Source of the DNA: Actinokineospora enzanensis DSM 44649
GTDB taxonomy: Bacteria; Actinomycetota; Actinomycetes; Mycobacteriales; Pseudonocardiaceae
Direction of reading: 5' to 3'
DNA length: 64,000 bases
Assembly (NCBI RefSeq): GCF_000374445.1
Contig: NZ_KB894436.1
Coordinates: 1 to 64,000 of the forward strand
Within the stretch, counting starts at the first letter, position 1. Every line of letters starts with the position of its first letter. Made by a program: the position numbers and the translations under genes. Under the pieces are notes generated by a model. The model had not been told where the DNA came from, did not search any database, and saw nothing but the letters and a program-made list of their open reading frames with translations. Below, piece by piece: positions 1-64,000 of the stretch.

Positions 1-26
1 CCCCCCCCGCCACTAGGATCGACCCC

Positions 27-590
27 ATGCCAACACCCCCGCCCTCCGACGGCCCAGAGCTAGTCCCCCAGGACGGGACAGGCATCCCCGACACCCTCCA
101 GCGCCTCTGGACCCCCCACCGCATGGCCTACATCCGAGGCGAGAACAAACCCGAAGGCACCGAGCCCGAAGGCTGCCCCTTCTGCAGCCTCACCGCCCTC
201 ACCGACGAAGATGCCCTCATCGTCGCCAGAGGCGACTCCGTCTACGCCGTCCTCAACCTCTACCCCTACAACCCGGGCCACCTCATGGTCGTCCCCTACC
301 GCCACGTGGCCGACTACACCGACCTCACCCAGGCCGAGACCGACGAGCTGGCCCGCTTCACCCAGCAGGCCATGCGCGTGGCGCGCAAGGTCGCCGCCCC
401 GCACGGCTTCAACATCGGCATGAACCAGGGCGTCGTCGCAGGCGCGGGCATCGCCGCCCACCTGCACCAGCACCTCGTCCCCCGCTGGGGCGGCGACGCG
501 AACTTCATGCCCGTCATCGGGCACACCAAGGTGCTCCCGCAGCTCCTCGGCGAGACCCGGACCCTGCTCGCCGACGCCTGGCCGGTCTAG
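27..590 (+). CDS. HIT-family nucleotide hydrolase/phosphorylase-like protein
   Basis: A 187-residue histidine-triad protein. The HIT signature HLHQHL is seen at residues 145-150, with H145, H147 and H149 forming the triad. A CPFC pair at 50-53 is typical of actinobacterial members that may bind zinc. HIT proteins hydrolyse or phosphorolyse the alpha-phosphate of nucleotides such as AMP conjugates or Ap4A; the exact substrate cannot be told from the sequence. In mycobacteria a HIT gene lies directly before pgsA-patA-pimA. Here a YceI/MarR pair has been inserted between them, which supports orthology to that HIT gene. The start is ATG; upstream context is cut by the window edge. Confidence 0.9.
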   Translation: MPTPPPSDGPELVPQDGTGIPDTLQRLWTPHRMAYIRGENKPEGTEPEGCPFCSLTALTDEDALIVARGDSVYAVLNLYPYNPGHLMVVPYRHVADYTDLTQAETDELARFTQQAMRVARKVAAPHGFNIGMNQGVVAGAGIAAHLHQHLVPRWGGDANFMPVIGHTKVLPQLLGETRTLLADAWPV

Positions 591-621
591 CCAGAGAGTC
601 AGGACCCGGGTCCGCTGCCGC

Positions 622-1176
622 TCATTCGCCAGCGCGGAGCACGGCCTCCAGCTCGATGTGGACGGTGATCTTGTCGCCGACCACGGCGATGCCGTTCTGC
701 ACGCCCTCGAAGTTGACGCCGAAGTCCTTGCGGTTGATCTCGGTCGTGCCGGAGAAGCCGACGCGGGTGCCGCCGTACGGGTCCGGGCCGAAGCCGTTCA
801 GCTCGAAGTGCAGCGGGACGACCTTGGTGACGCCCTTGAGCGTCAGCTCGCCGTCGAGTACGTAGCCGTCGCCGGACGCGCGCACGCCGGAGGCGCGGTA
901 TGTCATCTCCGGGTAGGTCTCCACCTCGAAGAAGTCCGCCGAGCGCAGGTGGTTGTCGCGGTGCTCGTTGTAGGTGTTGATGGTCCGCAGGTCGATGTCG
1001 ACCGCGACGCTCGCCTGGGCGGGGTCGTCGGTGGTGACCAGGTGGCCGGTGACGCCGTCGAAGCGGCCCTTGACCTTGCTCACGACCATGTGCCGGACGG
1101 TGAAGCCGATGTCCGAGTGGGCGGCGTCGATGTCCCAGGTGCCTGCGATGAACCCGGGGAGCTGGGCGAGCGTCAT
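622..1176 (-). CDS. YceI-family lipid-binding-like protein
   Basis: A 184-residue protein matching the YceI family: beta-barrel lipocalin-like fold, start WDIDAAHSDIGFTVRHM, and a late block with GFSGTTEINRKDFGV. YceI proteins bind isoprenoid-type lipids; no signal peptide is seen, so this copy is probably cytoplasmic. The ATG at 1176 is chosen because GGAGG (plus-strand CCTCC at 1183-1187) sits six bases before it. A longer reading from 1209 would run through the operator. It is divergent from a MarR regulator, and both MarR-type palindromes lie in its leader or promoter, so repression by that MarR protein is likely (inference). Confidence 0.88.
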   Translation of the reverse strand: MTLAQLPGFIAGTWDIDAAHSDIGFTVRHMVVSKVKGRFDGVTGHLVTTDDPAQASVAVDIDLRTINTYNEHRDNHLRSADFFEVETYPEMTYRASGVRASGDGYVLDGELTLKGVTKVVPLHFELNGFGPDPYGGTRVGFSGTTEINRKDFGVNFEGVQNGIAVVGDKITVHIELEAVLRAGE

Positions 1177-1200
1177 GGGGTGCCTCCGTGCGATCGGGTA

Positions 1201-1248
1201 GTTGAACACTCAACAGCGACGATAGCCCGAGCAAGTTGAGAGTTCAAC
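1201..1248. promoter_or_regulatory. Twin MarR-type operator palindromes between yceI and marR
   Basis: Two 14-bp palindromes of identical design, GTTGA-N4-TCAAC, are seen at 1201-1214 and 1235-1248. Their start-to-start spacing is 34 bp. They fill the divergent gap between the YceI gene (start 1176) and the MarR gene (start 1264); the second ends 15 bp before the MarR start codon. MarR dimers bind such short palindromes, so autoregulation plus control of yceI is the natural reading. Binding itself is inferred. Confidence 0.75.
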
Positions 1249-1263
1249 CAGTAGACTGGTGGC

Positions 1264-1752
1264 ATGGACGACACCCGCTGGCTCACCGACGCCGAGCGCG
1301 ATGTCTGGCGCACCTTCATCACCATGGTCGGGGCCTTCGGCGACCACCTGGACAAGCAGCTCCAGCGCGACTCCGCGATGCCCTACACCTACTACGAGAT
1401 CCTCGTCGTCCTCTCCCACGCGCCCGGCCGCGCGCTGCGGATGAGCGAGCTGGCGGGCCTGCGCGGCGCGAGCCGGAGCAGGCTCTCGCACGCGGTCTCC
1501 CGGCTGGAGGAGGCGGGCTGGGTCGAGCGCCGCGAGTGCCCCACCGACAAGCGCGGCTCCATCGCCGTGCTCACCGACGAGGGCTTCGCCGCGTTGGCCG
1601 CCGCCGCCCCCGGCCACGTCACCACCGTGCGCGAGGCGCTGTTCGACCGGCTCACCCCCGAGCAGGTCGCCGTCCTCGGCCAGATCAGCGTGGCCGTGCT
1701 GGACGGGCTCGACCCGGACAAGTGCCTGCCCGGCAACCGCGAGCTGGGCTGA
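1264..1752 (+). CDS. MarR-family transcriptional regulator
   Basis: A 162-residue winged-helix regulator. The helix-turn-helix covers about residues 58-85 (MSELAGLRGASRSRLSHAVS), followed by a wing with DKRGSIAVLTDEG, the usual MarR D-x-R signature in the form TDKRG. Amino- and carboxy-terminal helices would form the dimer interface. It is divergent from the YceI gene and next to two GTTGA-N4-TCAAC sites. MarR proteins usually respond to small phenolic or oxidant ligands; the ligand is unknown here. The gene pair interrupts the conserved HIT-pgsA neighbourhood, which suggests insertion. Confidence 0.9.
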   Translation: MDDTRWLTDAERDVWRTFITMVGAFGDHLDKQLQRDSAMPYTYYEILVVLSHAPGRALRMSELAGLRGASRSRLSHAVSRLEEAGWVERRECPTDKRGSIAVLTDEGFAALAAAAPGHVTTVREALFDRLTPEQVAVLGQISVAVLDGLDPDKCLPGNRELG

Positions 1753-1835
1753 GGGTGGCGCGGCGCACGCGGGCGCGCGCCGGTTAGGCTGCCCGGGCCA
1801 GCCCGGAATCCGCTGTTAGGTGCGCCGCCAGCCCC

Positions 1836-2498
1836 ATGCTGAACATCTTCGCCCGTGCCACTGTCTCGCGCGTCACCGATCCGATCGGCGCGTCGCTCGT
1901 CCGCGTCGGACTGACGCCCAACGCCGTCACCCTGTTCGGCACCGCGGGCGCCATCGCGGGCGCGCTGTGGCTGTTCCCGGCCGGGCACCTGTTCGCGGGC
2001 ACCCTCGTGGTGTGGGGCTTCGCCATGTTCGACCTGCTCGACGGGGCCATGGCGCGCGCGCTCGGCGGCGGCACCCGCTACGGCGCGGTGCTCGACGCCA
2101 CCTGCGACCGGCTCGCCGACGGCGCCCTGTTCTGCGGCATCACCTGGTACCTGTTCGAGGTCGCGCACGACCGGACCACCGCCGTGGCCGCGTTGGTCTG
2201 CCTGGTGCTGGCCCAGGTGATCTCGTATGTGAAGGCGCGCGCCGAGGCGTCCGAACTGGACGCCGACGGCGGGCTGGTGGAGCGGGCCGAGCGGCTGATC
2301 ATCACTCTGGTCGGCACCGGCCTGACCGGGCTCGGCGTGGACTACGCGGTGCCGGTCGCGCTGTGGCTGCTGGCCGCAGGCTCGGTCGTCACGGTGGCGC
2401 AGCGGCTGCTCGCGGTGCGGCGCTCGGCGCGCACGGTGGCCGAGGCGCCGGAGCGAACGGCGCCGGAGGGAAAGGCACTGGAGGGGAAGGACCGATGA
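1836..2498 (+). CDS. pgsA: Phosphatidylinositol phosphate synthase (CDP-alcohol phosphotransferase)
   Basis: A 220-residue polytopic membrane enzyme with the CDP-alcohol phosphotransferase motif D-x2-D-G-x2-A-R...G-x3-D-x3-D, visible from about D66 (FDLLDGAMARAL) through GAVLDATCDRLAD. In actinobacteria the enzyme in this position makes phosphatidylinositol phosphate from CDP-diacylglycerol and inositol 3-phosphate, the first step towards PI and PIM lipids. It is translationally coupled to the next gene through an ATGA overlap at 2495-2498. The order pgsA-patA-pimA-Nudix matches the mycobacterial operon, which makes the PI role more likely than phosphatidylglycerol phosphate synthesis. Confidence 0.92.
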   Translation: MLNIFARATVSRVTDPIGASLVRVGLTPNAVTLFGTAGAIAGALWLFPAGHLFAGTLVVWGFAMFDLLDGAMARALGGGTRYGAVLDATCDRLADGALFCGITWYLFEVAHDRTTAVAALVCLVLAQVISYVKARAEASELDADGGLVERAERLIITLVGTGLTGLGVDYAVPVALWLLAAGSVVTVAQRLLAVRRSARTVAEAPERTAPEGKALEGKDR

Positions 2499-3433
2499 GC
2501 GGCTGGGGTGACCGCCTGCAGGCGGGCGGCTACGGGCTGGGCTGGCGGCTGGCGCGCACGCTGCCCGAGCCGTTCGCGGCCACACTGTTCCGCGCGGGCG
2601 CCGACCTCGCCGCGCGCCGCGCGGGTGCGGGCACCCGCCAGTTACGCGCCAACCTCGCCCGCGTGGTGCCGCAGGCCGGACCGGCCGAGCTCGACGACCT
2701 GGTCCGCCAGTCCCTGCGCTCCTACGCGCGGTACTGGATGGAGGCGTTCCGGCTGCCCACCATGGACCACACCGAGATCCACGCCAGAGTGAAGTCGGCG
2801 ATGACCGGCAACGAGTACGTCAACGCCGCCCTGCGCGAGGGCAACGGCGTCGTGCTCGCACTGGCCCACTCGGGCAACTGGGACGCGGCAGGCGTCTGGC
2901 TGGTCGGCGAGCACGGGCGGTTCACCACCGTCGCCGAACGGCTGCGACCCGAGTCCCTGTACGAGAAGTTCGTCGCCTACCGCGAGTCGCTCGGCTTCGA
3001 GATCCTGCCCGCCACCGGCGGCGACAGGAACCCGGCCGTGGTGCTGGCCGAGCGGCTGCGCCAGAACGGGATCGTCTGCCTGCTCGCCGACCGCGACCTC
3101 ACCCCGGCGGGTCGGCCGGTCACCTTCTTCGGCCACCGGACCCGGATGCCCGCGGGCCCCGCCTACCTGGCCGCCCGCACCGGCGCCCACCTGCTGCCCG
3201 CGGGCCTCTGGTTCACCGACGACGGCTGGGGCCTGCGCATCCACCCGCCGGTGAAGGTCGACGGCGTGCGCGGCATCCAGGCCGCCACCCAGACCCTGGC
3301 CGACATCCTCGCCGCGGACATCGCCGCGCACCCGGCCGACTGGCACATGCTGCAGAAGCTGTGGCTGGACGACCTGCCCGCGGACCGGCGCGCCGCGCTC
3401 GCGGCCAGGGAGGCGCCCCGGGGGCGGCGCTGA
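2495..3433 (+). CDS. patA: Phosphatidylinositol mannoside acyltransferase
   Basis: A 312-residue lysophospholipid acyltransferase-fold protein. The catalytic H-x4-D motif is HSGNWD with H125 and D130. In actinobacteria the enzyme at this locus acylates the mannose of PIM1/PIM2 on the cytoplasmic face of the membrane. The ATG at 2495 overlaps the pgsA stop (ATGA) and gives the family's normal length, so an upstream in-frame extension is rejected. Its stop overlaps the start of pimA (TGATG), so the three genes are made together. Confidence 0.92.
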   Translation: MSGWGDRLQAGGYGLGWRLARTLPEPFAATLFRAGADLAARRAGAGTRQLRANLARVVPQAGPAELDDLVRQSLRSYARYWMEAFRLPTMDHTEIHARVKSAMTGNEYVNAALREGNGVVLALAHSGNWDAAGVWLVGEHGRFTTVAERLRPESLYEKFVAYRESLGFEILPATGGDRNPAVVLAERLRQNGIVCLLADRDLTPAGRPVTFFGHRTRMPAGPAYLAARTGAHLLPAGLWFTDDGWGLRIHPPVKVDGVRGIQAATQTLADILAADIAAHPADWHMLQKLWLDDLPADRRAALAAREAPRGRR

Positions 3434-4569
3434 TGGGCCTGCGCATCGGGATCGTCTGCCCGTACTCGCTCGACGTGCCCGGCGGCGTCCAGTCGCACGT
3501 GCTCGACCTGGCCCGCGCCCTGCACACCCTGGGCCACGACGTGGACGTGCTCGCCCCGGCCGACGAGGACACCCCGGTGCCCGACTTCGTCCGCCCGGCG
3601 GGCCGTGCCCTTGGCATCCCGTACAACGGCTCGGTCGCCCGCCTGTCCTTCGGCCCGCTCTCCTACACCCGGGTCCGCCGCTGGATCCGCGACCACGACT
3701 TCGACGTGCTGCACCTGCACGAGCCGACCGCGCCCAGCCTGTCCATGCTGGCCCTGATGATCGCCGACGGCCCCATCGTGGCCACCTTCCACACCTCGAC
3801 CCCGCGGTCACGGACGCTGAGCGCGTTCCAGGCCGTCCTGCAACCGTTCCTGGAGAAGGTGACGGCCCGCATCGCGGTGTCCGCGCTGGCCCGCCGGGTC
3901 CAGGTCGAGCACCTCGGCGGCGACGCGGTGGAGATCCCCAACGGCGTGGACGTCCCGTTCTACCGGGACGCCGAGCCACTGCCCGGCTACCCGCGCGCGG
4001 GCGGCACGATCGGCTTCGTCGGCCGCTACGACGAGCCCCGCAAGGGCATGCCCATCCTGCTCGGCGCCTTCCAGGAACTGGCCGACGACCTGCCCGACCT
4101 GCGGCTGCTGGTGGTGGGCCGGGGCGACGAGGCCGAGCTGCGCCGCACCATGGGCACCCGGCTGGCCGACCGGATCGACCTCCTTGGCCCGGTCGACGAC
4201 CCCACCAAGGCCCGCATGCTCGGCAGCGTGGACGTGTACTGCGCGCCCAACCTGGGCGGCGAGAGCTTCGGCATGATCCTCACCGAGGCGATGGCCGCGG
4301 GCACCCCCGTGGTGGCCAGCGACCTGGACGCCTTCCGCCGCGTGCTGGACGACGGCCACGCGGGCGTCCTCACCGCCGTCGGCGACCCGCATGCCCTGGC
4401 CGAGGGCCTGCGCTCGGTACTGACGGACCCGTCCCGCCGCGCCACCCTCGCCGCCGAGGGCAGCCGCCGGGTGGCGATGTTCGACTGGGCGGCGGTGGCC
4501 ACCCGCGTCCTGCGCGTCTACGAGCAGGCCGTCGCCGCGGACCCGCGCGCGGTGGGGGAGGTGCCGTGA
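3433..4569 (+). CDS. pimA: Phosphatidylinositol alpha-mannosyltransferase
   Basis: A 378-residue GT4 glycosyltransferase with the GT-B fold. It transfers the first mannose from GDP-mannose to phosphatidylinositol. The N-terminal PYSLDVPGGVQSHVLDLA is characteristic of PimA. The C-terminal nucleotide-sugar site shows GGESFGMILTEAMAAGTPV, containing the E-x7-E signature. The ATG at 3433 overlaps the patA stop (TGATG). The gene ends in a GTGA overlap with the Nudix gene. Context and sequence agree, so the assignment is firm. Confidence 0.94.
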   Translation: MGLRIGIVCPYSLDVPGGVQSHVLDLARALHTLGHDVDVLAPADEDTPVPDFVRPAGRALGIPYNGSVARLSFGPLSYTRVRRWIRDHDFDVLHLHEPTAPSLSMLALMIADGPIVATFHTSTPRSRTLSAFQAVLQPFLEKVTARIAVSALARRVQVEHLGGDAVEIPNGVDVPFYRDAEPLPGYPRAGGTIGFVGRYDEPRKGMPILLGAFQELADDLPDLRLLVVGRGDEAELRRTMGTRLADRIDLLGPVDDPTKARMLGSVDVYCAPNLGGESFGMILTEAMAAGTPVVASDLDAFRRVLDDGHAGVLTAVGDPHALAEGLRSVLTDPSRRATLAAEGSRRVAMFDWAAVATRVLRVYEQAVAADPRAVGEVP

Positions 4570-5537
4570 GCGACTGGTACCCGATCCTGGCGGCCATGGC
4601 CGCCCTGGTCCTCTTCGGCATCTGGCTGGTGGGCACGGCCAACCGCCTGGACCGCCTGCACGTCCGCACCGACGCCGCCTGGGCCGCCCTGGACGCCGCC
4701 CTGGCCCGCCGCGCCGTCGTCGCCCGCGCGGTCTCCGGCGTCCTCGACCCGTCCCCCGGCGACCGTCTCCGGGTGTTGGCCGACCGCGCCGAACGCGCAC
4801 CCCGGCCGGATCGGGAGTCCGCCGAGAACGACCTGAGCCGTGAACTGTCCTCCGTGGACCGTCAAGACCTGGCCCTCGCCCTGGTCACCGAACTCGTGGA
4901 CGCGGAACAACGGGTGGTCATCGCCCGCCGCGTGCACAGCGACGCCGTCCGCGACACCCTCGCCCTGCGCCGCCGCCGTCCGGTCCGCTGGTTGAAGCTG
5001 GCGGGCACGGCGCCCAGCCCGGAGTACCTGGAGATCGCCGAACCGGACCTGTCGGAGGACGTCCCGCGTCCACGCCCGGCCGCGCGCGTGGTGCTGCTGG
5101 ACGCCGCGGGCCGGGTGCTGTTGTTCCACGGCCACGACCCGGCCCGCACCGGCGACAGCTACTGGTTCACCGTCGGCGGCGGCGTGGAACCGGGGGAGGA
5201 CCTGCGTTCCGCCGCCGCCCGCGAACTCCGCGAGGAAACCGGCATCGACCTCCCGGCCGACTCCCTCACCGGCCCCATCTGGCGCAGGCGGGTGCTGTTC
5301 AGCTTCGACGGCCGCAACTACGACGGCGAGGAGTGGTTCTTCCTGGCCCACCTCCCCGCCGACGCCACCGTGGACACCTCCGGCTTCACCGACCTGGAGA
5401 CGGCCACCATCGCCGAACACCGCTGGTGGACCGTCGACGACCTCCGGTCCACCGCGGACACCGTCTACCCGGTCCAGCTCGCGGAGTTGCTGTCGGAACG
5501 CCAGACCTGGGACGGAACCCTCAAGGCCGTCCGCTGA
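4566..5537 (+). CDS. Membrane-anchored LemA-like/Nudix hydrolase fusion
   Basis: A 323-residue protein with two parts. Residues 1-22 form a membrane anchor. About 25-150 form a helical region reminiscent of LemA (TDAAWAALDAALARRAVVARAV). About 165-320 form a Nudix domain, with the Nudix box GVEPGEDLRSAAARELREET near residues 204-226 (G-x5-E-x7-REL-x2-E-x2). Nudix enzymes cleave nucleoside diphosphates linked to another moiety; the substrate is not known. A Nudix gene follows pimA in mycobacteria too. The GTG start overlaps the pimA stop (GTGA), so it is the fourth gene of the PIM operon. Confidence 0.85.
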   Translation: MSDWYPILAAMAALVLFGIWLVGTANRLDRLHVRTDAAWAALDAALARRAVVARAVSGVLDPSPGDRLRVLADRAERAPRPDRESAENDLSRELSSVDRQDLALALVTELVDAEQRVVIARRVHSDAVRDTLALRRRRPVRWLKLAGTAPSPEYLEIAEPDLSEDVPRPRPAARVVLLDAAGRVLLFHGHDPARTGDSYWFTVGGGVEPGEDLRSAAARELREETGIDLPADSLTGPIWRRRVLFSFDGRNYDGEEWFFLAHLPADATVDTSGFTDLETATIAEHRWWTVDDLRSTADTVYPVQLAELLSERQTWDGTLKAVR

Positions 5538-5545
5538 CACCGGGC

Positions 5546-5574
5546 GAGGGGGCGGCGGCAACGACCACCCCCTC
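5546..5574. terminator. Weak hairpin between convergent Nudix and EF-G-like genes
   Basis: A seven-base stem GAGGGGG (5546-5552) with CCCCCTC (5568-5574) and a 15-base loop lies in the short gap between two convergent genes. There is no T-tract. It could serve both directions, but the support is modest. Confidence 0.4.
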
Positions 5575-5579
5575 CGGCA

Positions 5580-7700
5580 TCACGCGTACTGGGTGGCCAA
5601 CGAGGCGGGCAACGGGTCGAACCGGGCGAACTCCCGACTGAACGCCCCCGCCCCCGACGTCAACGACCGCAAGTCGATCGCGTACCGCAACAGCGCGGTA
5701 GCGGGCACCTCCGCCAACACCACCGTGTACCCCGCGGAATCCGCGGAAGTACCCAACACCCGCCCACGCCGAGCGGACAGATCCCCGAGCACGGCCCCGA
5801 GATGCTCATCCCGCAACCGCACCCGGATCGAGTCCACCGGCTCCAGCAACGAGATCCTGGTCTTCTCCGCGGCGTCCTTCAGCGCCAACGATCCGGCGGT
5901 CTGGAACGCGGCATCGGACGAGTCCACACTGTGCGCCTTCCCGTCCACCAGCGTCACCCGGATATCCACCACCGGATGCCCGGCGTGCAGCCCCCGCTCC
6001 AGCTGGGCCCGGACCCCCTTCTCCACCGACCCGATGAACTGGTGCGGCACCGACCCGCCGACCACCCGGTCCACGAACTCGAACCCGGTACCGGTCGGCA
6101 GCGGCTCCACCTCGATATCGCACACCGCGTACTGCCCATGCCCACCGGACTGCTTCACATGCCGCCCATGTCCCCGGGCGGTCCCGGCGAACGTCTCCCG
6201 CAGCGACACCTTCACCGGCTCCGTCTCGACATCCGCCCCACCGGCCCGCAACCGGTCGAGCACCACATCGGCGTGCGCCTCGCCCATGCACCACAACACG
6301 AGCTGATGCGTCTCGGCGTTCCGTTCCAACCGCAACGTCGGGTCCCCGGCGACGAGCCGCGACAGGTTGCGCGCCAACGCATCCTCATCACTACGGGTCT
6401 TCGCGGCCACCGCGACCGGCAGCAACGGCTCGGGCATCGCCCACGGCGCCATCAGGATCGGGTCCTCCGGAGCGGACACGGTGTCCCCGGTCTCCGCCGA
6501 CCCCACCTTCGTCAACGCACACAGATCACCAGCCACGCAGTAGGGCACCTCCCGCAGCGAGGACCCCAACGGCGAGTAGATGTGCGCCACCCGCTCATCC
6601 GCGTCGTGGTCCTCGTGCCCCCGATCCGCCAACCCGTGCCCGGACACGTGCACCGACCGCTCCGGCCGCAACGTCCCGGAAAACACCCGGACCAGTGACA
6701 CCCGCCCGACGTACGAGTCGACCGCGGTCCGCACGACCTCGGCCGCCAACGGCCCGTCCGGGTCGGCCGTGATCGCCGCGCGCGGCCGCCCCTGCGGGTC
6801 CGTCACCTCAGGCAACGCGTGCTCCAACGGCGACGGGAACGCCCGCGACAGGGCGTCCAACAGCTCGTCCAGGCCCAACCCGGTCGTCGCGCACACCGGG
6901 AACACCGGGTGGAACGAGCCCCTGGCCACCGCCGTCTCCAGGTCGGCGATGATCGTCCCCGGCTCGATCGCCTCCCCGGCCAGGTAGCGGTCCATCAGGG
7001 TCTCGTCCTCGCTCTCCGCGATGATCCCCTCCAGCAGCCGGTCCCGGACCTCGCCGATCGTCGAGAGATCGTCCGCCGATGCCTCGGACACGGTCGGCGG
7101 ACGCCCGTCGGTGTAGTCGAACCGCCGCTGCGTGATCAGCCCGAGCAGCCCGGCACCGTCCGGGGTGGGCAGGTAGACCGGCAGCACGTTGGCCCCGAAC
7201 GCGGCCTGGCACGCCGCCAGCTCGGCGTCGAAGTCCGCGCGCGCGTGGTCCAGCCGGGCGATCACCAGCGCGCGCGGCATGCCCACGGCGGCGCACTCGG
7301 CCCACAGCGTGGTCGTGGTCGCGTCCACGCCCTCGGCGGCGCAGACCACGAACAGCGCGGCGTCGGCGGCGCGCAGCCCGGCGCGCAGCTCGCCGACGAA
7401 GTCCGCGTACCCGGGGGTGTCGATCAGGTTCACCTTCACCCCGTCGTGCACCAACGGCGCGACCGACAGGCCGACGGAGCGCTGCTGGCGCACCGCGGCC
7501 GGGTCGTGGTCGCACACCGTGGTGCCCTCGGTGACCGACCCGGCCCGACCGACCACACCGGAGGCGGCCAGCAGCGCCTCGACGAGCGTGGTCTTGCCGG
7601 ACCCGGACGGCCCGACCAGCACGACATTGCGCACCTGTCCCGGATCGCTGACCGCGACCCCGGACTCGGCTTGACCGTTCTCGGAGTTCTTGGACCCCAT
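5580..7700 (-). CDS. Elongation factor G-like GTPase (FusA2 type)
   Basis: A 706-residue paralogue of EF-G. It keeps the P-loop ([10 protein letters not shown]), the G3 motif DTPGYADFV and the later EF-G domains. The G4 motif is not the normal NKxD; the matching stretch reads [10 protein letters not shown]. This is typical of the actinobacterial EF-G-like group (M. tuberculosis FusA2), whose role is not the main translocase activity and is not well defined. The ATG at 7700 (MGSKNSENG) is preferred because an earlier ATG at 7769 lies inside a palindrome-rich leader. It is divergent from pdxS. Confidence 0.88.
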
Positions 7701-8004
7701 GGCGCCCCACCTCCACTCGGTCGGGGAGCCGCCGGGGCTCCCCATCGGCACTCGTGTGTTCGATCTCACACCGATATCGGTGGCTCGACAACCCCGCGAG
7801 AGTCCCGAGTCGTTCCCGACCGTTTACCCCCCGGCCGCCGGACAGTCGGTCCGGGCGGGACGCAAAACCGCCGAGTGGCCTGACGAGATAGGTCCCGATT
7901 GGCCACCTTCACCGGGCCATTTCGGCCGTAACCTGTGGTCAGCGGCTTCCCGCCGCCGCGCGCGGGTCCCCACCCGCCGACCGCCGAGAGAAAGGTCGCC
8001 CGCA
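7701..8004. promoter_or_regulatory. Divergent control region of the EF-G-like gene and pdxS
   Basis: This 304-bp non-coding stretch separates two divergent genes. A perfect 14-bp palindrome, CACCGATATCGGTG, lies at 7769-7782. A hairpin of GGGGAGCC (7723-7730) with GGCTCCCC (7736-7743) lies closer to the EF-G-like start, in its likely leader. The palindrome could be an operator; no matching regulator is nearby. No riboswitch was recognised upstream of pdxS. Confidence 0.4.
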
Positions 8005-8916
<912 letters not shown>

Positions 8917-8924
8917 TCGCGGCG

Positions 8925-8949
8925 CCCCGGGGGCCGCGCGCCCCCGGGG
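8925..8949. terminator. Bidirectional terminator hairpin after pdxS
   Basis: A perfect 9-bp GC stem, CCCCGGGGG (8925-8933) with CCCCCGGGG (8941-8949), and a 7-base loop begins 8 bp after the pdxS stop. It ends exactly at the stop codon of the convergent XRE gene. Its position suits termination from both sides. Confidence 0.65.
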
Positions 8950-9528
8950 TCACACGTGCTCGGAGACCAGGCAGGCGGTCGTGCCCGGCAGCAGCGCCTC
9001 GAACACGTGCGGGAGGTCGCCGGGGTAGCAGATGTAGTCGCCGGGCTCCAGCGTGACCGGCTCGTCGGTCAGCCCGACCAGGGCTCGCCCCGAGCTGAGC
9101 ACCACGTGCTCGACCACCCCGGGCGCGTGCGGCTCCGACTCCCGCCTGCTGCCTGGCTCACCCCTGGTCAGGTAGACGTCGCGGCGGGCGTGCGGCGGGC
9201 TGGAGGCCAGCAGCGTGCACGAGTAGTCGGCGCGTTCGGAGTAGACCACCGGGCCCTCGCCGAGGCGGATCACCTGCACCCGCGGCCGCGGCGGCTCGAC
9301 CAGTCTGCTGAACGGCACGCCCAGGGTCACGCTCAACGCCCACAGGGTCTCGATGCTCGGGTTGCCCGAACCGGACTCCAGCTGGGAGAGCGTCGACTTG
9401 GCCACTCCGGCCCGCTTGGCCAGCTCGCTCAGCGAGAGCCCCACTCGTTCCCGCTCGCGGCGCAGCGAGCGGGCGATGACGTCCAGCAGTGCTCCGCGCT
9501 GCTCCACTTTCCGCTCCCTGGTGGTCAC
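8950..9528 (-). CDS. XRE-family regulator with C-terminal cupin domain
   Basis: A 192-residue regulator. About residues 15-70 form an XRE helix-turn-helix (LSLSELAKRAGVAKSTLSQL...GNPSIETLWAL). About 110-185 form a cupin sensor domain (EPHAPGVVEHVVLSSGRALV, then LEPGDYICYPGDLPHVFEA). Such XRE-cupin proteins are common next to AzlC/AzlD branched-chain amino acid exporters. The start is taken as GTG 9528; GTG 9507 is a possible alternative. It is divergent from azlC across a gap with three copies of a GTTCG-N6-CGAAC palindrome, its probable operators. Confidence 0.85.
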   Translation of the reverse strand: MTTRERKVEQRGALLDVIARSLRRERERVGLSLSELAKRAGVAKSTLSQLESGSGNPSIETLWALSVTLGVPFSRLVEPPRPRVQVIRLGEGPVVYSERADYSCTLLASSPPHARRDVYLTRGEPGSRRESEPHAPGVVEHVVLSSGRALVGLTDEPVTLEPGDYICYPGDLPHVFEALLPGTTACLVSEHV

Positions 9529-9533
9529 CCGAT

Positions 9534-9618
9534 GTTCGATGTGACGAACGATCCGTTCGCGTTGACGAACGGGCCATCGGTGTCCATCATATCGGACTAT
9601 GCGTTCGATCTGGCGAAC
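9534..9618. promoter_or_regulatory. Triple GTTCG-N6-CGAAC operator upstream of azlC
   Basis: Three 16-bp inverted repeats GTTCG-N6-CGAAC are seen at 9534-9549, 9555-9570 and 9603-9618. The first two are 21 bp apart, about two helical turns. The third begins 4 bp inside azlC. An extra CGAACG-N3-CGTTCG reading bridges the first two (9545-9559). The sites fill the promoter gap between the XRE-cupin gene and azlC, so binding by that regulator is the simplest explanation (inference). Confidence 0.72.
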
Positions 9619-10282
9619 ACTGGATGCCGAGCTGTGGCGCGGGGTACTGGCCATCGCGGTCGCCGCCGCGGTCAACGGCGCCTCCTTCGGCGCCATCGCG
9701 GTGGCCGCGGGCCTGGCCCTGTGGGTACCGGTGGTGATGTCGGTGCTGATCTTCGCGGGCGGCTCGCAGTACCTGGCCGTCGGCGTGGTCGCGATCGGCG
9801 GCAACCCGATCGCGGCAGTACTCGGCGGCCTGGTGCTCAACGCCCGACACCTGCCGTTCGGCCTGGCCGTGGGAGACGTGATCGGCCGGGGCCTGCCCGC
9901 ACGGCTGGTGGGCAGCCACCTGCTGGTGGACGAGTCGGTCGCCTTCGCCATGGCCCAGCGCGACCCGGTCCGGGCCCGCGCCGCCTACTGGGCCTGCGGG
10001 GCCTCGCTGTTCGTGGCCTGGAACGTGGGCGTGCTGGCCGGGGCGCTGGCGGGCACGCTGGTCAGCGACCCGAACGCGCTCGGCCTGGACGCGGTGTTCC
10101 CCGCGGTCATGCTGGCGCTGGTCCTGCCCGCCCTCAAGGAGGCGGGCAAGGCCCGGCCCGCCCTGCTCGGCGCGGCCGTCGCCCTGGCCACCACGCCGTT
10201 CCTGCCCGCGGGCGTACCCGTGCTGCTGGCCCTCGTCGGACTGGTAGCCGTGCCCCGCCGCCGTGAGGAGGTGGTCGCGTGA
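9599..10282 (+). CDS. azlC: AzlC-family amino acid exporter, large subunit
   Basis: A 227-residue polytopic membrane protein of the AzlC family. The N-terminal block [21 protein letters not shown] and the middle block [15 protein letters not shown] are typical. AzlC and the small AzlD subunit together export branched-chain amino acids or analogues. The ATG at 9599 fits the family length. It overlaps azlD by GTGA at 10279-10282. The regulatory gene upstream carries a cupin ligand domain, which suggests induction by a small effector. Confidence 0.9.
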
Positions 10283-10587
10283 CCATCCTGCCGATCCTGG
10301 TGCTGGCTCTCGGCACCTACGCGTTCCGCCTCGGCGGCACCCTCCTGCGCGACCGGGTCACCATGCCCGACCGGGTGCGGGAACTGCTTTCCACCGGTGC
10401 CCTCGTGCTGCTCGTCGCCCTGGTCGCCACCAGCTCGCTCACCAAGGGCCAGTCCTTCGCGGGCTGGTCGCTGCCCGCGGGCGTACTGGTCGGCGGGGTG
10501 CTCGCGTGGCGCAAGGCCCCCTTCGTCGTCGTGGTCATCGCGGCCGCGACGACCACCGCCCTGCTGCGCCTGGCCGGGGTCGCCTGA
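10279..10587 (+). CDS. azlD: AzlD-family exporter small subunit
   Basis: A 102-residue membrane protein with about three hydrophobic segments, matching AzlD in size and in the pattern [15 protein letters not shown]...[17 protein letters not shown]. It is the partner of AzlC in branched-chain amino acid export and is coupled to it by a GTGA overlap. The GTG start at 10279 is fixed by this overlap. Confidence 0.9.
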
Positions 10588-10649
10588 CCCGAGCCCCGAC
10601 CAGGCCGACTACCCTGGACGATCGGGTCTGGAACAGGAGGAACACCACC

Positions 10650-11300
10650 GTGTCGGCAGATCGACCGCTGATCGGGGTGCTCGCGCTGCAGGGTGACGTG
10701 CGCGAGCACATCGCCGCCCTGGAAGCGGGCGGCGCGCGCGCCGTCACCGTGCGCCGCGAGTCCGAGCTGTCCGCCGTGGACGGCCTGGTGCTGCCCGGCG
10801 GCGAGTCCACCACCATGTCCCGGCTGCTGGAGACCTTCGAGCTGCTGGACCCGCTGCGGGCCCGGCTGGCGGCGGGCATGCCCGCCTACGGCTCCTGCGC
10901 CGGGATGATCCTGCTCGCGGAGAAGGTCCTCGACGGCCGCCCCGACCAGCACCAGCTCGGTGCCCTGGACATGATCGTGCGCCGCAACGCGTTCGGCAGG
11001 CAGGTCGACTCGTTCGAGGAAGACCTGGCCGTCGACGGCGTCGACGGCGGTCCGGTGCACGCGGTCTTCATCCGCGCCCCGTGGGTCGAATCGACCTCGC
11101 CGCGGGTGGAAGTGCTGGCTAGGGTGCCCGACACCCCGACGGCCGGAGCCGCCGCCGGTAGGATCGTCGCCGTTCGGCAGGGCAGCGTGCTCGCCACCTC
11201 GTTCCACCCGGAACTGACGGGCGACGCGCGCGTGCACCGCCTGTTCGTGGACCTGGTCGTCGACACGGTCCGCGGGCTCGAAGACACCGGTAGCGAATGA
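10650..11300 (+). CDS. pdxT: Pyridoxal 5'-phosphate synthase glutaminase subunit PdxT
   Basis: A 216-residue class I glutamine amidotransferase that feeds ammonia to PdxS. It shows [12 protein letters not shown] at the N-terminus, [12 protein letters not shown], the nucleophile C83 in GSCAGM, and the His-Glu pair in SFHPELTGD. The GTG at 10650 is preceded by AGGAGG at 10635-10640 with nine bases between. It lies apart from pdxS because of the inserted XRE/AzlCD unit, and stands just before yebC. Confidence 0.95.
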
Positions 11301-11310
11301 CGGAGGAGAG

Positions 11311-12060
11311 ATGAGCGGCCATTCCAAGTGGGCGACGACCAAACACAAGAAGGCCGCCCTCGACGCCAAGCGTGGCAAGCTGTTCGCCAAACTGATCAAG
11401 AACGTCGAGGTCGCGGCCCGCACCGGCGGCGGTGACCCGGACGGCAACCCGACGCTCTACGACGCCATCCAGAAGGCGAAGAAGAACTCGGTCCCGCAGG
11501 ACAACATCGAACGCGCCCGCAAGCGCGGCGGCGGTGAGGAAGCGGGCGGCGCCGACTGGCAGAACATCACCTACGAGGGCTACGGCCCCAACGGCGTCGC
11601 GGTCCTGATCGAATGCCTCACCGACAACCGCAACCGCGCGGCCGGTGAGGTCCGCACCGCCATGACCCGCAACGGCGGCAACATGGCCGACCCGGGCTCG
11701 GTCGCGTACATGTTCAACCGCAAGGGCGTGGTCGTCCTCCCCAAGAACGACCTCGCCGAGGACGACGTCCTCATGGCCGTCCTGGACGCGGGCGCCGAGG
11801 AGGTCAACGACATCGGCGACAGCTACGAGATCGTCTCCGAGGCCACCGACCTGGTCGCGGTCCGCACCGCCCTGCAGAACGCGGGCTACGACTACGACTC
11901 CGCCGAGGCCAGCTTCCTCCCGTCGCTGACGGTCGCCCTGGAGGCCGACGGCGCCCGCAAGATCTTCAAACTCATCGACGCCCTGGAGGACTGCGACGAC
12001 GTCCAGAACGTCTACGCCAACTTCGACATCTCCGACGAGGTCATGGCCGAGGTCGACTGA
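11311..12060 (+). CDS. yebC: YebC/PmpR-family regulatory protein
   Basis: A 249-residue protein of the YebC/TACO1 family. The N-terminus [23 protein letters not shown] is diagnostic. Members act as regulators and have been linked to translation of proline-rich stretches. Ten bases separate it from pdxT, and AGGAGAG precedes the ATG. In actinobacteria yebC usually stands just before ruvC; here three accessory genes intervene. A strong hairpin follows. Confidence 0.93.
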
Positions 12061-12080
12061 CCCCTCCTGGCAGCTGCACG

Positions 12081-12110
12081 ACGGACCGGCGGGCTTCCCC
12101 GCCGGTCCGT
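12081..12110 (+). terminator. Intrinsic terminator after yebC
   Basis: A perfect 13-bp stem, ACGGACCGGCGGG (12081-12093) with CCCGCCGGTCCGT (12098-12110), has a CTTC tetraloop. It is followed by TCTGTTCGGTT. It stands 20 bp past the yebC stop and would end the pdxT-yebC transcript. Confidence 0.85.
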
Positions 12111-12220
12111 TCTGTTCGGTTCGGGGAGTGGCGTTCGGTTCCGGCCACAGCCAGGCGAACGCCCTTGAGAGTGGTGACTCCCCGAGGGCAGACTGGGGGT
12201 CCCCAACACCAGGAGTTCCC

Positions 12221-12733
12221 TTGTCGCTGGATGAGATCACCGAGGAGCAGGCGGAACTGCGGGAGTGGTTGCTGCAGACCGCCGACAGCGAGGGGCACGC
12301 CGTGGTCGAGGTGCCCGGGGACGAGTTCGGCGCCCCCTACGCCTTCTCGGTCGGGGCCTGGCGCAGGTTCGGTGCCCCCGAGGCCGTGGTCATCGGGTTA
12401 CCGGTGAACATGATGCCCACCCTGATCTCCGCCTACGTCCAGCGCGCCGCAGCGGGTGAGCGGTTCTTCCCCGGCCTGCCCTACCTGGACTTCTTCGACG
12501 GCACCCCGGTGGTCGTCGAGCGGGTGCACCAGGACTTCTACCCGGAGTTCCTCGGCAGCGCCCTCTTGCTCTACCCCTCCGGCCAGTTCCCGGCGCTCCA
12601 GCTGATCGTCGCCACACCGGACGGTCACTTCCCGTGGAGCCGCAGGGCGCCGGAAGGTTTCGCGGACTGGCAGCCCATCCTCACCGCCAGCGGCCACCCC
12701 GAGAGTTGGCGGCCCGGGATCGACGGCCCGTGA
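12221..12733 (+). CDS. DUF4262-like protein of unknown function
   Basis: A 170-residue protein resembling the DUF4262 family: YAFSVGAWRRFGAPEAVVIGLP near the N-terminus and a late TPDGHFPWSRR stretch. The family has no established function. The TTG at 12221 is chosen because AGGAG lies five bases before it and homology starts at about LDEITEEQ. An ATG at 12128 would extend into the region just after the yebC terminator. A monocistronic gene with no informative neighbours. Confidence 0.7.
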   Translation: MSLDEITEEQAELREWLLQTADSEGHAVVEVPGDEFGAPYAFSVGAWRRFGAPEAVVIGLPVNMMPTLISAYVQRAAAGERFFPGLPYLDFFDGTPVVVERVHQDFYPEFLGSALLLYPSGQFPALQLIVATPDGHFPWSRRAPEGFADWQPILTASGHPESWRPGIDGP

Positions 12734-12796
12734 GGACCGACCCGAGCATGTCGGCGAGGCCCGCACCGTTCAGCCGCCTCGGGGCCAGGTTGCCGA

Positions 12797-13231
12797 TCAT
12801 GGGGGAAGCAGTCGTGCCAGCTCAGGCCGGTCCGCGACCAGGGACGCCGTAGCGAACTCCACCGAGTCGTCGGTGTAGGGCGGGACCACCACCGTGCCGA
12901 CCAGCGACCACGATGGTGTCTCCGACGCCTGCCACGTGCCCGCGGGCACCAGCAGCTGCGGTCGTTCGCCCGCCGCCACGTCCGAGCCCAGGGTCACCGA
13001 TCGATAGCCGGACGGCCCGATCAGGTGGGTCGTCAGCGGCGCGCCCGCGTGGTGGACGTACAGCTCCGGTCGGTCGAGTCGGTGCCACGCGGAGAACGCG
13101 GGGGATTCGAGCAGGTAGTAGATGGCGGAGAAGGTGTCGTCGGCGTACGACCGGCTCCACAGGCCGCCCTCGGTCGGGAGGGGTCGCAGGTCCAGGGCCG
13201 TCGCCAGCGCACGGGGATCGGTCACGGTCAC
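12797..13231 (-). CDS. Cupin protein (DUF985 type)
   Basis: A 144-residue single-domain cupin. Landmarks are RSYADDTFSAIYYLLESPAFS, WHRLDRPELYVHHAGAPL, VLVPAGTW-like QLLVPAGTWQASE, and VGTVVVPPYTDDS, which match DUF985/YML079-type cupins. Function is unknown; some relatives resemble sugar isomerases in fold. It stands alone between two genes on the opposite strand. Confidence 0.82.
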   Translation of the reverse strand: MTVTDPRALATALDLRPLPTEGGLWSRSYADDTFSAIYYLLESPAFSAWHRLDRPELYVHHAGAPLTTHLIGPSGYRSVTLGSDVAAGERPQLLVPAGTWQASETPSWSLVGTVVVPPYTDDSVEFATASLVADRPELARLLPP

Positions 13232-13307
13232 AGCTTAGGAACTCCGGCCCCGCACCGCCCCGGACCGTGGTTACGATCTTGGTCTCGCGCAGGAAAGGGG
13301 CCGCCCC

Positions 13308-15032
13308 ATGGCCGAGTCCGTCCGTCCGCGCCCGACCGACCAGACCGAGGCCGAACTGGGGTTTCAGCCCCAGCAGGCGGTCCGCTGGCTGGCGCCGCGA
13401 GTGTTGATCACCACCGGGTTCCAGTCGCTGGTCGCGGAGATCTTCGGGTCCTACGCGGACAAGCGCGAGATCCAGGGCAGTCTCCCCGCCGACCTGCACG
13501 ACCACTCCGCGACCGACGCCCTCTGGTTCGACTACGTGGCCGATCTCGGCGACGGTTTCGACGCCACCTACTCCGTCGCCAGTCTCCTCGCCGCCCCCGA
13601 ACTCGATCTCGACGGGCACCGCCTACCGCGCGGTCGCCTCCTGGTCATGGGCGGCGACGAGGTCTACCCGTTCGCCTCCACCCGCGCGTATGAAGACCGG
13701 TCCAAGGGCGTCTACCGCGCCGCGCTACCCCTCGTGGACGGTGCGGCGCCGACGCTGTTCGCCTTGCCCGGCAACCACGACTGGTACGACGGCCTCACCG
13801 CGTTCCTGCGCGTCTTCGCCCAGAAGCGGTGGTTCGGCGGCTGGCAGACCGAACAGTCCCGTTCGTACTTCGCGATCCGGTTGCCGCAACGCTGGTGGCT
13901 GCTCGCCATCGACACCCAGTTCGACGACTACGTGGACGCCCCGCAGCTGGAGTACTTCCGCCGCGCCACCGAGGACATGCGCGAGGGCGACGCCGTCATC
14001 CTCTGCACCCCCAGCCCGGACTGGGTGGACGCGGGTTCCGACGGCCCCACCAAGGGCTACGACACCCTGGACTTCTTCGACCGCGAGATAGTCCGCGCGA
14101 GGGGCGCTCAAACGCGGGTGATGCTGTCCGGCGACAAACACCACTACGCCCGTTTCACCGAACGCGACGGCACCCGTCAAGCCATCACCTGCGGCATCGG
14201 CGGTGCCTACCTCGCCGCCACGCACGCACTGCCCGAGGAACTCTCCTTACCGCCCAAGAAGTCCCGCGTGCGCGCACCGTCCCCGCAGACCTCCTACGAC
14301 CTGGTCACCCGCTACCCGGACAGCGCGACCTCCGAGCGTTACGCCGCAGGCATCCTCGGCCTCCCATGGCGTAATCCGGGCTTCTGGGGTCTCACCGGCA
14401 TCTTCCAGACGGTCATGACCCTCGCGGTCCTCTACGGGATAGTCCAAGCCGACATCGGTCTCAAGGGCTTCTTCGGACTTGTCGCCAGCTGGGCGCCCGC
14501 GGTCCTGGTAGGAGCCGTGCTGCTGCTGGCGGGTTTCACCTTCGCCCGCATAGGCGGCAAACACGCGCCTCCGCTCACGCGCACGACAGTGGGCATACTG
14601 CACGCCCTTGCGCACATAGCGCTCAGCGTCGGCTGGTCGTTCGTCGTGATCTGGCTCTACCAGGACGTGTTCCCGCACGGCGCCGCCCAGGACTGGGCCA
14701 CGCTCGCGGTCGTCGCCATCGGCACGCCGCTGCTCGTCGGCTTCATCGACGCCGAGATCGTCGCCGTCTACCTGATGCTCGCCAGCCGCGTCGGCGTGAA
14801 CCTCAACGAGGTCATGGCGGGCCAGAGCATCGAGGACCGCAAGGGCTTCCTGCGCCTGCGCATCGACACCGACGGCGACCTCACTATCTACCCCGTCCGA
14901 CTCGACCGCGTCTGCCGTTCCTGGCGCGCCCGGCCACAGGCCGCCCACACCGAACCGTGGTTCGCCCCGGCCACCCCGCTGGACCCGCACCTGATCGAGG
15001 AGCCGATCACCGTCCCCCGCGTGTCGGGCTGA
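13308..15032 (+). CDS. Membrane-associated metallophosphoesterase
   Basis: A 574-residue protein. The first ~320 residues are a calcineurin-like phosphoesterase domain with MGGDEVYPFAS, the GNHDWYDGL motif and a late GDKHHYARF metal-binding site. The C-terminal part has about four hydrophobic helices (starting TGIFQTVMTLAVLYGIV), then a cytoplasmic tail. The substrate is unknown. The ATG at 13308 follows an AGGAAAGGGG site. The gene ends 27 bp before the SOS box of ruvC. Confidence 0.85.
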   Translation: MAESVRPRPTDQTEAELGFQPQQAVRWLAPRVLITTGFQSLVAEIFGSYADKREIQGSLPADLHDHSATDALWFDYVADLGDGFDATYSVASLLAAPELDLDGHRLPRGRLLVMGGDEVYPFASTRAYEDRSKGVYRAALPLVDGAAPTLFALPGNHDWYDGLTAFLRVFAQKRWFGGWQTEQSRSYFAIRLPQRWWLLAIDTQFDDYVDAPQLEYFRRATEDMREGDAVILCTPSPDWVDAGSDGPTKGYDTLDFFDREIVRARGAQTRVMLSGDKHHYARFTERDGTRQAITCGIGGAYLAATHALPEELSLPPKKSRVRAPSPQTSYDLVTRYPDSATSERYAAGILGLPWRNPGFWGLTGIFQTVMTLAVLYGIVQADIGLKGFFGLVASWAPAVLVGAVLLLAGFTFARIGGKHAPPLTRTTVGILHALAHIALSVGWSFVVIWLYQDVFPHGAAQDWATLAVVAIGTPLLVGFIDAEIVAVYLMLASRVGVNLNEVMAGQSIEDRKGFLRLRIDTDGDLTIYPVRLDRVCRSWRARPQAAHTEPWFAPATPLDPHLIEEPITVPRVSG

Positions 15033-15059
15033 TCCGCCGCGCGCGCACCCCGTAGGGTC

Positions 15060-15075
15060 TCGAACGAGTGTTCAT
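15060..15075 (+). promoter_or_regulatory. LexA (SOS) box upstream of ruvC
   Basis: The sequence TCGAAC-GAGT-GTTCAT matches ten of the twelve fixed bases of the actinobacterial LexA box TCGAAC-N4-GTTCGA. It ends 20 bp before the ruvC GTG. The ruvCAB genes are LexA-controlled in mycobacteria, so both position and sequence support SOS regulation here. Confidence 0.8.
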
Positions 15076-15095
15076 TCGAGACGGGAGCCGACGCG

Positions 15096-15674
15096 GTGCG
15101 CGTGCTGGGTGTCGACCCCGGCCTGACCCGGCTGGGCATCGCCGTGGTGGACGGCGGCGCGGGCAGGCAGGTCCGGGCCGTGGCCGTCGATGTCGTGCGC
15201 ACCCCCGCCGACGACGACCTGCCCACCCGGCTGCTCAAGGTCTCGCACGCGGTGGAGGCGTGGCTGGACGAGCACCGGCCCGAGGTGGTCGCCATCGAGC
15301 GCGTGTTCAGCCAGCACAACGTCCGCACGGTGATGGGCACCGCGCAGGCCGCGGGCGTGGTCGCGCTCGCCGCCGCCCGCCGCGACCTGCCGGTCATGTT
15401 CCACACGCCCAGTGAGGTCAAGGCCGCCGTCACCGGGTCGGGCCGGGCGGACAAAGCCCAGGTCACCACCATGGTCACCCGGCTGCTCGGCCTCGCCGCC
15501 GCGCCCAAGCCCGCCGACGCCGCGGACGCGCTGGCCATCGCCATCTGCCACCTGTGGCGGGCGCCGCTGCGCGCGCGGATGGCCGAGGCGGAGGCGAGGG
15601 CGGCGGAACTGGCGCGCAAGCACCGTGCGAGGCTGGCCGCCGCGGCGCGGGAGAGCAGGACGGTGCGGAAGTGA
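15096..15674 (+). CDS. ruvC: Crossover junction endodeoxyribonuclease RuvC
   Basis: A 192-residue Holliday junction resolvase. It shows the first catalytic Asp in [12 protein letters not shown], the Glu in [16 protein letters not shown] and the late acidic pair in [14 protein letters not shown]. It works with RuvAB on branch-migrated junctions. The GTG at 15096 lies 20 bp after an SOS box. The stop overlaps the ruvA GTG (GTGA), so ruvC, ruvA and ruvB are coupled. Confidence 0.96.
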
Positions 15675-16264
15675 TCTCTTCTTTGCGGGGCCAGGTGGCC
15701 TCGATCAGTCTCGACCACGCGGTCATCGAGGTCGGGGGAGTGGGCTTCGCCGTGCAAGCGACCCCGCACACGCTCGCGACACTGCGCCGTGGTGACGAGG
15801 CCGCGTTGTCCACCGCGCTGGTCGTGCGCGAGGACTCGTTGACCCTGTTCGGCTTCGCCGACGCCGAGGCGCGCGACCTGTTCTGGTTGCTCCAGACCGT
15901 CTCCGGTATCGGTCCCCGGTTGGCACTGGCCACGCTCGCGGTGCTCGAACCCGCGCAGCTGCGGGCCGCGCTGTCCGAGGGCAACGTCGCCGTGCTCACC
16001 CAGGTCCCGGGCATCGGCCGCAAGGGCGCCGAACGGCTGATCATCGAGCTGCGCGACAAGGTCGGCGCGCTGGTCGCGGGCGAGTCCCCGGTCGCCCCGG
16101 CGGGCGGGCAGGTCCGCGGCTCGGTCGTGGAGGCGTTGGTGGGCCTCGGGTTCCCGCTCAAGCAGGCCGAGCAGACCGTCGACACCGTGCTGGCCGCCGA
16201 CGGCGCCGCCGACACCTCGTCCGTGCTCCGCCAGGCCCTGGCCACCCTGGGCCGCAAGCGCTGA
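15671..16264 (+). CDS. ruvA: Holliday junction branch migration protein RuvA
   Basis: A 197-residue protein with the RuvA three-domain plan: an N-terminal OB fold ([21 protein letters not shown]), paired helix-hairpin-helix motifs ([18 protein letters not shown] and [19 protein letters not shown]) and a C-terminal RuvB-binding domain ([18 protein letters not shown]). The GTG at 15671 overlaps the ruvC stop and gives normal length. The stop overlaps the ruvB start (TGATG). Confidence 0.96.
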
Positions 16265-17310
16265 TGACCGACGGCGAGTGGAGCGACCTCTCCCCGGTGG
16301 CGGGCCCGGGGGAGCGCGACGACGAGTCCAGCCTGCGCCCGCGCAGCCTTGGCGAGTTCGTCGGCCAGCCCCGCGTCCGCGAGCAGCTGCAACTGGTGCT
16401 GCAAGGCGCCACCCGACGCGGCTCGCCGCCCGACCACGTGCTGCTCTCCGGCCCGCCCGGACTGGGCAAGACCAGCCTCGCCATGATCATCGCCGCCGAG
16501 CTGGGCAGGCCGATCCGGATCACCTCCGGCCCCGCACTGGAACGCGCGGGCGACCTCGCCGCGATGCTGTCGAACCTGGTCGAGGGCGAGGTCATGTTCA
16601 TCGACGAGATCCACCGCATCGCCCGCCCCGCCGAGGAGATGCTCTACCTGGCGATGGAGGACTTCCGGGTCGACGTGGTGGTCGGCAAGGGCCCCGGCGC
16701 CACCTCCATCCCGCTGGAGATCGCGCCGTTCACCCTGGTCGGCGCCACCACCCGGTCCGGCTCGCTCACCGGCCCGCTGCGCGACCGGTTCGGCTTCACC
16801 GCGCACATGGAGTTCTACGTCCCCGCCGACCTGGAGCTGGTGCTCCGCCGCTCCGCCGCCATCCTCGGCGTGGACCTGCGTCCGGACGGCGCCGAGGAGA
16901 TCGCGGGCCGGTCCCGCGGCACCCCGCGCATCGCCAACCGCCTGCTGCGCCGCGTCCGCGACTACGCCGAGGTCCGCGCGGACGGCGCGGTGGACCGGGA
17001 GATCGCCCGCGCCGCGCTGAAGGTCTACGACGTCGACGAGCTCGGCCTGGACCGGCTCGACCGCGCCGTGCTGGCCGCGCTGGTGCGCTCGTTCGGCGGT
17101 GGCCCGGTCGGCGTCGCCACATTGGCCGTGGCGGTCGGCGAGGAACCGACTACCGTGGAAGAGGTGTGCGAGCCCTATCTGGTCCGGGCGGGCATGTTGG
17201 CCCGGACGCCGCGGGGTCGGGTGGCGACCGCGCTCGCGTGGTCCCACCTGGGGCTCACCGCCCCCGCGGACGCACCGGGCTGGGCGGCGCCTACCCTGTT
17301 CGACGAGTGA
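16264..17310 (+). CDS. ruvB: Holliday junction branch migration ATPase RuvB
   Basis: A 348-residue AAA+ motor. Walker A is GPPGLGKT at residues 63-70, Walker B is [10 protein letters not shown] near 115, sensor 1 is in [11 protein letters not shown], the arginine finger is in GPLRDRFG, and a C-terminal winged helix contains RTPRGR. It completes the SOS-controlled ruvCAB operon. The ATG overlaps the ruvA stop. Confidence 0.96.
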
Positions 17311-17461
17311 CGGGTCGCACACGGCGGCGCGGGGAGCGGTACGCGCACCCCCGCCGGGCTGGCAGACTCGACCGAGACAACCCGAACAATCGGACTTTTC
17401 GCAGCGGCGGACCGGCCCACCCGGGTCCCGGCAACCGGACCGCTGTCGCGGATGGAGAGAT

Positions 17462-17827
17462 ATGAACCAGGCTCTGCTCCCCCTGTTGCTGGTCGCCGTC
17501 CTGGCGATCCCGCTGATCCTCGGCTCGCGTCGGCAGAAGCGGATGGTGGCGCAGCAGCAGGAGCTCCAGAACGCGCTGGCCGTCGGCGACCGGGTGATGA
17601 CCACCTCCGGCATGTACGCCACGGTCTCCGACATCTCCGAGGAGGCCACCATCGGCCTGGAGATCGCGCCCGGCGTGGAGACCGTGTGGCTGCGCCAGGC
17701 CATCCGGGAGAAGGTCGGCCCGGACGTGGTCGACGAGGACGAGGCCACCGACGACGTGGTGGACGGGACGCACGAGGCCATCCCGGCCGAGCCCGCCGAC
17801 TCGGACACCGGCAAGTCCAAGAACTGA
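17462..17827 (+). CDS. yajC: Preprotein translocase subunit YajC
   Basis: A 121-residue single-span membrane protein. An N-terminal helix (LLPLLLVAVLAIPLILG) is followed by SRRQKRMVAQQQELQNAL and the family core VGDRVMTTSGMYATV. It joins SecD and SecF in the accessory complex of the Sec translocon. The ATG at 17462 follows GGAGAG. Its usual place before secD is kept; a 228-bp gap follows. Confidence 0.93.
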   Translation: MNQALLPLLLVAVLAIPLILGSRRQKRMVAQQQELQNALAVGDRVMTTSGMYATVSDISEEATIGLEIAPGVETVWLRQAIREKVGPDVVDEDEATDDVVDGTHEAIPAEPADSDTGKSKN

Positions 17828-18055
17828 GGACGAACCGAAGCCGAACCGCGGGGTCCGGTTCGACCGGCTTCACGCTCAGCCCACGCCGATGGGCGCAGCG
17901 TGAGCCATGCAACACTGAACTGACCCCGCAGCAGGTACGCTGCGCCCCCACCCGCCGGAGTCGTCCGGGTGCGGGCGCAGTGTCATGACCACCTATCGCG
18001 GCGTGCACGTCACACCCCGTGCGCGGCCCGCGCGAGCCGAGGAGACGGACCGACC

Positions 18056-19894
18056 GTGGCACCACCGGTTGGGCAGATCCGCCCAGGACGCTATCTGGCG
18101 TTCTTCGTAGCTGTCGTCGCTGTCCTGTACGCGCTGGTCTTCGCGACCGGCGACCATCAGGCCAAGCCCAAACTGGGCATCGACCTGCAGGGCGGTACCC
18201 GGGTCGCGTTGACCGCGCGCACGGAGACCGGCGTCAAGCCGTCGAAGGACTCGCTGGAACTGTCGCGGCAGCTGATCGAGGCCCGCGTCAACAACACCGG
18301 CGTGCAGGGCGCGGAGGTCGTGCTCGACGGCGACACGATCGTCATCACGGTCCCCGGCGAGAACGGCGAGAAGGCCAAGGACCTCGGCCAGACCGCGCAG
18401 CTGCGGTTCCGGCCGGTGCTGCAGGCGGCGCAGGCCACCCCGCAGGTCCAGACCAACCCGTCGAACCCGGCCGAGCCGCCGCTGCCGGAGGTGACCGGCT
18501 CCGCCGCGCCGACCACCGGCGCCGCGCCCACCTCCGGCGCCGCGGCCACCGGCGCGCCCACCACGGGCGCCCCGCAGGGCCGCCCGGCGCCCGCGCTGGA
18601 GCAGCAGCAGACGACCACGCCCGCCGCGCCCGCCACCGGCGCCCCGGCCACCGAGCCCGCGAGCGGCGCCCCGGCGGCCGACGACCCGTGCGTCCAGTAC
18701 GCCACGCTGCTGACCAACCCGTCCGCCGCGCAGGGCGACCTGATCGCCGCGGGCAAGAAGTGTCGCCAGAACGCCAAGCTGGGCCCGTCGAAGGGCGCCG
18801 ACGGCACCGATGTGCCCGCCGACCAGGCCGCCCAGCAGACCGCGCTGGCCGTGCTCGACTGCACCAAGCCCGACCCGCTGGTCGGCAACGACGACGGCAA
18901 GCTGCCGCTGGCCACCTGCGGCCAGGACGGCCAGGAGAAGTTCATCCTCGGCCCGTCCTTCCTGGAGGGCACCGAGATCGACAACGCCGCCGCCACCCGG
19001 GACGCCAAGGGCATCGGCTACGTGGTCACCCTGGACTTCAAGTCCGGCGGCTCCAAGACCTGGGCCGAGTACACCGCCGCGCACGTCAACGAGCGCGCCG
19101 CGTTCGTGCTCGACACCCAGGTCGTGTCCGCGCCCACCATCCAGGGCGCGATCAACGGCCAGACCCAGATCACCGGCGGCCAGAGCGGCTTCAAGCAGGG
19201 CGAGGCGCAGCACCTGGCGCAGGTGCTCAAGTACGGCTCGCTGCCGCTGTCGTTCAGCTCCTCGGAGGCCGAGACGGTGTCCGCGACGCTGGGCCTGGCC
19301 TCGCTGGAGGCGGGCCTGATCGCGGGCGGCCTCGGCCTGCTGCTGGTCTTCATCTACTGCCTGGTCTACTACCGGCTGCTCGGCCTGCAGATGATCCTGT
19401 CGCTGGCGCTGTCCGCGGTGATCGTGTTCGCGGTGCTGGTGCTGCTCGGCCGCTGGATCGGGCTGTCGCTCGACCTGCCGGGCATCGCCGGGTTCATCGT
19501 CGCCATCGGTATCACCGCGGACTCGTTCGTCATCTTCTTCGAACGGCTGAAAGACGAGGTCCGCGAGGGCCGCACGTTCCGCTCCGCGGTACCGCGGGCG
19601 TGGGTGCGGGCCCGGCGCACGATCCTGTCCGCGGACGCGGTCAGCTTCCTGGCCTCCGCGGTGCTCTACATCGTGGCCGTCGGCCAGGTCCGCGGCTTCG
19701 CGTTCACCCTTGGCCTGTCCACCGTGCTCGACCTGGTCGTGGTGTTCCTGGTGACGCACCCGCTGGTCGCGCTGGCGTCCCGGTCCAAGCTGCTGACCCA
19801 CCCGAAGTACTCCGGCCTCGGTACCGTGCACCGGTCGATCGCGGCCCAGCGCGCCGCGAAGGTCCCGGCGAGCACCGGCGCGAAGGAAGTGTGA
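18056..19894 (+). CDS. secD: Protein translocase subunit SecD
   Basis: A 612-residue RND-type subunit that uses proton motive force to aid late protein export. It has an N-terminal transmembrane helix, LGIDLQGGTRVALTA, a large extracytoplasmic domain and five C-terminal helices with ITADSFVIFFERLKDE. A Pro/Ala/Thr/Gly-rich low-complexity insert occupies roughly residues 130-215 of the extracytoplasmic domain (repeats such as APTTGAAPTSGAAATGAPTT). The GTG at 18056 is chosen because GAGGAGA precedes it and the first membrane helix follows. Four bases separate it from secF. Confidence 0.95.
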   Translation: MAPPVGQIRPGRYLAFFVAVVAVLYALVFATGDHQAKPKLGIDLQGGTRVALTARTETGVKPSKDSLELSRQLIEARVNNTGVQGAEVVLDGDTIVITVPGENGEKAKDLGQTAQLRFRPVLQAAQATPQVQTNPSNPAEPPLPEVTGSAAPTTGAAPTSGAAATGAPTTGAPQGRPAPALEQQQTTTPAAPATGAPATEPASGAPAADDPCVQYATLLTNPSAAQGDLIAAGKKCRQNAKLGPSKGADGTDVPADQAAQQTALAVLDCTKPDPLVGNDDGKLPLATCGQDGQEKFILGPSFLEGTEIDNAAATRDAKGIGYVVTLDFKSGGSKTWAEYTAAHVNERAAFVLDTQVVSAPTIQGAINGQTQITGGQSGFKQGEAQHLAQVLKYGSLPLSFSSSEAETVSATLGLASLEAGLIAGGLGLLLVFIYCLVYYRLLGLQMILSLALSAVIVFAVLVLLGRWIGLSLDLPGIAGFIVAIGITADSFVIFFERLKDEVREGRTFRSAVPRAWVRARRTILSADAVSFLASAVLYIVAVGQVRGFAFTLGLSTVLDLVVVFLVTHPLVALASRSKLLTHPKYSGLGTVHRSIAAQRAAKVPASTGAKEV

Positions 19895-19898
19895 CGAG

Positions 19899-21158
19899 AT
19901 GTCCACCAACGAGACCACCGCGCTCACCGCGACCGGCGACGTCGCCAAGGGCGGCAGGCACAGCGTCTTCGAGCGGCTCTACACCGGCACCGGCGCGTTC
20001 GACATCGTCGGCAAGCGCAAGCGCTGGTACGTGATCTTCGGCGCGCTGGTGCTGGTCTGCATCGCCTCGATGGTGTTCCGGGGCTTCAACCTCGGCATCG
20101 ACTTCGAGGGCGGCACCAAGATCTCCATGCCCGCGGTGAGCGCCACCGGCGACATCTCCACCGACCGGGTGGAACAGGTCTTCCGGGACGCCGTGCACAA
20201 GGACGCGTCCGCGGTGCAGCGGGTCGGCACCGGCGCCAACACCACCATCCAGATCAAGTCCGAGACGCTCAGCGTCCCCGAGGTCACCACCCTCAAGCAG
20301 GCGCTGGCCGACAAGCTGCAGCCGCGCGCCGCGGACGGCAAGACCGGCGCGGGCCAGATCAGCGACAGCGCCGTCTCCGGCTCCTGGGGCGGCGAGATCT
20401 CCAGCAAGGCGCTCTGGGCGCTGGGCATCTTCCTGTTCCTGGTGACGATCTTCCTGGCGCTCTACTTCGAGAAGTGGATGGCGGTCGCCGCGCTCGGCGC
20501 CCTCATCCACGACGTCGTGGTCACCCTGGGCATCTACTCGATCGTCGGCTTCGAGGTCACCCCGGCCACGGTCATCGGCCTGCTCACCATCCTCGGGTTC
20601 TCCCTCTACGACACCGTCGTGGTGTTCGACAAGGTCAAGGAGAACACCCGCGGCCTGCTCGGCCTGACCAGGCGCACCTACGCCGAGGCGGCCAACCTGG
20701 CGCTCAACCAGACCCTGATGCGCTCGATCAACACCTCGCTGTTCGCGCTGCTGCCGGTCTGCGGCCTGCTCATCGTCGGCGTCGGCCTGCTCGGCGTCGG
20801 CACCCTGCAGGACCTGGCACTGGTGCAGCTGACCGGCATGCTCGCGGGCGCGCTGTCGTCGATCTTCCTGGCCACCCCGATGCTGGTCGACCTGAAGATG
20901 ACCGAGCCCAAGTTCCAGGAGCAGGCCCAGCGGGTCGCGCTGCGCCGGGCGAACCTGGCCCGCAAGCACGACGCCCAGCACGAGGGTGCGGATCTGTCCG
21001 AGGACGAGCTGGAGTCGGAGCTGCGCCGGGAGAAGGCCTACGCGGTCGCCTCCAGCGTCCCGGCCCGCAACCCCAAGGCCGCCGACGCCCGGCGCAAGTC
21101 GGCCAAGCAGCCCGCGCCGAAACCGGCAGGCAAGCCGTCCGGCAAGAAGCGGCGCTGA
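19899..21158 (+). CDS. secF: Protein translocase subunit SecF
   Basis: A 419-residue partner of SecD with six predicted membrane helices. It shows GFNLGIDFEGGTKISM after the first helix, the core FSLYDTVVVFDKVKENTR and a C-terminal basic tail rich in Lys/Pro. The tail (from about residue 350) is charged and low-complexity, typical of actinobacterial SecF. It follows secD after four bases and precedes apt by three. Confidence 0.95.
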   Translation: MSTNETTALTATGDVAKGGRHSVFERLYTGTGAFDIVGKRKRWYVIFGALVLVCIASMVFRGFNLGIDFEGGTKISMPAVSATGDISTDRVEQVFRDAVHKDASAVQRVGTGANTTIQIKSETLSVPEVTTLKQALADKLQPRAADGKTGAGQISDSAVSGSWGGEISSKALWALGIFLFLVTIFLALYFEKWMAVAALGALIHDVVVTLGIYSIVGFEVTPATVIGLLTILGFSLYDTVVVFDKVKENTRGLLGLTRRTYAEAANLALNQTLMRSINTSLFALLPVCGLLIVGVGLLGVGTLQDLALVQLTGMLAGALSSIFLATPMLVDLKMTEPKFQEQAQRVALRRANLARKHDAQHEGADLSEDELESELRREKAYAVASSVPARNPKAADARRKSAKQPAPKPAGKPSGKKRR

Positions 21159-21161
21159 CCT

Positions 21162-21686
21162 TTGCCGCACGCGTCTCTGGACAGGGCGCTCGGACTCATC
21201 CGGGAAGTCGCGGACTTCCCCGAGCCGGGCGTCCTGTTCCGTGATCTGAGCCCCCTGCTCGCCGACGCCGACGCGTTCCGCGCGGTGGTCGACGCGCTGG
21301 GGGAGACTCTGGCCCCCGATGTGGACACCGTGCTGGCGCTGGAGGCCCGCGGGTTCCTGTTCGGCGCCGCCCTGGCCGCCACCCGCGGCCTTGGCGTGGT
21401 GCCGGTGCGCAAGCCCGGCAAGCTCCCGGCCGTCGCCGACCGGGTGACCTTCGACCTGGAGTACGGCACCGCCACGTTCGAGCTACCCGCCGACACGCTC
21501 CGGCCCGGCGCGCGGGTGGCCGTGGTGGACGACGTCCTGGCCACCGGCGGCACCCTCGCCGCCGCCGTCGGACTCGCCGAGCGGGCGGGCGCGACGGTCA
21601 CCGGCGCGCTGGTCGTGGTGGAGATCACTGCCCTGGACGGGCGAGCTCGCGTACCGCTTCCCGTGCACGCCGTTCACGCCGTGTAG
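21162..21686 (+). CDS. apt: Adenine phosphoribosyltransferase
   Basis: A 174-residue purine salvage enzyme that makes AMP from adenine and PRPP. It shows VADFPEPGVLFRDLSPLL, ALEARGFLFGAALA and the PRPP-binding loop VAVVDDVLATGGTLAAA. The TTG at 21162 is used, three bases after the secF stop; homology begins right after it. Standing before relA is the conserved actinobacterial arrangement. Confidence 0.93.
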   Translation: MPHASLDRALGLIREVADFPEPGVLFRDLSPLLADADAFRAVVDALGETLAPDVDTVLALEARGFLFGAALAATRGLGVVPVRKPGKLPAVADRVTFDLEYGTATFELPADTLRPGARVAVVDDVLATGGTLAAAVGLAERAGATVTGALVVVEITALDGRARVPLPVHAVHAV

Positions 21687-21896
21687 CCGCGACGGGCGGT
21701 ATCCGGGTGACCACCGCGACGCCGTCCCGGGTGTCGGTTCGTCGTACCTGTGGTGCGGTTCGTCGCCCCGATCCCCGGTCATCGGGCGTTCCGGAGTTAT
21801 CCTCGGTACCCGGGCCACACCCGTGACCCGGACAGTCGTGACCGTGCCACCCGCCATCCAGGTGAGGGTGCGGCTCCGGACGGCCGGGGGGCATGG

Positions 21897-24197
21897 GTGA
21901 CCCAGGACGTGCAGACAGGAACCGCACCTGCGGCGACCGGGGGCGAGCAGCCCCCGGGCAGGCCGACCCGCCGCGTGCGGGCCCGGCTCGCCCGGCGCAT
22001 CACCGCGCAGCGCGCCGCGCCGGTCAAGCAGGTGCTGGAGCCGCTGGCCGCCGTGCACCGCGAGCTGCACCCCAAGGCCGACCTGGCGCTGCTGCAACAC
22101 GCCTACGACGTCGCCGAGGAGATGCACCGCAGTCAGCGGCGCAAGTCCGGCGACCCGTACATCACCCACCCGCTGGCCGTCGCCACCATCCTGGCCGAGC
22201 TGGGCATGGACACCACCACGCTGGTCGCCGCGCTGCTGCACGACACCGTGGAGGACACCGAGTACTCGCTGGACCAGCTGCGCGAGGACTTCGGCGACGA
22301 GGTCGCGCACCTGGTCGACGGCGTCACCAAGCTGGACAAGGTGCAGCTCGGCTCCGCGGCCGAGGCGGAGACCATCCGCAAGATGGTGATCGCCATGGCC
22401 CGCGACCCCCGGGTGCTGGTGATCAAGCTGGCGGACCGGCTGCACAACATGCGCACCATGCGGTTCCTGCCGCCGGAGAAGCAGGCCAAGAAGGCCCGCG
22501 AGACGCTGGAGGTGCTCGCCCCGCTGGCGCACCGGCTGGGCATGGCCACGGTCAAATGGGAGCTGGAGGACCTGGCGTTCGCCATCCTGCAGCCCAAGAA
22601 GTACGACGAGATCGTCCGCCTGGTCGCCAACCGCGCGCCGTCGCGCGACACCTACCTGCAGACGGTCAAGGACCAGCTGTCGGCCGACCTGGGGGCCTCC
22701 CGCATCACTGCGCGGGTGGAGGGGCGGCCCAAGCACTACTACTCCATCCACCAGAAGATGATCGTCCGGGGCCGCGACTTCGACGACATCCACGACCTGG
22801 TCGGCGTGCGCATCCTGGTCGACGACGTGCGCGACTGCTACGCCGCGATGGGCGTGGTGCACGCCCTGTGGCAGCCGATGCCCGGCCGGTTCAAGGACTA
22901 CATCGCCCAGCCCCGCTTCGGCGTCTACCAGTCGCTGCACACCACGGTCATCGGGCCGGACGGCAAGCCGCTGGAGGTGCAGATCCGCACCCACGAGATG
23001 CACCGCACGGCGGAGTACGGCATCGCCGCGCACTGGCGGTACAAGGAGACCAAGGGCACCCACGCCGGTGTCGACGTGGACGAGATGGCGTGGATGCGGC
23101 AGCTGCTGGACTGGCAGCGGGAGGCCGCCGACCCGGGCGAGTTCCTGGAGTCGCTGCGCTACGACCTGGCCACCCGCGAGATCTTCGTGTTCACCCCCAA
23201 GGGCGACGTGGAGACCCTGCCAGCCGGGTCCACCCCGGTCGACTTCGCCTACGCCGTGCACACCGAGGTCGGCCACCGCTGCATCGGCGCCCGGGTCAAC
23301 GGCAGGCTGGTGGCGCTGGAGCGCAAGCTGGAGAACGGCGAGGTCGTCGAGATCTTCACCTCGAAGGCCGAGGGCGCCGGACCCAGCCGCGACTGGCTGG
23401 CCTTCGCCGCCTCGCCGAGGGCCCGCGCCAAGATCAAGCAGTGGTTCGCCAAGGAGCGCAAGGAAGAGGCGATCGAGGCGGGCAAGGACGCCATCACCAA
23501 GGAGGTCCGCCGCGTCGGCCTCCCGATGCAGCGCCTGGTGTCGGCCGACTCGGTCACCGCCCTGGCCCGCGAGCTCCGCTACCCCGAGGTCAGCTCCCTC
23601 TACGCGGCCATCGGCGAGGGCCACGTCTCCGCCCGCCACGTCGTCCAGCGCCTGGTGGCGTTGCTCGGCGGCGTCGACCACGCCGAGGACGAGCTGGCCG
23701 AACGCGCCACCCCGTCCACCATCACCCGCCGCCGCAGCTCCGGCGACGCGGGCGTGATCGTCAAGGACGCCACGGACGTCTGGGTCAAGCTCGCCCGCTG
23801 CTGCACCCCCGTCCCCGGCGACGACATCCTGGGCTTCGTCACCCGAGGCGGCGGCGTCAGCGTCCACCGCACGGACTGCACCAACGCCGACGAGCTGCTG
23901 CGCACGCCCGAGCGCCTCCTGGAGGTGGAGTGGGCCCCGTCCGAGTCCTCGATCTTCCTGGTCGCCATCCAGGTCGAGGCCCTCGACCGGCACCGCCTGC
24001 TGTCGGACGTGACCAAGGTGCTGGCCGACGAGAAGGTCAACATCCTCTCCGCCTCGGTGACCACGTCCCGGGACCGGGTCGCCGTCAGCCGCTTCTCGTT
24101 CGAGATGGGCGACCCGAAACACCTGGGCCACGTCCTCAAGGCCGTCCGCAGCGTCGAGGGCGTGTACGACGTCTACCGGGTGACGTCGGCGTCGTAG
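21897..24197 (+). CDS. relA: Bifunctional (p)ppGpp synthetase/hydrolase
   Basis: A 766-residue Rel protein. An HD hydrolase domain has HDTVEDT at about 115-121. The synthetase domain contains [16 protein letters not shown] and [24 protein letters not shown] domain ([24 protein letters not shown]) and a C-terminal ACT domain follow. Both active sites look intact, so it should make and degrade (p)ppGpp in the stringent response. The GTG at 21897 gives the family's usual length. TATCCT at 21798-21803 in the 210-bp gap before it may be a -10 element. Confidence 0.95.
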
Positions 24198-24248
24198 GTT
24201 GTCCGTTTCGTTCAAGACAGACCCGACCGAACGCCTTACGTTGAACGG

Positions 24249-25133
24249 GTGAAAACACGCACCGAGGACGCCGTCAGCCGCGCCGAGGACTTCATCCACC
24301 GCACCGCCCGCATCCTGGAACGCCGCCGCTACGAGCACCTGTTCAAGGGCGCTCCCGCGGCCCCGGTCCTGACAGCCCTATCCGCCTACCAGAACCCCGA
24401 CGGCGGCTACGGCAACGCCCTCGAACCCGACGGCCGAGGCCCCGGCAGCCAACCGGTGACCACCCTGTTCGCCCTGCACGTGCTGCGGGAGGTCGACGCC
24501 CCCGCCGACGACGTGCTCCGCTACCTGGAGTCCATCACCACCCCGGAGGGCGGGGTCACCTTCGTCCACCCCAACATCCAGGACTACCCACGCGCCCCCT
24601 GGTGGCAGATCTCCGACCCCGACCAGGCATCCCTGCTCCCCACCGCCAACCTCGTCGGCGCCCTCTGGCAAGCAGGCCACACCCACCCCTGGATCGACCG
24701 CGCGGCCGAGTTCTGCTGGCCCCGCATCGAGTCCCTCACCACGACCCACCCCTACGAGGCCCTGGGCTGCCTGGCCTTCCTCGACGCCGCTCCCGACCGC
24801 CCACGCGCCGAGGCCGCCGCCGCCAAACTGGGCAAACTCGTCCGAGACAACAACTTCGTCCTGATCGACGGCCAGGGCACCACCCCCGACGGCTACAACC
24901 CCGCCGAACTACACGTCCCCCACGAGTACGCGTCCACCCCGGACAGCCTGGCCCGATCCTGGTTCACCGACGCCGAACTCGACACCAGCCTGGACAACCT
25001 CATCTCCAGCCAACACGAGGACGGCGGCTGGCGAGTCCGCTGGGGAACCTGGACCCCCGTGGTCGAGTTCGAATGGGCAGGCTGGATGACCCTGGAAACC
25101 CTGACCACCCTGAAAACCTTCGGCCGCCTCTAA
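24249..25133 (+). CDS. Terpene-cyclase-fold (alpha/alpha toroid) protein of unknown function
   Basis: A 294-residue protein with repeats reminiscent of prenyltransferase/squalene-cyclase alpha-alpha barrels: LSAYQNPDGGYGNALEPD near the start and SSQHEDGGWRVRWG near the end (Q-x-G-G-W/Y type motifs). The characteristic catalytic Asp motif of cyclases is not evident. Function is unknown. It stands alone between relA and a convergent AraC gene; the GTG start follows the relA stop by 51 bp. Confidence 0.7.
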   Translation: MKTRTEDAVSRAEDFIHRTARILERRRYEHLFKGAPAAPVLTALSAYQNPDGGYGNALEPDGRGPGSQPVTTLFALHVLREVDAPADDVLRYLESITTPEGGVTFVHPNIQDYPRAPWWQISDPDQASLLPTANLVGALWQAGHTHPWIDRAAEFCWPRIESLTTTHPYEALGCLAFLDAAPDRPRAEAAAAKLGKLVRDNNFVLIDGQGTTPDGYNPAELHVPHEYASTPDSLARSWFTDAELDTSLDNLISSQHEDGGWRVRWGTWTPVVEFEWAGWMTLETLTTLKTFGRL

Positions 25134-25197
25134 CCCGCCCGACAGACCTCTGTACAAACGGAACCGGTAACCGGTGCCACGTCAGAATCGCGGCTCA

Positions 25198-25869
25198 TCA
25201 TCCCACCAACAACCTCAACGACCCCCCAGAAAACCCTCGAACCTCCCGAGCCATATGCGCCTGATCCGCATACCCACACCGATCGGCAACGTCAGCAAAC
25301 GACCCCCCACCCCGAGCCATCCGCACCGCCCCCTGAAACCGCAGCACCCGATGCAAAACCTTCGCCCCATACCCGAACGCCCCCTGACACCGCCGATTCA
25401 ACTGCCGCTCCCCAACCCCCAAGCGAGCGGCCATCTCCCGAACCGGCACCCCGACCATCCCCCGAACCGCCCCGATCAACGGATCCGGCGAACAGGGAAA
25501 CGCGGAAACCAACACCCCCTGCGCCTCGGCATCAGTCGAGCAATCAGCCAACCGGGCAGCCAACACCCCAGCCCCACGCCAAAACGCATCCAACGGCACC
25601 CGCGAGTCCCGCAACTCGGAAGCAGGTACCCCCAACGCGACATCCCCGGGCAGAAACCGAATCCCCACCAACGTCCCCGCCGAAACGACCGAGTCCTGTG
25701 GCCCGGTATCCGGCCCGGCGACCCACAGCCGCCCACTCTCCCGATGCCAGATCACGTCCACACAGGCGTCGGGAACCACCAGCACCCGCCCGGCGACCTC
25801 CGTCGACCGAGTCCACACACAGTGCACCCCGGGCCGCCCGACCTCCCGCTCGTGATACCCCACCGTCAC
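25198..25869 (-). CDS. AraC-family transcriptional regulator
   Basis: A 223-residue regulator. The N-terminal part resembles the DUF6597 ligand domain (VLVVPDACVDVIWHRESGRLWVAGPDT). The C-terminal AraC helix-turn-helix has VREMAARLGVGERQLNRRCQGAFGYGAKVLHRVLRFQ and FADVADRCGYADQAHMAREV. The GTG start overlaps the stop of the upstream cyclophilin gene by four bases, so the two are co-transcribed. The target genes are unknown. Confidence 0.85.
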   Translation of the reverse strand: MTVGYHEREVGRPGVHCVWTRSTEVAGRVLVVPDACVDVIWHRESGRLWVAGPDTGPQDSVVSAGTLVGIRFLPGDVALGVPASELRDSRVPLDAFWRGAGVLAARLADCSTDAEAQGVLVSAFPCSPDPLIGAVRGMVGVPVREMAARLGVGERQLNRRCQGAFGYGAKVLHRVLRFQGAVRMARGGGSFADVADRCGYADQAHMAREVRGFSGGSLRLLVG

Positions 25870-26657
25870 TCCCGAACCGTCGCCCGAACGATCGTCACGG
25901 TGGTGGCAGGCTGCCCATCCCCGGGATCACTGCTCGACGGCGACACCCCTCGCCCGGCGACCTGATCCACAGTGGACAACCCGGTGGCATCGGTCTCCCC
26001 GAACACCGAATACGTAGGCGGAATCGCCGAATCCCCATACACCACGAAGAACTGGCTACCCCCGGTCCCCGGCCCCGCGTTGGCCAACGCCACCGTCCCC
26101 CTGGGATAGATCACACTCCCGCCCCCGGCTGCCTTCAACCCCACCGGAAACTCGTCCGGCACCACATACCCCGGCCCGCCCGTCCCGGTCCCCGACGGGT
26201 CACCGCACTGCAACACCTTCAGCTGCTCGTACGCGGTCAACCGATGACAGGTAGTGTTCGTGAAGTAGTCCTGAGTGGCCAGAAACACGAAACTCCGCAC
26301 CGTGCACGGGGTCTTCGCCACATCCAGCTTCACCGGGATGGCCCCCGAGCTGGTGTCCACGACCACGGTCACCGGCTTGTCCTCGGCAACCGCCTCCGGC
26401 TTCCCCGAGAGCCGATGCGCCGGATTCTGCGTGACCTCCCCATCCGCCCGATACGCACACCGCTTCCCCGACCCGCCCGAACTCGTCCGCGTACTCCCGG
26501 CGGTGGTGGTCGCCGCACCCCCACGCGTCGTCGTGGCCCCCGCCCCCGCCGCCACGACCGGCTCCCCACTCACCGTCGCCGCACACCCCGAAGCCACCAG
26601 CGCCGCCCCCACCAGAACGACCGTCCGCCGCACCACACCACCGAGCACCCTGTTCAC
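25866..26657 (-). CDS. Cyclophilin-type peptidyl-prolyl isomerase lipoprotein
   Basis: A 263-residue protein. The GTG at 26657 gives a signal peptide with the lipobox VASGC, then a Thr/Ala/Gly-rich linker and a cyclophilin domain (TTCHRL, LKVLQCGDPSGTGTGGPGY, SQFFVVYGDS). The first Gln-Gly-Gly of the classic motif is QCG, as is common in actinobacterial PpiB. It probably acts in the cell envelope on exported proteins. It sits next to a second cyclophilin in the same orientation, suggesting duplication. Confidence 0.87.
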   Translation of the reverse strand: MNRVLGGVVRRTVVLVGAALVASGCAATVSGEPVVAAGAGATTTRGGAATTTAGSTRTSSGGSGKRCAYRADGEVTQNPAHRLSGKPEAVAEDKPVTVVVDTSSGAIPVKLDVAKTPCTVRSFVFLATQDYFTNTTCHRLTAYEQLKVLQCGDPSGTGTGGPGYVVPDEFPVGLKAAGGGSVIYPRGTVALANAGPGTGGSQFFVVYGDSAIPPTYSVFGETDATGLSTVDQVAGRGVSPSSSDPGDGQPATTVTIVRATVRE

Positions 26658-26780
26658 CCCCGCAGTCTGACACCCGCCCCCGTCATCCCCACCCATCGGG
26701 ACACGAGCTGGGCCGACAACCCCTGGACACAAAGCAGCGGCGGCCGCCGAAGCGACCGCCGCCACCAAAGAACCTCTTTA

Positions 26781-27677
26781 CTACCCCACCAGCACCGTCT
26801 TGATCGTCACCGGATTCTTCGGCTTCCCATCCCCCGGCGACCCCTGCGAGATGGTCCCAGCCTTGGCGATCTCGTCGATCGGCTCCAGATTCGCGGCATC
26901 AATGGACCCGAACACCGTATAGTTCGGCGGCAGCTCAGCCGACCCATACACGATGAAGAACTGACTACCGTTGGTCCCCTTGTTCGTCTCCGGGTTCTTC
27001 CCGGCATTGGCCATGGCCAGAATGCCCCGGCCGTACTTGATCTCCGGGAACACCTCGTCATCGAACGTGTACCCCGGCCCGCCGCTGCCGGTCCCCGACG
27101 GGTCGCCGCACTGCAGCACCTGCAGCCCGTCCCCGGTGGTGAGCCGGTGGCAGGTGGTGTCGTTGAAGTAGCCCTGCTTCGCCAGGCTCTCGAAGCTGTT
27201 GACCGTGCACGGCGCGAGCCCACGGTCCAGCGTGGCCTTCACGTCCGCGCCGTTGATGTTCAGCGTGGCGGTGAGCGTGCCCTGCGCGGAGATGCCCTTG
27301 TCCGCGGGCGCCTTCACCGGCTTGGACGCCGGGTGGTCGGCCTCGGCCGGGTACGAGCAGTCGACCTTCGCGGGGAGCGGGGTCGGGCGCTTGGGCACCG
27401 CGGCCAGCTCGGTGGGGATCGAGGCGGGCGTGTCCGGGGGCGTGTCGCCCGCGGTGGTCTCCGGGGGCGTCGTCGGCGACTGCGATGCGGCCGGGTCGGT
27501 GCCCGAGTCACCGCCGATGTTGGCCAGCCAGTAGATCACGCCCACGACGGCGACGACGCCGACCACGGTGCTGACCACGCCCACGATGCGGCGCTTGCGG
27601 GCGCGCTCGGCCTGATTCGCGAGCTGGCGCTCCAACTTCCGTTTGGCCGCCTCTCGGCGCTGCTGGTTGGTCGGCAC
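26781..27677 (-). CDS. Membrane-anchored cyclophilin-type peptidyl-prolyl isomerase
   Basis: A 298-residue protein. A charged N-terminal segment is followed by one transmembrane helix (IVGVVSTVVGVVAVVGVIYWL), a Pro/Thr-rich linker and a cyclophilin domain with TTCHRL, LQVLQCGDPSGTGSGGPGY and SQFFIVYGSAELPPNYTVFG. It is the usual ppiB-like gene found after relA in actinobacteria. A GC-rich inverted repeat after its stop (26739-26744 with 26758-26763) may be its terminator. Confidence 0.88.
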   Translation of the reverse strand: MPTNQQRREAAKRKLERQLANQAERARKRRIVGVVSTVVGVVAVVGVIYWLANIGGDSGTDPAASQSPTTPPETTAGDTPPDTPASIPTELAAVPKRPTPLPAKVDCSYPAEADHPASKPVKAPADKGISAQGTLTATLNINGADVKATLDRGLAPCTVNSFESLAKQGYFNDTTCHRLTTGDGLQVLQCGDPSGTGSGGPGYTFDDEVFPEIKYGRGILAMANAGKNPETNKGTNGSQFFIVYGSAELPPNYTVFGSIDAANLEPIDEIAKAGTISQGSPGDGKPKNPVTIKTVLVG

Positions 27678-27801
27678 CTGGCACCCTCCTGACCTGTCCC
27701 GTCATGTCCTGACCTGCCGGCTGGCGCGCAGTCTAGGGGGCGCCCCGGTAAGGACCGCGTGGAGGTATGGCCCACTAAGCTAAGAAAAAGCCAAGAATTC
27801 C

Positions 27802-28509
27802 GTGACCGGAGGTTTCCCCGTGCTCGTCGTCGGCTTCCCGACAGGCGCGTTCCAGGCCAACTGCTTCCTCGTCGCGCCCGGCGCGGGGGAGCCGTGCGTG
27901 ATCGTGGACCCGGGCCAGGACGCCGAGGAGGGCATCGCGGCGGCGCTGCGCGAGCACCGGCTGTCACCGGTCGCGGTGGTGCTCACGCACGGGCACCTCG
28001 ACCACATGTACTCGGTCACCCCGGTCTGCGACGGCAACGACATCCCGGCCTGGATCCACCCCGACGACCGCTACATGCTCGAAAACCCCATGCGCGGCCT
28101 GAGCGCGGAGACGGCCCGCTTCTTCGGCCCGTTGACCCTGCGCGAGCCCCGCGAGGTGCGCGAGCTGGACGACGGCGCGAAGCTCGACCTGGCGGGCCTG
28201 TCCTTCACCGTCGACCACACCCCCGGGCACACCGAGGGCTCGGTCACGTTCCGGCACCGCACCGACGAGGGCGGTCAGCTGCTGTTCGCGGGCGACACCC
28301 TGTTCGCGGGCTCGATCGGCCGCACCGACCTGCCCGGCGGCTCGATGGAACGGATGACCGAGAGCCTGCGCAAGCTGCTCACGCTGGCCGACGACACGGT
28401 GGTGCTGCCCGGTCACGGCCCGACCACCACCATCGGCCGGGAACGCGCAGGCAACCCGTTCCTCACCGGCGCCATCGACCTGGACCGCGGCCGGGGCAGG
28501 GGGCTGTGA
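27802..28509 (+). CDS. Glyoxalase II-like metallo-beta-lactamase fold hydrolase
   Basis: A 235-residue MBL-fold hydrolase. The zinc motif THGHLDHM (H-x-H-x-D-H), DHTPGHTEGSV, LLFAGDTLFAGSIGRTD and LPGHGPTTTIGRE are all visible. Relatives hydrolyse thioesters such as S-lactoyl-thiols; the true substrate may be a mycothiol adduct. In related actinobacteria this gene lies between ppiB and hisS. Here hisS is absent and a membrane protein follows, coupled by GTGA at 28506-28509. Confidence 0.88.
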   Translation: MTGGFPVLVVGFPTGAFQANCFLVAPGAGEPCVIVDPGQDAEEGIAAALREHRLSPVAVVLTHGHLDHMYSVTPVCDGNDIPAWIHPDDRYMLENPMRGLSAETARFFGPLTLREPREVRELDDGAKLDLAGLSFTVDHTPGHTEGSVTFRHRTDEGGQLLFAGDTLFAGSIGRTDLPGGSMERMTESLRKLLTLADDTVVLPGHGPTTTIGRERAGNPFLTGAIDLDRGRGRGL

Positions 28510-29150
28510 GCATGACCGACAAGCCCGCCGGACCCGGCAACACCCCGCTCGGCATCGTGGAACCGACCCGGCGCCGGTGGCGCGCGTCGATCGTCTTCGC
28601 GGTGGTCGTCGGCGCCGCGATCGGCGGCGTGGTCGGCCTGATCGCGGGCCGCTGGCCGGGCCTGGTCACCGCGGCCGTGATCGCCGCGCTGCTGCTGTTC
28701 ATGGCCTGGGCGTTCGCCCGCCGCACGCTGTGGCTGGAGGGCGGCAGCCGGGTGGTGGCCCGCACCATCGGCCGCAAGTCGGTGGACCTGAAGACCGCCG
28801 AGCAGCTGGAGCTGATGGTCACCGACATGCGCGGCATCCGCACGGTCGGGCTGCTGATCAGCGGCGGCGGCAAGTCGATCAACCTGCCGCTGGCCACCTA
28901 CTCCGGCACCGGCGTGCGCGAGCTGGGCATCCTGGTGCTGCGCAAGCTGGCCGACGCGCTGGCCGCCAGCGAGAACACCGGCGGCCTGGTGTTCTCCCAG
29001 CTGCTCGTGGCGCAGCTGCGCGCGGAGGCGAAGGGGGAGGCCGCCGCCGACAGGCCCCTCTACCGGATCGCGTCGGTTGCGCCGACCGGCAGGCTCGCGC
29101 AGCGGCTGCACCCGGAGGCGATCACGCGGTTCGTCGCCTCGCTGGAGTGA
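28506..29150 (+). CDS. Two-helix membrane protein of unknown function
   Basis: A 214-residue protein with two adjacent hydrophobic helices (about residues 22-66: IVFAVVVGAAIGGVVGLIAG and VTAAVIAALLLFMAWAF), then a soluble domain with GRKSVDLKTAEQLELMVTDM. I do not recognise the family. The GTG at 28506 overlaps the preceding stop; an ATG at 28512 is equally possible. It takes the position where hisS is normally found. Its 3' end overlaps the convergent YibE/F gene by 29 bp. Confidence 0.75.
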   Translation: MSMTDKPAGPGNTPLGIVEPTRRRWRASIVFAVVVGAAIGGVVGLIAGRWPGLVTAAVIAALLLFMAWAFARRTLWLEGGSRVVARTIGRKSVDLKTAEQLELMVTDMRGIRTVGLLISGGGKSINLPLATYSGTGVRELGILVLRKLADALAASENTGGLVFSQLLVAQLRAEAKGEAAADRPLYRIASVAPTGRLAQRLHPEAITRFVASLE

Positions 29151-30675
29151 CACCCGCGCGCCGCCGACCACTCGCCCGCGTTCCCGGCAGCGTGCCCGCC
29201 GGTTCGCGGACCGCGACCAGCGCGGCGACGGCCGTGGTCACCGGGACCGCCGCGACCAGCCCGATGCTGCCCACCAGCGTCCGCACGACCTCCTGCGCGA
29301 TGCTCTGCGACTGCAGGATCGTGCCCAGCCCCACCCCGGACAGCGACGAGTACAGCAGCACCGGCAGCGCCGCCCCGGCGTAGGCCATGACCAGCGTGTT
29401 CACCGCCGAGGACACGTGGTCGCGGCCGATCCGCTGGCCTGCCGCGTACAGCTGCCGCCAGGTCAGCGCCGGGTTGGCCGCGCGCAGCTCCCACACCGCG
29501 CTGGTCTGGGTGACAGTCACGTCGTCGAGCACGCCAAGCGCGCCGATCACGATCCCGGCCAGCAGCAGGCCCCGGGTGTCGATGCCGTGCCCGAGCGTGC
29601 CGACCAGGGTCGCGGTCTCGTCGTCCAGCCCGGTCAGCTTGGCCACGGCGCTGAACGCGGCGCTCAGGACGCCGATCAGCGCGAGGCTCACCATGGTGCC
29701 CAGCACGGCGGTGGACGTGCGCGCGGACAGCCCGTGCGTCAGGTACAGCACCCCGAACATGATCACGCCCGCGCCCGCGACGGCCACCAGCAGCGGGTTC
29801 TCCCCGGACAGGATCGCGGGCAGCACGAACAGCAGCAGCACCGCGAAACTCAGGCCCAGCGCGCCGAGCGCCTTGAGCCCCTGCCACCGGCCCAGAACCA
29901 GCACCGCTATCGCGAACAGCGCCGCCAGTACGGCCAGCGGCACGCCGCGTTGGAAGTCGACGAGCTGGTAGGAGGCACCGCTGAGCGGGTCGCCGCCGTT
30001 GTAGGCGAGCACGACGTCGTCGCGCACGGCGAACCGCGGCGAGCTCGGCTCGATCGGCACGGTGGTGCGGATGTCGCTACCCGCGGCCGCGCCGTCGCTC
30101 ATCTGCACGGCCACGGTCAGGCACTGATTGCCCTGCGCGTCGCCCGGCTGCGGGTCCCCCTGCACGCACGGGCCGGTCTGCGCGGCCGTGATGGTGCCGC
30201 GCACAGCCTGCTGTCCCTTGGCCTCCGGACCGGAACCGGTGGGGAACAGCACGATCATGCCGATCACCGCGGCCAGCGCGAACGGCGCCAGCAGGGCGGC
30301 CAGCAGTTTGCGCACCCGCGGTGAGGCGGGGGCGGCAGGCCCGTGCCCATGACCGTGTCCGTGCCCGGTTACAAGACCATGCCCGGTGTCGTCGTCCGGT
30401 TCGGGTTCGCGGTCGGGTTCATCACGACTGCGTCGCTCGTCGTGCTCGTGTGCTTCCCATTGCTCGCGTGATTCCCAGTTGTCCGCGCGGGGATCGTCGC
30501 CGCGCCGGTCCGCCCGCTCGGCCCCGCGACGCTCGGGTACGCGGCGTTCTGGAGCATCGCGCTGTTCCGGCTCGGGGCGGCGCGCGCGCTGGTGCGGACG
30601 GTCGAGGCCGCCGCCGGGCCTGCGGTGCCGGTCCTCGGTGATCCGGGGGATCGGCTGGGTCTCCCAGTCCTGCAC
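29122..30675 (-). CDS. YibE/F-like membrane protein with His-rich N-terminal tail
   Basis: About 517 residues. The first ~115 residues are Arg/Glu/Asp-rich and probably disordered, ending in a histidine-glycine run (GHGHGHGHG). A first membrane helix and an extracytoplasmic domain follow, then about seven helices of the YibE/F family (GALGVLDDVTVTQTSAVWEL, then SSAVNTLVMAYAGAALPVLL). The GTG at 30675 (VQDWETQPIPRI) is the best start; longer readings run antisense into the neighbouring intein gene. Function of the family is unknown; the His run hints at metal binding (inference). Confidence 0.82.
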   Translation of the reverse strand: MQDWETQPIPRITEDRHRRPGGGLDRPHQRARRPEPEQRDAPERRVPERRGAERADRRGDDPRADNWESREQWEAHEHDERRSRDEPDREPEPDDDTGHGLVTGHGHGHGHGPAAPASPRVRKLLAALLAPFALAAVIGMIVLFPTGSGPEAKGQQAVRGTITAAQTGPCVQGDPQPGDAQGNQCLTVAVQMSDGAAAGSDIRTTVPIEPSSPRFAVRDDVVLAYNGGDPLSGASYQLVDFQRGVPLAVLAALFAIAVLVLGRWQGLKALGALGLSFAVLLLFVLPAILSGENPLLVAVAGAGVIMFGVLYLTHGLSARTSTAVLGTMVSLALIGVLSAAFSAVAKLTGLDDETATLVGTLGHGIDTRGLLLAGIVIGALGVLDDVTVTQTSAVWELRAANPALTWRQLYAAGQRIGRDHVSSAVNTLVMAYAGAALPVLLYSSLSGVGLGTILQSQSIAQEVVRTLVGSIGLVAAVPVTTAVAALVAVREPAGTLPGTRASGRRRAGVTPARRRTA

Positions 30676-30789
30676 CGCGACATCGTGCCCCAGGCCCGGT
30701 AACGCCCTCGTCAGCGGGCGTGCGTCGGGAATCCAGGGTGGACCCCGGAACTGATCCATCCCGATCGGGTGGAACCGGTTGCGTCGCGT

Positions 30790-30805
30790 TCGAACGTGTG
30801 TTCGA
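30790..30805 (+). promoter_or_regulatory. Perfect LexA (SOS) box at the radical SAM gene
   Basis: TCGAAC-GTGT-GTTCGA is a perfect match to the actinobacterial LexA site and a perfect palindrome in its arms. It ends two bases before the ATG at 30808 of the radical SAM gene. Rv2578c is, to my knowledge, part of the M. tuberculosis LexA regulon, so DNA-damage control is expected. The closeness to the start implies a leaderless or near-leaderless transcript. Confidence 0.88.
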
Positions 30806-30807
30806 CT

Positions 30808-32736
30808 ATGGCCGTGCGATGGGACAACCAGCGAGCCGACGGCGTGAGCGACCAGCAGGCCCTGCCGGGTCTGCCCGGCCTGGTGCGCAGCGTGCGCACT
30901 CCCGAGTTCGCCGGGGTGGTGTTCCACGAGGTGCTGGCGAAGTCGGTGTTGAACAAGGTGCCGGACAAGTCCGCGATGCCGTTCGGCTGGACCGTCAACC
31001 CATACCGGGGCTGCACCCACGCGTGCAGCTACTGCCTGCACGGCGACACCCCGATCCTGATGGCCGACGGCACCACGAAACCGTTGGCGGAGCTGAAGGT
31101 CGGCGAGCGTATCTACGGCACCGAGCGGCGCGGCAACTACCGCCGCTACGTGGTCACCGAGGTGCTCGACCACTGGTCCACGGTGAAGCCCGCGCACCGG
31201 GTCACCCTGGCCGACGGCACCCAGCTGATCGCCAGCGGCGACCACCGCTTCCTCACCGAGCGCGGCTGGAAGCACGTCACCGGCGGCGTTTCCGGCCCCG
31301 ACCGCCGTCCACACCTGACGGTCGGCAACAAGCTGATGGGCACCGGCCGCTTCGCCCAGCCCCCCAAGGACACCGCCGACTACCGCCGCGGCTACCTGTG
31401 CGGCATCGCCCGCGGCGACGGCGCGGGCGCGTCCGCACCGCGCGCCACCGCCCGCGTCGCCGAGTATCTCACCGGCGAGCTCGCCCTCAACCTCCCCGTC
31501 GACTGGCCCCGCACCCCCACCGACGAATGGCGCAAGGGCCTGCTGGCAGGCGTGTTCGACGCCGACGGCACCTTCGCCCACCGCATCCTGCGCCTGCCCA
31601 ACCTGGGCACCCGCGCCCTCGCCGCGGTCACGGAGGCGTTGCGCGCCTTCGGTTTCCAGTACGCGGTCGAGTCCCGCCGCGCCCCCGGCGGCAAGGCCTG
31701 CGTGCGCGTGGACGGCGGTCTCACCGAACACCTGCGCCTGTTCCACACCACCGACCCGGCCGCGACCGAGAAACGCGACATCCAGGACGCCGCCATCAAA
31801 TCCGGCGCCCGCCTGGACGTGATCTCGGTGGAACCGCTGGGCCTGGAGCTCCCGCTGTTCGACATCACCACCGGCACCGGCGACTTCGTCGCCAACGGCG
31901 TGGTGAGCCACAACTGCTTCGCCCGCAAGTCCCACACCTACCTCGACCTGGACGCCGGCCGCGACTTCGACACCCAGATCGTGGTGAAGGTCAACGCCGC
32001 CCAGGTCCTCACCCGCCAGCTCGCGTCCCCGTCCTGGACCCGCGAACCGGTGGCGATGGGCTCCAACACCGACCCGTACCAACGGGCCGAGGGCCGCTAC
32101 AAGCTGATGCCCGGCATCATCCGCGCCCTGGCCAAGTCCGGCACCCCACTGTCCATCCTCACCAAGGGCACCCTGCTCACCCGCGACCTGCCGACCCTGA
32201 CCGCCGCCGCGGCCGACGTCCCGGTCTCCCTCGCGGTCTCGCTCGCCCTGCTGGACCGGGAACTGCAGAACAGCCTCGAACCCGGCACCCCGACCCCGCA
32301 GGCCCGCCTGGAGATGATCCACCGCATCGTCGACTCCGGCATCCCCTGCACGGTCTTCGTGGCCCCCATCCTCCCCGGCCTGACCGATTCCGTGGAGCAG
32401 CTGGACTCCCTCCTGGCCGCCATAGCCACCACCGGCGTCACCTCGGTGATGTCGATCCCCCTGCACCTACGCCCCGGCACCCGAGAATGGTTCGCCGCCT
32501 GGCTGGCCCGCGAACACCCCACCCTCGTTCCCCTGTACCGCCGCATCTACGGCCACTCCAGCTATGCCGACCCTCGCTACCGCCAGTCCCTCAACGACCG
32601 CCTGACCCCGCTCTTACGCCGCCACGGCCTCAACCCCACCTTCGCCCGCCCCGCCCCCAGCGAGGACCCCGCATGGCCCGCCCCCGCCCAACGCACCGCT
32701 CCGGACCACACCCCACCCCAACTCACCCTGCTATAA
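30808..32736 (+). CDS. Rv2578c-family radical SAM protein, intein-containing
   Basis: A 642-residue precursor; the spliced product would be 348 residues, the normal size for Rv2578c-like proteins. The radical SAM cluster motif CX3CX2C is at residues 69, 73 and 76 (YRGCTHACSYC). It is interrupted by a 294-residue intein placed before the third cysteine. Downstream are the expected GSNTDPYQRAEGRYKLMPGI and LSILTKGTLL blocks. The family is distantly related to spore photoproduct lyase-type enzymes; the reaction is unknown. The start is ATG 30808; GTG 30814 (RWDNQ) matches the mycobacterial start and is a close alternative. Confidence 0.9.
   Translation: MAVRWDNQRADGVSDQQALPGLPGLVRSVRTPEFAGVVFHEVLAKSVLNKVPDKSAMPFGWTVNPYRGCTHACSYCLHGDTPILMADGTTKPLAELKVGERIYGTERRGNYRRYVVTEVLDHWSTVKPAHRVTLADGTQLIASGDHRFLTERGWKHVTGGVSGPDRRPHLTVGNKLMGTGRFAQPPKDTADYRRGYLCGIARGDGAGASAPRATARVAEYLTGELALNLPVDWPRTPTDEWRKGLLAGVFDADGTFAHRILRLPNLGTRALAAVTEALRAFGFQYAVESRRAPGGKACVRVDGGLTEHLRLFHTTDPAATEKRDIQDAAIKSGARLDVISVEPLGLELPLFDITTGTGDFVANGVVSHNCFARKSHTYLDLDAGRDFDTQIVVKVNAAQVLTRQLASPSWTREPVAMGSNTDPYQRAEGRYKLMPGIIRALAKSGTPLSILTKGTLLTRDLPTLTAAAADVPVSLAVSLALLDRELQNSLEPGTPTPQARLEMIHRIVDSGIPCTVFVAPILPGLTDSVEQLDSLLAAIATTGVTSVMSIPLHLRPGTREWFAAWLAREHPTLVPLYRRIYGHSSYADPRYRQSLNDRLTPLLRRHGLNPTFARPAPSEDPAWPAPAQRTAPDHTPPQLTLL
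31033..31914 (+). other. Intein with shortened LAGLIDADG region, within the radical SAM gene
   Basis: A 294-residue intein. It begins with Cys1 in CLHGDTPILMADG (block A), has block B around ASGDHRFLTERGW, and ends NGVVSHN followed by Cys+1 of the host (block G), so the splicing residues look intact. LAGLIDADG-like motifs are LCGIARGDG and LLAGVFDADG, only about 48 residues apart. That is much closer than in typical homing endonucleases, so the endonuclease is probably degenerate. Splicing restores the host sequence CTHACSY-CFARKSH. Confidence 0.93.
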
Positions 32737-32764
32737 AACGCGCCCGCACCCGCTGACACCCCAC

Positions 32765-32853
32765 CTGTCCACAGCCAAGATCACCAGCCCCCCGAAACTG
32801 TCGCCCCCACCCACTGGCATGGATTCCAGGGGGCCGACGGCCGCCCAAGATCA
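32765..32853 (+). repeat. Interspersed DnaA-box repeat, copy A (type II)
   Basis: It begins with CTGTCCACA (32765-32773), then AAGATC, a diverged core TGGCAT at 32815, GGGGGCCGACGGCCGCCC and a closing AAGATCA at 32847-32853. The start-to-closing-motif distance is 82 bp, identical to copy J. It lies 29 bp after the stop of the radical SAM gene and in the same orientation. Confidence 0.75.
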
Positions 32854-32982
32854 CCTCATCCCGCCGCAACCCGTCGGGAAGAGCCGCCGAACTCCGTCCG
32901 GCAGGATGTCGAGGAGCGGCCGACGGTTCCGACTTCCCGGTGAGAGACCGGCCGTCGGGGCCGGCGACAGGGAGGTTCGGCG

Positions 32983-33336
32983 ATGAAGTACCTGATGTTG
33001 GTCTACGGCAACCAGGAGAAGTGGACGTCCTTCCCGGCCGAGTCGTGGCCCGCGGCGATCGAGAAGCAGGAGGCGTTCAACGCCAGGTACCGGGAGACCG
33101 GCGAGCTGCTCGGCGCCTACGGCCTTGGCGACGCGGTCAACACCCGGCTGGTCCGGCGCGAGGGCGGCGCGCCCGCGGTGACCGACGGCCCGTACCTGGA
33201 GGCCAAGGAGTACATCGCGAGCCTGTTCGTGCTGGACGTGGCGAGCGAGGAGCGGGCACACGAGATCGCGGCGGACATGCCGTGGGCGGACGCGGAGCCG
33301 GTGGAACTGTGGCCGGTCCTGCACGAGTCCCGGTGA
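32983..33336 (+). CDS. YciI-family protein (sigma factor partner)
   Basis: A 117-residue YCII-related (DGPF-type) protein: MKYLMLVYGNQEKW at the start and TDGPYLEAKEYIASLFVLDV in the core. Proteins of this kind are regularly encoded next to ECF42-type sigma factors, as here, and may be their regulators or targets. GGGAGG precedes the ATG. The stop overlaps the sigma factor start (GTGA). Confidence 0.88.
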   Translation: MKYLMLVYGNQEKWTSFPAESWPAAIEKQEAFNARYRETGELLGAYGLGDAVNTRLVRREGGAPAVTDGPYLEAKEYIASLFVLDVASEERAHEIAADMPWADAEPVELWPVLHESR

Positions 33337-34544
33337 CCCGCGTCGAGGACCTGCTGCGCGAGCTGGCGCCGCAGGTCCTCGGCGTGTTGGTGCGACGGCA
33401 CGGCCGGTTCGACTTGTGCGAGGACGCCGTGCAGGAGGCGCTGTTGGCGGCGTCGACGCAGTGGCGGGTCGAGCTGCCGGACAACCCGCGCGGCTGGCTG
33501 ATCACGGTCGCTTCCCGCCGCCTACTCGACCTGCTCCGCGGCGACGAGTCCCGCCGCAGGCGCGAGGACGCGGTGTTCGCGGCCACCCCGCAGTCCGCGC
33601 TGCTGGGCCGCCCGGCCGACGACCCGGACACCACAGTGGACGACTCGCTGCGCCTGTTGTTCCTGTGCTGTCACCCGGATCTGTCCGAACCCAGCCGCAT
33701 CGCCCTGACCCTGCGCGCCGTCGGCGGCCTGACGACGGCCCAGATCGCCGCCGCGTTCCTGGTCCCGGAGACGACGATGGCGCAACGGATCAGCCGCGCC
33801 AAGCAGACGATCAAGGGCAGCGGTTTCGGCGAACCCGCGGACGACCGCCTCGGCGCCGTCCTGCACGTCCTCTACCTGATCTTCAACGAGGGCCACACCA
33901 CCTCCGCGGGCCCCGACCTCACCACCCCCGCCCTCTCCGACGAGGCGATCCGCCTCACCCGCTGGCTGCACCGCCTCCGCCCGGACGACCCCGAGACGTC
34001 CGGCCTCCTCGCCCTGATGCTCCTCACCGACGCCCACCGCCCCGCCCGAACCGGTCCGACCGGCGAACTGATCACCCTCGCCGACCAGGACCGCACTCGG
34101 TGGAACCGCGCGTTCATCGACGAAGGCATCGCCCTGATCACGGCCACCTTGCCCCGCGGCCCCGTCGGCCCATACCAGCTACAGGCCGCCATCGCCGCCG
34201 TGCACAGCGAGGCCCCCGCCGCCGACGCCACCGACTGGCCCCAGATAGCCGCCCTCTACGAACTCCTGGAACACGTCGCCCCCAGCCCGGTCGTCACCCT
34301 CAACCGGGCTGTCGCGGTCGCCATGGTCGACGGTCCGGAAGCAGGCCTTGCCCTGGTGCGGACCGTCGAATCCGACAAGCACATAGCTCGCGGCCACCGC
34401 CTGCACGCCATCCGCGCCCACCTCCTGGAAATGTCCGGAAACCCCACCGCCGCCCACACCGCCTACCGCGAAGCCGCCCGCCGCGCCACGAGCCTCGTCG
34501 AACGCCGCTACCTCTCCGAACGCGCCAACCGCCTGTCCGACTGA
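33333..34544 (+). CDS. ECF-type RNA polymerase sigma factor (ECF42-like) with C-terminal extension
   Basis: A 403-residue sigma factor. Sigma region 2 spans about 15-75 (LCEDAVQEALLAA...NPRGWLITVASRRLLDLLR) and region 4 about 105-165 (LTLRAVGGLTTAQIAAAFLVPETTMAQRISRAKQ). A ~200-residue helical extension follows, containing YLIFNEGH and ALYELLEHVAPSPVVTLNRAVAVAM. This architecture with a YciI neighbour marks the ECF42 group, which has no anti-sigma factor; the extension is thought to control activity. The GTG at 33333 overlaps the YciI stop. Repeat copy B starts three bases after its stop. Confidence 0.9.
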   Translation: MTRVEDLLRELAPQVLGVLVRRHGRFDLCEDAVQEALLAASTQWRVELPDNPRGWLITVASRRLLDLLRGDESRRRREDAVFAATPQSALLGRPADDPDTTVDDSLRLLFLCCHPDLSEPSRIALTLRAVGGLTTAQIAAAFLVPETTMAQRISRAKQTIKGSGFGEPADDRLGAVLHVLYLIFNEGHTTSAGPDLTTPALSDEAIRLTRWLHRLRPDDPETSGLLALMLLTDAHRPARTGPTGELITLADQDRTRWNRAFIDEGIALITATLPRGPVGPYQLQAAIAAVHSEAPAADATDWPQIAALYELLEHVAPSPVVTLNRAVAVAMVDGPEAGLALVRTVESDKHIARGHRLHAIRAHLLEMSGNPTAAHTAYREAARRATSLVERRYLSERANRLSD

Positions 34545-34547
34545 GAC

Positions 34548-34653
34548 TTATCCACAACCAAGATCCACACCCGTCTCGCTCTCTGCTTTCCCCAGGTAGA
34601 ATTGATTTCGGGGGTCCCCAGGGAGTTGTCCACATCGGGCCGAGCCATCCACA
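34548..34653 (+). repeat. Interspersed DnaA-box repeat, copy B (type I, three boxes)
   Basis: Boxes in one orientation: TTATCCACA at 34548-34556, TTGTCCACA at 34626-34634 and CCATCCACA at 34645-34653. CAAGATC follows box 1, and TAGAAT stands at 34597, 49 bp from box 1. GGGGGTCCCC precedes box 2. Spacings are 78 and 19 bp. It starts three bases past the sigma factor stop. It is very similar to copy D over the stretch between boxes 1 and 2. Confidence 0.85.
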
Positions 34654-34684
34654 GGTCGGCGGGCGTGCTGGGCAAGATCAGGAA

Positions 34685-34725
34685 ACGGAGAAGGCCACCC
34701 CGAGCACCGGGGTGGCCTTCTCCGT
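34685..34725. terminator. Strong bidirectional terminator between sigma factor and helicase genes
   Basis: A perfect 18-bp stem spans 34685-34702 and 34708-34725 with a 5-base loop. It lies between convergent genes, 12 bp before the helicase stop, and suits termination of both. Confidence 0.88.
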
Positions 34726-34736
34726 GATGGTGACTG

Positions 34737-36278
34737 TCAGCCGCGGTCGGCGCCGCGGCGGTCGCCCTCGCGCCAGCCTCGGGGGAGGCCGGAGCGGCGG
34801 GCGGCCCGGTTGGCGCCTTCGCGGGGCTGGAAGTCGCGGGTACGGCGGGGGGCGTGCTCGCGCGGGTGCTCGCCGTTGTGGTCGCGGTCGCGCGGCTGGT
34901 GCTCGCGGCGGCGGGGGTTGCCGCCCTCGAACTCGCGCTTGCCCTCGAAACGGCGACGACGCGGGGCGGCGTGGCCGGAGCGCGGGGGGCGGGCGGGCGG
35001 CGGGGTGTCGATCACCGGTTCGCCGCTGGGGACGCGAGCGCCGGTGATGCGGACCAGTTCCGCGTCACCGGGGCGGACCCGGGTGTGCTCGGGCTTGACG
35101 CCCGCCTTGTCGGTCAGGCGGACGACGCCGCGGCGCTGCTCGTGCGTGACAACCGTGACCACGGTGCCTGCCTCGCCCGCGCGCGCCGTGCGACCCGCGC
35201 GGTGCAGGTAGTCCTTGGGGTCGGCAGGCGGGTCGACGTGCACGACCAGGCTGACGCCGTCGACATGGATGCCGCGGGCGGCCACGTCCGTGGCGACCAG
35301 CACCGGGTTGTCGCCGTCGCGGAACTGGCTGAGGACGCGGTTGCGCGCGCCCTGCGTCTTGCCGCCGTGCAGCGCGCCCGCGCGCACGCCGACCGAGCGC
35401 AGCTTCTCGGCCAGCCGGTCCACGTGGTGCTTGGTGCGCACGAACATGATGGTGCGGCCGTCGCGCGCGGCCATCTCGGTGATCACGTCCGCCTTGTCCT
35501 GCTTGGACACCAGCAGCAGGTGGTGCGCCATGGTCGACACGCTGGCCGTGGCCACGTCCACCGAGTGCGTCACCGGGTCGTGCAGGTACCGCTTGACCAG
35601 CTGGTCGACGTCGCCGTCCAGGGTCGCGGAGAACAGCAGGACCTGGCCGTCGCGGTCGGTGAGGTCGAGGATCTCCCGAACCTGCGGCAGGAACCCCATG
35701 TCGGCCATCTGGTCGGCCTCGTCGATCGCGCTGAACTGCACCGAGTCCAGCACGCAGGTGCCCTGCCGCACGTGGTCGGACAGCCGACCCGGGGTGGCGA
35801 TCAGCAGGTCGACACCGCGCCGCAGCGCCTCGGCCTGCCGCGGGAACGACATGCCGCCGACGGCCGTGCGGCACCACAGCCCCAGCGACTTCGCCAGCGG
35901 CGTCAACGCGTCGCTGACCTGCAGGGCGAGCTCACGGGTCGGCACCAGGATCAGTGCACGCGGCCGCAGCGGCGCCGACGAGCCGCCGTCCAGCCGGGCC
36001 AACAGCGCCAGCCCGAACGCGAGCGTCTTGCCCGACCCGGTCTGGGCACGCCCCAGCACGTCCCGACCCGCCAGCGCGTCCGGCAGGGTCGCGGACTGGA
36101 TGGGGAAGGGGGAGTCGATCCCGGCGTCGGCCAGCGCGCGCAGCAGCGGCTTGGGCAGACCGAGATCGGCGAAGCTGACGGTGGTGTCCTCGTAGCGGCC
36201 CTTGCCGCTCTGCCGGTGCCGAGGCTTGCGCTCCTCGACGTCGACGGGGTCGTTCGTGGGCAGGACAGAGTTCTGCAC
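34737..36278 (-). CDS. DEAD-box RNA helicase
   Basis: A 513-residue ATP-dependent RNA helicase. Motif Q (FPIQSATLPDAL), motif I (AQTGSGKT), motif Ia (PTRELALQV), motif II (DEAD in AIDEADQMADMGF), motif III (FSATL) and motif VI (HRAGRTARAG) are all present. The C-terminal ~100 residues are Arg/Gly/Asn-rich, an RNA-binding tail. The GTG at 36278 is preceded by GGAGAGG, and homology begins shortly after; longer readings would run into the CRISPR array. It likely acts in ribosome assembly or mRNA turnover. Confidence 0.92.
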   Translation of the reverse strand: MQNSVLPTNDPVDVEERKPRHRQSGKGRYEDTTVSFADLGLPKPLLRALADAGIDSPFPIQSATLPDALAGRDVLGRAQTGSGKTLAFGLALLARLDGGSSAPLRPRALILVPTRELALQVSDALTPLAKSLGLWCRTAVGGMSFPRQAEALRRGVDLLIATPGRLSDHVRQGTCVLDSVQFSAIDEADQMADMGFLPQVREILDLTDRDGQVLLFSATLDGDVDQLVKRYLHDPVTHSVDVATASVSTMAHHLLLVSKQDKADVITEMAARDGRTIMFVRTKHHVDRLAEKLRSVGVRAGALHGGKTQGARNRVLSQFRDGDNPVLVATDVAARGIHVDGVSLVVHVDPPADPKDYLHRAGRTARAGEAGTVVTVVTHEQRRGVVRLTDKAGVKPEHTRVRPGDAELVRITGARVPSGEPVIDTPPPARPPRSGHAAPRRRRFEGKREFEGGNPRRREHQPRDRDHNGEHPREHAPRRTRDFQPREGANRAARRSGLPRGWREGDRRGADRG

Positions 36279-36573
36279 GGGGTCCTCTCCGGACGATGGC
36301 ACGTCTCGGGAGGCTCCGCCCTCCTGGGGAGGCCGGCAGGCTTTCACACGGACGAGCCCGGCGCGTTTCACGCCGACGGGTGGTTGGGTGACACCGCTGG
36401 CCATCCGGAGCCTGGATCGACGCCGAGGCAAAACGCTAACGATGCCCCACAACTCTACCCGATGGTGTGGAGGAACCCGACATCGCGGGACCAGGATCAC
36501 GTTTTGGCAGCTCACGGACACCGGAGAGGTGGGGTGTCCGCTCGTTCGACCGACCTCACTCCTCCGTCGAAAG
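36279..36573 (-). promoter_or_regulatory. Long upstream region of the helicase gene
   Basis: About 295 bp without a gene separate the helicase start from the trailer end of the CRISPR array. CCTCC/GGAGG complementary runs near 36308-36336 could fold into hairpins in a long 5' leader, as is common for DEAD-box genes. No specific promoter was recognised. Confidence 0.35.
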
Positions 36574-36846
36574 CGACGACACCCCGCCTGCGCGGGGACG
36601 AGGGGGTCGGGTCGGTACAGGGTCATGGCGTGCAGGGAGCATCCCCGCGTGCGCGGGGACGAGACGGGGACCATCCTGGACAACACCGCGCTGGCGGGAG
36701 CATCCCCGCGTGCGCGGGGACGAGGAGGCGGACATCGTCCTCGACGTGCGCGACTGGGGAGCATCCCCGCGTGCGCGGGGACGAGTTCTGGTCTAGCAAC
36801 ATCCTGTCCATGCCGAAGGGAGCATCCCCGCGTGCGCGGGGACGAG
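36574..36846 (-). CRISPR. Type I-E CRISPR array, 5 repeats and 4 spacers
   Basis: 29-bp repeats with a 61-bp period and 32-bp spacers. Four repeats are identical (36635-36663, 36696-36724, 36757-36785, 36818-36846) and carry the type I-E core CCCCGC-N4-GCGGGG. A fifth at 36574-36602 is degenerate on its left side. Read on the minus strand the repeat has the I-E form (CTCGTCCCCGCG start, GGGGATGCTCCC end), so the degenerate unit is the trailer repeat and the leader lies to the right of 36846. Spacers: 36603-36634, 36664-36695, 36725-36756, 36786-36817. No cas gene is in the window. Confidence 0.95.
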
Positions 36847-36900
36847 GCTTGCTGACCTGCGGCGTTCCGAACCGCAACAGTGTTTCTCATTCACTTGTGA
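36847..36900 (-). promoter_or_regulatory. Probable CRISPR leader end
   Basis: The stretch right of the last perfect repeat is locally AT-richer (around 36880-36900) than its surroundings. It occupies the leader-proximal side given the repeat orientation. A promoter for the minus-strand crRNA precursor would be expected here; none was pinned down. Confidence 0.45.
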
Positions 36901-36980
36901 CGCTCACCGGCAAGATCACGACCAGCCACACCCACGCCTGCGATCCACAGCCGCGCCCAGGCCGGCCCCCACCCAATCCC

Positions 36981-37064
36981 GGGGGGCGTCCCCGGGCCCA
37001 TTCTACCGGGTGGGGGCGCCAGTGGATCTTGGAACAGGGGCGGGCAGGGGCGGCCTGTGGATAA
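36981..37064 (-). repeat. Interspersed DnaA-box repeat, copy C (type III)
   Basis: On the minus strand: GACAGAAGTTATCCACAGG with an exact TTATCCACA (plus coordinates 37056-37064), then CAAGATC, then TAGAAT at 37005-37000, 59 bp from the box, followed by a GC-rich run. Only one box is clear. It lies 40 bp after the RIO kinase stop in the same orientation, and close to the CRISPR leader. Confidence 0.72.
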
Positions 37065-37103
37065 CTTCTGTCGCTCGGACGGGTGAAGTTCGGCGGTCCG
37101 GGA

Positions 37104-37991
37104 TCAGTCCAGACCGGCGGTGACCAGCAGGTGGGTCATCAGGGACTCGGTGTCGGCGATTTCCGGCGGAAGTCCGCGCGAAATGAACCAGCGACCGATG
37201 TTGGCGATGTCCCGGGCCAGGTACTCGCGGCCCGTCGGGTTGGCTACCAGGTCTACGACCTGTGGCAGGTCGATCACCATCAGCTGTCCCTCGTGCACCA
37301 GCACGTTGTAGGCCGACAGGTCCCCGTGCGCGAGCCCCTGCAACGCGAACAGCTCCAACGCCGCGACCAACTGTTCCCACAGCTCCCGCAACTCCGACGC
37401 GTCCGGCCGGGTCTGGGCCAACCGGGGCGCGGCCTGGCCGGAGGAGTGGAGGTACTCCAGGAGCAGTTCCGTCCCGTCCCGTTGCGCCGGATACGGGACA
37501 GGCGCGCCGACCGACCACAGCCGGGACAGGGCCTTGAACTCGGCCGCCGCCCACTGTTCCGCGATCAGGTTGCGCCCGAACGACGTCCGGTTCGCGATCG
37601 CGCGGCCTTCCCGGGACTTGTTCATCCGCCTGCCCTCCAGGTATCCGGCGTCCCGGTGGAACAGGCGGTGTTCGGCGGCGCGGTAGCGCTTGGCGGCGAG
37701 CAGGCAGGTGGGCCCGCCCGGGACGGCGCGTTCGATGACGAACACGTCGGCTTCCTTGCCGGTCTTCAGCACGCCGAGCTCGGTGTCGGCGGCGGCGAGG
37801 TCGGTGACCAGCCAGGAGGGGCGCGGGTGCGGCCCCTGCTCGGCGTCGGGCCAGGTGGACCAGCGGTCGGTGCCCTCGGGCAGCTCCAGGTCCGCGGTGT
37901 AGGCGTCCTCGCGGAGACGGGCGAGGCGGATGCGCTCGGCCTCGGTGAGTCGGCCGGAGCGGGTGGGCTGGGGGTCGTTCTGGTCGAACAC
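37104..37991 (-). CDS. RIO-type serine/threonine kinase
   Basis: A 295-residue atypical kinase. The ATP-site lysine is in LLAAKRYR, the catalytic loop is LAHGDLSAYNVLV and the metal-binding motif is VIDLPQ, all RIO1 family signatures (PF01163 type). RIO kinases act in ribosome maturation in archaea and eukaryotes; the bacterial role is unclear. The GTG at 37991 is chosen for the GAGGAG site nine bases before it; a longer frame upstream lacks homology. Confidence 0.88.
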   Translation of the reverse strand: MFDQNDPQPTRSGRLTEAERIRLARLREDAYTADLELPEGTDRWSTWPDAEQGPHPRPSWLVTDLAAADTELGVLKTGKEADVFVIERAVPGGPTCLLAAKRYRAAEHRLFHRDAGYLEGRRMNKSREGRAIANRTSFGRNLIAEQWAAAEFKALSRLWSVGAPVPYPAQRDGTELLLEYLHSSGQAAPRLAQTRPDASELRELWEQLVAALELFALQGLAHGDLSAYNVLVHEGQLMVIDLPQVVDLVANPTGREYLARDIANIGRWFISRGLPPEIADTESLMTHLLVTAGLD

Positions 37992-38153
37992 GGGGTGGGA
38001 CTCCTCGGTTGGAAGGTCGCCCCACCGACACCTCAGCCGAGTGGGGCGGGTGGGCAGGCGCCCACGACGACGGTCACGTTCACCGCGTGCACCTCCTTCC
38101 AGCCGGGTATGTCGCGCACACCATCCACCACACACCCGCGCGCAGGCAACCGA

Positions 38154-38894
38154 TTATTCGACGACCAGGTCCAGCGCCAGTTTCCCGGTCGGTTCCAGCC
38201 GCATCCCGGCCGCCTTGGCGACCGACACGATGCCGCGCACGGACCCCGGTTCGCGCGGCACCGTCGCGAGTACGGCGGCGAGCTTTCCCTTGTACGCCTT
38301 GTTGAAGTGACTGACGGTCTTGCGTCGCCCGCCCGCGCCCTCCGTCACGACCCGCACGGTGACCGCGTTCGGGATGTCCGCGAGGTTCGCGTAGGCGCCG
38401 GAACGCAGGTCGACCACCAGATCGTCCACAGTGGACAGAGTCTTCTCCAGGTCCGCCCGCCATACGCCACGCAGGCCGCCGAGCGGGGGCAGGACCGTCG
38501 CGCCGGACAGGCGGTAGGCGGGGATGGGGTCGGCCGCGCGCACGACACCGAACAGCGCGGACGCCACGACCAGCCGACCGTCCGCGCGCCTGCGCTGCGC
38601 CTTGGTGAACTTGCCGATCTCCATGGCGTCGTAGAGCACGCCGGTGTAGCGCTGCAGCGCGGGGCGGGTGGGCGAGGTGAACAACTCGGCGTTGCGCTCC
38701 ACCTCGTCGACCTGCCGATCCGACAAGCCGAGCGCCGCGAGACTCGCGGCGAGGTCGCCTGAGAGGTTCACCAGCGCGGTCGCTATCCGCTCGCGGGCCG
38801 GGGTCAACTCCGGGAACGACAGCGTGGCCAGGTCGAGCGGGGCGCCGTCGCCGCCCTCGCTCTTGGTCTCCGACGGCGGAAGCAGCACGAGCAC
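38154..38894 (-). CDS. yaaA: YaaA-family peroxide stress protein
   Basis: A 246-residue protein of the YaaA/DUF328 family. It starts VLVLLPPSETKSEGG and contains RYTGVLYDAMEIG, RLSGATVLPPLGGLRGVWR and the late basic motif KTVSHFNKAYKGKLAAVL. E. coli YaaA lowers intracellular iron during peroxide stress and has a DNA-binding fold. The GTG at 38894 is used because family homology begins there; longer readings run through repeat copy D. Confidence 0.9.
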   Translation of the reverse strand: MLVLLPPSETKSEGGDGAPLDLATLSFPELTPARERIATALVNLSGDLAASLAALGLSDRQVDEVERNAELFTSPTRPALQRYTGVLYDAMEIGKFTKAQRRRADGRLVVASALFGVVRAADPIPAYRLSGATVLPPLGGLRGVWRADLEKTLSTVDDLVVDLRSGAYANLADIPNAVTVRVVTEGAGGRRKTVSHFNKAYKGKLAAVLATVPREPGSVRGIVSVAKAAGMRLEPTGKLALDLVVE

Positions 38895-38978
38895 CCGATG
38901 AGCGTAAAGAACCCGGCCGCGCGAGGAATCCTCGGTGTACTCATCGGGCCGAATCCTGGTCAACCCGTGATCGGTGCC

Positions 38979-39085
38979 TGTGGATGGTTCGGCGAGGGTG
39001 TGGACAACTGGCCGGGGACCCCCGAAATCCATTCTATCTGGGGAAAGCGGAGAGCGGGGCGGGTGTGGATCTTGCCTGTGGATAT
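38979..39085 (-). repeat. Interspersed DnaA-box repeat, copy D (type I, three boxes)
   Basis: On the minus strand: ATATCCACA (39085-39077), CAAGATC, TAGAAT (5' base 39036, 49 bp from box 1), GGGGGTCCCC, TTGTCCACA (39007-38999) and CCATCCACA (38987-38979). Spacings are 78 and 20 bp. It closely matches copy B between boxes 1 and 2. It is tandem with copy E. Confidence 0.85.
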
Positions 39086-39123
39086 CCACCTGGCGCGGGG
39101 ATCGTCAAGCGCGGAGCGCCGCC

Positions 39124-39230
39124 TGTGGATGCTTCGGGGGGATGTGGATAACTGCCCTGGGGACCCCCGAATTCCACTCTACCTGGGAAAACGGGCGGTC
39201 CGCCAGTGCGATGATCTTGCCTGTGGACAG
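39124..39230 (-). repeat. Interspersed DnaA-box repeat, copy E (type I, three boxes)
   Basis: On the minus strand: CTGTCCACA (39230-39222), CAAGATC, TAGAGT (5' base 39181, 49 bp from box 1), GGGGGTCCCC, an exact TTATCCACA (39151-39143) and GCATCCACA (39132-39124). Spacings are 79 and 19 bp. It starts one base after the stop codon of the VOC gene, same orientation. Confidence 0.85.
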
Positions 39231-39231
39231 C

Positions 39232-39591
39232 TCAGGCGGAGGAGCCGACACAGAACTCGTTGTTCTCGGGGTCGGTGAGGACGGTCCAGGTCATGCCGGG
39301 GACGGAGTGTTCGCCGTGGGCGGTGGCGCCGAGGGCGACGAGGCGGGCCACCTCGGCCGGGCGGTCCTCGGTGTGGAAGTCGAGGTGGACGCGGTTCTTG
39401 CCGAGTTTGGGTTCCGGGACGCGCTGGAGGCCGACGAAGGTGGAGGGGCCGTTCGGGTCGGTGGGGGCGAGGAAGATGAACTCGCCCTCGTAGTCGGCCT
39501 GGATCTCGTAGCCGAGGGCCTGGGTCCAGAAGGCGGCGAGGGTGCGTGGGTCGGCGCAGTCGATGGTGGCGCCCGCGATGCTGATGCTCAT
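39232..39591 (-). CDS. VOC-family (glyoxalase/bleomycin resistance fold) protein
   Basis: A 119-residue single VOC domain pair. It shows GATIDCADPRTLAAFWTQALGYEI, NRVHLDFHTEDRPAEVARLVALGA and TVLTDPENNEFCVG, which match DUF6/glyoxalase-like VOC proteins of actinobacteria. Substrate unknown. The ATG at 39591 is chosen over one at 39642 because the latter overlaps the divergent mtnA start and a tandem repeat. Confidence 0.85.
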   Translation of the reverse strand: MSISIAGATIDCADPRTLAAFWTQALGYEIQADYEGEFIFLAPTDPNGPSTFVGLQRVPEPKLGKNRVHLDFHTEDRPAEVARLVALGATAHGEHSVPGMTWTVLTDPENNEFCVGSSA

Positions 39592-39600
39592 GCAGGCAAG

Positions 39601-39640
39601 GTAGCCCAGAACACCGACACGTAGCCCAGACCACCGACAC
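39601..39640. repeat. Two tandem 20-bp repeats in the VOC/mtnA promoter gap
   Basis: GTAGCCCAGA-N-CACCGACAC occurs twice back to back (39601-39620 and 39621-39640), differing at one base. The pair fills the gap between the divergent VOC and mtnA starts and ends one base before the mtnA ATG. It may hold overlapping promoters or a tandem operator. Confidence 0.55.
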
Positions 39641-39641
39641 A

Positions 39642-40625
39642 ATGGGTGCCGTGCGCACCATCGACTGGCGGAACGACCGCATCGTCATCATCGACCAGAC
39701 CCGGCTTCCCGACGAGCTTCGCACTCTCGACCTGCACACCGTCGACGACCTCGTCGACGCCATCCGCGCGCTCGCCGTCCGGGGCGCGCCCGCGCTCGGG
39801 GTGGCCGGGGCGCTGGGGGTCGCCCTCGCCGCGTTGTCCACTTCGGATCTCGACGAGGTTCGCGCCCTGGCGGACCGGGTCCGCAACGCGCGGCCGACGG
39901 CGGTGAACCTCTCCTGGGGTGTCGATCAGGTTCTCCGGCACCTCGATCACGGCATCGACGCCGTCGTCCGGGCCGCGACGTTCGTGCTGGAGGACGACGT
40001 GCGCCGCAACCGGGCCCTGGCCGAGCGCGGCGCCGACTGGCTGGCCGAGCGCGTCCCCGGCCTCGTCAACGCCCACACGCACTGCAACGCGGGCGCGCTC
40101 GCGTGCGTCGAGTGGGGGACGGCCCTCGGGGTGTTGCGCGCGCTGCACGAGCGTGGCCGCCTCGGGCACGTCTACGCCGACGAGACCCGGCCGCTCCTGC
40201 AGGGCGCGCGGATCACCGCCTGGGAGCTGGGCAGGCTCGGCGTGCCGCACACGCTGGTGGTCGACTCCGCCGGGCCGTCGGTGATCGCCAACGGGCTGGT
40301 GCACGCCGTCGTGGTCGGGGCCGACCGGATCGCGGCCAACGGCGATGTCGTCAACAAGATCGGTACCTACCCGCTGGCCTTGGCCGCCGCCCGCGCGGGG
40401 ATCCCGTTCGTGGTGGCCGCGCCCGAGTCCACCGTGGACGCGGACACCCCGGACGGGGCCGCGATCCCGATCGAGGTGCGCGCCGACGACGAGGTCACCG
40501 GGTTCGCCGGCGCCCGCACCGCGCCGCCCGGGACGGCCGCGCTCAACTACGCCTTCGACGTCACCCCCGCCGACCTGGTCACCGCCATCGTCACGGAGCG
40601 GCGGGTGCTAACCCCGATGCGTTGA
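39642..40625 (+). CDS. mtnA: S-methyl-5-thioribose-1-phosphate isomerase
   Basis: A 327-residue enzyme of the methionine salvage pathway that converts methylthioribose 1-phosphate to methylthioribulose 1-phosphate. Seen are [38 protein letters not shown] (catalytic Cys), [20 protein letters not shown] and [20 protein letters not shown] (catalytic Asp). No other methionine salvage gene is adjacent. Confidence 0.93.
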
Positions 40626-40686
40626 CCAGCGGTCGGTCATTACGCTCTACCAGCACCACTCGTGCAAGACCCCGAGGAGCCTCACC

Positions 40687-42435
40687 GTGATCACCAGGAT
40701 GTCGTCGCTGTTCCTGCGCACCCTGCGCGAGGACCCGGCGGACGCCGAGGTGCCCAGCCACAAGCTGCTGGTGCGCGCCGGGTACGTCCGTCGCGTCGCC
40801 CCGGGCGTCTACTCCTGGCTGCCGCTGGGCCTGCGGGTGCTGCGCCGGATCGAGGCCATCGTGCGCGCCGAGATGGACGCCATGGGCGCGCAGGAGATCC
40901 AGTTCCCCGCGCTGCTGCCGCGCGAGCCCTACGAGGCGACCAACCGGTGGACCGAGTACGGCCCGAACCTGTTCCGCCTCAAGGACCGCAAGGGCGGCGA
41001 CTACCTGCTCGGCCCCACGCACGAGGAGCTGTTCACGCTCACCGTCAAGGGCGAGTACGCCTCGTACAAGGACTACCCGGTCTCGCTGTACCAGATCCAG
41101 AACAAGTACCGGGACGAGGCGCGCCCCCGCGCGGGCATTCTGCGCGGACGCGAGTTCCTGATGAAGGACTCCTACTCCTTCGACCTCACCGACGAGGGCC
41201 TGGCCGCGAGCTACGGCGCGCACCGCGCCACCTACGTGCGCATCTTCGACCGGCTGGGCCTCAAGTACGTGATCGTCAAGGCGACCTCCGGCGCGATGGG
41301 CGGCTCGGCCTCGGAGGAGTTCCTGGCCGAGGTGCCCATCGGCGAGGACACGTTCGTGCGCAGCACCGCCTCCGATTACGCGGCCAACGTCGAGGCCGTG
41401 GTCACCACCGCGCCGCCCGCGCGCGACGTGGCGGACCTGCCCGAGGCGCAGGTGCACCACACGCCCGGTACGCCGACCATCGAGACCCTGGTCGACTTCC
41501 TCAACCAGGCGGGTCTCGGCCGCGAGTTCACCGCCGCCGACACGCTCAAGAACATCCTGTTCAAGACCCGCAAGCCCGGGGCCAAGGAATGGGAGCTGCT
41601 GGCCGTCGGCCTGCCCGGCGACCGCGAGGTGGACACCAAGCGGCTGGAGGCGTCGCTGGAGCCCGCCGAGGTCGCGGTGCTGGAGGAGGCCGACTTCGCC
41701 AAGCATCCGTTCCTGGTCAAGGGCTACATCGGGCCGCGCGCGCTGCTCGACAACGGCGTCCGCTACCTGGTCGACCCGCGCGTGGTCACCGGCACCGCCT
41801 GGGTCACCGGCGCGGACAAGGGCGACCACCACGTAGTGGACCTGGTCGCGGGCCGCGACTTCACCCCGGACGGCACCATCGAGGCCGCCGAGGTCCGCGA
41901 GGGCGACCCGGCCCCCGACGGCGCGGGCACCCTGGTCGCGGCGCGCGGCATCGAGATCGGGCACGTGTTCCAGCTCGGCCGCAAGTACGCCGAGGCGCTC
42001 GGGCTGACCGCGCTCGGCCCGGACTCCAAGCCGGTCACCATCACCATGGGCTCCTACGGCATCGGCGTGTCCCGGCTGGTCGCGGTGATCGCCGAGCAGT
42101 ACCACGACGCGGCGGGCCTGGTGTGGCCGCGCAACGTGGCGCCCGCCGACGTGCACGTGGTGATCGCGGGCAAGGAGGAGACGCTGCGCGCCGCGGGGGA
42201 GAAGCTCGCCGAGGAGCTGCACGCCCAGGGCGTCGAGGTGCTGCTGGACGACCGGACCGCCTCGCCGGGGGTCAAGTTCAAGGACGCCGAGCTGATCGGC
42301 GTGCCGACGATCGTGGTCGTGGGTCGGGGCCTGGCCAACGGCGTGCTGGAGGTCAAGGACCGGGCGACCGACACGCGCACCGAGGTGCCGGTGGACGAGG
42401 TCGCGGCGCACGTCGTCGGGCTGGTCCGCGGCTGA
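40687..42435 (+). CDS. proS: Prolyl-tRNA synthetase
   Basis: A 582-residue class II aminoacyl-tRNA synthetase. Motif 1 region [17 protein letters not shown], motif 2 [21 protein letters not shown] (as [12 protein letters not shown]) and motif 3 [10 protein letters not shown] are present, with the bacterial-type editing insertion between motifs 2 and 3. The GTG at 40687 follows AGGAGC. Standing upstream of the DUF4439/rimP block matches related actinobacteria, though seven accessory genes lie between here. Confidence 0.96.
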
Positions 42436-42449
42436 GGCGGATTGATCGA

Positions 42450-42484
42450 GAACGGGCCCCGCGAGTGGATCGCGGGGCCCGTTC
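42450..42484 (+). terminator. Intrinsic terminator after proS
   Basis: A perfect 15-bp stem, GAACGGGCCCCGCGA with TCGCGGGGCCCGTTC, has a 5-base loop and is followed by CGTTTC. It begins 14 bp after the proS stop. Confidence 0.88.
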
Positions 42485-42595
42485 CGTTTCAGACGAAGGC
42501 CGACATTGCGGCGAGCGCGGCGACCGAGCCGCCCGTACGGCTCCGCACGTGACCCGGACCGGGGCGTCTCGCGAGTCGGCCGTGGAACACGGCCC

Positions 42596-43513
42596 TTACC
42601 CCGTGATCGGGCGCAGGCTGGACACCACGCGGGCGGCGACGTCGTTGGGCAGCGCGTCCGGCACGCCCTGGTCCAGGTACATCATGAACAGCGTGGTCTG
42701 CGACCCGTTCGTGAACGCCACCGCGGTGAACGACACGGTCGGCGACGGGCAGTCGCCCGGCTCGTTCACCGTCAACGTCGCCGTTGCCAGCACCGCGTCG
42801 ACCTTGCCGTCGGCCACCTTCACCGGCGTCGGGTCGGCCGTGCTGACCGGCGCCTTGGAGCCGTCCTTGTTGAGCGCGGCCGCCTCGGCGAACAACCGCA
42901 CCCCGTTCACCGCGGCCCGCTGCGGGTCGACCGTGCCCGCGCTGACGAACCCGGTGTGGCCGCGGTAGGAGCCGCGCGAGTTGGGGCACGCCTCCGGCTT
43001 GTAGGTGGCCACGTCGTGCATGACCGCGGTGGGCTTGCCGTCGTTGTCCTCGAACCCGACGATCGTGTCCGGGGTCGCGATCTCCCAGTCCTTGGGCACG
43101 TCGTAGCCCGCGTGCTCGCGGTCGGACTGCACCGGCTGCCAACCCGGCACCGCGGGCTCGGCGGGCGTCGTGGTCGGCGTCTTGCCCGGCTTGCGCGTGG
43201 TCGTCGGCGGCTTGGTCACCGACCGCGGCGGGTCGACGGTCCTGGTGGTCGGCGGCGGATCCGCGACCTGGTCGGAGTCGTCCCGGTTGACCAGCACGAC
43301 CGTCACCACCGCGCCGATCGCCACCACCACGGCGAGCGCCAGGCCGACCACCAAGGGTGTCCGGTTGCGCGGCGGCCGTGGGGGCGGCGGCGGGTCGTAC
43401 ATGCCGAAACCTTGGTACCCAGTGGGCTGCGGTGGCTGGTAACTCACCGGTTTGCCGGTGAGCGGGTCCACTTGGTACGGCTCCTGCCAGTACGGACCCC
43501 CGGGGTTGCTCAT
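42596..43513 (-). CDS. Anchored extracellular protein, paralogue 1 of a local family
   Basis: A 305-residue protein. A Pro/Tyr/Gln-rich cytoplasmic head (about 1-50) is followed by one membrane helix (LVVGLALAVVVAIGAVVTVVLV), a Thr/Pro linker and a C-terminal domain. The domain has the motif YDVPKDWEI, a Cys in PEACPNSRG and a second in PGDCPSPTVSF. Two further proteins in the window (44560-45384 and 45365-46090) share the Y-[DE]-V-P-x2-W motif and both cysteines. Function is unknown. The start overlaps the HAD gene stop (ATGA). Confidence 0.8.
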   Translation of the reverse strand: MSNPGGPYWQEPYQVDPLTGKPVSYQPPQPTGYQGFGMYDPPPPPRPPRNRTPLVVGLALAVVVAIGAVVTVVLVNRDDSDQVADPPPTTRTVDPPRSVTKPPTTTRKPGKTPTTTPAEPAVPGWQPVQSDREHAGYDVPKDWEIATPDTIVGFEDNDGKPTAVMHDVATYKPEACPNSRGSYRGHTGFVSAGTVDPQRAAVNGVRLFAEAAALNKDGSKAPVSTADPTPVKVADGKVDAVLATATLTVNEPGDCPSPTVSFTAVAFTNGSQTTLFMMYLDQGVPDALPNDVAARVVSSLRPITG

Positions 43514-44259
43514 GCGCCAGACCGTAGTTGGTCCCCGACCTCCCCGGACGCCGAACCCGCGCGTTCGACCAACCGCGCCACGACGGCACCCGGGTCGGAC
43601 AGGTCCGCGAACACGAGATGTGCCCCGCTCGCCCGCAGCTCCTCCACCCCGTACCGCCCGGTGGCCACCCCGACCCCGACCGCCCCGTGCTGGACCGCCG
43701 CCGCCACATCATGCGGCGTGTCCCCGATGACCACGACGGCCTCCGGCGCGAACCGCGTGCCGTGCTTGCCTTCCGCCGCGCGCACGGCCGCCGCCACCAG
43801 CTCGTGCCGGTCGGTGGAGATCGACCCGTAGCCGCCGATCTCCAGGTCGACGTGGTGGTGGAGGTCGAACGCGGCCAGCTTGTACTCGGCCAGCTCGACC
43901 AGGTTCCCGGTGACGAGCGACTGCGCGACATCGGCTCGCCCGCCGAGTTGTTCGAGCACCTCGGCGACCCCCGGCAACACCCGCCCGATCACGGCGAACT
44001 CGGGGCGCGCGGCGGCGGCGATCGCGATCAGCTCGGCGAAGACACGCTCGACATGCTCCTCGGTCCAGTCGATCCCGTGCGCCTCCAGCACCTCGATGGT
44101 GATCGACCGCTCGGTGCGACCGGGGAAGGCGGGGACGTGCACCATGTCGACCCCGAGCACGGTCCCCAACGCCTGGGCGTACCAGCGGAGACCGGTGCCC
44201 CGGTAGTCGACGAGCGTTTGATCGACATCCCAGAGGACGAGTATGCGCGGCTCAGTCAC
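43510..44259 (-). CDS. HAD-family phosphatase
   Basis: A 249-residue haloacid dehalogenase-type hydrolase. Motif I is LWDVDQTLVDYRGT (nucleophile Asp and acid-base Asp), motif II is around LVTGN, and motif III/IV is VVIGDTPHDVAAA. The helical cap between motifs I and II resembles phosphoglycolate phosphatase. It is coupled to the downstream anchored protein by an ATGA overlap, though a functional link is unclear. The GTG start at 44259 is used. Confidence 0.88.
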   Translation of the reverse strand: MTEPRILVLWDVDQTLVDYRGTGLRWYAQALGTVLGVDMVHVPAFPGRTERSITIEVLEAHGIDWTEEHVERVFAELIAIAAAARPEFAVIGRVLPGVAEVLEQLGGRADVAQSLVTGNLVELAEYKLAAFDLHHHVDLEIGGYGSISTDRHELVAAAVRAAEGKHGTRFAPEAVVVIGDTPHDVAAAVQHGAVGVGVATGRYGVEELRASGAHLVFADLSDPGAVVARLVERAGSASGEVGDQLRSGA

Positions 44260-44339
44260 CCCGCCATCGTGACATGCCCGACCACCAGTGGATCCCGCCC
44301 GCGCCCCCTCCCGATTTTCACCCGACCAAGCGACAGAAG

Positions 44340-44433
44340 TTATCCACAGCCCCGCCCCTCGAAGCCCATTCCAAGATCCTTTGCCACCCCCACCGAGTAG
44401 AATGGCCGAGGGGGATCCCCCTGGGAGCGGTGG
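44340..44433 (+). repeat. Interspersed DnaA-box repeat, copy F (type III)
   Basis: CGACAGAAGTTATCCACAG with an exact TTATCCACA at 44340-44348, CAAGATC about 25 bp on, TAGAAT at 44398 (58 bp from the box), then GGGGGATCCCCCTGGGAGCG. The ending matches copy K and the start matches copy C. The rest of the 300-bp gap (44434-44559) shows only a stray GATCTTGG; no gene is seen. Confidence 0.75.
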
Positions 44434-44559
44434 GCTTTGTTGTGGGGGCGCTGGGGGGCGGAGCAGGTCTTTGATCTTGGGTCGGTCGTGCTGGATCGTG
44501 AGTTGCCGGGCAGGCGGGTCGGGTTGACCGTGCCGGACGCCCGCCCCCGCCTCGTGGGC

Positions 44560-45384
44560 TCAGCCGACCGGACGGCCGCTGGTGGCGATCGACTCCAGGT
44601 CGTCGGCACCAGGGGACGGCGGTGTGTCCGGTCCGCCCTTGAGGTCCCCGTTCACCACCAACAACCGGAACTGGTCCTGGTAGTCCAGCAGCACCACGAC
44701 CACCTCCCCCTGCCCCGCCAGACACCCGTCCCCGGCGGTCGTCACGGTGGCGGTGATCTCGACCCCGACCGCTTCCTCCCCGTTGTCCCCGGTCCGGGTG
44801 ATCCGCTTGGGCGTTCCCACCACGACCTCGGCCGTGTTGGTCCCCGCGTAGAACTCCGTCCCGAACGCCTTCGCCAGATCCGTGGCGCGCTGGTTGATTT
44901 CCGCGCGCTCGACGGTCCCGGTTCCGACTATTCCGCGGCTGTAGTTCTTGTTCTCGCACGTATAGGGCGACAGGCTCGTCAAATGCGTCAGCGTCACGCC
45001 GGGCAGTGACTGCAGCGTGTACGTGTCCGTCGCCGCGCGGACCGTCCACTCCTTCGGCACGTCGTAGGTGATCTTCGAGTCCGGGTTCGGCACGGACTGC
45101 CCACCGGTCGGCCGCGGTGCCGTCGTGGTGGTGGTCGTCGTGCTCGTGGGGCGGTTCGCGGAGGTGCTCGGGGGCGCGGCCGTGCCGCCCGCCTGGCGGT
45201 TGAGCAGGACGACGGTGACGACCGCGCCCGCGACCAGCACGATGGCCACGGCGGCGAGGATGATCGGCAGCAGGCGTCGTCGCGGGGGTTCGGGTGGGGG
45301 CTGGAAGAAGCCGAGCCCCTGGTAGTCGCTGCCGGGATAGGTCACGGGGCCGGACAGTACCGGCTCAACCGCGTGGTCGGACAC
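44560..45384 (-). CDS. Anchored extracellular protein, paralogue 2 of a local family
   Basis: A 274-residue protein with a short head (FFQPPPEPPRRR), one membrane helix (LLPIILAAVAIVLVAGAVVTVVLL), a Thr-rich linker and an extracellular domain. It has YDVPKEWTV and two cysteines (PYTCENKN and GDGCLAGQG) placed as in the paralogues at 42596-43513 and 45365-46090. The GTG at 45384 overlaps the end of the upstream paralogue by 20 bp, so the two are co-translated. Function unknown. Confidence 0.78.
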   Translation of the reverse strand: MSDHAVEPVLSGPVTYPGSDYQGLGFFQPPPEPPRRRLLPIILAAVAIVLVAGAVVTVVLLNRQAGGTAAPPSTSANRPTSTTTTTTTAPRPTGGQSVPNPDSKITYDVPKEWTVRAATDTYTLQSLPGVTLTHLTSLSPYTCENKNYSRGIVGTGTVERAEINQRATDLAKAFGTEFYAGTNTAEVVVGTPKRITRTGDNGEEAVGVEITATVTTAGDGCLAGQGEVVVVLLDYQDQFRLLVVNGDLKGGPDTPPSPGADDLESIATSGRPVG

Positions 45385-46090
45385 TGTCGGTTACAGCACG
45401 CAGCGTCTCCGCGGGCGCGAGCGGCGCGTTCGTGGCGTTGTGATCGTCGGTGTCGGCGCCGGTCACCATCACCGAGGTGCCCGCGGGGGTCGCCAGGGCG
45501 ATCACCGTGATGGTGCCGCGGTCGCTGGCACAGGGGTCGGTGTCGGTGTCGGTCGCCGTGGCCTCGGCGCGGATCAGGGTGCCGCGGGAGCCGTCGCGGA
45601 CCACCGGGGTGGGGCGGGAGAGGGTGACCTTCGCGGTCTGGCTGCCGTCGCTGTACTGGTCGGCCGCGATGGCCGCGGCCAGCTCCGTTGCGACCTTGGC
45701 CGGATCGCCGTCCACGCGGCCGGTCCCGGTGAACGCGCGGCCGTATTCCGCGCCCTGGCACAGATATGTGCCGTAATCGACCAGATGGCCCAACACCGCC
45801 CCGTTGGACGCTTCCAACGTCTCGGTGTCGGGTGCGGGCGACCAGTCCGGCGGCACCTCGTAGCGCAGCCCGGCGTGCGGGTCGTCGATCACCTGCCACC
45901 CGGGCTGCACCGGCGAGGACGGCGACGCGGGACGGGTGCGGGTGGGGGAGACCACGATCGCGTGCGGGGTCTCCGGTTCCGGGTCGTCCGCGCCGAACAC
46001 GGCGACCGCGACAAGCAGACCGCAGGCCGCGGTGAGCGAGGTCGCGGCGATGACGGCCCGCTGGTTGCGCACGGGGAAACCGTAGATCAC
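45365..46090 (-). CDS. Anchored extracellular protein, paralogue 3 of a local family
   Basis: About 241 residues. A short N-terminus leads into one hydrophobic segment (AVIAATSLTAACGLLVAVAVF), a linker and a domain with YEVPPDWSP and cysteines in TYLCQGAEYG and DPCASDRG, matching its two paralogues. The start is uncertain: GTG 46090 is used, GTG 46072 is possible, and ATG 46135 would overlap the divergent DinB start. It is the first gene of a pair with the 44560-45384 gene. Confidence 0.72.
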   Translation of the reverse strand: MIYGFPVRNQRAVIAATSLTAACGLLVAVAVFGADDPEPETPHAIVVSPTRTRPASPSSPVQPGWQVIDDPHAGLRYEVPPDWSPAPDTETLEASNGAVLGHLVDYGTYLCQGAEYGRAFTGTGRVDGDPAKVATELAAAIAADQYSDGSQTAKVTLSRPTPVVRDGSRGTLIRAEATATDTDTDPCASDRGTITVIALATPAGTSVMVTGADTDDHNATNAPLAPAETLRAVTDSVRPRG

Positions 46091-46133
46091 GGCGCACCCG
46101 GCCGCTGTCGGTGCCCGGTGGCAGGCTGTCGGC

Positions 46134-46727
46134 ATGACTGGCTCGGAATACAAGTCGGACCTGCACCAGTACCTGCGGGCCGCGCGCAACGCCATGCTCT
46201 GGAAGCTCGACGGCACCTCGGAATACGACGCACGCAGGCCGCTGACCCCGACCGGCACCAACCTGCTCGGGCTGGTGAAGCACCTGGCGGCGGTGGAGAT
46301 GGGCTACTTCGGCAGCACCTTCGGCCGACCGTTCCCGGACATGCCGGTCTGGGCGAGCGACGACGCCGGTCTCAACGACGACATGTGGGCGCGGCCGGAC
46401 GAGTCCCGCACCGACCTCGTCGAGCTTTACCGCGCGGTGTGGGCGCACGCGGACGCCACGATCGAGGAGAAGTCGCTGGACTCGGTCGGTCGGGTGCCGT
46501 GGTGGCCGGAGGAGATCGCGGAGGCGACGTTGCACCAGCTGTTGGTGCACGTGGTCGCGGAGACGAATCGGCACGCGGGGCACGCGGACATCGTGCGGGA
46601 GCTTGTGGACGGTTCGGTGGGGTTGCGGCTCGGGCGGGACAACATGCCCTCGGACAAGGCCGAATGGTGGGCGGAGTATCACGAGAAGGTCGACCGGGCG
46701 GCTCGGGAGGCGGCGGAGCGGGCGTAG
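46134..46727 (+). CDS. DinB-family protein (DUF664 type)
   Basis: A 197-residue four-helix-bundle protein. The likely metal-binding histidines are in LLGLVKHLAAVE and in HVVAETNRHAGHADIVREL. DinB-fold proteins of actinobacteria include mycothiol- or bacillithiol-dependent transferases; a thiol-transferase role is possible but unproven. The ATG at 46134 is divergent from the anchored-protein pair. Confidence 0.85.
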   Translation: MTGSEYKSDLHQYLRAARNAMLWKLDGTSEYDARRPLTPTGTNLLGLVKHLAAVEMGYFGSTFGRPFPDMPVWASDDAGLNDDMWARPDESRTDLVELYRAVWAHADATIEEKSLDSVGRVPWWPEEIAEATLHQLLVHVVAETNRHAGHADIVRELVDGSVGLRLGRDNMPSDKAEWWAEYHEKVDRAAREAAERA

Positions 46728-46778
46728 TCGGGTGGGTTCGCCGTCGCGGGTTTGTGTCGGCCGGGGATGGTTTGGTGT

Positions 46779-47189
46779 CTAGCCGCGCAAGTAGCTGAGG
46801 CGTACCGAGCGGATCGGATTGTCCACATTGGTGTCCACCAGGCACACCGACTGCCAGGTGCCCAAAGCCATCCGGCCGTCCAGCACCGGTACGGACGCGA
46901 ACGGCGGGATCAGCGCGGGCAGCACATGATCCCGGCCATGGCCGGGTGTGCCATGCCGGTGGTGCCACCGGAAGTCCCTGGGCAGCAACTGTTCCAGCAC
47001 CGCCAACAGGTCATCATCACTGCCCGCGCCCGTCTCCAGCACGGCGATCCCGGCCGTCGCGTGCGGCACCCACACATGCAACAAACCCTCGTCCGCCTCG
47101 GCCGCGGTCAGGAACTCCGCGCACCGGTCGGTCAGGTCGTGCACGACCTCGCGGGCGCCGGTATTGATCTCGATCTTTTCGCTGTACAC
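46779..47189 (-). CDS. YjbQ-family (UPF0047) protein
   Basis: A 136-residue protein with the family landmarks GLLHVWVPHATAGIAVLE (conserved His-Ala-Thr), HGRDHVLPALIPPFASVPV and LGTWQSVCLVD. E. coli YjbQ has a weak thiamine phosphate synthase activity; the true role is uncertain. It is divergent from the aminotransferase gene with a gap of only 23 bp. Confidence 0.9.
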   Translation of the reverse strand: MYSEKIEINTGAREVVHDLTDRCAEFLTAAEADEGLLHVWVPHATAGIAVLETGAGSDDDLLAVLEQLLPRDFRWHHRHGTPGHGRDHVLPALIPPFASVPVLDGRMALGTWQSVCLVDTNVDNPIRSVRLSYLRG

Positions 47190-47212
47190 GGGTCCACCGT
47201 AGGGTCGGGGAC

Positions 47213-48244
47213 GTGCGCACCGCCTTCGGACAGCAGTTCGACGTCCCCACCGGCTACCTCAACTCCGCCAGCATCGGCATCCCGCCCGCGTTCGCCGCCG
47301 ACGAGGTGGCGAGCTCCGTGGACCGCTGGCGGAGCGGCGGCAGCAACCCGCCGGACTTCGACGCCGCCGTGGTCACCGCGCGGGAGGGGTGGGCGCGGCT
47401 GGTCGGGGTGCACCCCGACCGGGTGGCGTCCGGTGCGGCCGTGTCGCAGCTGGTCGGCCTGGTGGCGGCCGGGATCCCGGACGGTACGCGGGTGCTCGTG
47501 GTGCGGGGGGAGTTCACCAGCGCCACGTTCCCGTTCGCGGCGCAGGCGCACCGTGGGGTGACGGTCACCGAGGTCGATCCGGCGGAGCTGGTCGAGCGGG
47601 CGCCCGGGTTCGATCTGGTGTCGGTGAGCGCCGTGCAGTCCGCCGATGGCGCGATCGCCGATCTCGACGGCCTGCGTGCGACGGGTACGCGGGTGTTGCT
47701 CGACGTCACCCAGGCGGTGGGTTGGCTGCCGGTGGAGTTCGGCTGGGCCGATTGGGTGGTCGGCGCTTCATACAAATGGGTGCTCGCCCCGCGCGGTGCC
47801 GCGTGGCTGGCGGTGCGGCCGGAGGCCGAGGACTGGATCCGACCCGTCGCGGCGAACTGGTACGCGGGGCAGGACCCGTGGGACACCGTGTACGGGCTGC
47901 CGCTGCGGCTCGCCGACAACGCCCGCGCCTACGACCTCGCCCCCGTCTGGTTCACCCAGGTCGGCGCCGCCGCGACACTACCGTGGCTGGTCGGGCTCGA
48001 CCGGCGCGCGGTCCATGACCACTGCGTCGGCCTGGCCGACGACCTGCGGGCCCGCCTCGACCTGCCGCCGCGCGGCTCCGCCATCGTCTCGCTCGACCTG
48101 CCCGACGCCGCCGAACGCCTGCTCGGCGCGGGCGTGCGGTGTTCCCGGCGGGCCGGTCGGGCCCGGCTCGCGTTCGCCCTGTACAACACGATCGAGGACG
48201 TCGACCGGGTGATCGCGGCGCTGCGACCCGGTCGGGTCGAATGA
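47213..48244 (+). CDS. Class V aminotransferase-fold PLP enzyme
   Basis: A 343-residue PLP enzyme. The cofactor lysine is probably K188 in GASYKWVLAPRGAAWL; the preceding LLDVTQAVGWLPVEF holds the Asp that contacts the pyridine nitrogen. It resembles cysteine desulfurase/isopenicillin-epimerase-like members, somewhat short at the N-terminus. The substrate is unknown. The GTG at 47213 follows GGGGAC weakly; homology begins at once. Confidence 0.87.
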   Translation: MRTAFGQQFDVPTGYLNSASIGIPPAFAADEVASSVDRWRSGGSNPPDFDAAVVTAREGWARLVGVHPDRVASGAAVSQLVGLVAAGIPDGTRVLVVRGEFTSATFPFAAQAHRGVTVTEVDPAELVERAPGFDLVSVSAVQSADGAIADLDGLRATGTRVLLDVTQAVGWLPVEFGWADWVVGASYKWVLAPRGAAWLAVRPEAEDWIRPVAANWYAGQDPWDTVYGLPLRLADNARAYDLAPVWFTQVGAAATLPWLVGLDRRAVHDHCVGLADDLRARLDLPPRGSAIVSLDLPDAAERLLGAGVRCSRRAGRARLAFALYNTIEDVDRVIAALRPGRVE

Positions 48245-48278
48245 CACCGACGGGCGACACCAACTACGCTCGGCGGTC

Positions 48279-49037
48279 GTGTCGGACCCTCATCGCCCCG
48301 GAGCACCCTGGCCACCCGAGCAGTACAACCGCTCGGGCGAGACCGAGTGGATCCCCCGCGTCCAGGGCGGCAGGCGTCCCGACGAGCCCTTCCAGTTCCA
48401 GGACGAGACCCCGCCCGCGGCAGGCAACCCCGCGCTGACCTGGGCACTCCGCATCGCCGGGCTGGTCGCCGTCGCGGTCATCTCCGGGCTGGTCTACTGG
48501 TACATCGCCGACGACAAGGGCCCGGACAAGCACACCGCCGACCCGGGGCCCACCACCCAGGCCCAGGCCGGGCGGTTCGTCTTCACCGCGCACCCGGACA
48601 TGCCGCGCCCGCAGGTCGACAACGACTGCGCGAAGAACTCGTACGCCAACTCCAAGGTCGCGAAGTTCTTCGGCAACAGCCCGTGCGTGAACCTGACCCG
48701 GCAGCTGTTCACCACCGAGGTCGAGGGCAAGAAGATCTACACGTCGGTGTCGGTGGTGAAGATGCCGGACACGGACGCTGCCGGGGATCTGCAGGCGTTG
48801 ACGAAGAAGGACGGGACCGGGAACGTCGACGATCCGATCAAGGCGAAGCTGGTCAAGGTCGATGGGTTGCCCAGCTTGGGTAAGGGTGGGTTTCAGTCGG
48901 CGCTGCATGGGGCGCAGGTGGTGATCGTGGAGTCGGACTGGGCGCCTTCTGCTGATCGGTCGAAGACTGAGCAGGAGTGGTTGAAGGACATCAGCGCGGA
49001 TGCGATCCGGCTGGGGGATGACATCACCGGGGCTTGA
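48279..49037 (+). CDS. Single-span membrane protein of unknown function
   Basis: A 252-residue protein with a Pro-rich N-terminal cytoplasmic part, one membrane helix at about 48-70 (WALRIAGLVAVAVISGLVYWY) and an extracellular domain. The domain has two cysteines (NDCAKNSY and SPCVNLTR) and a GKKIYTSVSVVKMPD stretch. It differs from the three-member paralogous family nearby but has the same anchored layout. I do not recognise it. Confidence 0.75.
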   Translation: MSDPHRPGAPWPPEQYNRSGETEWIPRVQGGRRPDEPFQFQDETPPAAGNPALTWALRIAGLVAVAVISGLVYWYIADDKGPDKHTADPGPTTQAQAGRFVFTAHPDMPRPQVDNDCAKNSYANSKVAKFFGNSPCVNLTRQLFTTEVEGKKIYTSVSVVKMPDTDAAGDLQALTKKDGTGNVDDPIKAKLVKVDGLPSLGKGGFQSALHGAQVVIVESDWAPSADRSKTEQEWLKDISADAIRLGDDITGA

Positions 49038-49140
49038 GGTTGGTGTGTGGGGTCTCAATCTGGGGGCTCAGGGACGGGGATAACGGCTGCTGCTGTGTTT
49101 ATTGGCTCGGCTTCGCCTCGCGGCGGGATCGCCTTTAGCC

Positions 49141-49203
49141 GGTCTCTTCCCACCCGATCCCACTCGGCCCGGGGGGCCTCCTGGGATCGGGTGGGAAGAG
49201 ACC
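49141..49203. repeat. Long perfect inverted repeat (22-bp arms)
   Basis: Arms 49141-49162 and 49182-49203 are perfectly complementary (GGTCTCTTCCCACCCGATCC... outward), with a 19-base GC-rich loop. A second, outer pair GCGGGATCGC/GCGATCCCGC flanks it with an uneven bulge. It lies in the 274-bp gap after the membrane protein gene and before the convergent DUF4439 gene. It could be a bidirectional terminator or a small mobile hairpin element. Confidence 0.8.
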
Positions 49204-49311
49204 GGCGCGATCCCGCGTGGTGGTCCAGTCAGGGGTGGTTGAGTTTGGGGTGGCTGGGTTAGTGGTGGTTGGGGTGAGGGGACAAGAGGCCCGGGGGAGT
49301 GTGGGTGGGGC

Positions 49312-49794
49312 CTAGGTTGGTGGCTGGCCGGGCATGGGGGGTGTCAGGGGGGTTAGGCCTGCCAGTTTTCGCCATTGGACGGCTCGGGTGGCGGCGTCTT
49401 TCAACGCCGTTACTGCGTTTCGGCGGACTTCCTGGTCGTCAGAGTGGTCCAGGACGGAGCGCCAGGCGATGGTGGCGTCTTGCTCTGCGGTGACTACCAG
49501 TTCCATGGCCGAGGCTTGGTCGGTCACCGGTTTTGGTGGTACGTAGGCGGGTTCGGCCGGTTTGGCGACGGCGCCTGCGGCGCCCAGGAGGCGGCCGGTG
49601 GTGTCGCGGCGGGAGCGGTGGGCTGCTGCGCCCGCGTCGATGGGGGTGTCGAATTCCTTGGGGAGGTAGGCGCTTACCAGGCCGTAGACCCACACTGCGG
49701 CGTGTTCGGCGCCTAGGGCTGCTTGGACTGCGGCGAGGGTGTCCTCCGGGAGGGGGGTTCGGGACGGGGGGACCGAGCTTGGCTGGACCATCAC
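49312..49794 (-). CDS. DUF4439 ferritin-like protein
   Basis: A 160-residue helical protein: EDTLAAVQAALGAEHAAVWVYGLVSAYL at the start, AAAHRSRRDTTGRLLGA and ASAMELVVTAEQDATIAWRSVLDH. These match the DUF4439 ferritin-like domain, with Glu/His in helices that could bind metal. In mycobacteria such a gene lies between proS and rimP, as here. The GTG start overlaps the upstream lipoprotein gene (GTGA). Confidence 0.87.
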   Translation of the reverse strand: MMVQPSSVPPSRTPLPEDTLAAVQAALGAEHAAVWVYGLVSAYLPKEFDTPIDAGAAAHRSRRDTTGRLLGAAGAVAKPAEPAYVPPKPVTDQASAMELVVTAEQDATIAWRSVLDHSDDQEVRRNAVTALKDAATRAVQWRKLAGLTPLTPPMPGQPPT

Positions 49795-50264
49795 AGGACC
49801 TCCCGCAGGCTTGCGCAGCCTGCCGCGACTGAGCCGACCATTCCTGCGCGGTAGCGCGGCACTGTGACGGCTACCTCGGCTGCTTCCTTCTCGGCGGCGG
49901 ACAGTCCCTCAAGTAGAGCCTTCTTTGCCGCTGCCGCGTCACTGGGCGCCTGTGGTTGTGCTGTCGGGGCCGGGGAGGACGACGCGGAGGGCTTGGGTGG
50001 GCGTTCTCGGTCGACCTCCCTTTGCAGCACCGTTGCGTGTTCCGTTCGCGCGGTCGCTACCTGGCTTGCGAACGTTGCCAGGTCGGGGGTCGCCGTGGCG
50101 ATGGTGGTTGCCAGGGCTGCGTCGGCGCGGGCGCGGGCGGCGAGGGCGGCCAAGGGGTCCGGGGGTGGTGGGGCCGCCGGGGTGGGTGTGCACGCGGCGA
50201 CCGTTGCCGCCGTGGTGGCGAGCAGGAGGGAGCGGCGGGTCAGCCGGGAGGGGGGAGTGCTCAC
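49791..50264 (-). CDS. Tat/lipoprotein-type exported small protein
   Basis: A 157-residue protein with a signal containing twin arginines (TRRSLLLATTAATVAACTP) and a lipobox-like VAAC, suggesting export and lipid anchoring. The rest is Ala-rich and helical with a Pro/Ser linker. It precedes and overlaps the DUF4439 gene and is divergent from rimP; both may act as a pair in the envelope. Function unknown. Confidence 0.8.
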   Translation of the reverse strand: MSTPPSRLTRRSLLLATTAATVAACTPTPAAPPPPDPLAALAARARADAALATTIATATPDLATFASQVATARTEHATVLQREVDRERPPKPSASSSPAPTAQPQAPSDAAAAKKALLEGLSAAEKEAAEVAVTVPRYRAGMVGSVAAGCASLREVL

Positions 50265-50431
50265 GTTCAGTCATCCTGCCAGGCCCGGCGTTGCGCCGAC
50301 CGGGACGCGCGGATGATCGCCTGCAGCGGCTGCGTCCGGACGGGCGAGATACGCTTGGTGACCACGGTCGGCGGACGGTTCCGCCGACCGGCAGACAATC
50401 GCGTCGTCGAGCAGAACAGGGAGCGGCCAAC

Positions 50432-51004
50432 GTGGCCAACCAGGGACATGGCCGACCAGGGCAGCGGGAGCCCGGCCCCGCTGACCCCGTGACCGCCGCG
50501 CTGGAGCCGGTCCTCGCCGAGGCCATCGCCGCCACCGGGTTCGAGCTGGAGCAGCTCGACGTGGCCCAGGCGGGCCGCCGCAGGCTGGTGCGGGTCGTGG
50601 TGGACGGGGACGACGGGGTCGGCCTGGACGAGGTCGCCGTGGTCAGCCGCGCGGTGTCGACGGTCCTGGACGAGCACGACGCCGTGCTCGGCGGGCCCTA
50701 CACCCTGGAGGTCACCTCGCCCGGCCTGGACCGGCCGCTGACCCGGCCGCGGCACTGGCGGCGGAACAAGCTGCGCCTGGTGAAGATTCGCCCGATCGAG
50801 GGACAGGTCTTTATCGGCCGAGTGGGTATCGCGGACGAGGACCCCGATGGCGGGGTCCAGCTGCTCGTCGACGGGGCGCTGCGCCGGGTCGGGTACGGCG
50901 AGGTCGCGCACGCGGTCGTCGAGGTGGAGTTCAAGCAGCCGCCGGTGGCGGAATTGACGATGCTCGACGGTCGGGCGTCCGGTACTGAGGAGGACGCGCG
51001 ATGA
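50432..51004 (+). CDS. rimP: Ribosome maturation factor RimP
   Basis: A 190-residue 30S maturation factor. It shows [65 protein letters not shown] and a C-terminal SH3-like domain. The GTG at 50432 follows AGGGAG; homology starts soon after. It heads the rimP-nusA-ylxR-infB group. The 167-bp leader after the divergent lipoprotein start may carry the operon promoter. Confidence 0.93.
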
Positions 51005-52011
51005 ACGTGGACATCGCGGCGCTGCGGGCCATCGAGCGGGACAAGGACATCCCGTTCGAGACGGTGATCGAGGCCATCGAGACCGCCCTGCTCACCGCCT
51101 ACAAGCACACCGAGGGACACCAGCCGCACGCGCGCATCGACATCGACAAGCGCACCGGCGTGGTCCGGGTGCTGGCCGTCACCCTCGGCCAGGACGGCGA
51201 GGTCGACGAGGAGTGGGACGACACCCCGGAGGGCTTCGGCCGGATCGCCGCCACCACCGCCCGCCAGGTCATCCTGCAGCGGCTGCGGGACGCCGAGCAC
51301 GAGCGCACCTTCGGCGAGTTCGCCGCCAAGGAGGGCGAGATCATCGCGGGCGTGGTGCAGCGGGACACCCGCGCCAACTCGCGCGGCATGGTGGTCGTGC
51401 AGGTCGGCGACACCGAGGGTGTGCTGCCCGCGGTCGAGCAGGTGCCCGGCGAGAGCTACGAGCACGGCACCCGGATCAAGTGCTACGTGGTCGGCGTCAC
51501 CCGGGGAACACGGGGACCGCAGATCACGTTGTCCCGGACGCACCCGAACCTGGTGCGCAGGTTGTTCGCGCTGGAGGTGCCGGAGATCAACGACGGCACC
51601 GTGGAGATCCCGGCGGTGGCCCGCGAGGCCGGGCACCGGTCCAAGATCGCGGTGCGGTCCACCGTGCCGGGGGTCAACGCCAAGGGCGCGTGCATCGGCC
51701 CGGTGGGCGCCCGGGTGCGCAACGTGATGAGCGAGCTGGCCGGGGAGAAGATCGACATCATCGACTACTCGGACGACCCGGCCACCTTCGTCGGCAACGC
51801 GCTGTCGCCCGCCAAGGTGGTGTCCGTCACCGTCGTGGACGAGCGGGCCAAGACCGCCCGGGTGGTCGTGCCGGACTTCCAGCTGTCGCTGGCTATCGGG
51901 AAAGAGGGACAAAACGCCCGGTTGGCGGCCCGGTTGACCGGTTGGCGCATCGATATCCGCAGCGACGCGGCCCCCGTTCAGCCCGAGCCGGTATCCGGTT
52001 CGGCTGAGTGA
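51001..52011 (+). CDS. nusA: Transcription termination/antitermination factor NusA
   Basis: A 336-residue NusA. An N-terminal RNA polymerase-binding domain is followed by S1 ([19 protein letters not shown]) and two KH domains ([46 protein letters not shown]). It lacks the C-terminal acidic repeats of proteobacterial NusA, as is normal in actinobacteria. The ATG overlaps the rimP stop (ATGA). Confidence 0.95.
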
Positions 52012-52032
52012 GCCGGACAAGATACACTTTCC

Positions 52033-52401
52033 ATGGTTCGTCATCAGGAACCGGTTCCCGCTCGCCCCGGGGGCGGCCCACCAAGGCCCGGCCCCGTGCG
52101 GACCTGCGTCGGCTGCCGGTCCCGGGTGACGGAGGCGGAATTGCTGCGTGTGGTGTTCGCGGACGGGGCGGCGGTCCCCGACCCGCGTCGCCGGATGCCG
52201 GGACGGGGGGCCTGGGTGCACCCCGACCCCGGGTGTCTGGCGAAGGCCGAGAAACGCCGGGCATTCCCACGGGCCCTCCGGGTCCAGGGGACGGTCGACG
52301 TGGCAGGTCTGTGGTCCGAGATAACGCGGATCGCGGGCGATGTCGGAACGGGATCTTCCCGTTCCGTGGTGAAGGACAGGAAGCAGGTCGACCCGTCATG
52401 A
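52033..52401 (+). CDS. ylxR: YlxR-family RNA-binding protein
   Basis: A 122-residue protein with the YlxR core RTCVGCRSRVTEAELLRVVF, GRGAWVHPDPGCLAKAEKRRAFPRAL. YlxR proteins bind RNA or RNase P RNA and are encoded between nusA and infB, as here. The ATG at 52033 precedes a Pro/Gly-rich extension; homology starts around residue 22. Confidence 0.93.
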   Translation: MVRHQEPVPARPGGGPPRPGPVRTCVGCRSRVTEAELLRVVFADGAAVPDPRRRMPGRGAWVHPDPGCLAKAEKRRAFPRALRVQGTVDVAGLWSEITRIAGDVGTGSSRSVVKDRKQVDPS

Positions 52402-52488
52402 GTCAGCCGTGAAGCTGAAGACATGAACGCGCGACGATAGGACGAGGTCGACGGGTTGTGCCGCCGGCCTCATCAGACGAGGAGAGCA

Positions 52489-55575
<3,087 letters not shown>

Positions 55576-55585
55576 GTCGGCAGTC

Positions 55586-55619
55586 GCCCGGGGGACCCGT
55601 GTTCGCGGGTCCCCCGGGC
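55586..55619 (+). terminator. Hairpin after infB
   Basis: A perfect 14-bp stem, GCCCGGGGGACCCG (55586-55599) with CGGGTCCCCCGGGC (55606-55619), has a 6-base loop and no T-tract. It stands 10 bp after the infB stop; partial termination before DUF503-rbfA is likely. Confidence 0.75.
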
Positions 55620-55648
55620 CTCCTACTCACCCCATTCGGTGATGCCTG

Positions 55649-55942
55649 GTGTTCGTCGGTGCCCTGGAACTCGACGTCCTGCTCGGGGACGTCCACTCTC
55701 TCAAGCAGAAGCGCTCCGCGGTCCGCCCCGTGGTGGCCGAGCTACGCAAGCGCTTCGAGGTCGCGGTCGCCGAGGCAGGCCACCTCGACCTGCACCGCCG
55801 CGCGCTGATCGGCGTCTCGGCGGTCGCCGCCGACGCGGCCCACGTCACCGACGTGCTGGACGCGTGCGAACGACTGGTCGCGAGCCGCCCGGAGCTGGAC
55901 CTGCTGTCCGCCCGGCGCAGGCTCATCGGCCCCGAAGACTGA
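55649..55942 (+). CDS. DUF503 protein
   Basis: A 97-residue protein typical of DUF503: FVGALELDVLLGDVHSLKQKRSAVRPVVAEL and HRRALIGVSAVAADAAHV. Members form a ferredoxin-like fold of unknown function and are encoded between infB and rbfA, as here. The GTG at 55649 is used. Confidence 0.92.
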   Translation: MFVGALELDVLLGDVHSLKQKRSAVRPVVAELRKRFEVAVAEAGHLDLHRRALIGVSAVAADAAHVTDVLDACERLVASRPELDLLSARRRLIGPED

Positions 55943-55978
55943 CCAGGTCAACCGACCGAAGAAGAAAGAAGGAGCGTC

Positions 55979-56431
55979 GTGGCTGACGCACCCCGCGCCC
56001 GCAAGCTCGCGAAGCGCATCTCGCAGATCGTGGCCTCCGCCCTGGAACACGAGGTCAAGGACCCCCGGCTGGCCCGCGTCACCATCACCGACGCCAAGGT
56101 CACCGCCGACCTGCACGATGCCACGGTCTACTACACGGTCCTCGGCGACAAACTCGACACCCAACCCGACCACGCAGGCGCCGCCGCCGCCCTGGAGAGC
56201 GCGCGCGGGGTACTGCGCACGATGGTCGGGCAGGGGACCGGTGTCCGCTTCACCCCCACACTGACCTTCGTGGCCGACACGATCCCGGACGACGCACGAC
56301 ACATCGATGACCTGCTGGCCCGCGCGCGGGCCGCGGACGCGGAGGTGGCGGCGAAGGCCTCGGGGGCTGTTTACGCGGGTGAGGCCGATCCTTATCGGGC
56401 GCCCAAGGAGGACGAGGACGACGAGGACTGA
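55979..56431 (+). CDS. rbfA: Ribosome-binding factor A
   Basis: A 150-residue 30S maturation factor with a single KH-type fold. It shows [40 protein letters not shown] and a late [16 protein letters not shown]. The GTG at 55979 follows AAGAAAGAAGGAG, a strong site. A short acidic C-terminal tail ends the protein. Repeat copy G starts 10 bp past the stop. Confidence 0.94.
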
Positions 56432-56441
56432 GCGGTCCCGG

Positions 56442-56548
56442 TTGTCCACAGGCAAGATCGTTCGGCGGGGGATCCTCGGGTTTGTCCAGGTAGAATGGAT
56501 ATCGGGGGTCCCCCGGCTGGTTGTCCACATGGTCCTGAACCATCCACA
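56442..56548 (+). repeat. Interspersed DnaA-box repeat, copy G (type I, three boxes)
   Basis: TTGTCCACA at 56442-56450, CAAGATC, TAGAAT at 56491 (49 bp from box 1), GGGGGTCCCC, TTGTCCACA at 56521-56529 and CCATCCACA at 56540-56548. Spacings are 79 and 19 bp. It follows rbfA directly in the same orientation. Confidence 0.86.
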
Positions 56549-56585
56549 GGCACGTCGTCCGGCTTGACGGGCGCGGGCCTGTGGG

Positions 56586-56662
56586 TTGTCCACAGGGCGG
56601 GGTGCGCGGGGCGGTCGGATTGTCGGTACCCCTGGCTAGGCTGGATCCCGGGGGGCCGAGGG
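56586..56662 (+). repeat. Interspersed DnaA-box repeat, copy H (type II)
   Basis: TTGTCCACA at 56586-56594, ATTGTCGGT, a core TAGGCT at 56637 (51 bp from the box) and GGGGGGCCGAGGG. It matches copy J in layout but lacks a clear closing AAGATC. The stretch from 56663 to 56813 holds no gene. Confidence 0.72.
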
Positions 56663-56813
56663 CAGCGCTCGGTCAAAGTCATTGGTTGCGGGCCGTCTGA
56701 TCAGCGTGAACGTCACCGGCTGGTGTTCGTCCTCGGCTGGGTGAGGGTGACTTCGGAGCAGGATCTTGGCCCGCTCCCGGGAAGACCGCGCACCCGTCAA
56801 CCGTTGCGGCGAG

Positions 56814-56919
56814 CTATCCACAGGCAAGATCGTTCTCGCTGCGCGCTGGGTGTTTTCCCAGGTAGAATGGATATCGGGGGTCCCCTGGGAGTTATCCACA
56901 GTGGGCTGAGCCATCCCCA
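56814..56919 (+). repeat. Interspersed DnaA-box repeat, copy I (type I, three boxes)
   Basis: CTATCCACA at 56814-56822, CAAGATC, TAGAAT at 56863 (49 bp from box 1), GGGGGTCCCC, an exact TTATCCACA at 56892-56900 and a mismatched third box CCATCCCCA at 56911-56919. Spacings are 78 and 19 bp. It is the clearest copy in the cluster. Confidence 0.86.
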
Positions 56920-57048
56920 GGCGCCCCGCCGGGCTTGACGGGTGTGTGGGCTCCAGGCGAGTGGGCCTGGGGCCGCGCGGGTATGGCCCGTGTCGGTGTT
57001 GCGTTCGTGGACATTCGGCTGGTGTGGGCGGTTCTGGCTGGGATGAGG

Positions 57049-57137
57049 TTGTCCACAGGCGGGATCGCTTGTGGCGCCTGGATTGTCGGTGTCACCGACT
57101 AGAATGGATACCGGGGGCCGAGGGCCGCCCAAGATCA
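57049..57137 (+). repeat. Interspersed DnaA-box repeat, copy J (type II)
   Basis: TTGTCCACA at 57049-57057, ATTGTCGGT, TAGAAT at 57100 (51 bp from the box), GGGGGCCGAGGGCCGCCC and closing AAGATCA at 57131-57137. The 82-bp span from box to closing motif equals that of copy A, 24 kb away. Confidence 0.8.
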
Positions 57138-57292
57138 AGTGTGGTTCTCCTGCCCGGCACCGAGTCGCCTGTCGCCTGTCGCCTTCGGCGTGGTGCGGTC
57201 GCTGAACGCCTCAGCCTCGCCGTGGTGCTGGAGCGCCTTGGTCTCTCTGGACTCGCTCGCCGCCTGCGGCTCGCTGATGCCCGCTGCTCGTA

Positions 57293-57530
57293 GTCGTCTG
57301 AGGTTCGCGATCGGTGCCACCAGTTGCTCTCGTGGCTCGCTGACGCTCGCGTTGCCCATGGCTCGTGGTCGCCGGTCACTCGAAGTCGTCCGACGTTGCG
57401 ATCGGCACCGGCAGCCGTGGCGGCCTGTCACTCGCGGTCGTCCGACGTTTGCGATCGGCGCAGGCAGTTGTTGCGCGTACTGCTGGTAGCCCGCCACTTG
57501 CGGTCGTCCGACGCTGTGACCAGCCGCTAC
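57293..57530. repeat. Degenerate tandem repeats in the rbfA-hydrolase gap
   Basis: The motif GTCGTCCGACG, followed by GCGATCGGC and a GGCAG-type stretch, recurs at about 57293 (as GTCGTCTGAGG), 57385, 57437 and 57503. Unit lengths vary (92, 52, 66 bp), so the array is decaying. No reading frame with coding character runs through it. It sits between repeat copies J and K. Confidence 0.55.
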
Positions 57531-57618
57531 TGCTCGGCTCGCGTCGCCTGCTCGTGGTCGCCTGCGGCTCATCCCCCGCCACGTTGGCGCAAGATCGAGA
57601 AATCGGGCCGGACATATA

Positions 57619-57704
57619 ACCCGCCGCTCCCAGGGGGAGCCCCCAAGGCCCATTCTACTCGGTCGGGGCGTCGCGCAGGCTGGTGTTGATCTTGCCTGTG
57701 GATA
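57619..57704 (-). repeat. Interspersed DnaA-box repeat, copy K (type III)
   Basis: On the minus strand: CGACAAGTTATCCACAGG with an exact TTATCCACA (57704-57696), CAAGATC, TAGAAT (5' base 57656, 48 bp from the box) and GGGGGCTCCCCCTGGGAGCG. The ending matches copy F. It faces away from the hydrolase gene that follows on the plus strand. Confidence 0.78.
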
Positions 57705-57879
57705 ACTTGTCGCTGGGGTGGGTGACGCGAGGGGGTGAAGTTCACGACAGGGGTGAAGATCGTGCGGAGATCTGGTGTCGATCGCCATAAGGTCTGGCGG
57801 ACATCAGGGTTCACCAGGGAGGATGCGGGGGAGCGGAGGCGCGTCGGGGTGGCTCCGGGGAATCTGGGACCGGGAGTGC

Positions 57880-58746
57880 ATGTCCGGCCGCGTCACGCGT
57901 CGTCAGGCTATCGCGGGGGCGATAGGCGCTGGGGCTACCACGATCGGGTTGGGGATCTTCGGGGCGTGGGCGCTGCGTCACGATCAGACGCCGGTCAGTG
58001 AGGTGCGGACGCCGATTCCGGAGCCGGGGCCGCCGCCGTCGTCCAAGGCGCAGCCGAAGCTGTTGGAGGTTCGGCAGGTCCACTCCAAGGCGCGTGGGCG
58101 CGACGTCCAGTTGATCACCTATCGGCCGGATGGGCTTGCCGAGGGCGGCACGCTGCCGGTCTGTCTCGCGTTCCACGGGCGTGGGGCCGGGGCGAGCATG
58201 TTCACCGATCTCGGGGTCGGCGGTCAGCTCAGTGCGGCGGCCGCGTACGCGGTGGTCGCCGTCGACGGCGGGGACTCGTACTGGGTCAAGACCAGCGCCA
58301 AGGACGATCCGGTGGCGATGTTGACCGACGAGTTACCCGGCTGGCTCGCCGAGCTCGATGTCGCGACCGCGCCGTTCGCCGTGCTCGGAGTGTCGATGGG
58401 CGCGTACGGAGCACTCGACTACGTGCGCGCGCACCGCGACTCCATCAAGGCCGCCGCCGTCATCAGTCCCGCGTTGTTCACGTCCTGGAACGACGCGCGC
58501 GCACGTGACGTATTTCCCACTCGGGCGCTGTGGGAGGAGACCGAGCCGTTGCGGCACATCCCGGAACTCGGCAAGGTGCCGCTCGGGGTCTGGTGCGGGA
58601 CCAAGGATCCCCTGCTCCCGTCGGCGAACCGCCTGATCGACACGGCGCGGCCGGTGCTCGCGCGGACCGCGGTGGGCGGGCACGACGCGAACTATTGGAC
58701 GTCGGTGCTGCCCGAGGCGATGTACTTCGTAGGCTCGCACATCTGA
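57880..58746 (+). CDS. Tat-exported alpha/beta hydrolase, paralogue 1
   Basis: A 288-residue putative esterase of the esterase-D-like fold. A twin-arginine signal is seen at the start (TRRQAIAGAIGAGATTIGLG). The nucleophile elbow is GVSMGAYGA, the acid is near CGTKDPLL, and the catalytic His is in GGHDANYW. It is 127 bp from a similar gene. The ATG at 57880 follows GGGAG closely; an upstream ATG at 57775 would put the signal far inside the protein. Substrate unknown. Confidence 0.8.
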   Translation: MSGRVTRRQAIAGAIGAGATTIGLGIFGAWALRHDQTPVSEVRTPIPEPGPPPSSKAQPKLLEVRQVHSKARGRDVQLITYRPDGLAEGGTLPVCLAFHGRGAGASMFTDLGVGGQLSAAAAYAVVAVDGGDSYWVKTSAKDDPVAMLTDELPGWLAELDVATAPFAVLGVSMGAYGALDYVRAHRDSIKAAAVISPALFTSWNDARARDVFPTRALWEETEPLRHIPELGKVPLGVWCGTKDPLLPSANRLIDTARPVLARTAVGGHDANYWTSVLPEAMYFVGSHI

Positions 58747-58873
58747 CGTTCGTCGTGTAGACCTTGTGGTCCCGCACTGTCGAGGCGGCCTGGTCGGCGC
58801 GACACCGACCGCGTCGGGGGCCGCACCCGGCGGGGCGGGGCGACTAGACCATCCCACCCCCGGGAGTTCCAGA

Positions 58874-59695
58874 GTGGACGGACGTTGGACCCGACGCGGT
58901 TTCCTGGTCGCGAGTGCCGTGGGAGCCGCGGCGCTGGCGGGCTGCGGCAAGTCCCAGACACCGCAGACGGCGTCGCGCACGGCGCAGGCCACGACCGCGG
59001 CGGTGGAGGCCGCGTCGGTGAGCAACCTGACCTGGCGTTCGTCCATCGGTGACGTGAAGATGATCGTGATGCGCCCGCGCGAGGTGTCCGGGCCGCTGCC
59101 GGTGTGCCTGGCGCTGCACGGCGAGGGCGAGGACGCCAACCAGTTCGTCGACATGGGTCTGCCGCCGTTGCTCACCGCGACGGTCCGCGCGGGTACCCGG
59201 CCGTTCGCGGTGGTCGCGGTGGACGGCGGCAAGCAGAGTTGGCTGGGCGCGCCGCAGAAGATGCTGGCGGAGGAGCTGCCGGACTGGTTGACGCGTGCGG
59301 AACTGGCCGACACCCCGTTCGCGACGCTGGGTGTCTCGGGGGGCGCGGTCGGTGCGTTCCAGTACGCGCGCACGCCCGGTCTGACGCTGTACTCCGCGTT
59401 GAGCCCATTGCTGTACACGTCGTGGAAGGACGCGGAGAAGTCCGGTATCTACACCGACGAGCAGCAGTGGCAGCAGACGGAGCCGATGCGGAACCTGACC
59501 GCGATCGCCGGGCTGCCGGTGTCGGTGTACTGCGGCACCGAGGACGCGGCCTGCCCGGCTGCACGGGACTTCGCCGACAAGGCGGGCTCGAAGACGGCGG
59601 TGTTCGCGCCAGGTGACCACTCGGCGACGTACTGGAAGCGGGTGCTGCCCGAGGTGCTGCGCAACATCGGTGACGCGCTCGGCAAGAAGAACTGA
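58874..59695 (+). CDS. Tat-exported lipoprotein hydrolase, paralogue 2
   Basis: A 273-residue relative of the preceding hydrolase. The signal has twin arginines and a lipobox (TRRGFLVASAVGAAALAGC), so it should be a Tat-exported lipoprotein. The elbow is GVSGGAVGAF, the acid region is CGTEDAACP and the His is in PGDHSATYW. GTG 58874 is chosen so that the signal is N-terminal. The pair probably arose by duplication. Confidence 0.8.
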   Translation: MDGRWTRRGFLVASAVGAAALAGCGKSQTPQTASRTAQATTAAVEAASVSNLTWRSSIGDVKMIVMRPREVSGPLPVCLALHGEGEDANQFVDMGLPPLLTATVRAGTRPFAVVAVDGGKQSWLGAPQKMLAEELPDWLTRAELADTPFATLGVSGGAVGAFQYARTPGLTLYSALSPLLYTSWKDAEKSGIYTDEQQWQQTEPMRNLTAIAGLPVSVYCGTEDAACPAARDFADKAGSKTAVFAPGDHSATYWKRVLPEVLRNIGDALGKKN

Positions 59696-59743
59696 CGCGC
59701 GTCCGACTGGACAGGTCGCGGTGGGTCACGGAACCCTGGGCTG

Positions 59744-60712
59744 GTGGGTAATGATCTCGCCGCCGCGGCCGACCTCCTCAGTTCCGCCACCGACGTGACC
59801 GTGCTGGCGCACGTCAGTCCCGATCCCGACGCGCTGGGCAGCGCGTTGGCGCTGGGTCTGGCGTTGCGCGCGCGGGGTGCGACGGTGCGGGTGTCGTTCG
59901 GTTTCCCGGCGGAAGTTCCCAAGTCGTTGCGCGGTTTGGACACCGCGGGCCTGGTTGTGCCCGCGTCCGAGGTGCCGGTGTCGCCGCTGCTCATCGCGGT
60001 CGACTGTGCGAGCGCGCAGCGGTTGGGTGTGCTGGCAGAGTTGGTTCCACAGACGATCGCCGCGGGCGGTCGGGTGTTGGTGGTGGACCACCACGTGGCC
60101 AACACCCGGTTCGGCACCGATCACCTGCTGGACGAGACGGCGCTGGCGACCGTCGTCCTGGTGTTGGACCTTCTGGACGAACTCGGGTGGTCGCTGACGC
60201 CCGACATCGCCCGTTGTCTCTACGCCGGGTTGATCGGTGACACCGGACTGTTCCGGCGCGCCACCGCCGACACCCACGCCATGGCCGCCCGCCTGATCGA
60301 CGCGGGCGTCGACCCTACGGCGGTGACCCGAGAACTGTGCGACACGCACCCGTTCGCCTGGCTGCGCCTGGTGTCCGCGGCGTTGTCGCGCGCCCAACTG
60401 GTGCCGGACGCCGCCGGTGGGCAGGGGCTGGTGGTGACGGTCGTGTCGCTGGCGGACCTGGCGGGGCTGGATCCGGAGGACGCGGACAGTGTCGTGGACC
60501 TGGTCCGGACCACGGAGGAAGCCGAGGTTGCGGCGGTGGCGAAGGAGCTGACGCCGGGCCGGTGGTCGGTGTCGATGCGCGCGGTGGGCTCGTTCGACGT
60601 GCGCGCGGTCGCGGCCGCGCACGGGGGCGGCGGGCACCGGCTGGCGGCCGGGTTCCCGGCGCAGGGGTCGGCCGAGGACGTGCTGATGCTGATCAAGAAC
60701 GCCTTCGCCTGA
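59744..60712 (+). CDS. nrnA: DHH-family phosphoesterase, NrnA type
   Basis: A 322-residue DHH/DHHA1 enzyme. It shows AHVSPDPDALGSALAL, the DHH motif VVDHHVANTRFG, LIGDTGLFRR and the C-terminal GGGGHRLAAGF. NrnA-type enzymes degrade short oligoribonucleotides and remove the phosphate from pAp. It follows rbfA in the usual order, although two hydrolases and a repeat cluster separate them here. The GTG at 59744 is used. Confidence 0.92.
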   Translation: MGNDLAAAADLLSSATDVTVLAHVSPDPDALGSALALGLALRARGATVRVSFGFPAEVPKSLRGLDTAGLVVPASEVPVSPLLIAVDCASAQRLGVLAELVPQTIAAGGRVLVVDHHVANTRFGTDHLLDETALATVVLVLDLLDELGWSLTPDIARCLYAGLIGDTGLFRRATADTHAMAARLIDAGVDPTAVTRELCDTHPFAWLRLVSAALSRAQLVPDAAGGQGLVVTVVSLADLAGLDPEDADSVVDLVRTTEEAEVAAVAKELTPGRWSVSMRAVGSFDVRAVAAAHGGGGHRLAAGFPAQGSAEDVLMLIKNAFA

Positions 60713-61251
60713 GCGCTCGGATCGTCGGGCGCGGGTGACATTGCAAGTTGCTGAATGATCATTGCCGGACCGTACGGTGTTTATGGTGCGGATGTGGGCA
60801 TGTCCACTCGACATCGGGCGCGAATTACCGCTCGCCCTCTTGACAAACGTGTTGTTCGATCGGGGCAGGTATCGTCAATACGATGTCCGGTGGCTGTCCG
60901 GCGGGCATTCGGTCCACTGTGGTCGAGAATGGGACCGGTCGGTTGTTAACGCGATGTGCGCCGGTCGTGGGAATTCCACGCTTGGCGGGTCCGGATTCTT
61001 GATTGGCGTTGGAAACACGGTGTGAGCAGGCGTGTATCGGCTGTCGCCGAGCGGGTTTCGGAGGTCTCGGATCCGCGACTTCGCGACGTTTTCGCCGGAA
61101 CGCCTTATGGTCTGGTGGTATAAACCGTTCGGTGGCGGGCCAGGTCCGGGTCCGCCGGTGCGGACAAGTCGGAACGACGCGGATGTGCGCGCACAACCGC
61201 GGTGGGTGGGGTCGGTAACGGATCCCCCGCCGCACGCGATCAGGTGGTGAC
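60713..61251. other. 539-bp gene-free stretch before the binding lipoprotein
   Basis: No convincing gene is seen; short open frames lack a ribosome site and coding character. It is AT-richer than its surroundings in places, with GGTGGTATAAACC near 61114-61126 that could be a promoter element. It probably carries the regulatory region of the next gene. Confidence 0.45.
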
Positions 61252-62637
61252 ATGCGATCGAGAACAATCGTCGTGCCGGTGCTGGCCGCCAGTCTCTTCC
61301 TCGCGGGCTGTGGTGGCGCCCAGAGCGGTGACCAGACGCTGACCCCGTTGCGCGCGGACGACTATCTCGGCGCGCCCTGCCCCGATGTCGGTCTGCGACC
61401 GGACGGGGACAAGGAGTTCACCTACTGGTCGATGTGGACCGCCGACGAGCCGCAGGGCCGCGTGCTGAGCAAGGTGGTGCGCTGCTTCACCGACAAGACC
61501 GGCGTCAAGGTCAACGTGCAGTGGCTGGGCCGCGACCTGCTCGCGCAGAACGTGCTGCCCGCGCTGTCCACCGGCACCGTGCCGGACCTGTTCGACCAGG
61601 ACATCACCCAGGTTCGCGCGGCGGTCGACGCGGGTGGCACGCAGCCGGTCGACGACGTGCTGGACATCAAGACCGGCGAGGGCGAACAGAAGGTCCGCGA
61701 CGTCGTGCCTGCCGGGTACTACGACATCCCGCAGAACAAGAACGCCGACGGCAAGCTCGCCCAGGTGCCGTACCTGCTGCTGGGCGGCGCCTGGTGGTAC
61801 GACAAGGGCGCGGCCGGGCGCGCGGCGCTGCCGAAGACGACCGACGACCTGTTCGCGCTGTTCGACAAGGCGCGCGCGGACGGCCACGGCGCGATCGCCC
61901 TCGACGGTGACGTGGAGTCCGCGAACGCCGCGTTCTTCACGCAGTTCGCGCTGCGCTACGTCGGCGCGGGCAACCTGTACAAGGCGGCCACGGACCGCAC
62001 CGGCCAGATCTGGCGCGACGACCCTGGCCTGCAGCGCGCGGCCGACCTGGTGGAGAAGCTCGCCCAGGGCAGTTACCTGATCAGCGGTTGGGACGTCGCC
62101 AAGTCCCCGCAGATGCAGCAGCGCTGGGCCAAGGGCGACGCGACCTACCTGTACGGCTCGACCGCGATCCCGGTGGAGACCGGCGCGTACCTGGCCAAGC
62201 AGGGCGACGGCAAGTCGATGGACTTCGGCTCGTTCCAGCTGCCGCAGCCGGACGGCGCGACGCACCGGGTGGTGGAGCAGCTGCCGGTCGGGTTCGCAGT
62301 GCCCGCGAAGGCGAAGAACCCGGGCGCGGCCAAGGCGTTCATCGCGTACGCGCTGAACAAGGACAACCTGAGCGGACTGCCCGCGGTCGCGGACAGCCTG
62401 ACCGTGCGCGCCGACCTGCCGGTACCGAACGTGCTCGACGACGTCAACGGCGCGCTGTCCGACCCGAACCTGGAACGCGCCCTGTTCCTCGACGGCGTGA
62501 ACTCGATCGCGGGCGGCGAGTGGGTGTCGAAGGTGCTGTACCCGCTCAACGACAGCCTGTTGAAGGGGAACATCTCGTCGTCGCAGTTCATCGAGGGGTT
62601 GGCGAAGGGCTCGGCGGAGTTCTGGCGCACCCACTGA
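61252..62637 (+). CDS. ABC-type extracellular solute-binding lipoprotein
   Basis: A 461-residue family 1 substrate-binding protein. The lipobox is LFLAGC near residue 20. A typical sugar-binding core follows (EFTYWSMWTADEPQGRVLSKVV, LPALSTGTVPDLFDQDI, VPAKAKNPGAAKAFIAYALNK). It should deliver a sugar-type ligand to an ABC importer, but no permease or ATPase gene is next to it, so its partner is elsewhere. The ATG at 61252 follows AGGTGGTG. Confidence 0.9.
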   Translation: MRSRTIVVPVLAASLFLAGCGGAQSGDQTLTPLRADDYLGAPCPDVGLRPDGDKEFTYWSMWTADEPQGRVLSKVVRCFTDKTGVKVNVQWLGRDLLAQNVLPALSTGTVPDLFDQDITQVRAAVDAGGTQPVDDVLDIKTGEGEQKVRDVVPAGYYDIPQNKNADGKLAQVPYLLLGGAWWYDKGAAGRAALPKTTDDLFALFDKARADGHGAIALDGDVESANAAFFTQFALRYVGAGNLYKAATDRTGQIWRDDPGLQRAADLVEKLAQGSYLISGWDVAKSPQMQQRWAKGDATYLYGSTAIPVETGAYLAKQGDGKSMDFGSFQLPQPDGATHRVVEQLPVGFAVPAKAKNPGAAKAFIAYALNKDNLSGLPAVADSLTVRADLPVPNVLDDVNGALSDPNLERALFLDGVNSIAGGEWVSKVLYPLNDSLLKGNISSSQFIEGLAKGSAEFWRTH

Positions 62638-62772
62638 TCGTCCACTGAGGACTATGCGGGCCGGTCCGGCGGACACGTCGGGCCCGGCATCCGTGGTGCG
62701 CCGGGGTCTGGTCGGCGCAGTGCGGATGCGTCGGTCAAGTCCCGGGTGGCGGCTGTCGATTGTTCGCGGGCA

Positions 62773-62846
62773 TGTGGACAACTCGCGGGGGACCCCCGGT
62801 TTTCATCCTGCCTGCCTGGGCGTGCAGGTGCGCGGAGTTGTCCACA
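62773..62846 (-). repeat. Interspersed DnaA-box repeat, copy L (diverged type I)
   Basis: On the minus strand: a core CAGGAT (5' base 62810), GGGGGTCCCC, TTGTCCACA (62781-62773, 29 bp from the core as in copies B, D and I), then a weak third box. At the place of box 1 there is instead an inverted TTGTCCACA at 62838-62846 on the plus strand. It lies just past the response regulator gene in the same orientation. Confidence 0.65.
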
Positions 62847-62900
62847 GGTGGGCACTGGGGCGTCTCGGTGGCGTCGTTGTTCGGGTGTCCGACCTGGTGT

Positions 62901-63539
62901 TCAGCGGGTCGGGGTGACCAGGCCGGTTTCGTAGGCGAGGACGATGGCCTGGGCGCGGTCGCGTAGGTCGAGCTTGGTGAGAATGCGGCTGACGTGGGTT
63001 TTCACGGTCAGTTCGGATCGTCCGAGTGCGGTGGCGATCTCGGCGTTGGACAGGCCCTTGGCGACCGCCAGCAGGATCTCCAGTTCCCGGGGTGTGAGCG
63101 TGTCCGGCGCCGGGCGGGGTGGGGCGTGCTGGGCGAACACGCTGATCAGGCGTTTGGTGATGGCGGGGGAGAGCAGGGCCTCGCCCGCGGCGACGACTTC
63201 GACGGCTCTGATGAGCTCGGTGGCGGGGGCGTCCTTGAGCAGGAAGCCGGAGGCACCCGCGCGCAGGGCGTCGTGGACGTACTCGTCGAGGTGGAAGGTC
63301 GTCAGGATGATGACCCTGGGCCGGGGGTCGGGACCCGCCAGCAGTCGCCGGGTCGCCTCGATGCCGTCCACCCCGGGCATTCGGACGTCCATCAGGACGA
63401 CGTCCGCTCGGCGTCCGGCTTGTGCGCCGATGCCGTCGCCCGCCGTGCCGACGACCGCCATCCCGGGTTGGGCGTCGAGTAGCGCCGCGAAGCTCTCGCG
63501 GACCATGGCCTGGTCGTCGACGATGAACACGCGGATCAC
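62901..63539 (-). CDS. NarL/LuxR-family response regulator
   Basis: A 212-residue two-component regulator. The receiver domain has acidic residues in IRVFIVDDQ, the phosphoacceptor D51 in VVLMDVRMPG, Thr in ILTTFHLDEY and Lys in FLLKDAP. The C-terminal LuxR helix-turn-helix is LTPRELEILLAVAKGLSNAE through SELTVKTHVSRILTKL. The GTG at 63539 follows GGGAGACACC. The kinase gene lies 22 bp upstream in the same orientation, so the two form an operon. Confidence 0.93.
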   Translation of the reverse strand: MIRVFIVDDQAMVRESFAALLDAQPGMAVVGTAGDGIGAQAGRRADVVLMDVRMPGVDGIEATRRLLAGPDPRPRVIILTTFHLDEYVHDALRAGASGFLLKDAPATELIRAVEVVAAGEALLSPAITKRLISVFAQHAPPRPAPDTLTPRELEILLAVAKGLSNAEIATALGRSELTVKTHVSRILTKLDLRDRAQAIVLAYETGLVTPTR

Positions 63540-63561
63540 GGTGTCTCCCTCGGTGTGGGCG

Positions 63562-64000
63562 TCATGTCGGGAGCACCACCCGGACCTGGAACCCGCCATC
63601 GGCACGCGGACCGGCCTGGTACGACCCGCCCAGTGCCAGCGCCCGCTCTCGGATTCCGATGAGCCCGTGCCCGACTGCCGCCGGTAGCGAACGGGTGGGG
63701 CGTGGTGATGTCGTGGCCGTTCGGGCGCCCTCGTGCGGCCTGGTGGGTTCGTGGAGTCGGCCGCCGGGTGGGGCGTTGTCGATGGTCAGTTCGGTGCGGT
63801 CGGGGGTGATGTGCAGGCGGATGTCGATGGGGGCGCCGGGGCTGTGTCGACGGGCGTTGCTCAGGCATTCGCCGGTGATGCGGTGCAGGGCGGTGTGGAC
63901 GGCGGCCGGGAGGTGGGTGGGTGCGCCGGTGATCTCCAGGTGGACCTGTTCGCCCGCGGCCCGGCAGGCGGCGGCGAGAGCGGGGATGTCGGTGATGGTG
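63562..64000 (-). CDS. Sensor histidine kinase, C-terminal part (cut by window end)
   Basis: The last 145 residues of a NarL-type histidine kinase; the gene runs off the right edge. The HATPase domain shows the N box in ITGECLSNARRHS and the G box in GHGLIGIRERALALGGSY. Between them a short Arg/Thr-rich insertion (EPTRPHEGARTATTSPR) is unusual. It stands 22 bp upstream of the response regulator and is its cognate kinase. Confidence 0.88.
   Translation of the reverse strand, partial: TITDIPALAAACRAAGEQVHLEITGAPTHLPAAVHTALHRITGECLSNARRHSPGAPIDIRLHITPDRTELTIDNAPPGGRLHEPTRPHEGARTATTSPRPTRSLPAAVGHGLIGIRERALALGGSYQAGPRADGGFQVRVVLPT

Follow-up and report, generated by a model that had tools for sequence, protein, structure and literature searches.

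The gap between rbfA and a Tat-type esterase gene in Actinokineospora enzanensis DSM 44649 contains five copies of a short DNA repeat that carries DnaA boxes. We interpret this gap, with a probability of roughly three in four, as a site where a dispersed, non-autonomous intergenic repeat has piled up locally and largely in this species alone; the repeat occurs widely across Actinokineospora and in a patchy manner in the Pseudonocardiaceae. The repeat itself is best read as a REP/MITE-like, non-autonomous element carrying DnaA boxes. Its copy number, its boxes, its pattern of conservation, its 3'-leaning intergenic position, its arrays and its absence from most orthologous intervals were established directly. 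Dispersed repeats are common in bacteria; the interest of this one is that DnaA boxes are its best-kept part and occur in numbers far above those of the origin.

Five repeat copies in the rbfA-esterase gap

The window analysed (the whole stretch of 64,000 nucleotides) contains rbfA, which ends at 56431, followed by repeat copies of types A, C, A, C and B and then by the esterase gene. The sequence-only reading had placed five copies of three types in this gap, and all five were recovered by a profile, R1, built from 29 type A copies (alignment A2); copy H gave the weakest match.

55979-56431, plus strand: rbfA, ribosome-binding factor A, upstream flank (Pfam RBFA, E 4e-28)
56440-56550, plus strand: copy G, type A (R1, 89.3 bits); boxes TTGTCCACA at 56442 and 56521, core TAGAATGGAT at 56491, GGGGGTCCCC, weak box CCATCCACA at 56540
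56584-56657, plus strand: copy H, type C (R1, 18.6 bits, E 8e-4); box TTGTCCACA at 56586, TTGTCGGTA-8 nt-TAGGCT at 56620-56642 (from motif spacing)
56813-56921, plus strand: copy I, type A (R1, 86.9 bits); boxes CTATCCACA at 56814 and TTATCCACA at 56892, core at 56863
57047-57119, plus strand: copy J, type C (R1, 30.5 bits); box TTGTCCACA at 57049, TTGTCGGTG-8 nt-TAGAAT at 57083-57105, in agreement with the RecA-NDp consensus
57614-57706, minus strand: copy K, type B (R1, 38.5 bits over 57631-57706; type B alignment A1); box TTATCCACA at 57697 (minus strand), core TAGAATGG, GGGGGCTCCCCC
57880-58746, plus strand: Tat-type esterase, downstream flank (Pfam Esterase, E 1e-9; Tat type read from the N-terminus)

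Copy H is a direct repeat of copy J (73% over 71 nt), and copy J is similar to copies of type C in the nearest relative. The probable start of the esterase is ATG 57880, not GTG 57775, because the nearest relative (L142) has the same ATGTCCGG start; with this start the gap is nearer 1.45 kb than the 1.3 kb given earlier. That the gap is free of genes was borne out by a six-frame Pfam scan, which returned a single match (E 0.087) under its cut-off. Comparison of the gap with phage and plasmid collections gave nothing at E 0.001, and the part at 57138-57610 had no match at E 0.001 in 1.09 Mb of the same genome or in the stretches from relatives. The first esterase gene is followed by a second, paralogous one (40% identity; window 57880-59695), and such paralogues recur in congeners.

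Six exact TTRTCCACA words, at 56442, 56521, 56586, 56892, 57049 and 57697 (minus strand), span 1.26 kb of the gap. Inclusion of CTATCCACA at 56814 brings the number of 9-mers with at most one mismatch to seven, and CCATCCACA at 56540, with two mismatches, makes eight DnaA-like 9-mers, in agreement with the earlier count of at least eight. The window as a whole contains 15 exact words against 0.25 expected per 64 kb (first-order Markov model with window composition; maximum of 2 in 200 simulations), so that about 0.005 would be expected in the gap. The same density (six per 1343 bp) is reached at C1:312595 and C2:135739 in a sample of 891 kb, or 11% of the genome. This sample contains 88 exact words, of which 71 come from the 811 kb that do not belong to C34, the contig of the window; extrapolation gives about 700-800 for the genome, membership in repeats being proven for part of them only. 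The dnaA gene is on another contig (C19) and adjoins its own box cluster at C19:16346-16717, which is presumably the origin. The conclusion drawn from the sequence alone, that the gap is not the origin, is supported. The dnaA-adjacent cluster contains TTGTCCACA twice, TTATCCACA twice, and also CTGTCCACA and related words. The repeat copies carry the same box words as this cluster, and for that reason we infer that DnaA binds the boxes of the repeat. If it does, the boxes of the chromosome as a whole would buffer DnaA, and the cluster in the gap would add little by itself. E. coli DnaA favours pairs of boxes 2-3 bp apart, according to passages of PMC11317965; the boxes of the repeat are spaced more widely, which speaks against tight binding.

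Anatomy and conservation of the unit

The type A unit is about 110-150 bp long and consists of a DnaA box, approximately 47 bp, the TAGAATGGA core, GGGGGTCCCC, a second box, a weak third box and CTTGAC. The boxes within one unit are direct repeats (alignment A2). Mean pairwise identity among the 29 type A copies is 0.68. Their majority frequency is 0.95 for box 1, 0.97 for box 2, 0.89 for box 3, 0.97 for the core and 0.95 for GGGGGTCCC, values that are inflated for box 1, the core and GGGG, since the 29 are a manual selection from 40 copies that had been required to contain these three. Box 2, box 3 and CAAGATC lay outside the selection criteria; the CAAGATC columns also fall within 0.89-0.97, and the 60 other columns have a majority frequency of 0.61. 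The copies left out were six of type B or C together with L018:4966, L023, L026, L036 and L041. In the best 31 of the 42 R1 matches on two other contigs, one or more boxes are retained in 30 and a TAGAAT-like core in 18, which identifies the box as the steadier part of the unit.

Spacing within the unit is also kept. In a set of 103 copies from 20 genomes that had been selected for a box 38-66 bp upstream of a core, the box-to-core distance was 45-50 bp for 93 of 112 box occurrences and 57-58 bp for 8. At the CTTGAC terminus, 39 of 52 cores have TTGAC at +72 to +77. We considered and rejected a promoter that would arise where tandem units meet, from the TTGAC of one and the core of the next: just one TTGAC lay within 60 bp upstream of the 52 cores, at -50. 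In type B, the majority columns across species are TAGAATGG before GGGG-N-GCCCCC, and GGGTGGGGGC.

A conserved RNA fold was not apparent. Rfam gave no hit at gathering level in the window and nothing up to E 5 in the gap, and six loci from relatives gave three sub-threshold matches. Single-sequence folds of 40 copies differed from each other. RNAalifold placed three pairs, with no double change, in 36 type B-like sequences hand-picked from 71 distinct copies (50 of which were flagged as type B), and a covariation scan of all column pairs gave five and three isolated pairs in two alignments, none of them stacked. With no stacked structure-preserving changes, the conserved thing looks like DNA sequence and not an RNA fold. 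The strong conservation of box and core could reflect a host function instead of neutral spread.

Size and taxonomic spread of the family

A 121-base query from copy I gave 50 matches in the A. enzanensis genome, and profile R1 gave at least 149 at E ≤ 0.01 (149 of the 150 candidates scored). Some R1 matches were found in 14 of 15 congeners, with 122 in G010, 53 in G008 and 50 in G002. Two other contigs of the A. enzanensis genome (811 kb) contained 42 R1 matches at E ≤ 0.05, which, if weak and truncated matches are counted, corresponds to about 400 copies per genome. The pattern TCCACAG-N30-58-TAGAATGG matched 51 times in this genome and was present in 32 of 297 Pseudonocardiaceae genomes (this one counted) and in 10 of 46 genera; the reversed pattern, used as a control, matched in 1 genome among the 297. 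At class level (394 genomes) the pattern was found in A. enzanensis, in G004 and in four others with one match each, and the control in 1 genome, so the pattern is near control level outside the family. The spacer between box and core varies between species and is common to many copies within some (G002, G010), as would be expected of lineage-specific amplification. Our literature search found no description of such a DnaA-box repeat; the part of the search on datA carries little weight.

The window contains seven further copies.

32766-32835, plus strand: type C-like by eye (profile)
34548-34655, plus strand: type A, within a synteny breakpoint (profile)
36975-37065, minus strand: type B (A1 alignment; E 0.001 with the type A profile)
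38977-39087, minus strand: type A, head-to-tail pair with 39122-39231 (profile)
39122-39231, minus strand: type A, pair partner with a 145 bp period (profile)
44339-44425, plus strand: type B (A1 alignment; E 0.001 with the type A profile)
62752-62830, minus strand: 5'-truncated (profile)

Two other repetitive features were noted in the window. A CRISPR-like array at 36582-36858 has at least five repeats of the GGGAGCATCCCCGCGTGCGCGGGGACGAG type with a 61-bp period, and a palindrome at 49138-49206 (GCCGGTCTCTTCCCACCCGATCCC...) has 33-bp arms that are 91% complementary. The same kind of palindrome opens contigs C2 and C5 (L044, L045) and may represent another repeat family, one at which the assembly breaks.

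Genomic position and arrays

With genes called by a simple codon-usage predictor, 39 of 39 copies in A. enzanensis and 44 of 44 in six relatives were intergenic; in the relatives, 36 of the 44 had an upstream neighbour on their own strand. TTRTCCACA occurred at 1.47 per kb of intergenic DNA in convergent gaps, 0.74 in tandem gaps and 0.12 in divergent gaps; the fractions of gaps with a box were 12/90, 20/229 and 5/119, respectively (convergent versus divergent, p 0.02). Convergent gaps yield the same strand automatically, and therefore only tandem gaps are informative on strand. An apparently strong strand bias was weakened once these alone were counted: 14 tandem gaps had boxes oriented with the upstream gene, 4 had the opposite orientation and 2 were ties (p 0.03). 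Boxes starting no more than 20 bp past a same-strand stop made up 7 of 80 intergenic boxes, compared to 455 of 12000 random draws, an approximately twofold excess that rests on seven boxes.

Clusters of boxes and repeats are ordinary in this genome. Among the 103 matches listed for it, 56 fell into 23 clusters under a 600 bp rule (15 pairs, 6 triples and 2 quadruples) and 47 were single; 19 of the 33 spacings within these clusters were 123-169 bp. The eight listed clusters of three or more kept to one strand throughout, except for one copy of the four at C1:312574. The suggestion that the gap is a hot spot for repeat accumulation is supported.

Several contig ends lie at or near copies. At L032 (C12), L033 (C17) and L024 (C65) the same end, GAGGTCAAGGA, abuts the copy's GGATCCCC or GGACCCC, and at C12 and C65 this end follows a transposase-like frame, which we take to be IS30; the repeat may thus serve as a target for insertion. 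At L031 (C35) and L041 (C26), identical transposase-like ends lie about 100 bp from copies at two contig ends.

We propose that copies would spread in trans through an enzyme, could then multiply locally by tandem duplication, and would settle at places where they do little harm.

The interval in relatives

Compared with six named Actinokineospora species, the rbfA protein shows 88-90% identity to five and 78% to the sixth. Twelve of the 15 congeners have rbfA no more than about 0.9 kb upstream of the esterase orthologue, with another gene between the two in at least two of them by eye, and these 12 are informative; the other three have their best esterase match away from rbfA. A single type C-like copy was found in the interval of G010, the nearest relative by rbfA (94%), and by motif and profile there was none in the other 11. 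Conservation of the cluster among close relatives, one of the outcomes that the sequence-only reading had left for comparison, was therefore not observed. That reading had named two findings that would count against it, absence of the repeats from the interval in close relatives and absence of DnaA binding; the interval is indeed without the cluster in close relatives, and the half that concerns DnaA binding stands apart from this result.

Besides the G010 gap copy, R1 found four weak matches outside the gap in syntenic stretches of five congeners. A G015 match among them, on the opposite strand, adjoins the gene that corresponds to window position 32.6 kb. The window's copy at 32766 is close to this position, and the site may therefore have a copy in both species; the window's other copies had no counterpart in these stretches. 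Inverted repeat copies lie within synteny breakpoints at window 34538-34964 (relative to G006, G010, G012 and G015) and 38925-39242 (relative to G006, G012 and G015), and the block between them is inverted and moved in those congeners.

Alternative explanations

A dedicated DnaA titration locus, in the manner of datA or the box clusters of Streptomyces and Bacillus, would hold DnaA in its boxes and delay initiation. The six exact boxes in 1.26 kb, in the same words as beside dnaA, agree with such a role, and an excerpt of PMC5742627 describes clusters in S. coelicolor and B. subtilis that repress untimely initiation. As a property of this gap, however, titration is very improbable, and the earlier likening of the gap to datA did not hold up: its position is not conserved, with no copy in 11 of the 12 informative congeners, its density is equalled at two other spots, and 71 exact boxes lie in the 811 kb outside contig C34. 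In addition, in three single-contig congeners the locus is 1.7 Mb (G014), 2.1 Mb (G007) and 2.2 Mb (G006) from dnaA, if these contigs are circular. Box density by itself is no marker of a titration locus, and any DnaA sink would be chromosome-wide and not a matter of this gap. The copies might instead be transcription-end elements, at which DnaA bound just past the stop codon would form a roadblock and so terminate transcription of the gene upstream; part of PMC11317965 describes promotion of termination by DnaA in this way. The excess of boxes in convergent over divergent gaps, their orientation with the upstream gene in tandem gaps and their proximity to stop codons all point in this direction. 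However, tolerated insertion would show the same 3' preference, seven boxes account for the twofold excess, covarying RNA pairs were never stacked and rbfA manages without the element in 11 congeners; we regard this explanation as unlikely. A broader function, in which several hundred constrained consensus boxes behind genes buffer DnaA chromosome-wide, bound copies act as roadblocks and a PafBC-type subfamily provides a link to the DNA-damage response, is also doubtful. Numbers of R1 matches vary across the congeners from at least 149 to none at E 0.01. This natural variation in copy number allows a comparison of replication control, by which the initiator-titration model would become testable.

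The copies could also be promoter modules, with TAGAAT as the -10 element and type C as PafBC/RecA-NDp promoters, that give short transcripts after DNA damage. The RecA-NDp promoter consensus is tTGTCRgtg-8 nt-TAnnnT in the text available from PMC5656591; copy J fits it, and copy H does so with TAGGCT. Upstream of 103 cores, YGTCRG occurred 23 times, 17 of them at exactly -16, which is the published spacing, and the regular box-to-core distance is in line with a promoter as well. The same YGTCRG signature is present at L238 of G192, from another genus and outside the 103-copy set. Two neighbouring WYL-domain frames of the A. enzanensis genome (G000), at C2:174189-175363 (frames at C2:174189 and 175163), could be PafB and PafC. 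Against promoters as the general explanation, the 17 copies came from five species (10 from G010, 3 from G000, 2 from G013 and 1 each from G004 and G015), so that the ten from G010 are not independent, and 86 of the 103 copies lack the motif at that place. Of the 31 R1 matches, moreover, 13 lack the core pattern (in L292 just the final base differs), and every one of these retains a box. The gene downstream lies on the opposite strand for 17 of 36 copies in A. enzanensis and 27 of 40 in relatives, and no convincing reading frame follows the copies in the gap. This makes the promoter explanation quite unlikely. A related idea, that the copies are what remains of promoters whose DUF222-HNH genes (presumably of the 13E12 type) have been lost, some genes of this kind having RecA-NDp-like promoters in this order, draws on the presence of the pattern upstream in 3 of 26 loci by strict matching (L172, L179 and L182; more by eye) and on L195 of the relative G024, where a DUF222 gene is preceded, at about 200 bp, by a repeat copy. 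No such gene is present in A. enzanensis or in 13 of 15 congeners, the repeat-rich G010, G008 and G002 among them, and the exact core TAGAATGG was found in only one of the 26 loci; we judge DUF222 very unlikely to be the source gene. The DUF222 gene at L195 also has an SOS-like box of its own.

Comparison with known systems

REP elements prefer 3' regions and form small clusters. Bacterial MITEs and RUP/BOX-type repeats are non-autonomous, dispersed and intergenic, with species-specific versions. The Actinokineospora repeat shares these features of MITEs and RUP/BOX elements. The boxes of its unit are direct repeats; terminal inverted repeats, a target-site duplication and a precise empty site did not emerge from the comparisons. 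With REP/BIME elements, which are described in an excerpt of PMC1525189 as short, dispersed, intergenic, palindrome-containing targets of insertion sequences, it has the short, dispersed, intergenic and palindromic character in common, probably also the role of insertion target, as well as the 3' preference and the small clusters. It differs from them in its longer unit (about 110-150 bp), its conserved DnaA boxes and the lack of a Y1 transposase gene in the genome: a search for the REP-type (RAYT) transposase domain PF01797 gave 0 matches in A. enzanensis, and the control was positive in 5 of 14 genomes.

Type C copies resemble the RecA-NDp (P1) promoters under PafBC in their fit to the consensus and their 8-nt spacing. 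They differ in that no gene was seen to follow them in the gap and in that the signature is confined to a subfamily. With the box clusters of Streptomyces and Bacillus and with E. coli datA, the gap shares several DnaA boxes close together outside the origin; the Bacillus clusters likened to datA are oriC-proximal according to a title in the reference list of PMC5742627, unlike this locus with its 1.7-2.2 Mb to dnaA in the three single-contig congeners, if circular. A datA-like locus would also be expected to hold its position in relatives and to be exceptionally dense for its genome, and the gap does neither, two equal spots being present in 891 kb. In contrast to the boxes of those systems, the Actinokineospora boxes are parts of a dispersed repeat whose place is not conserved.
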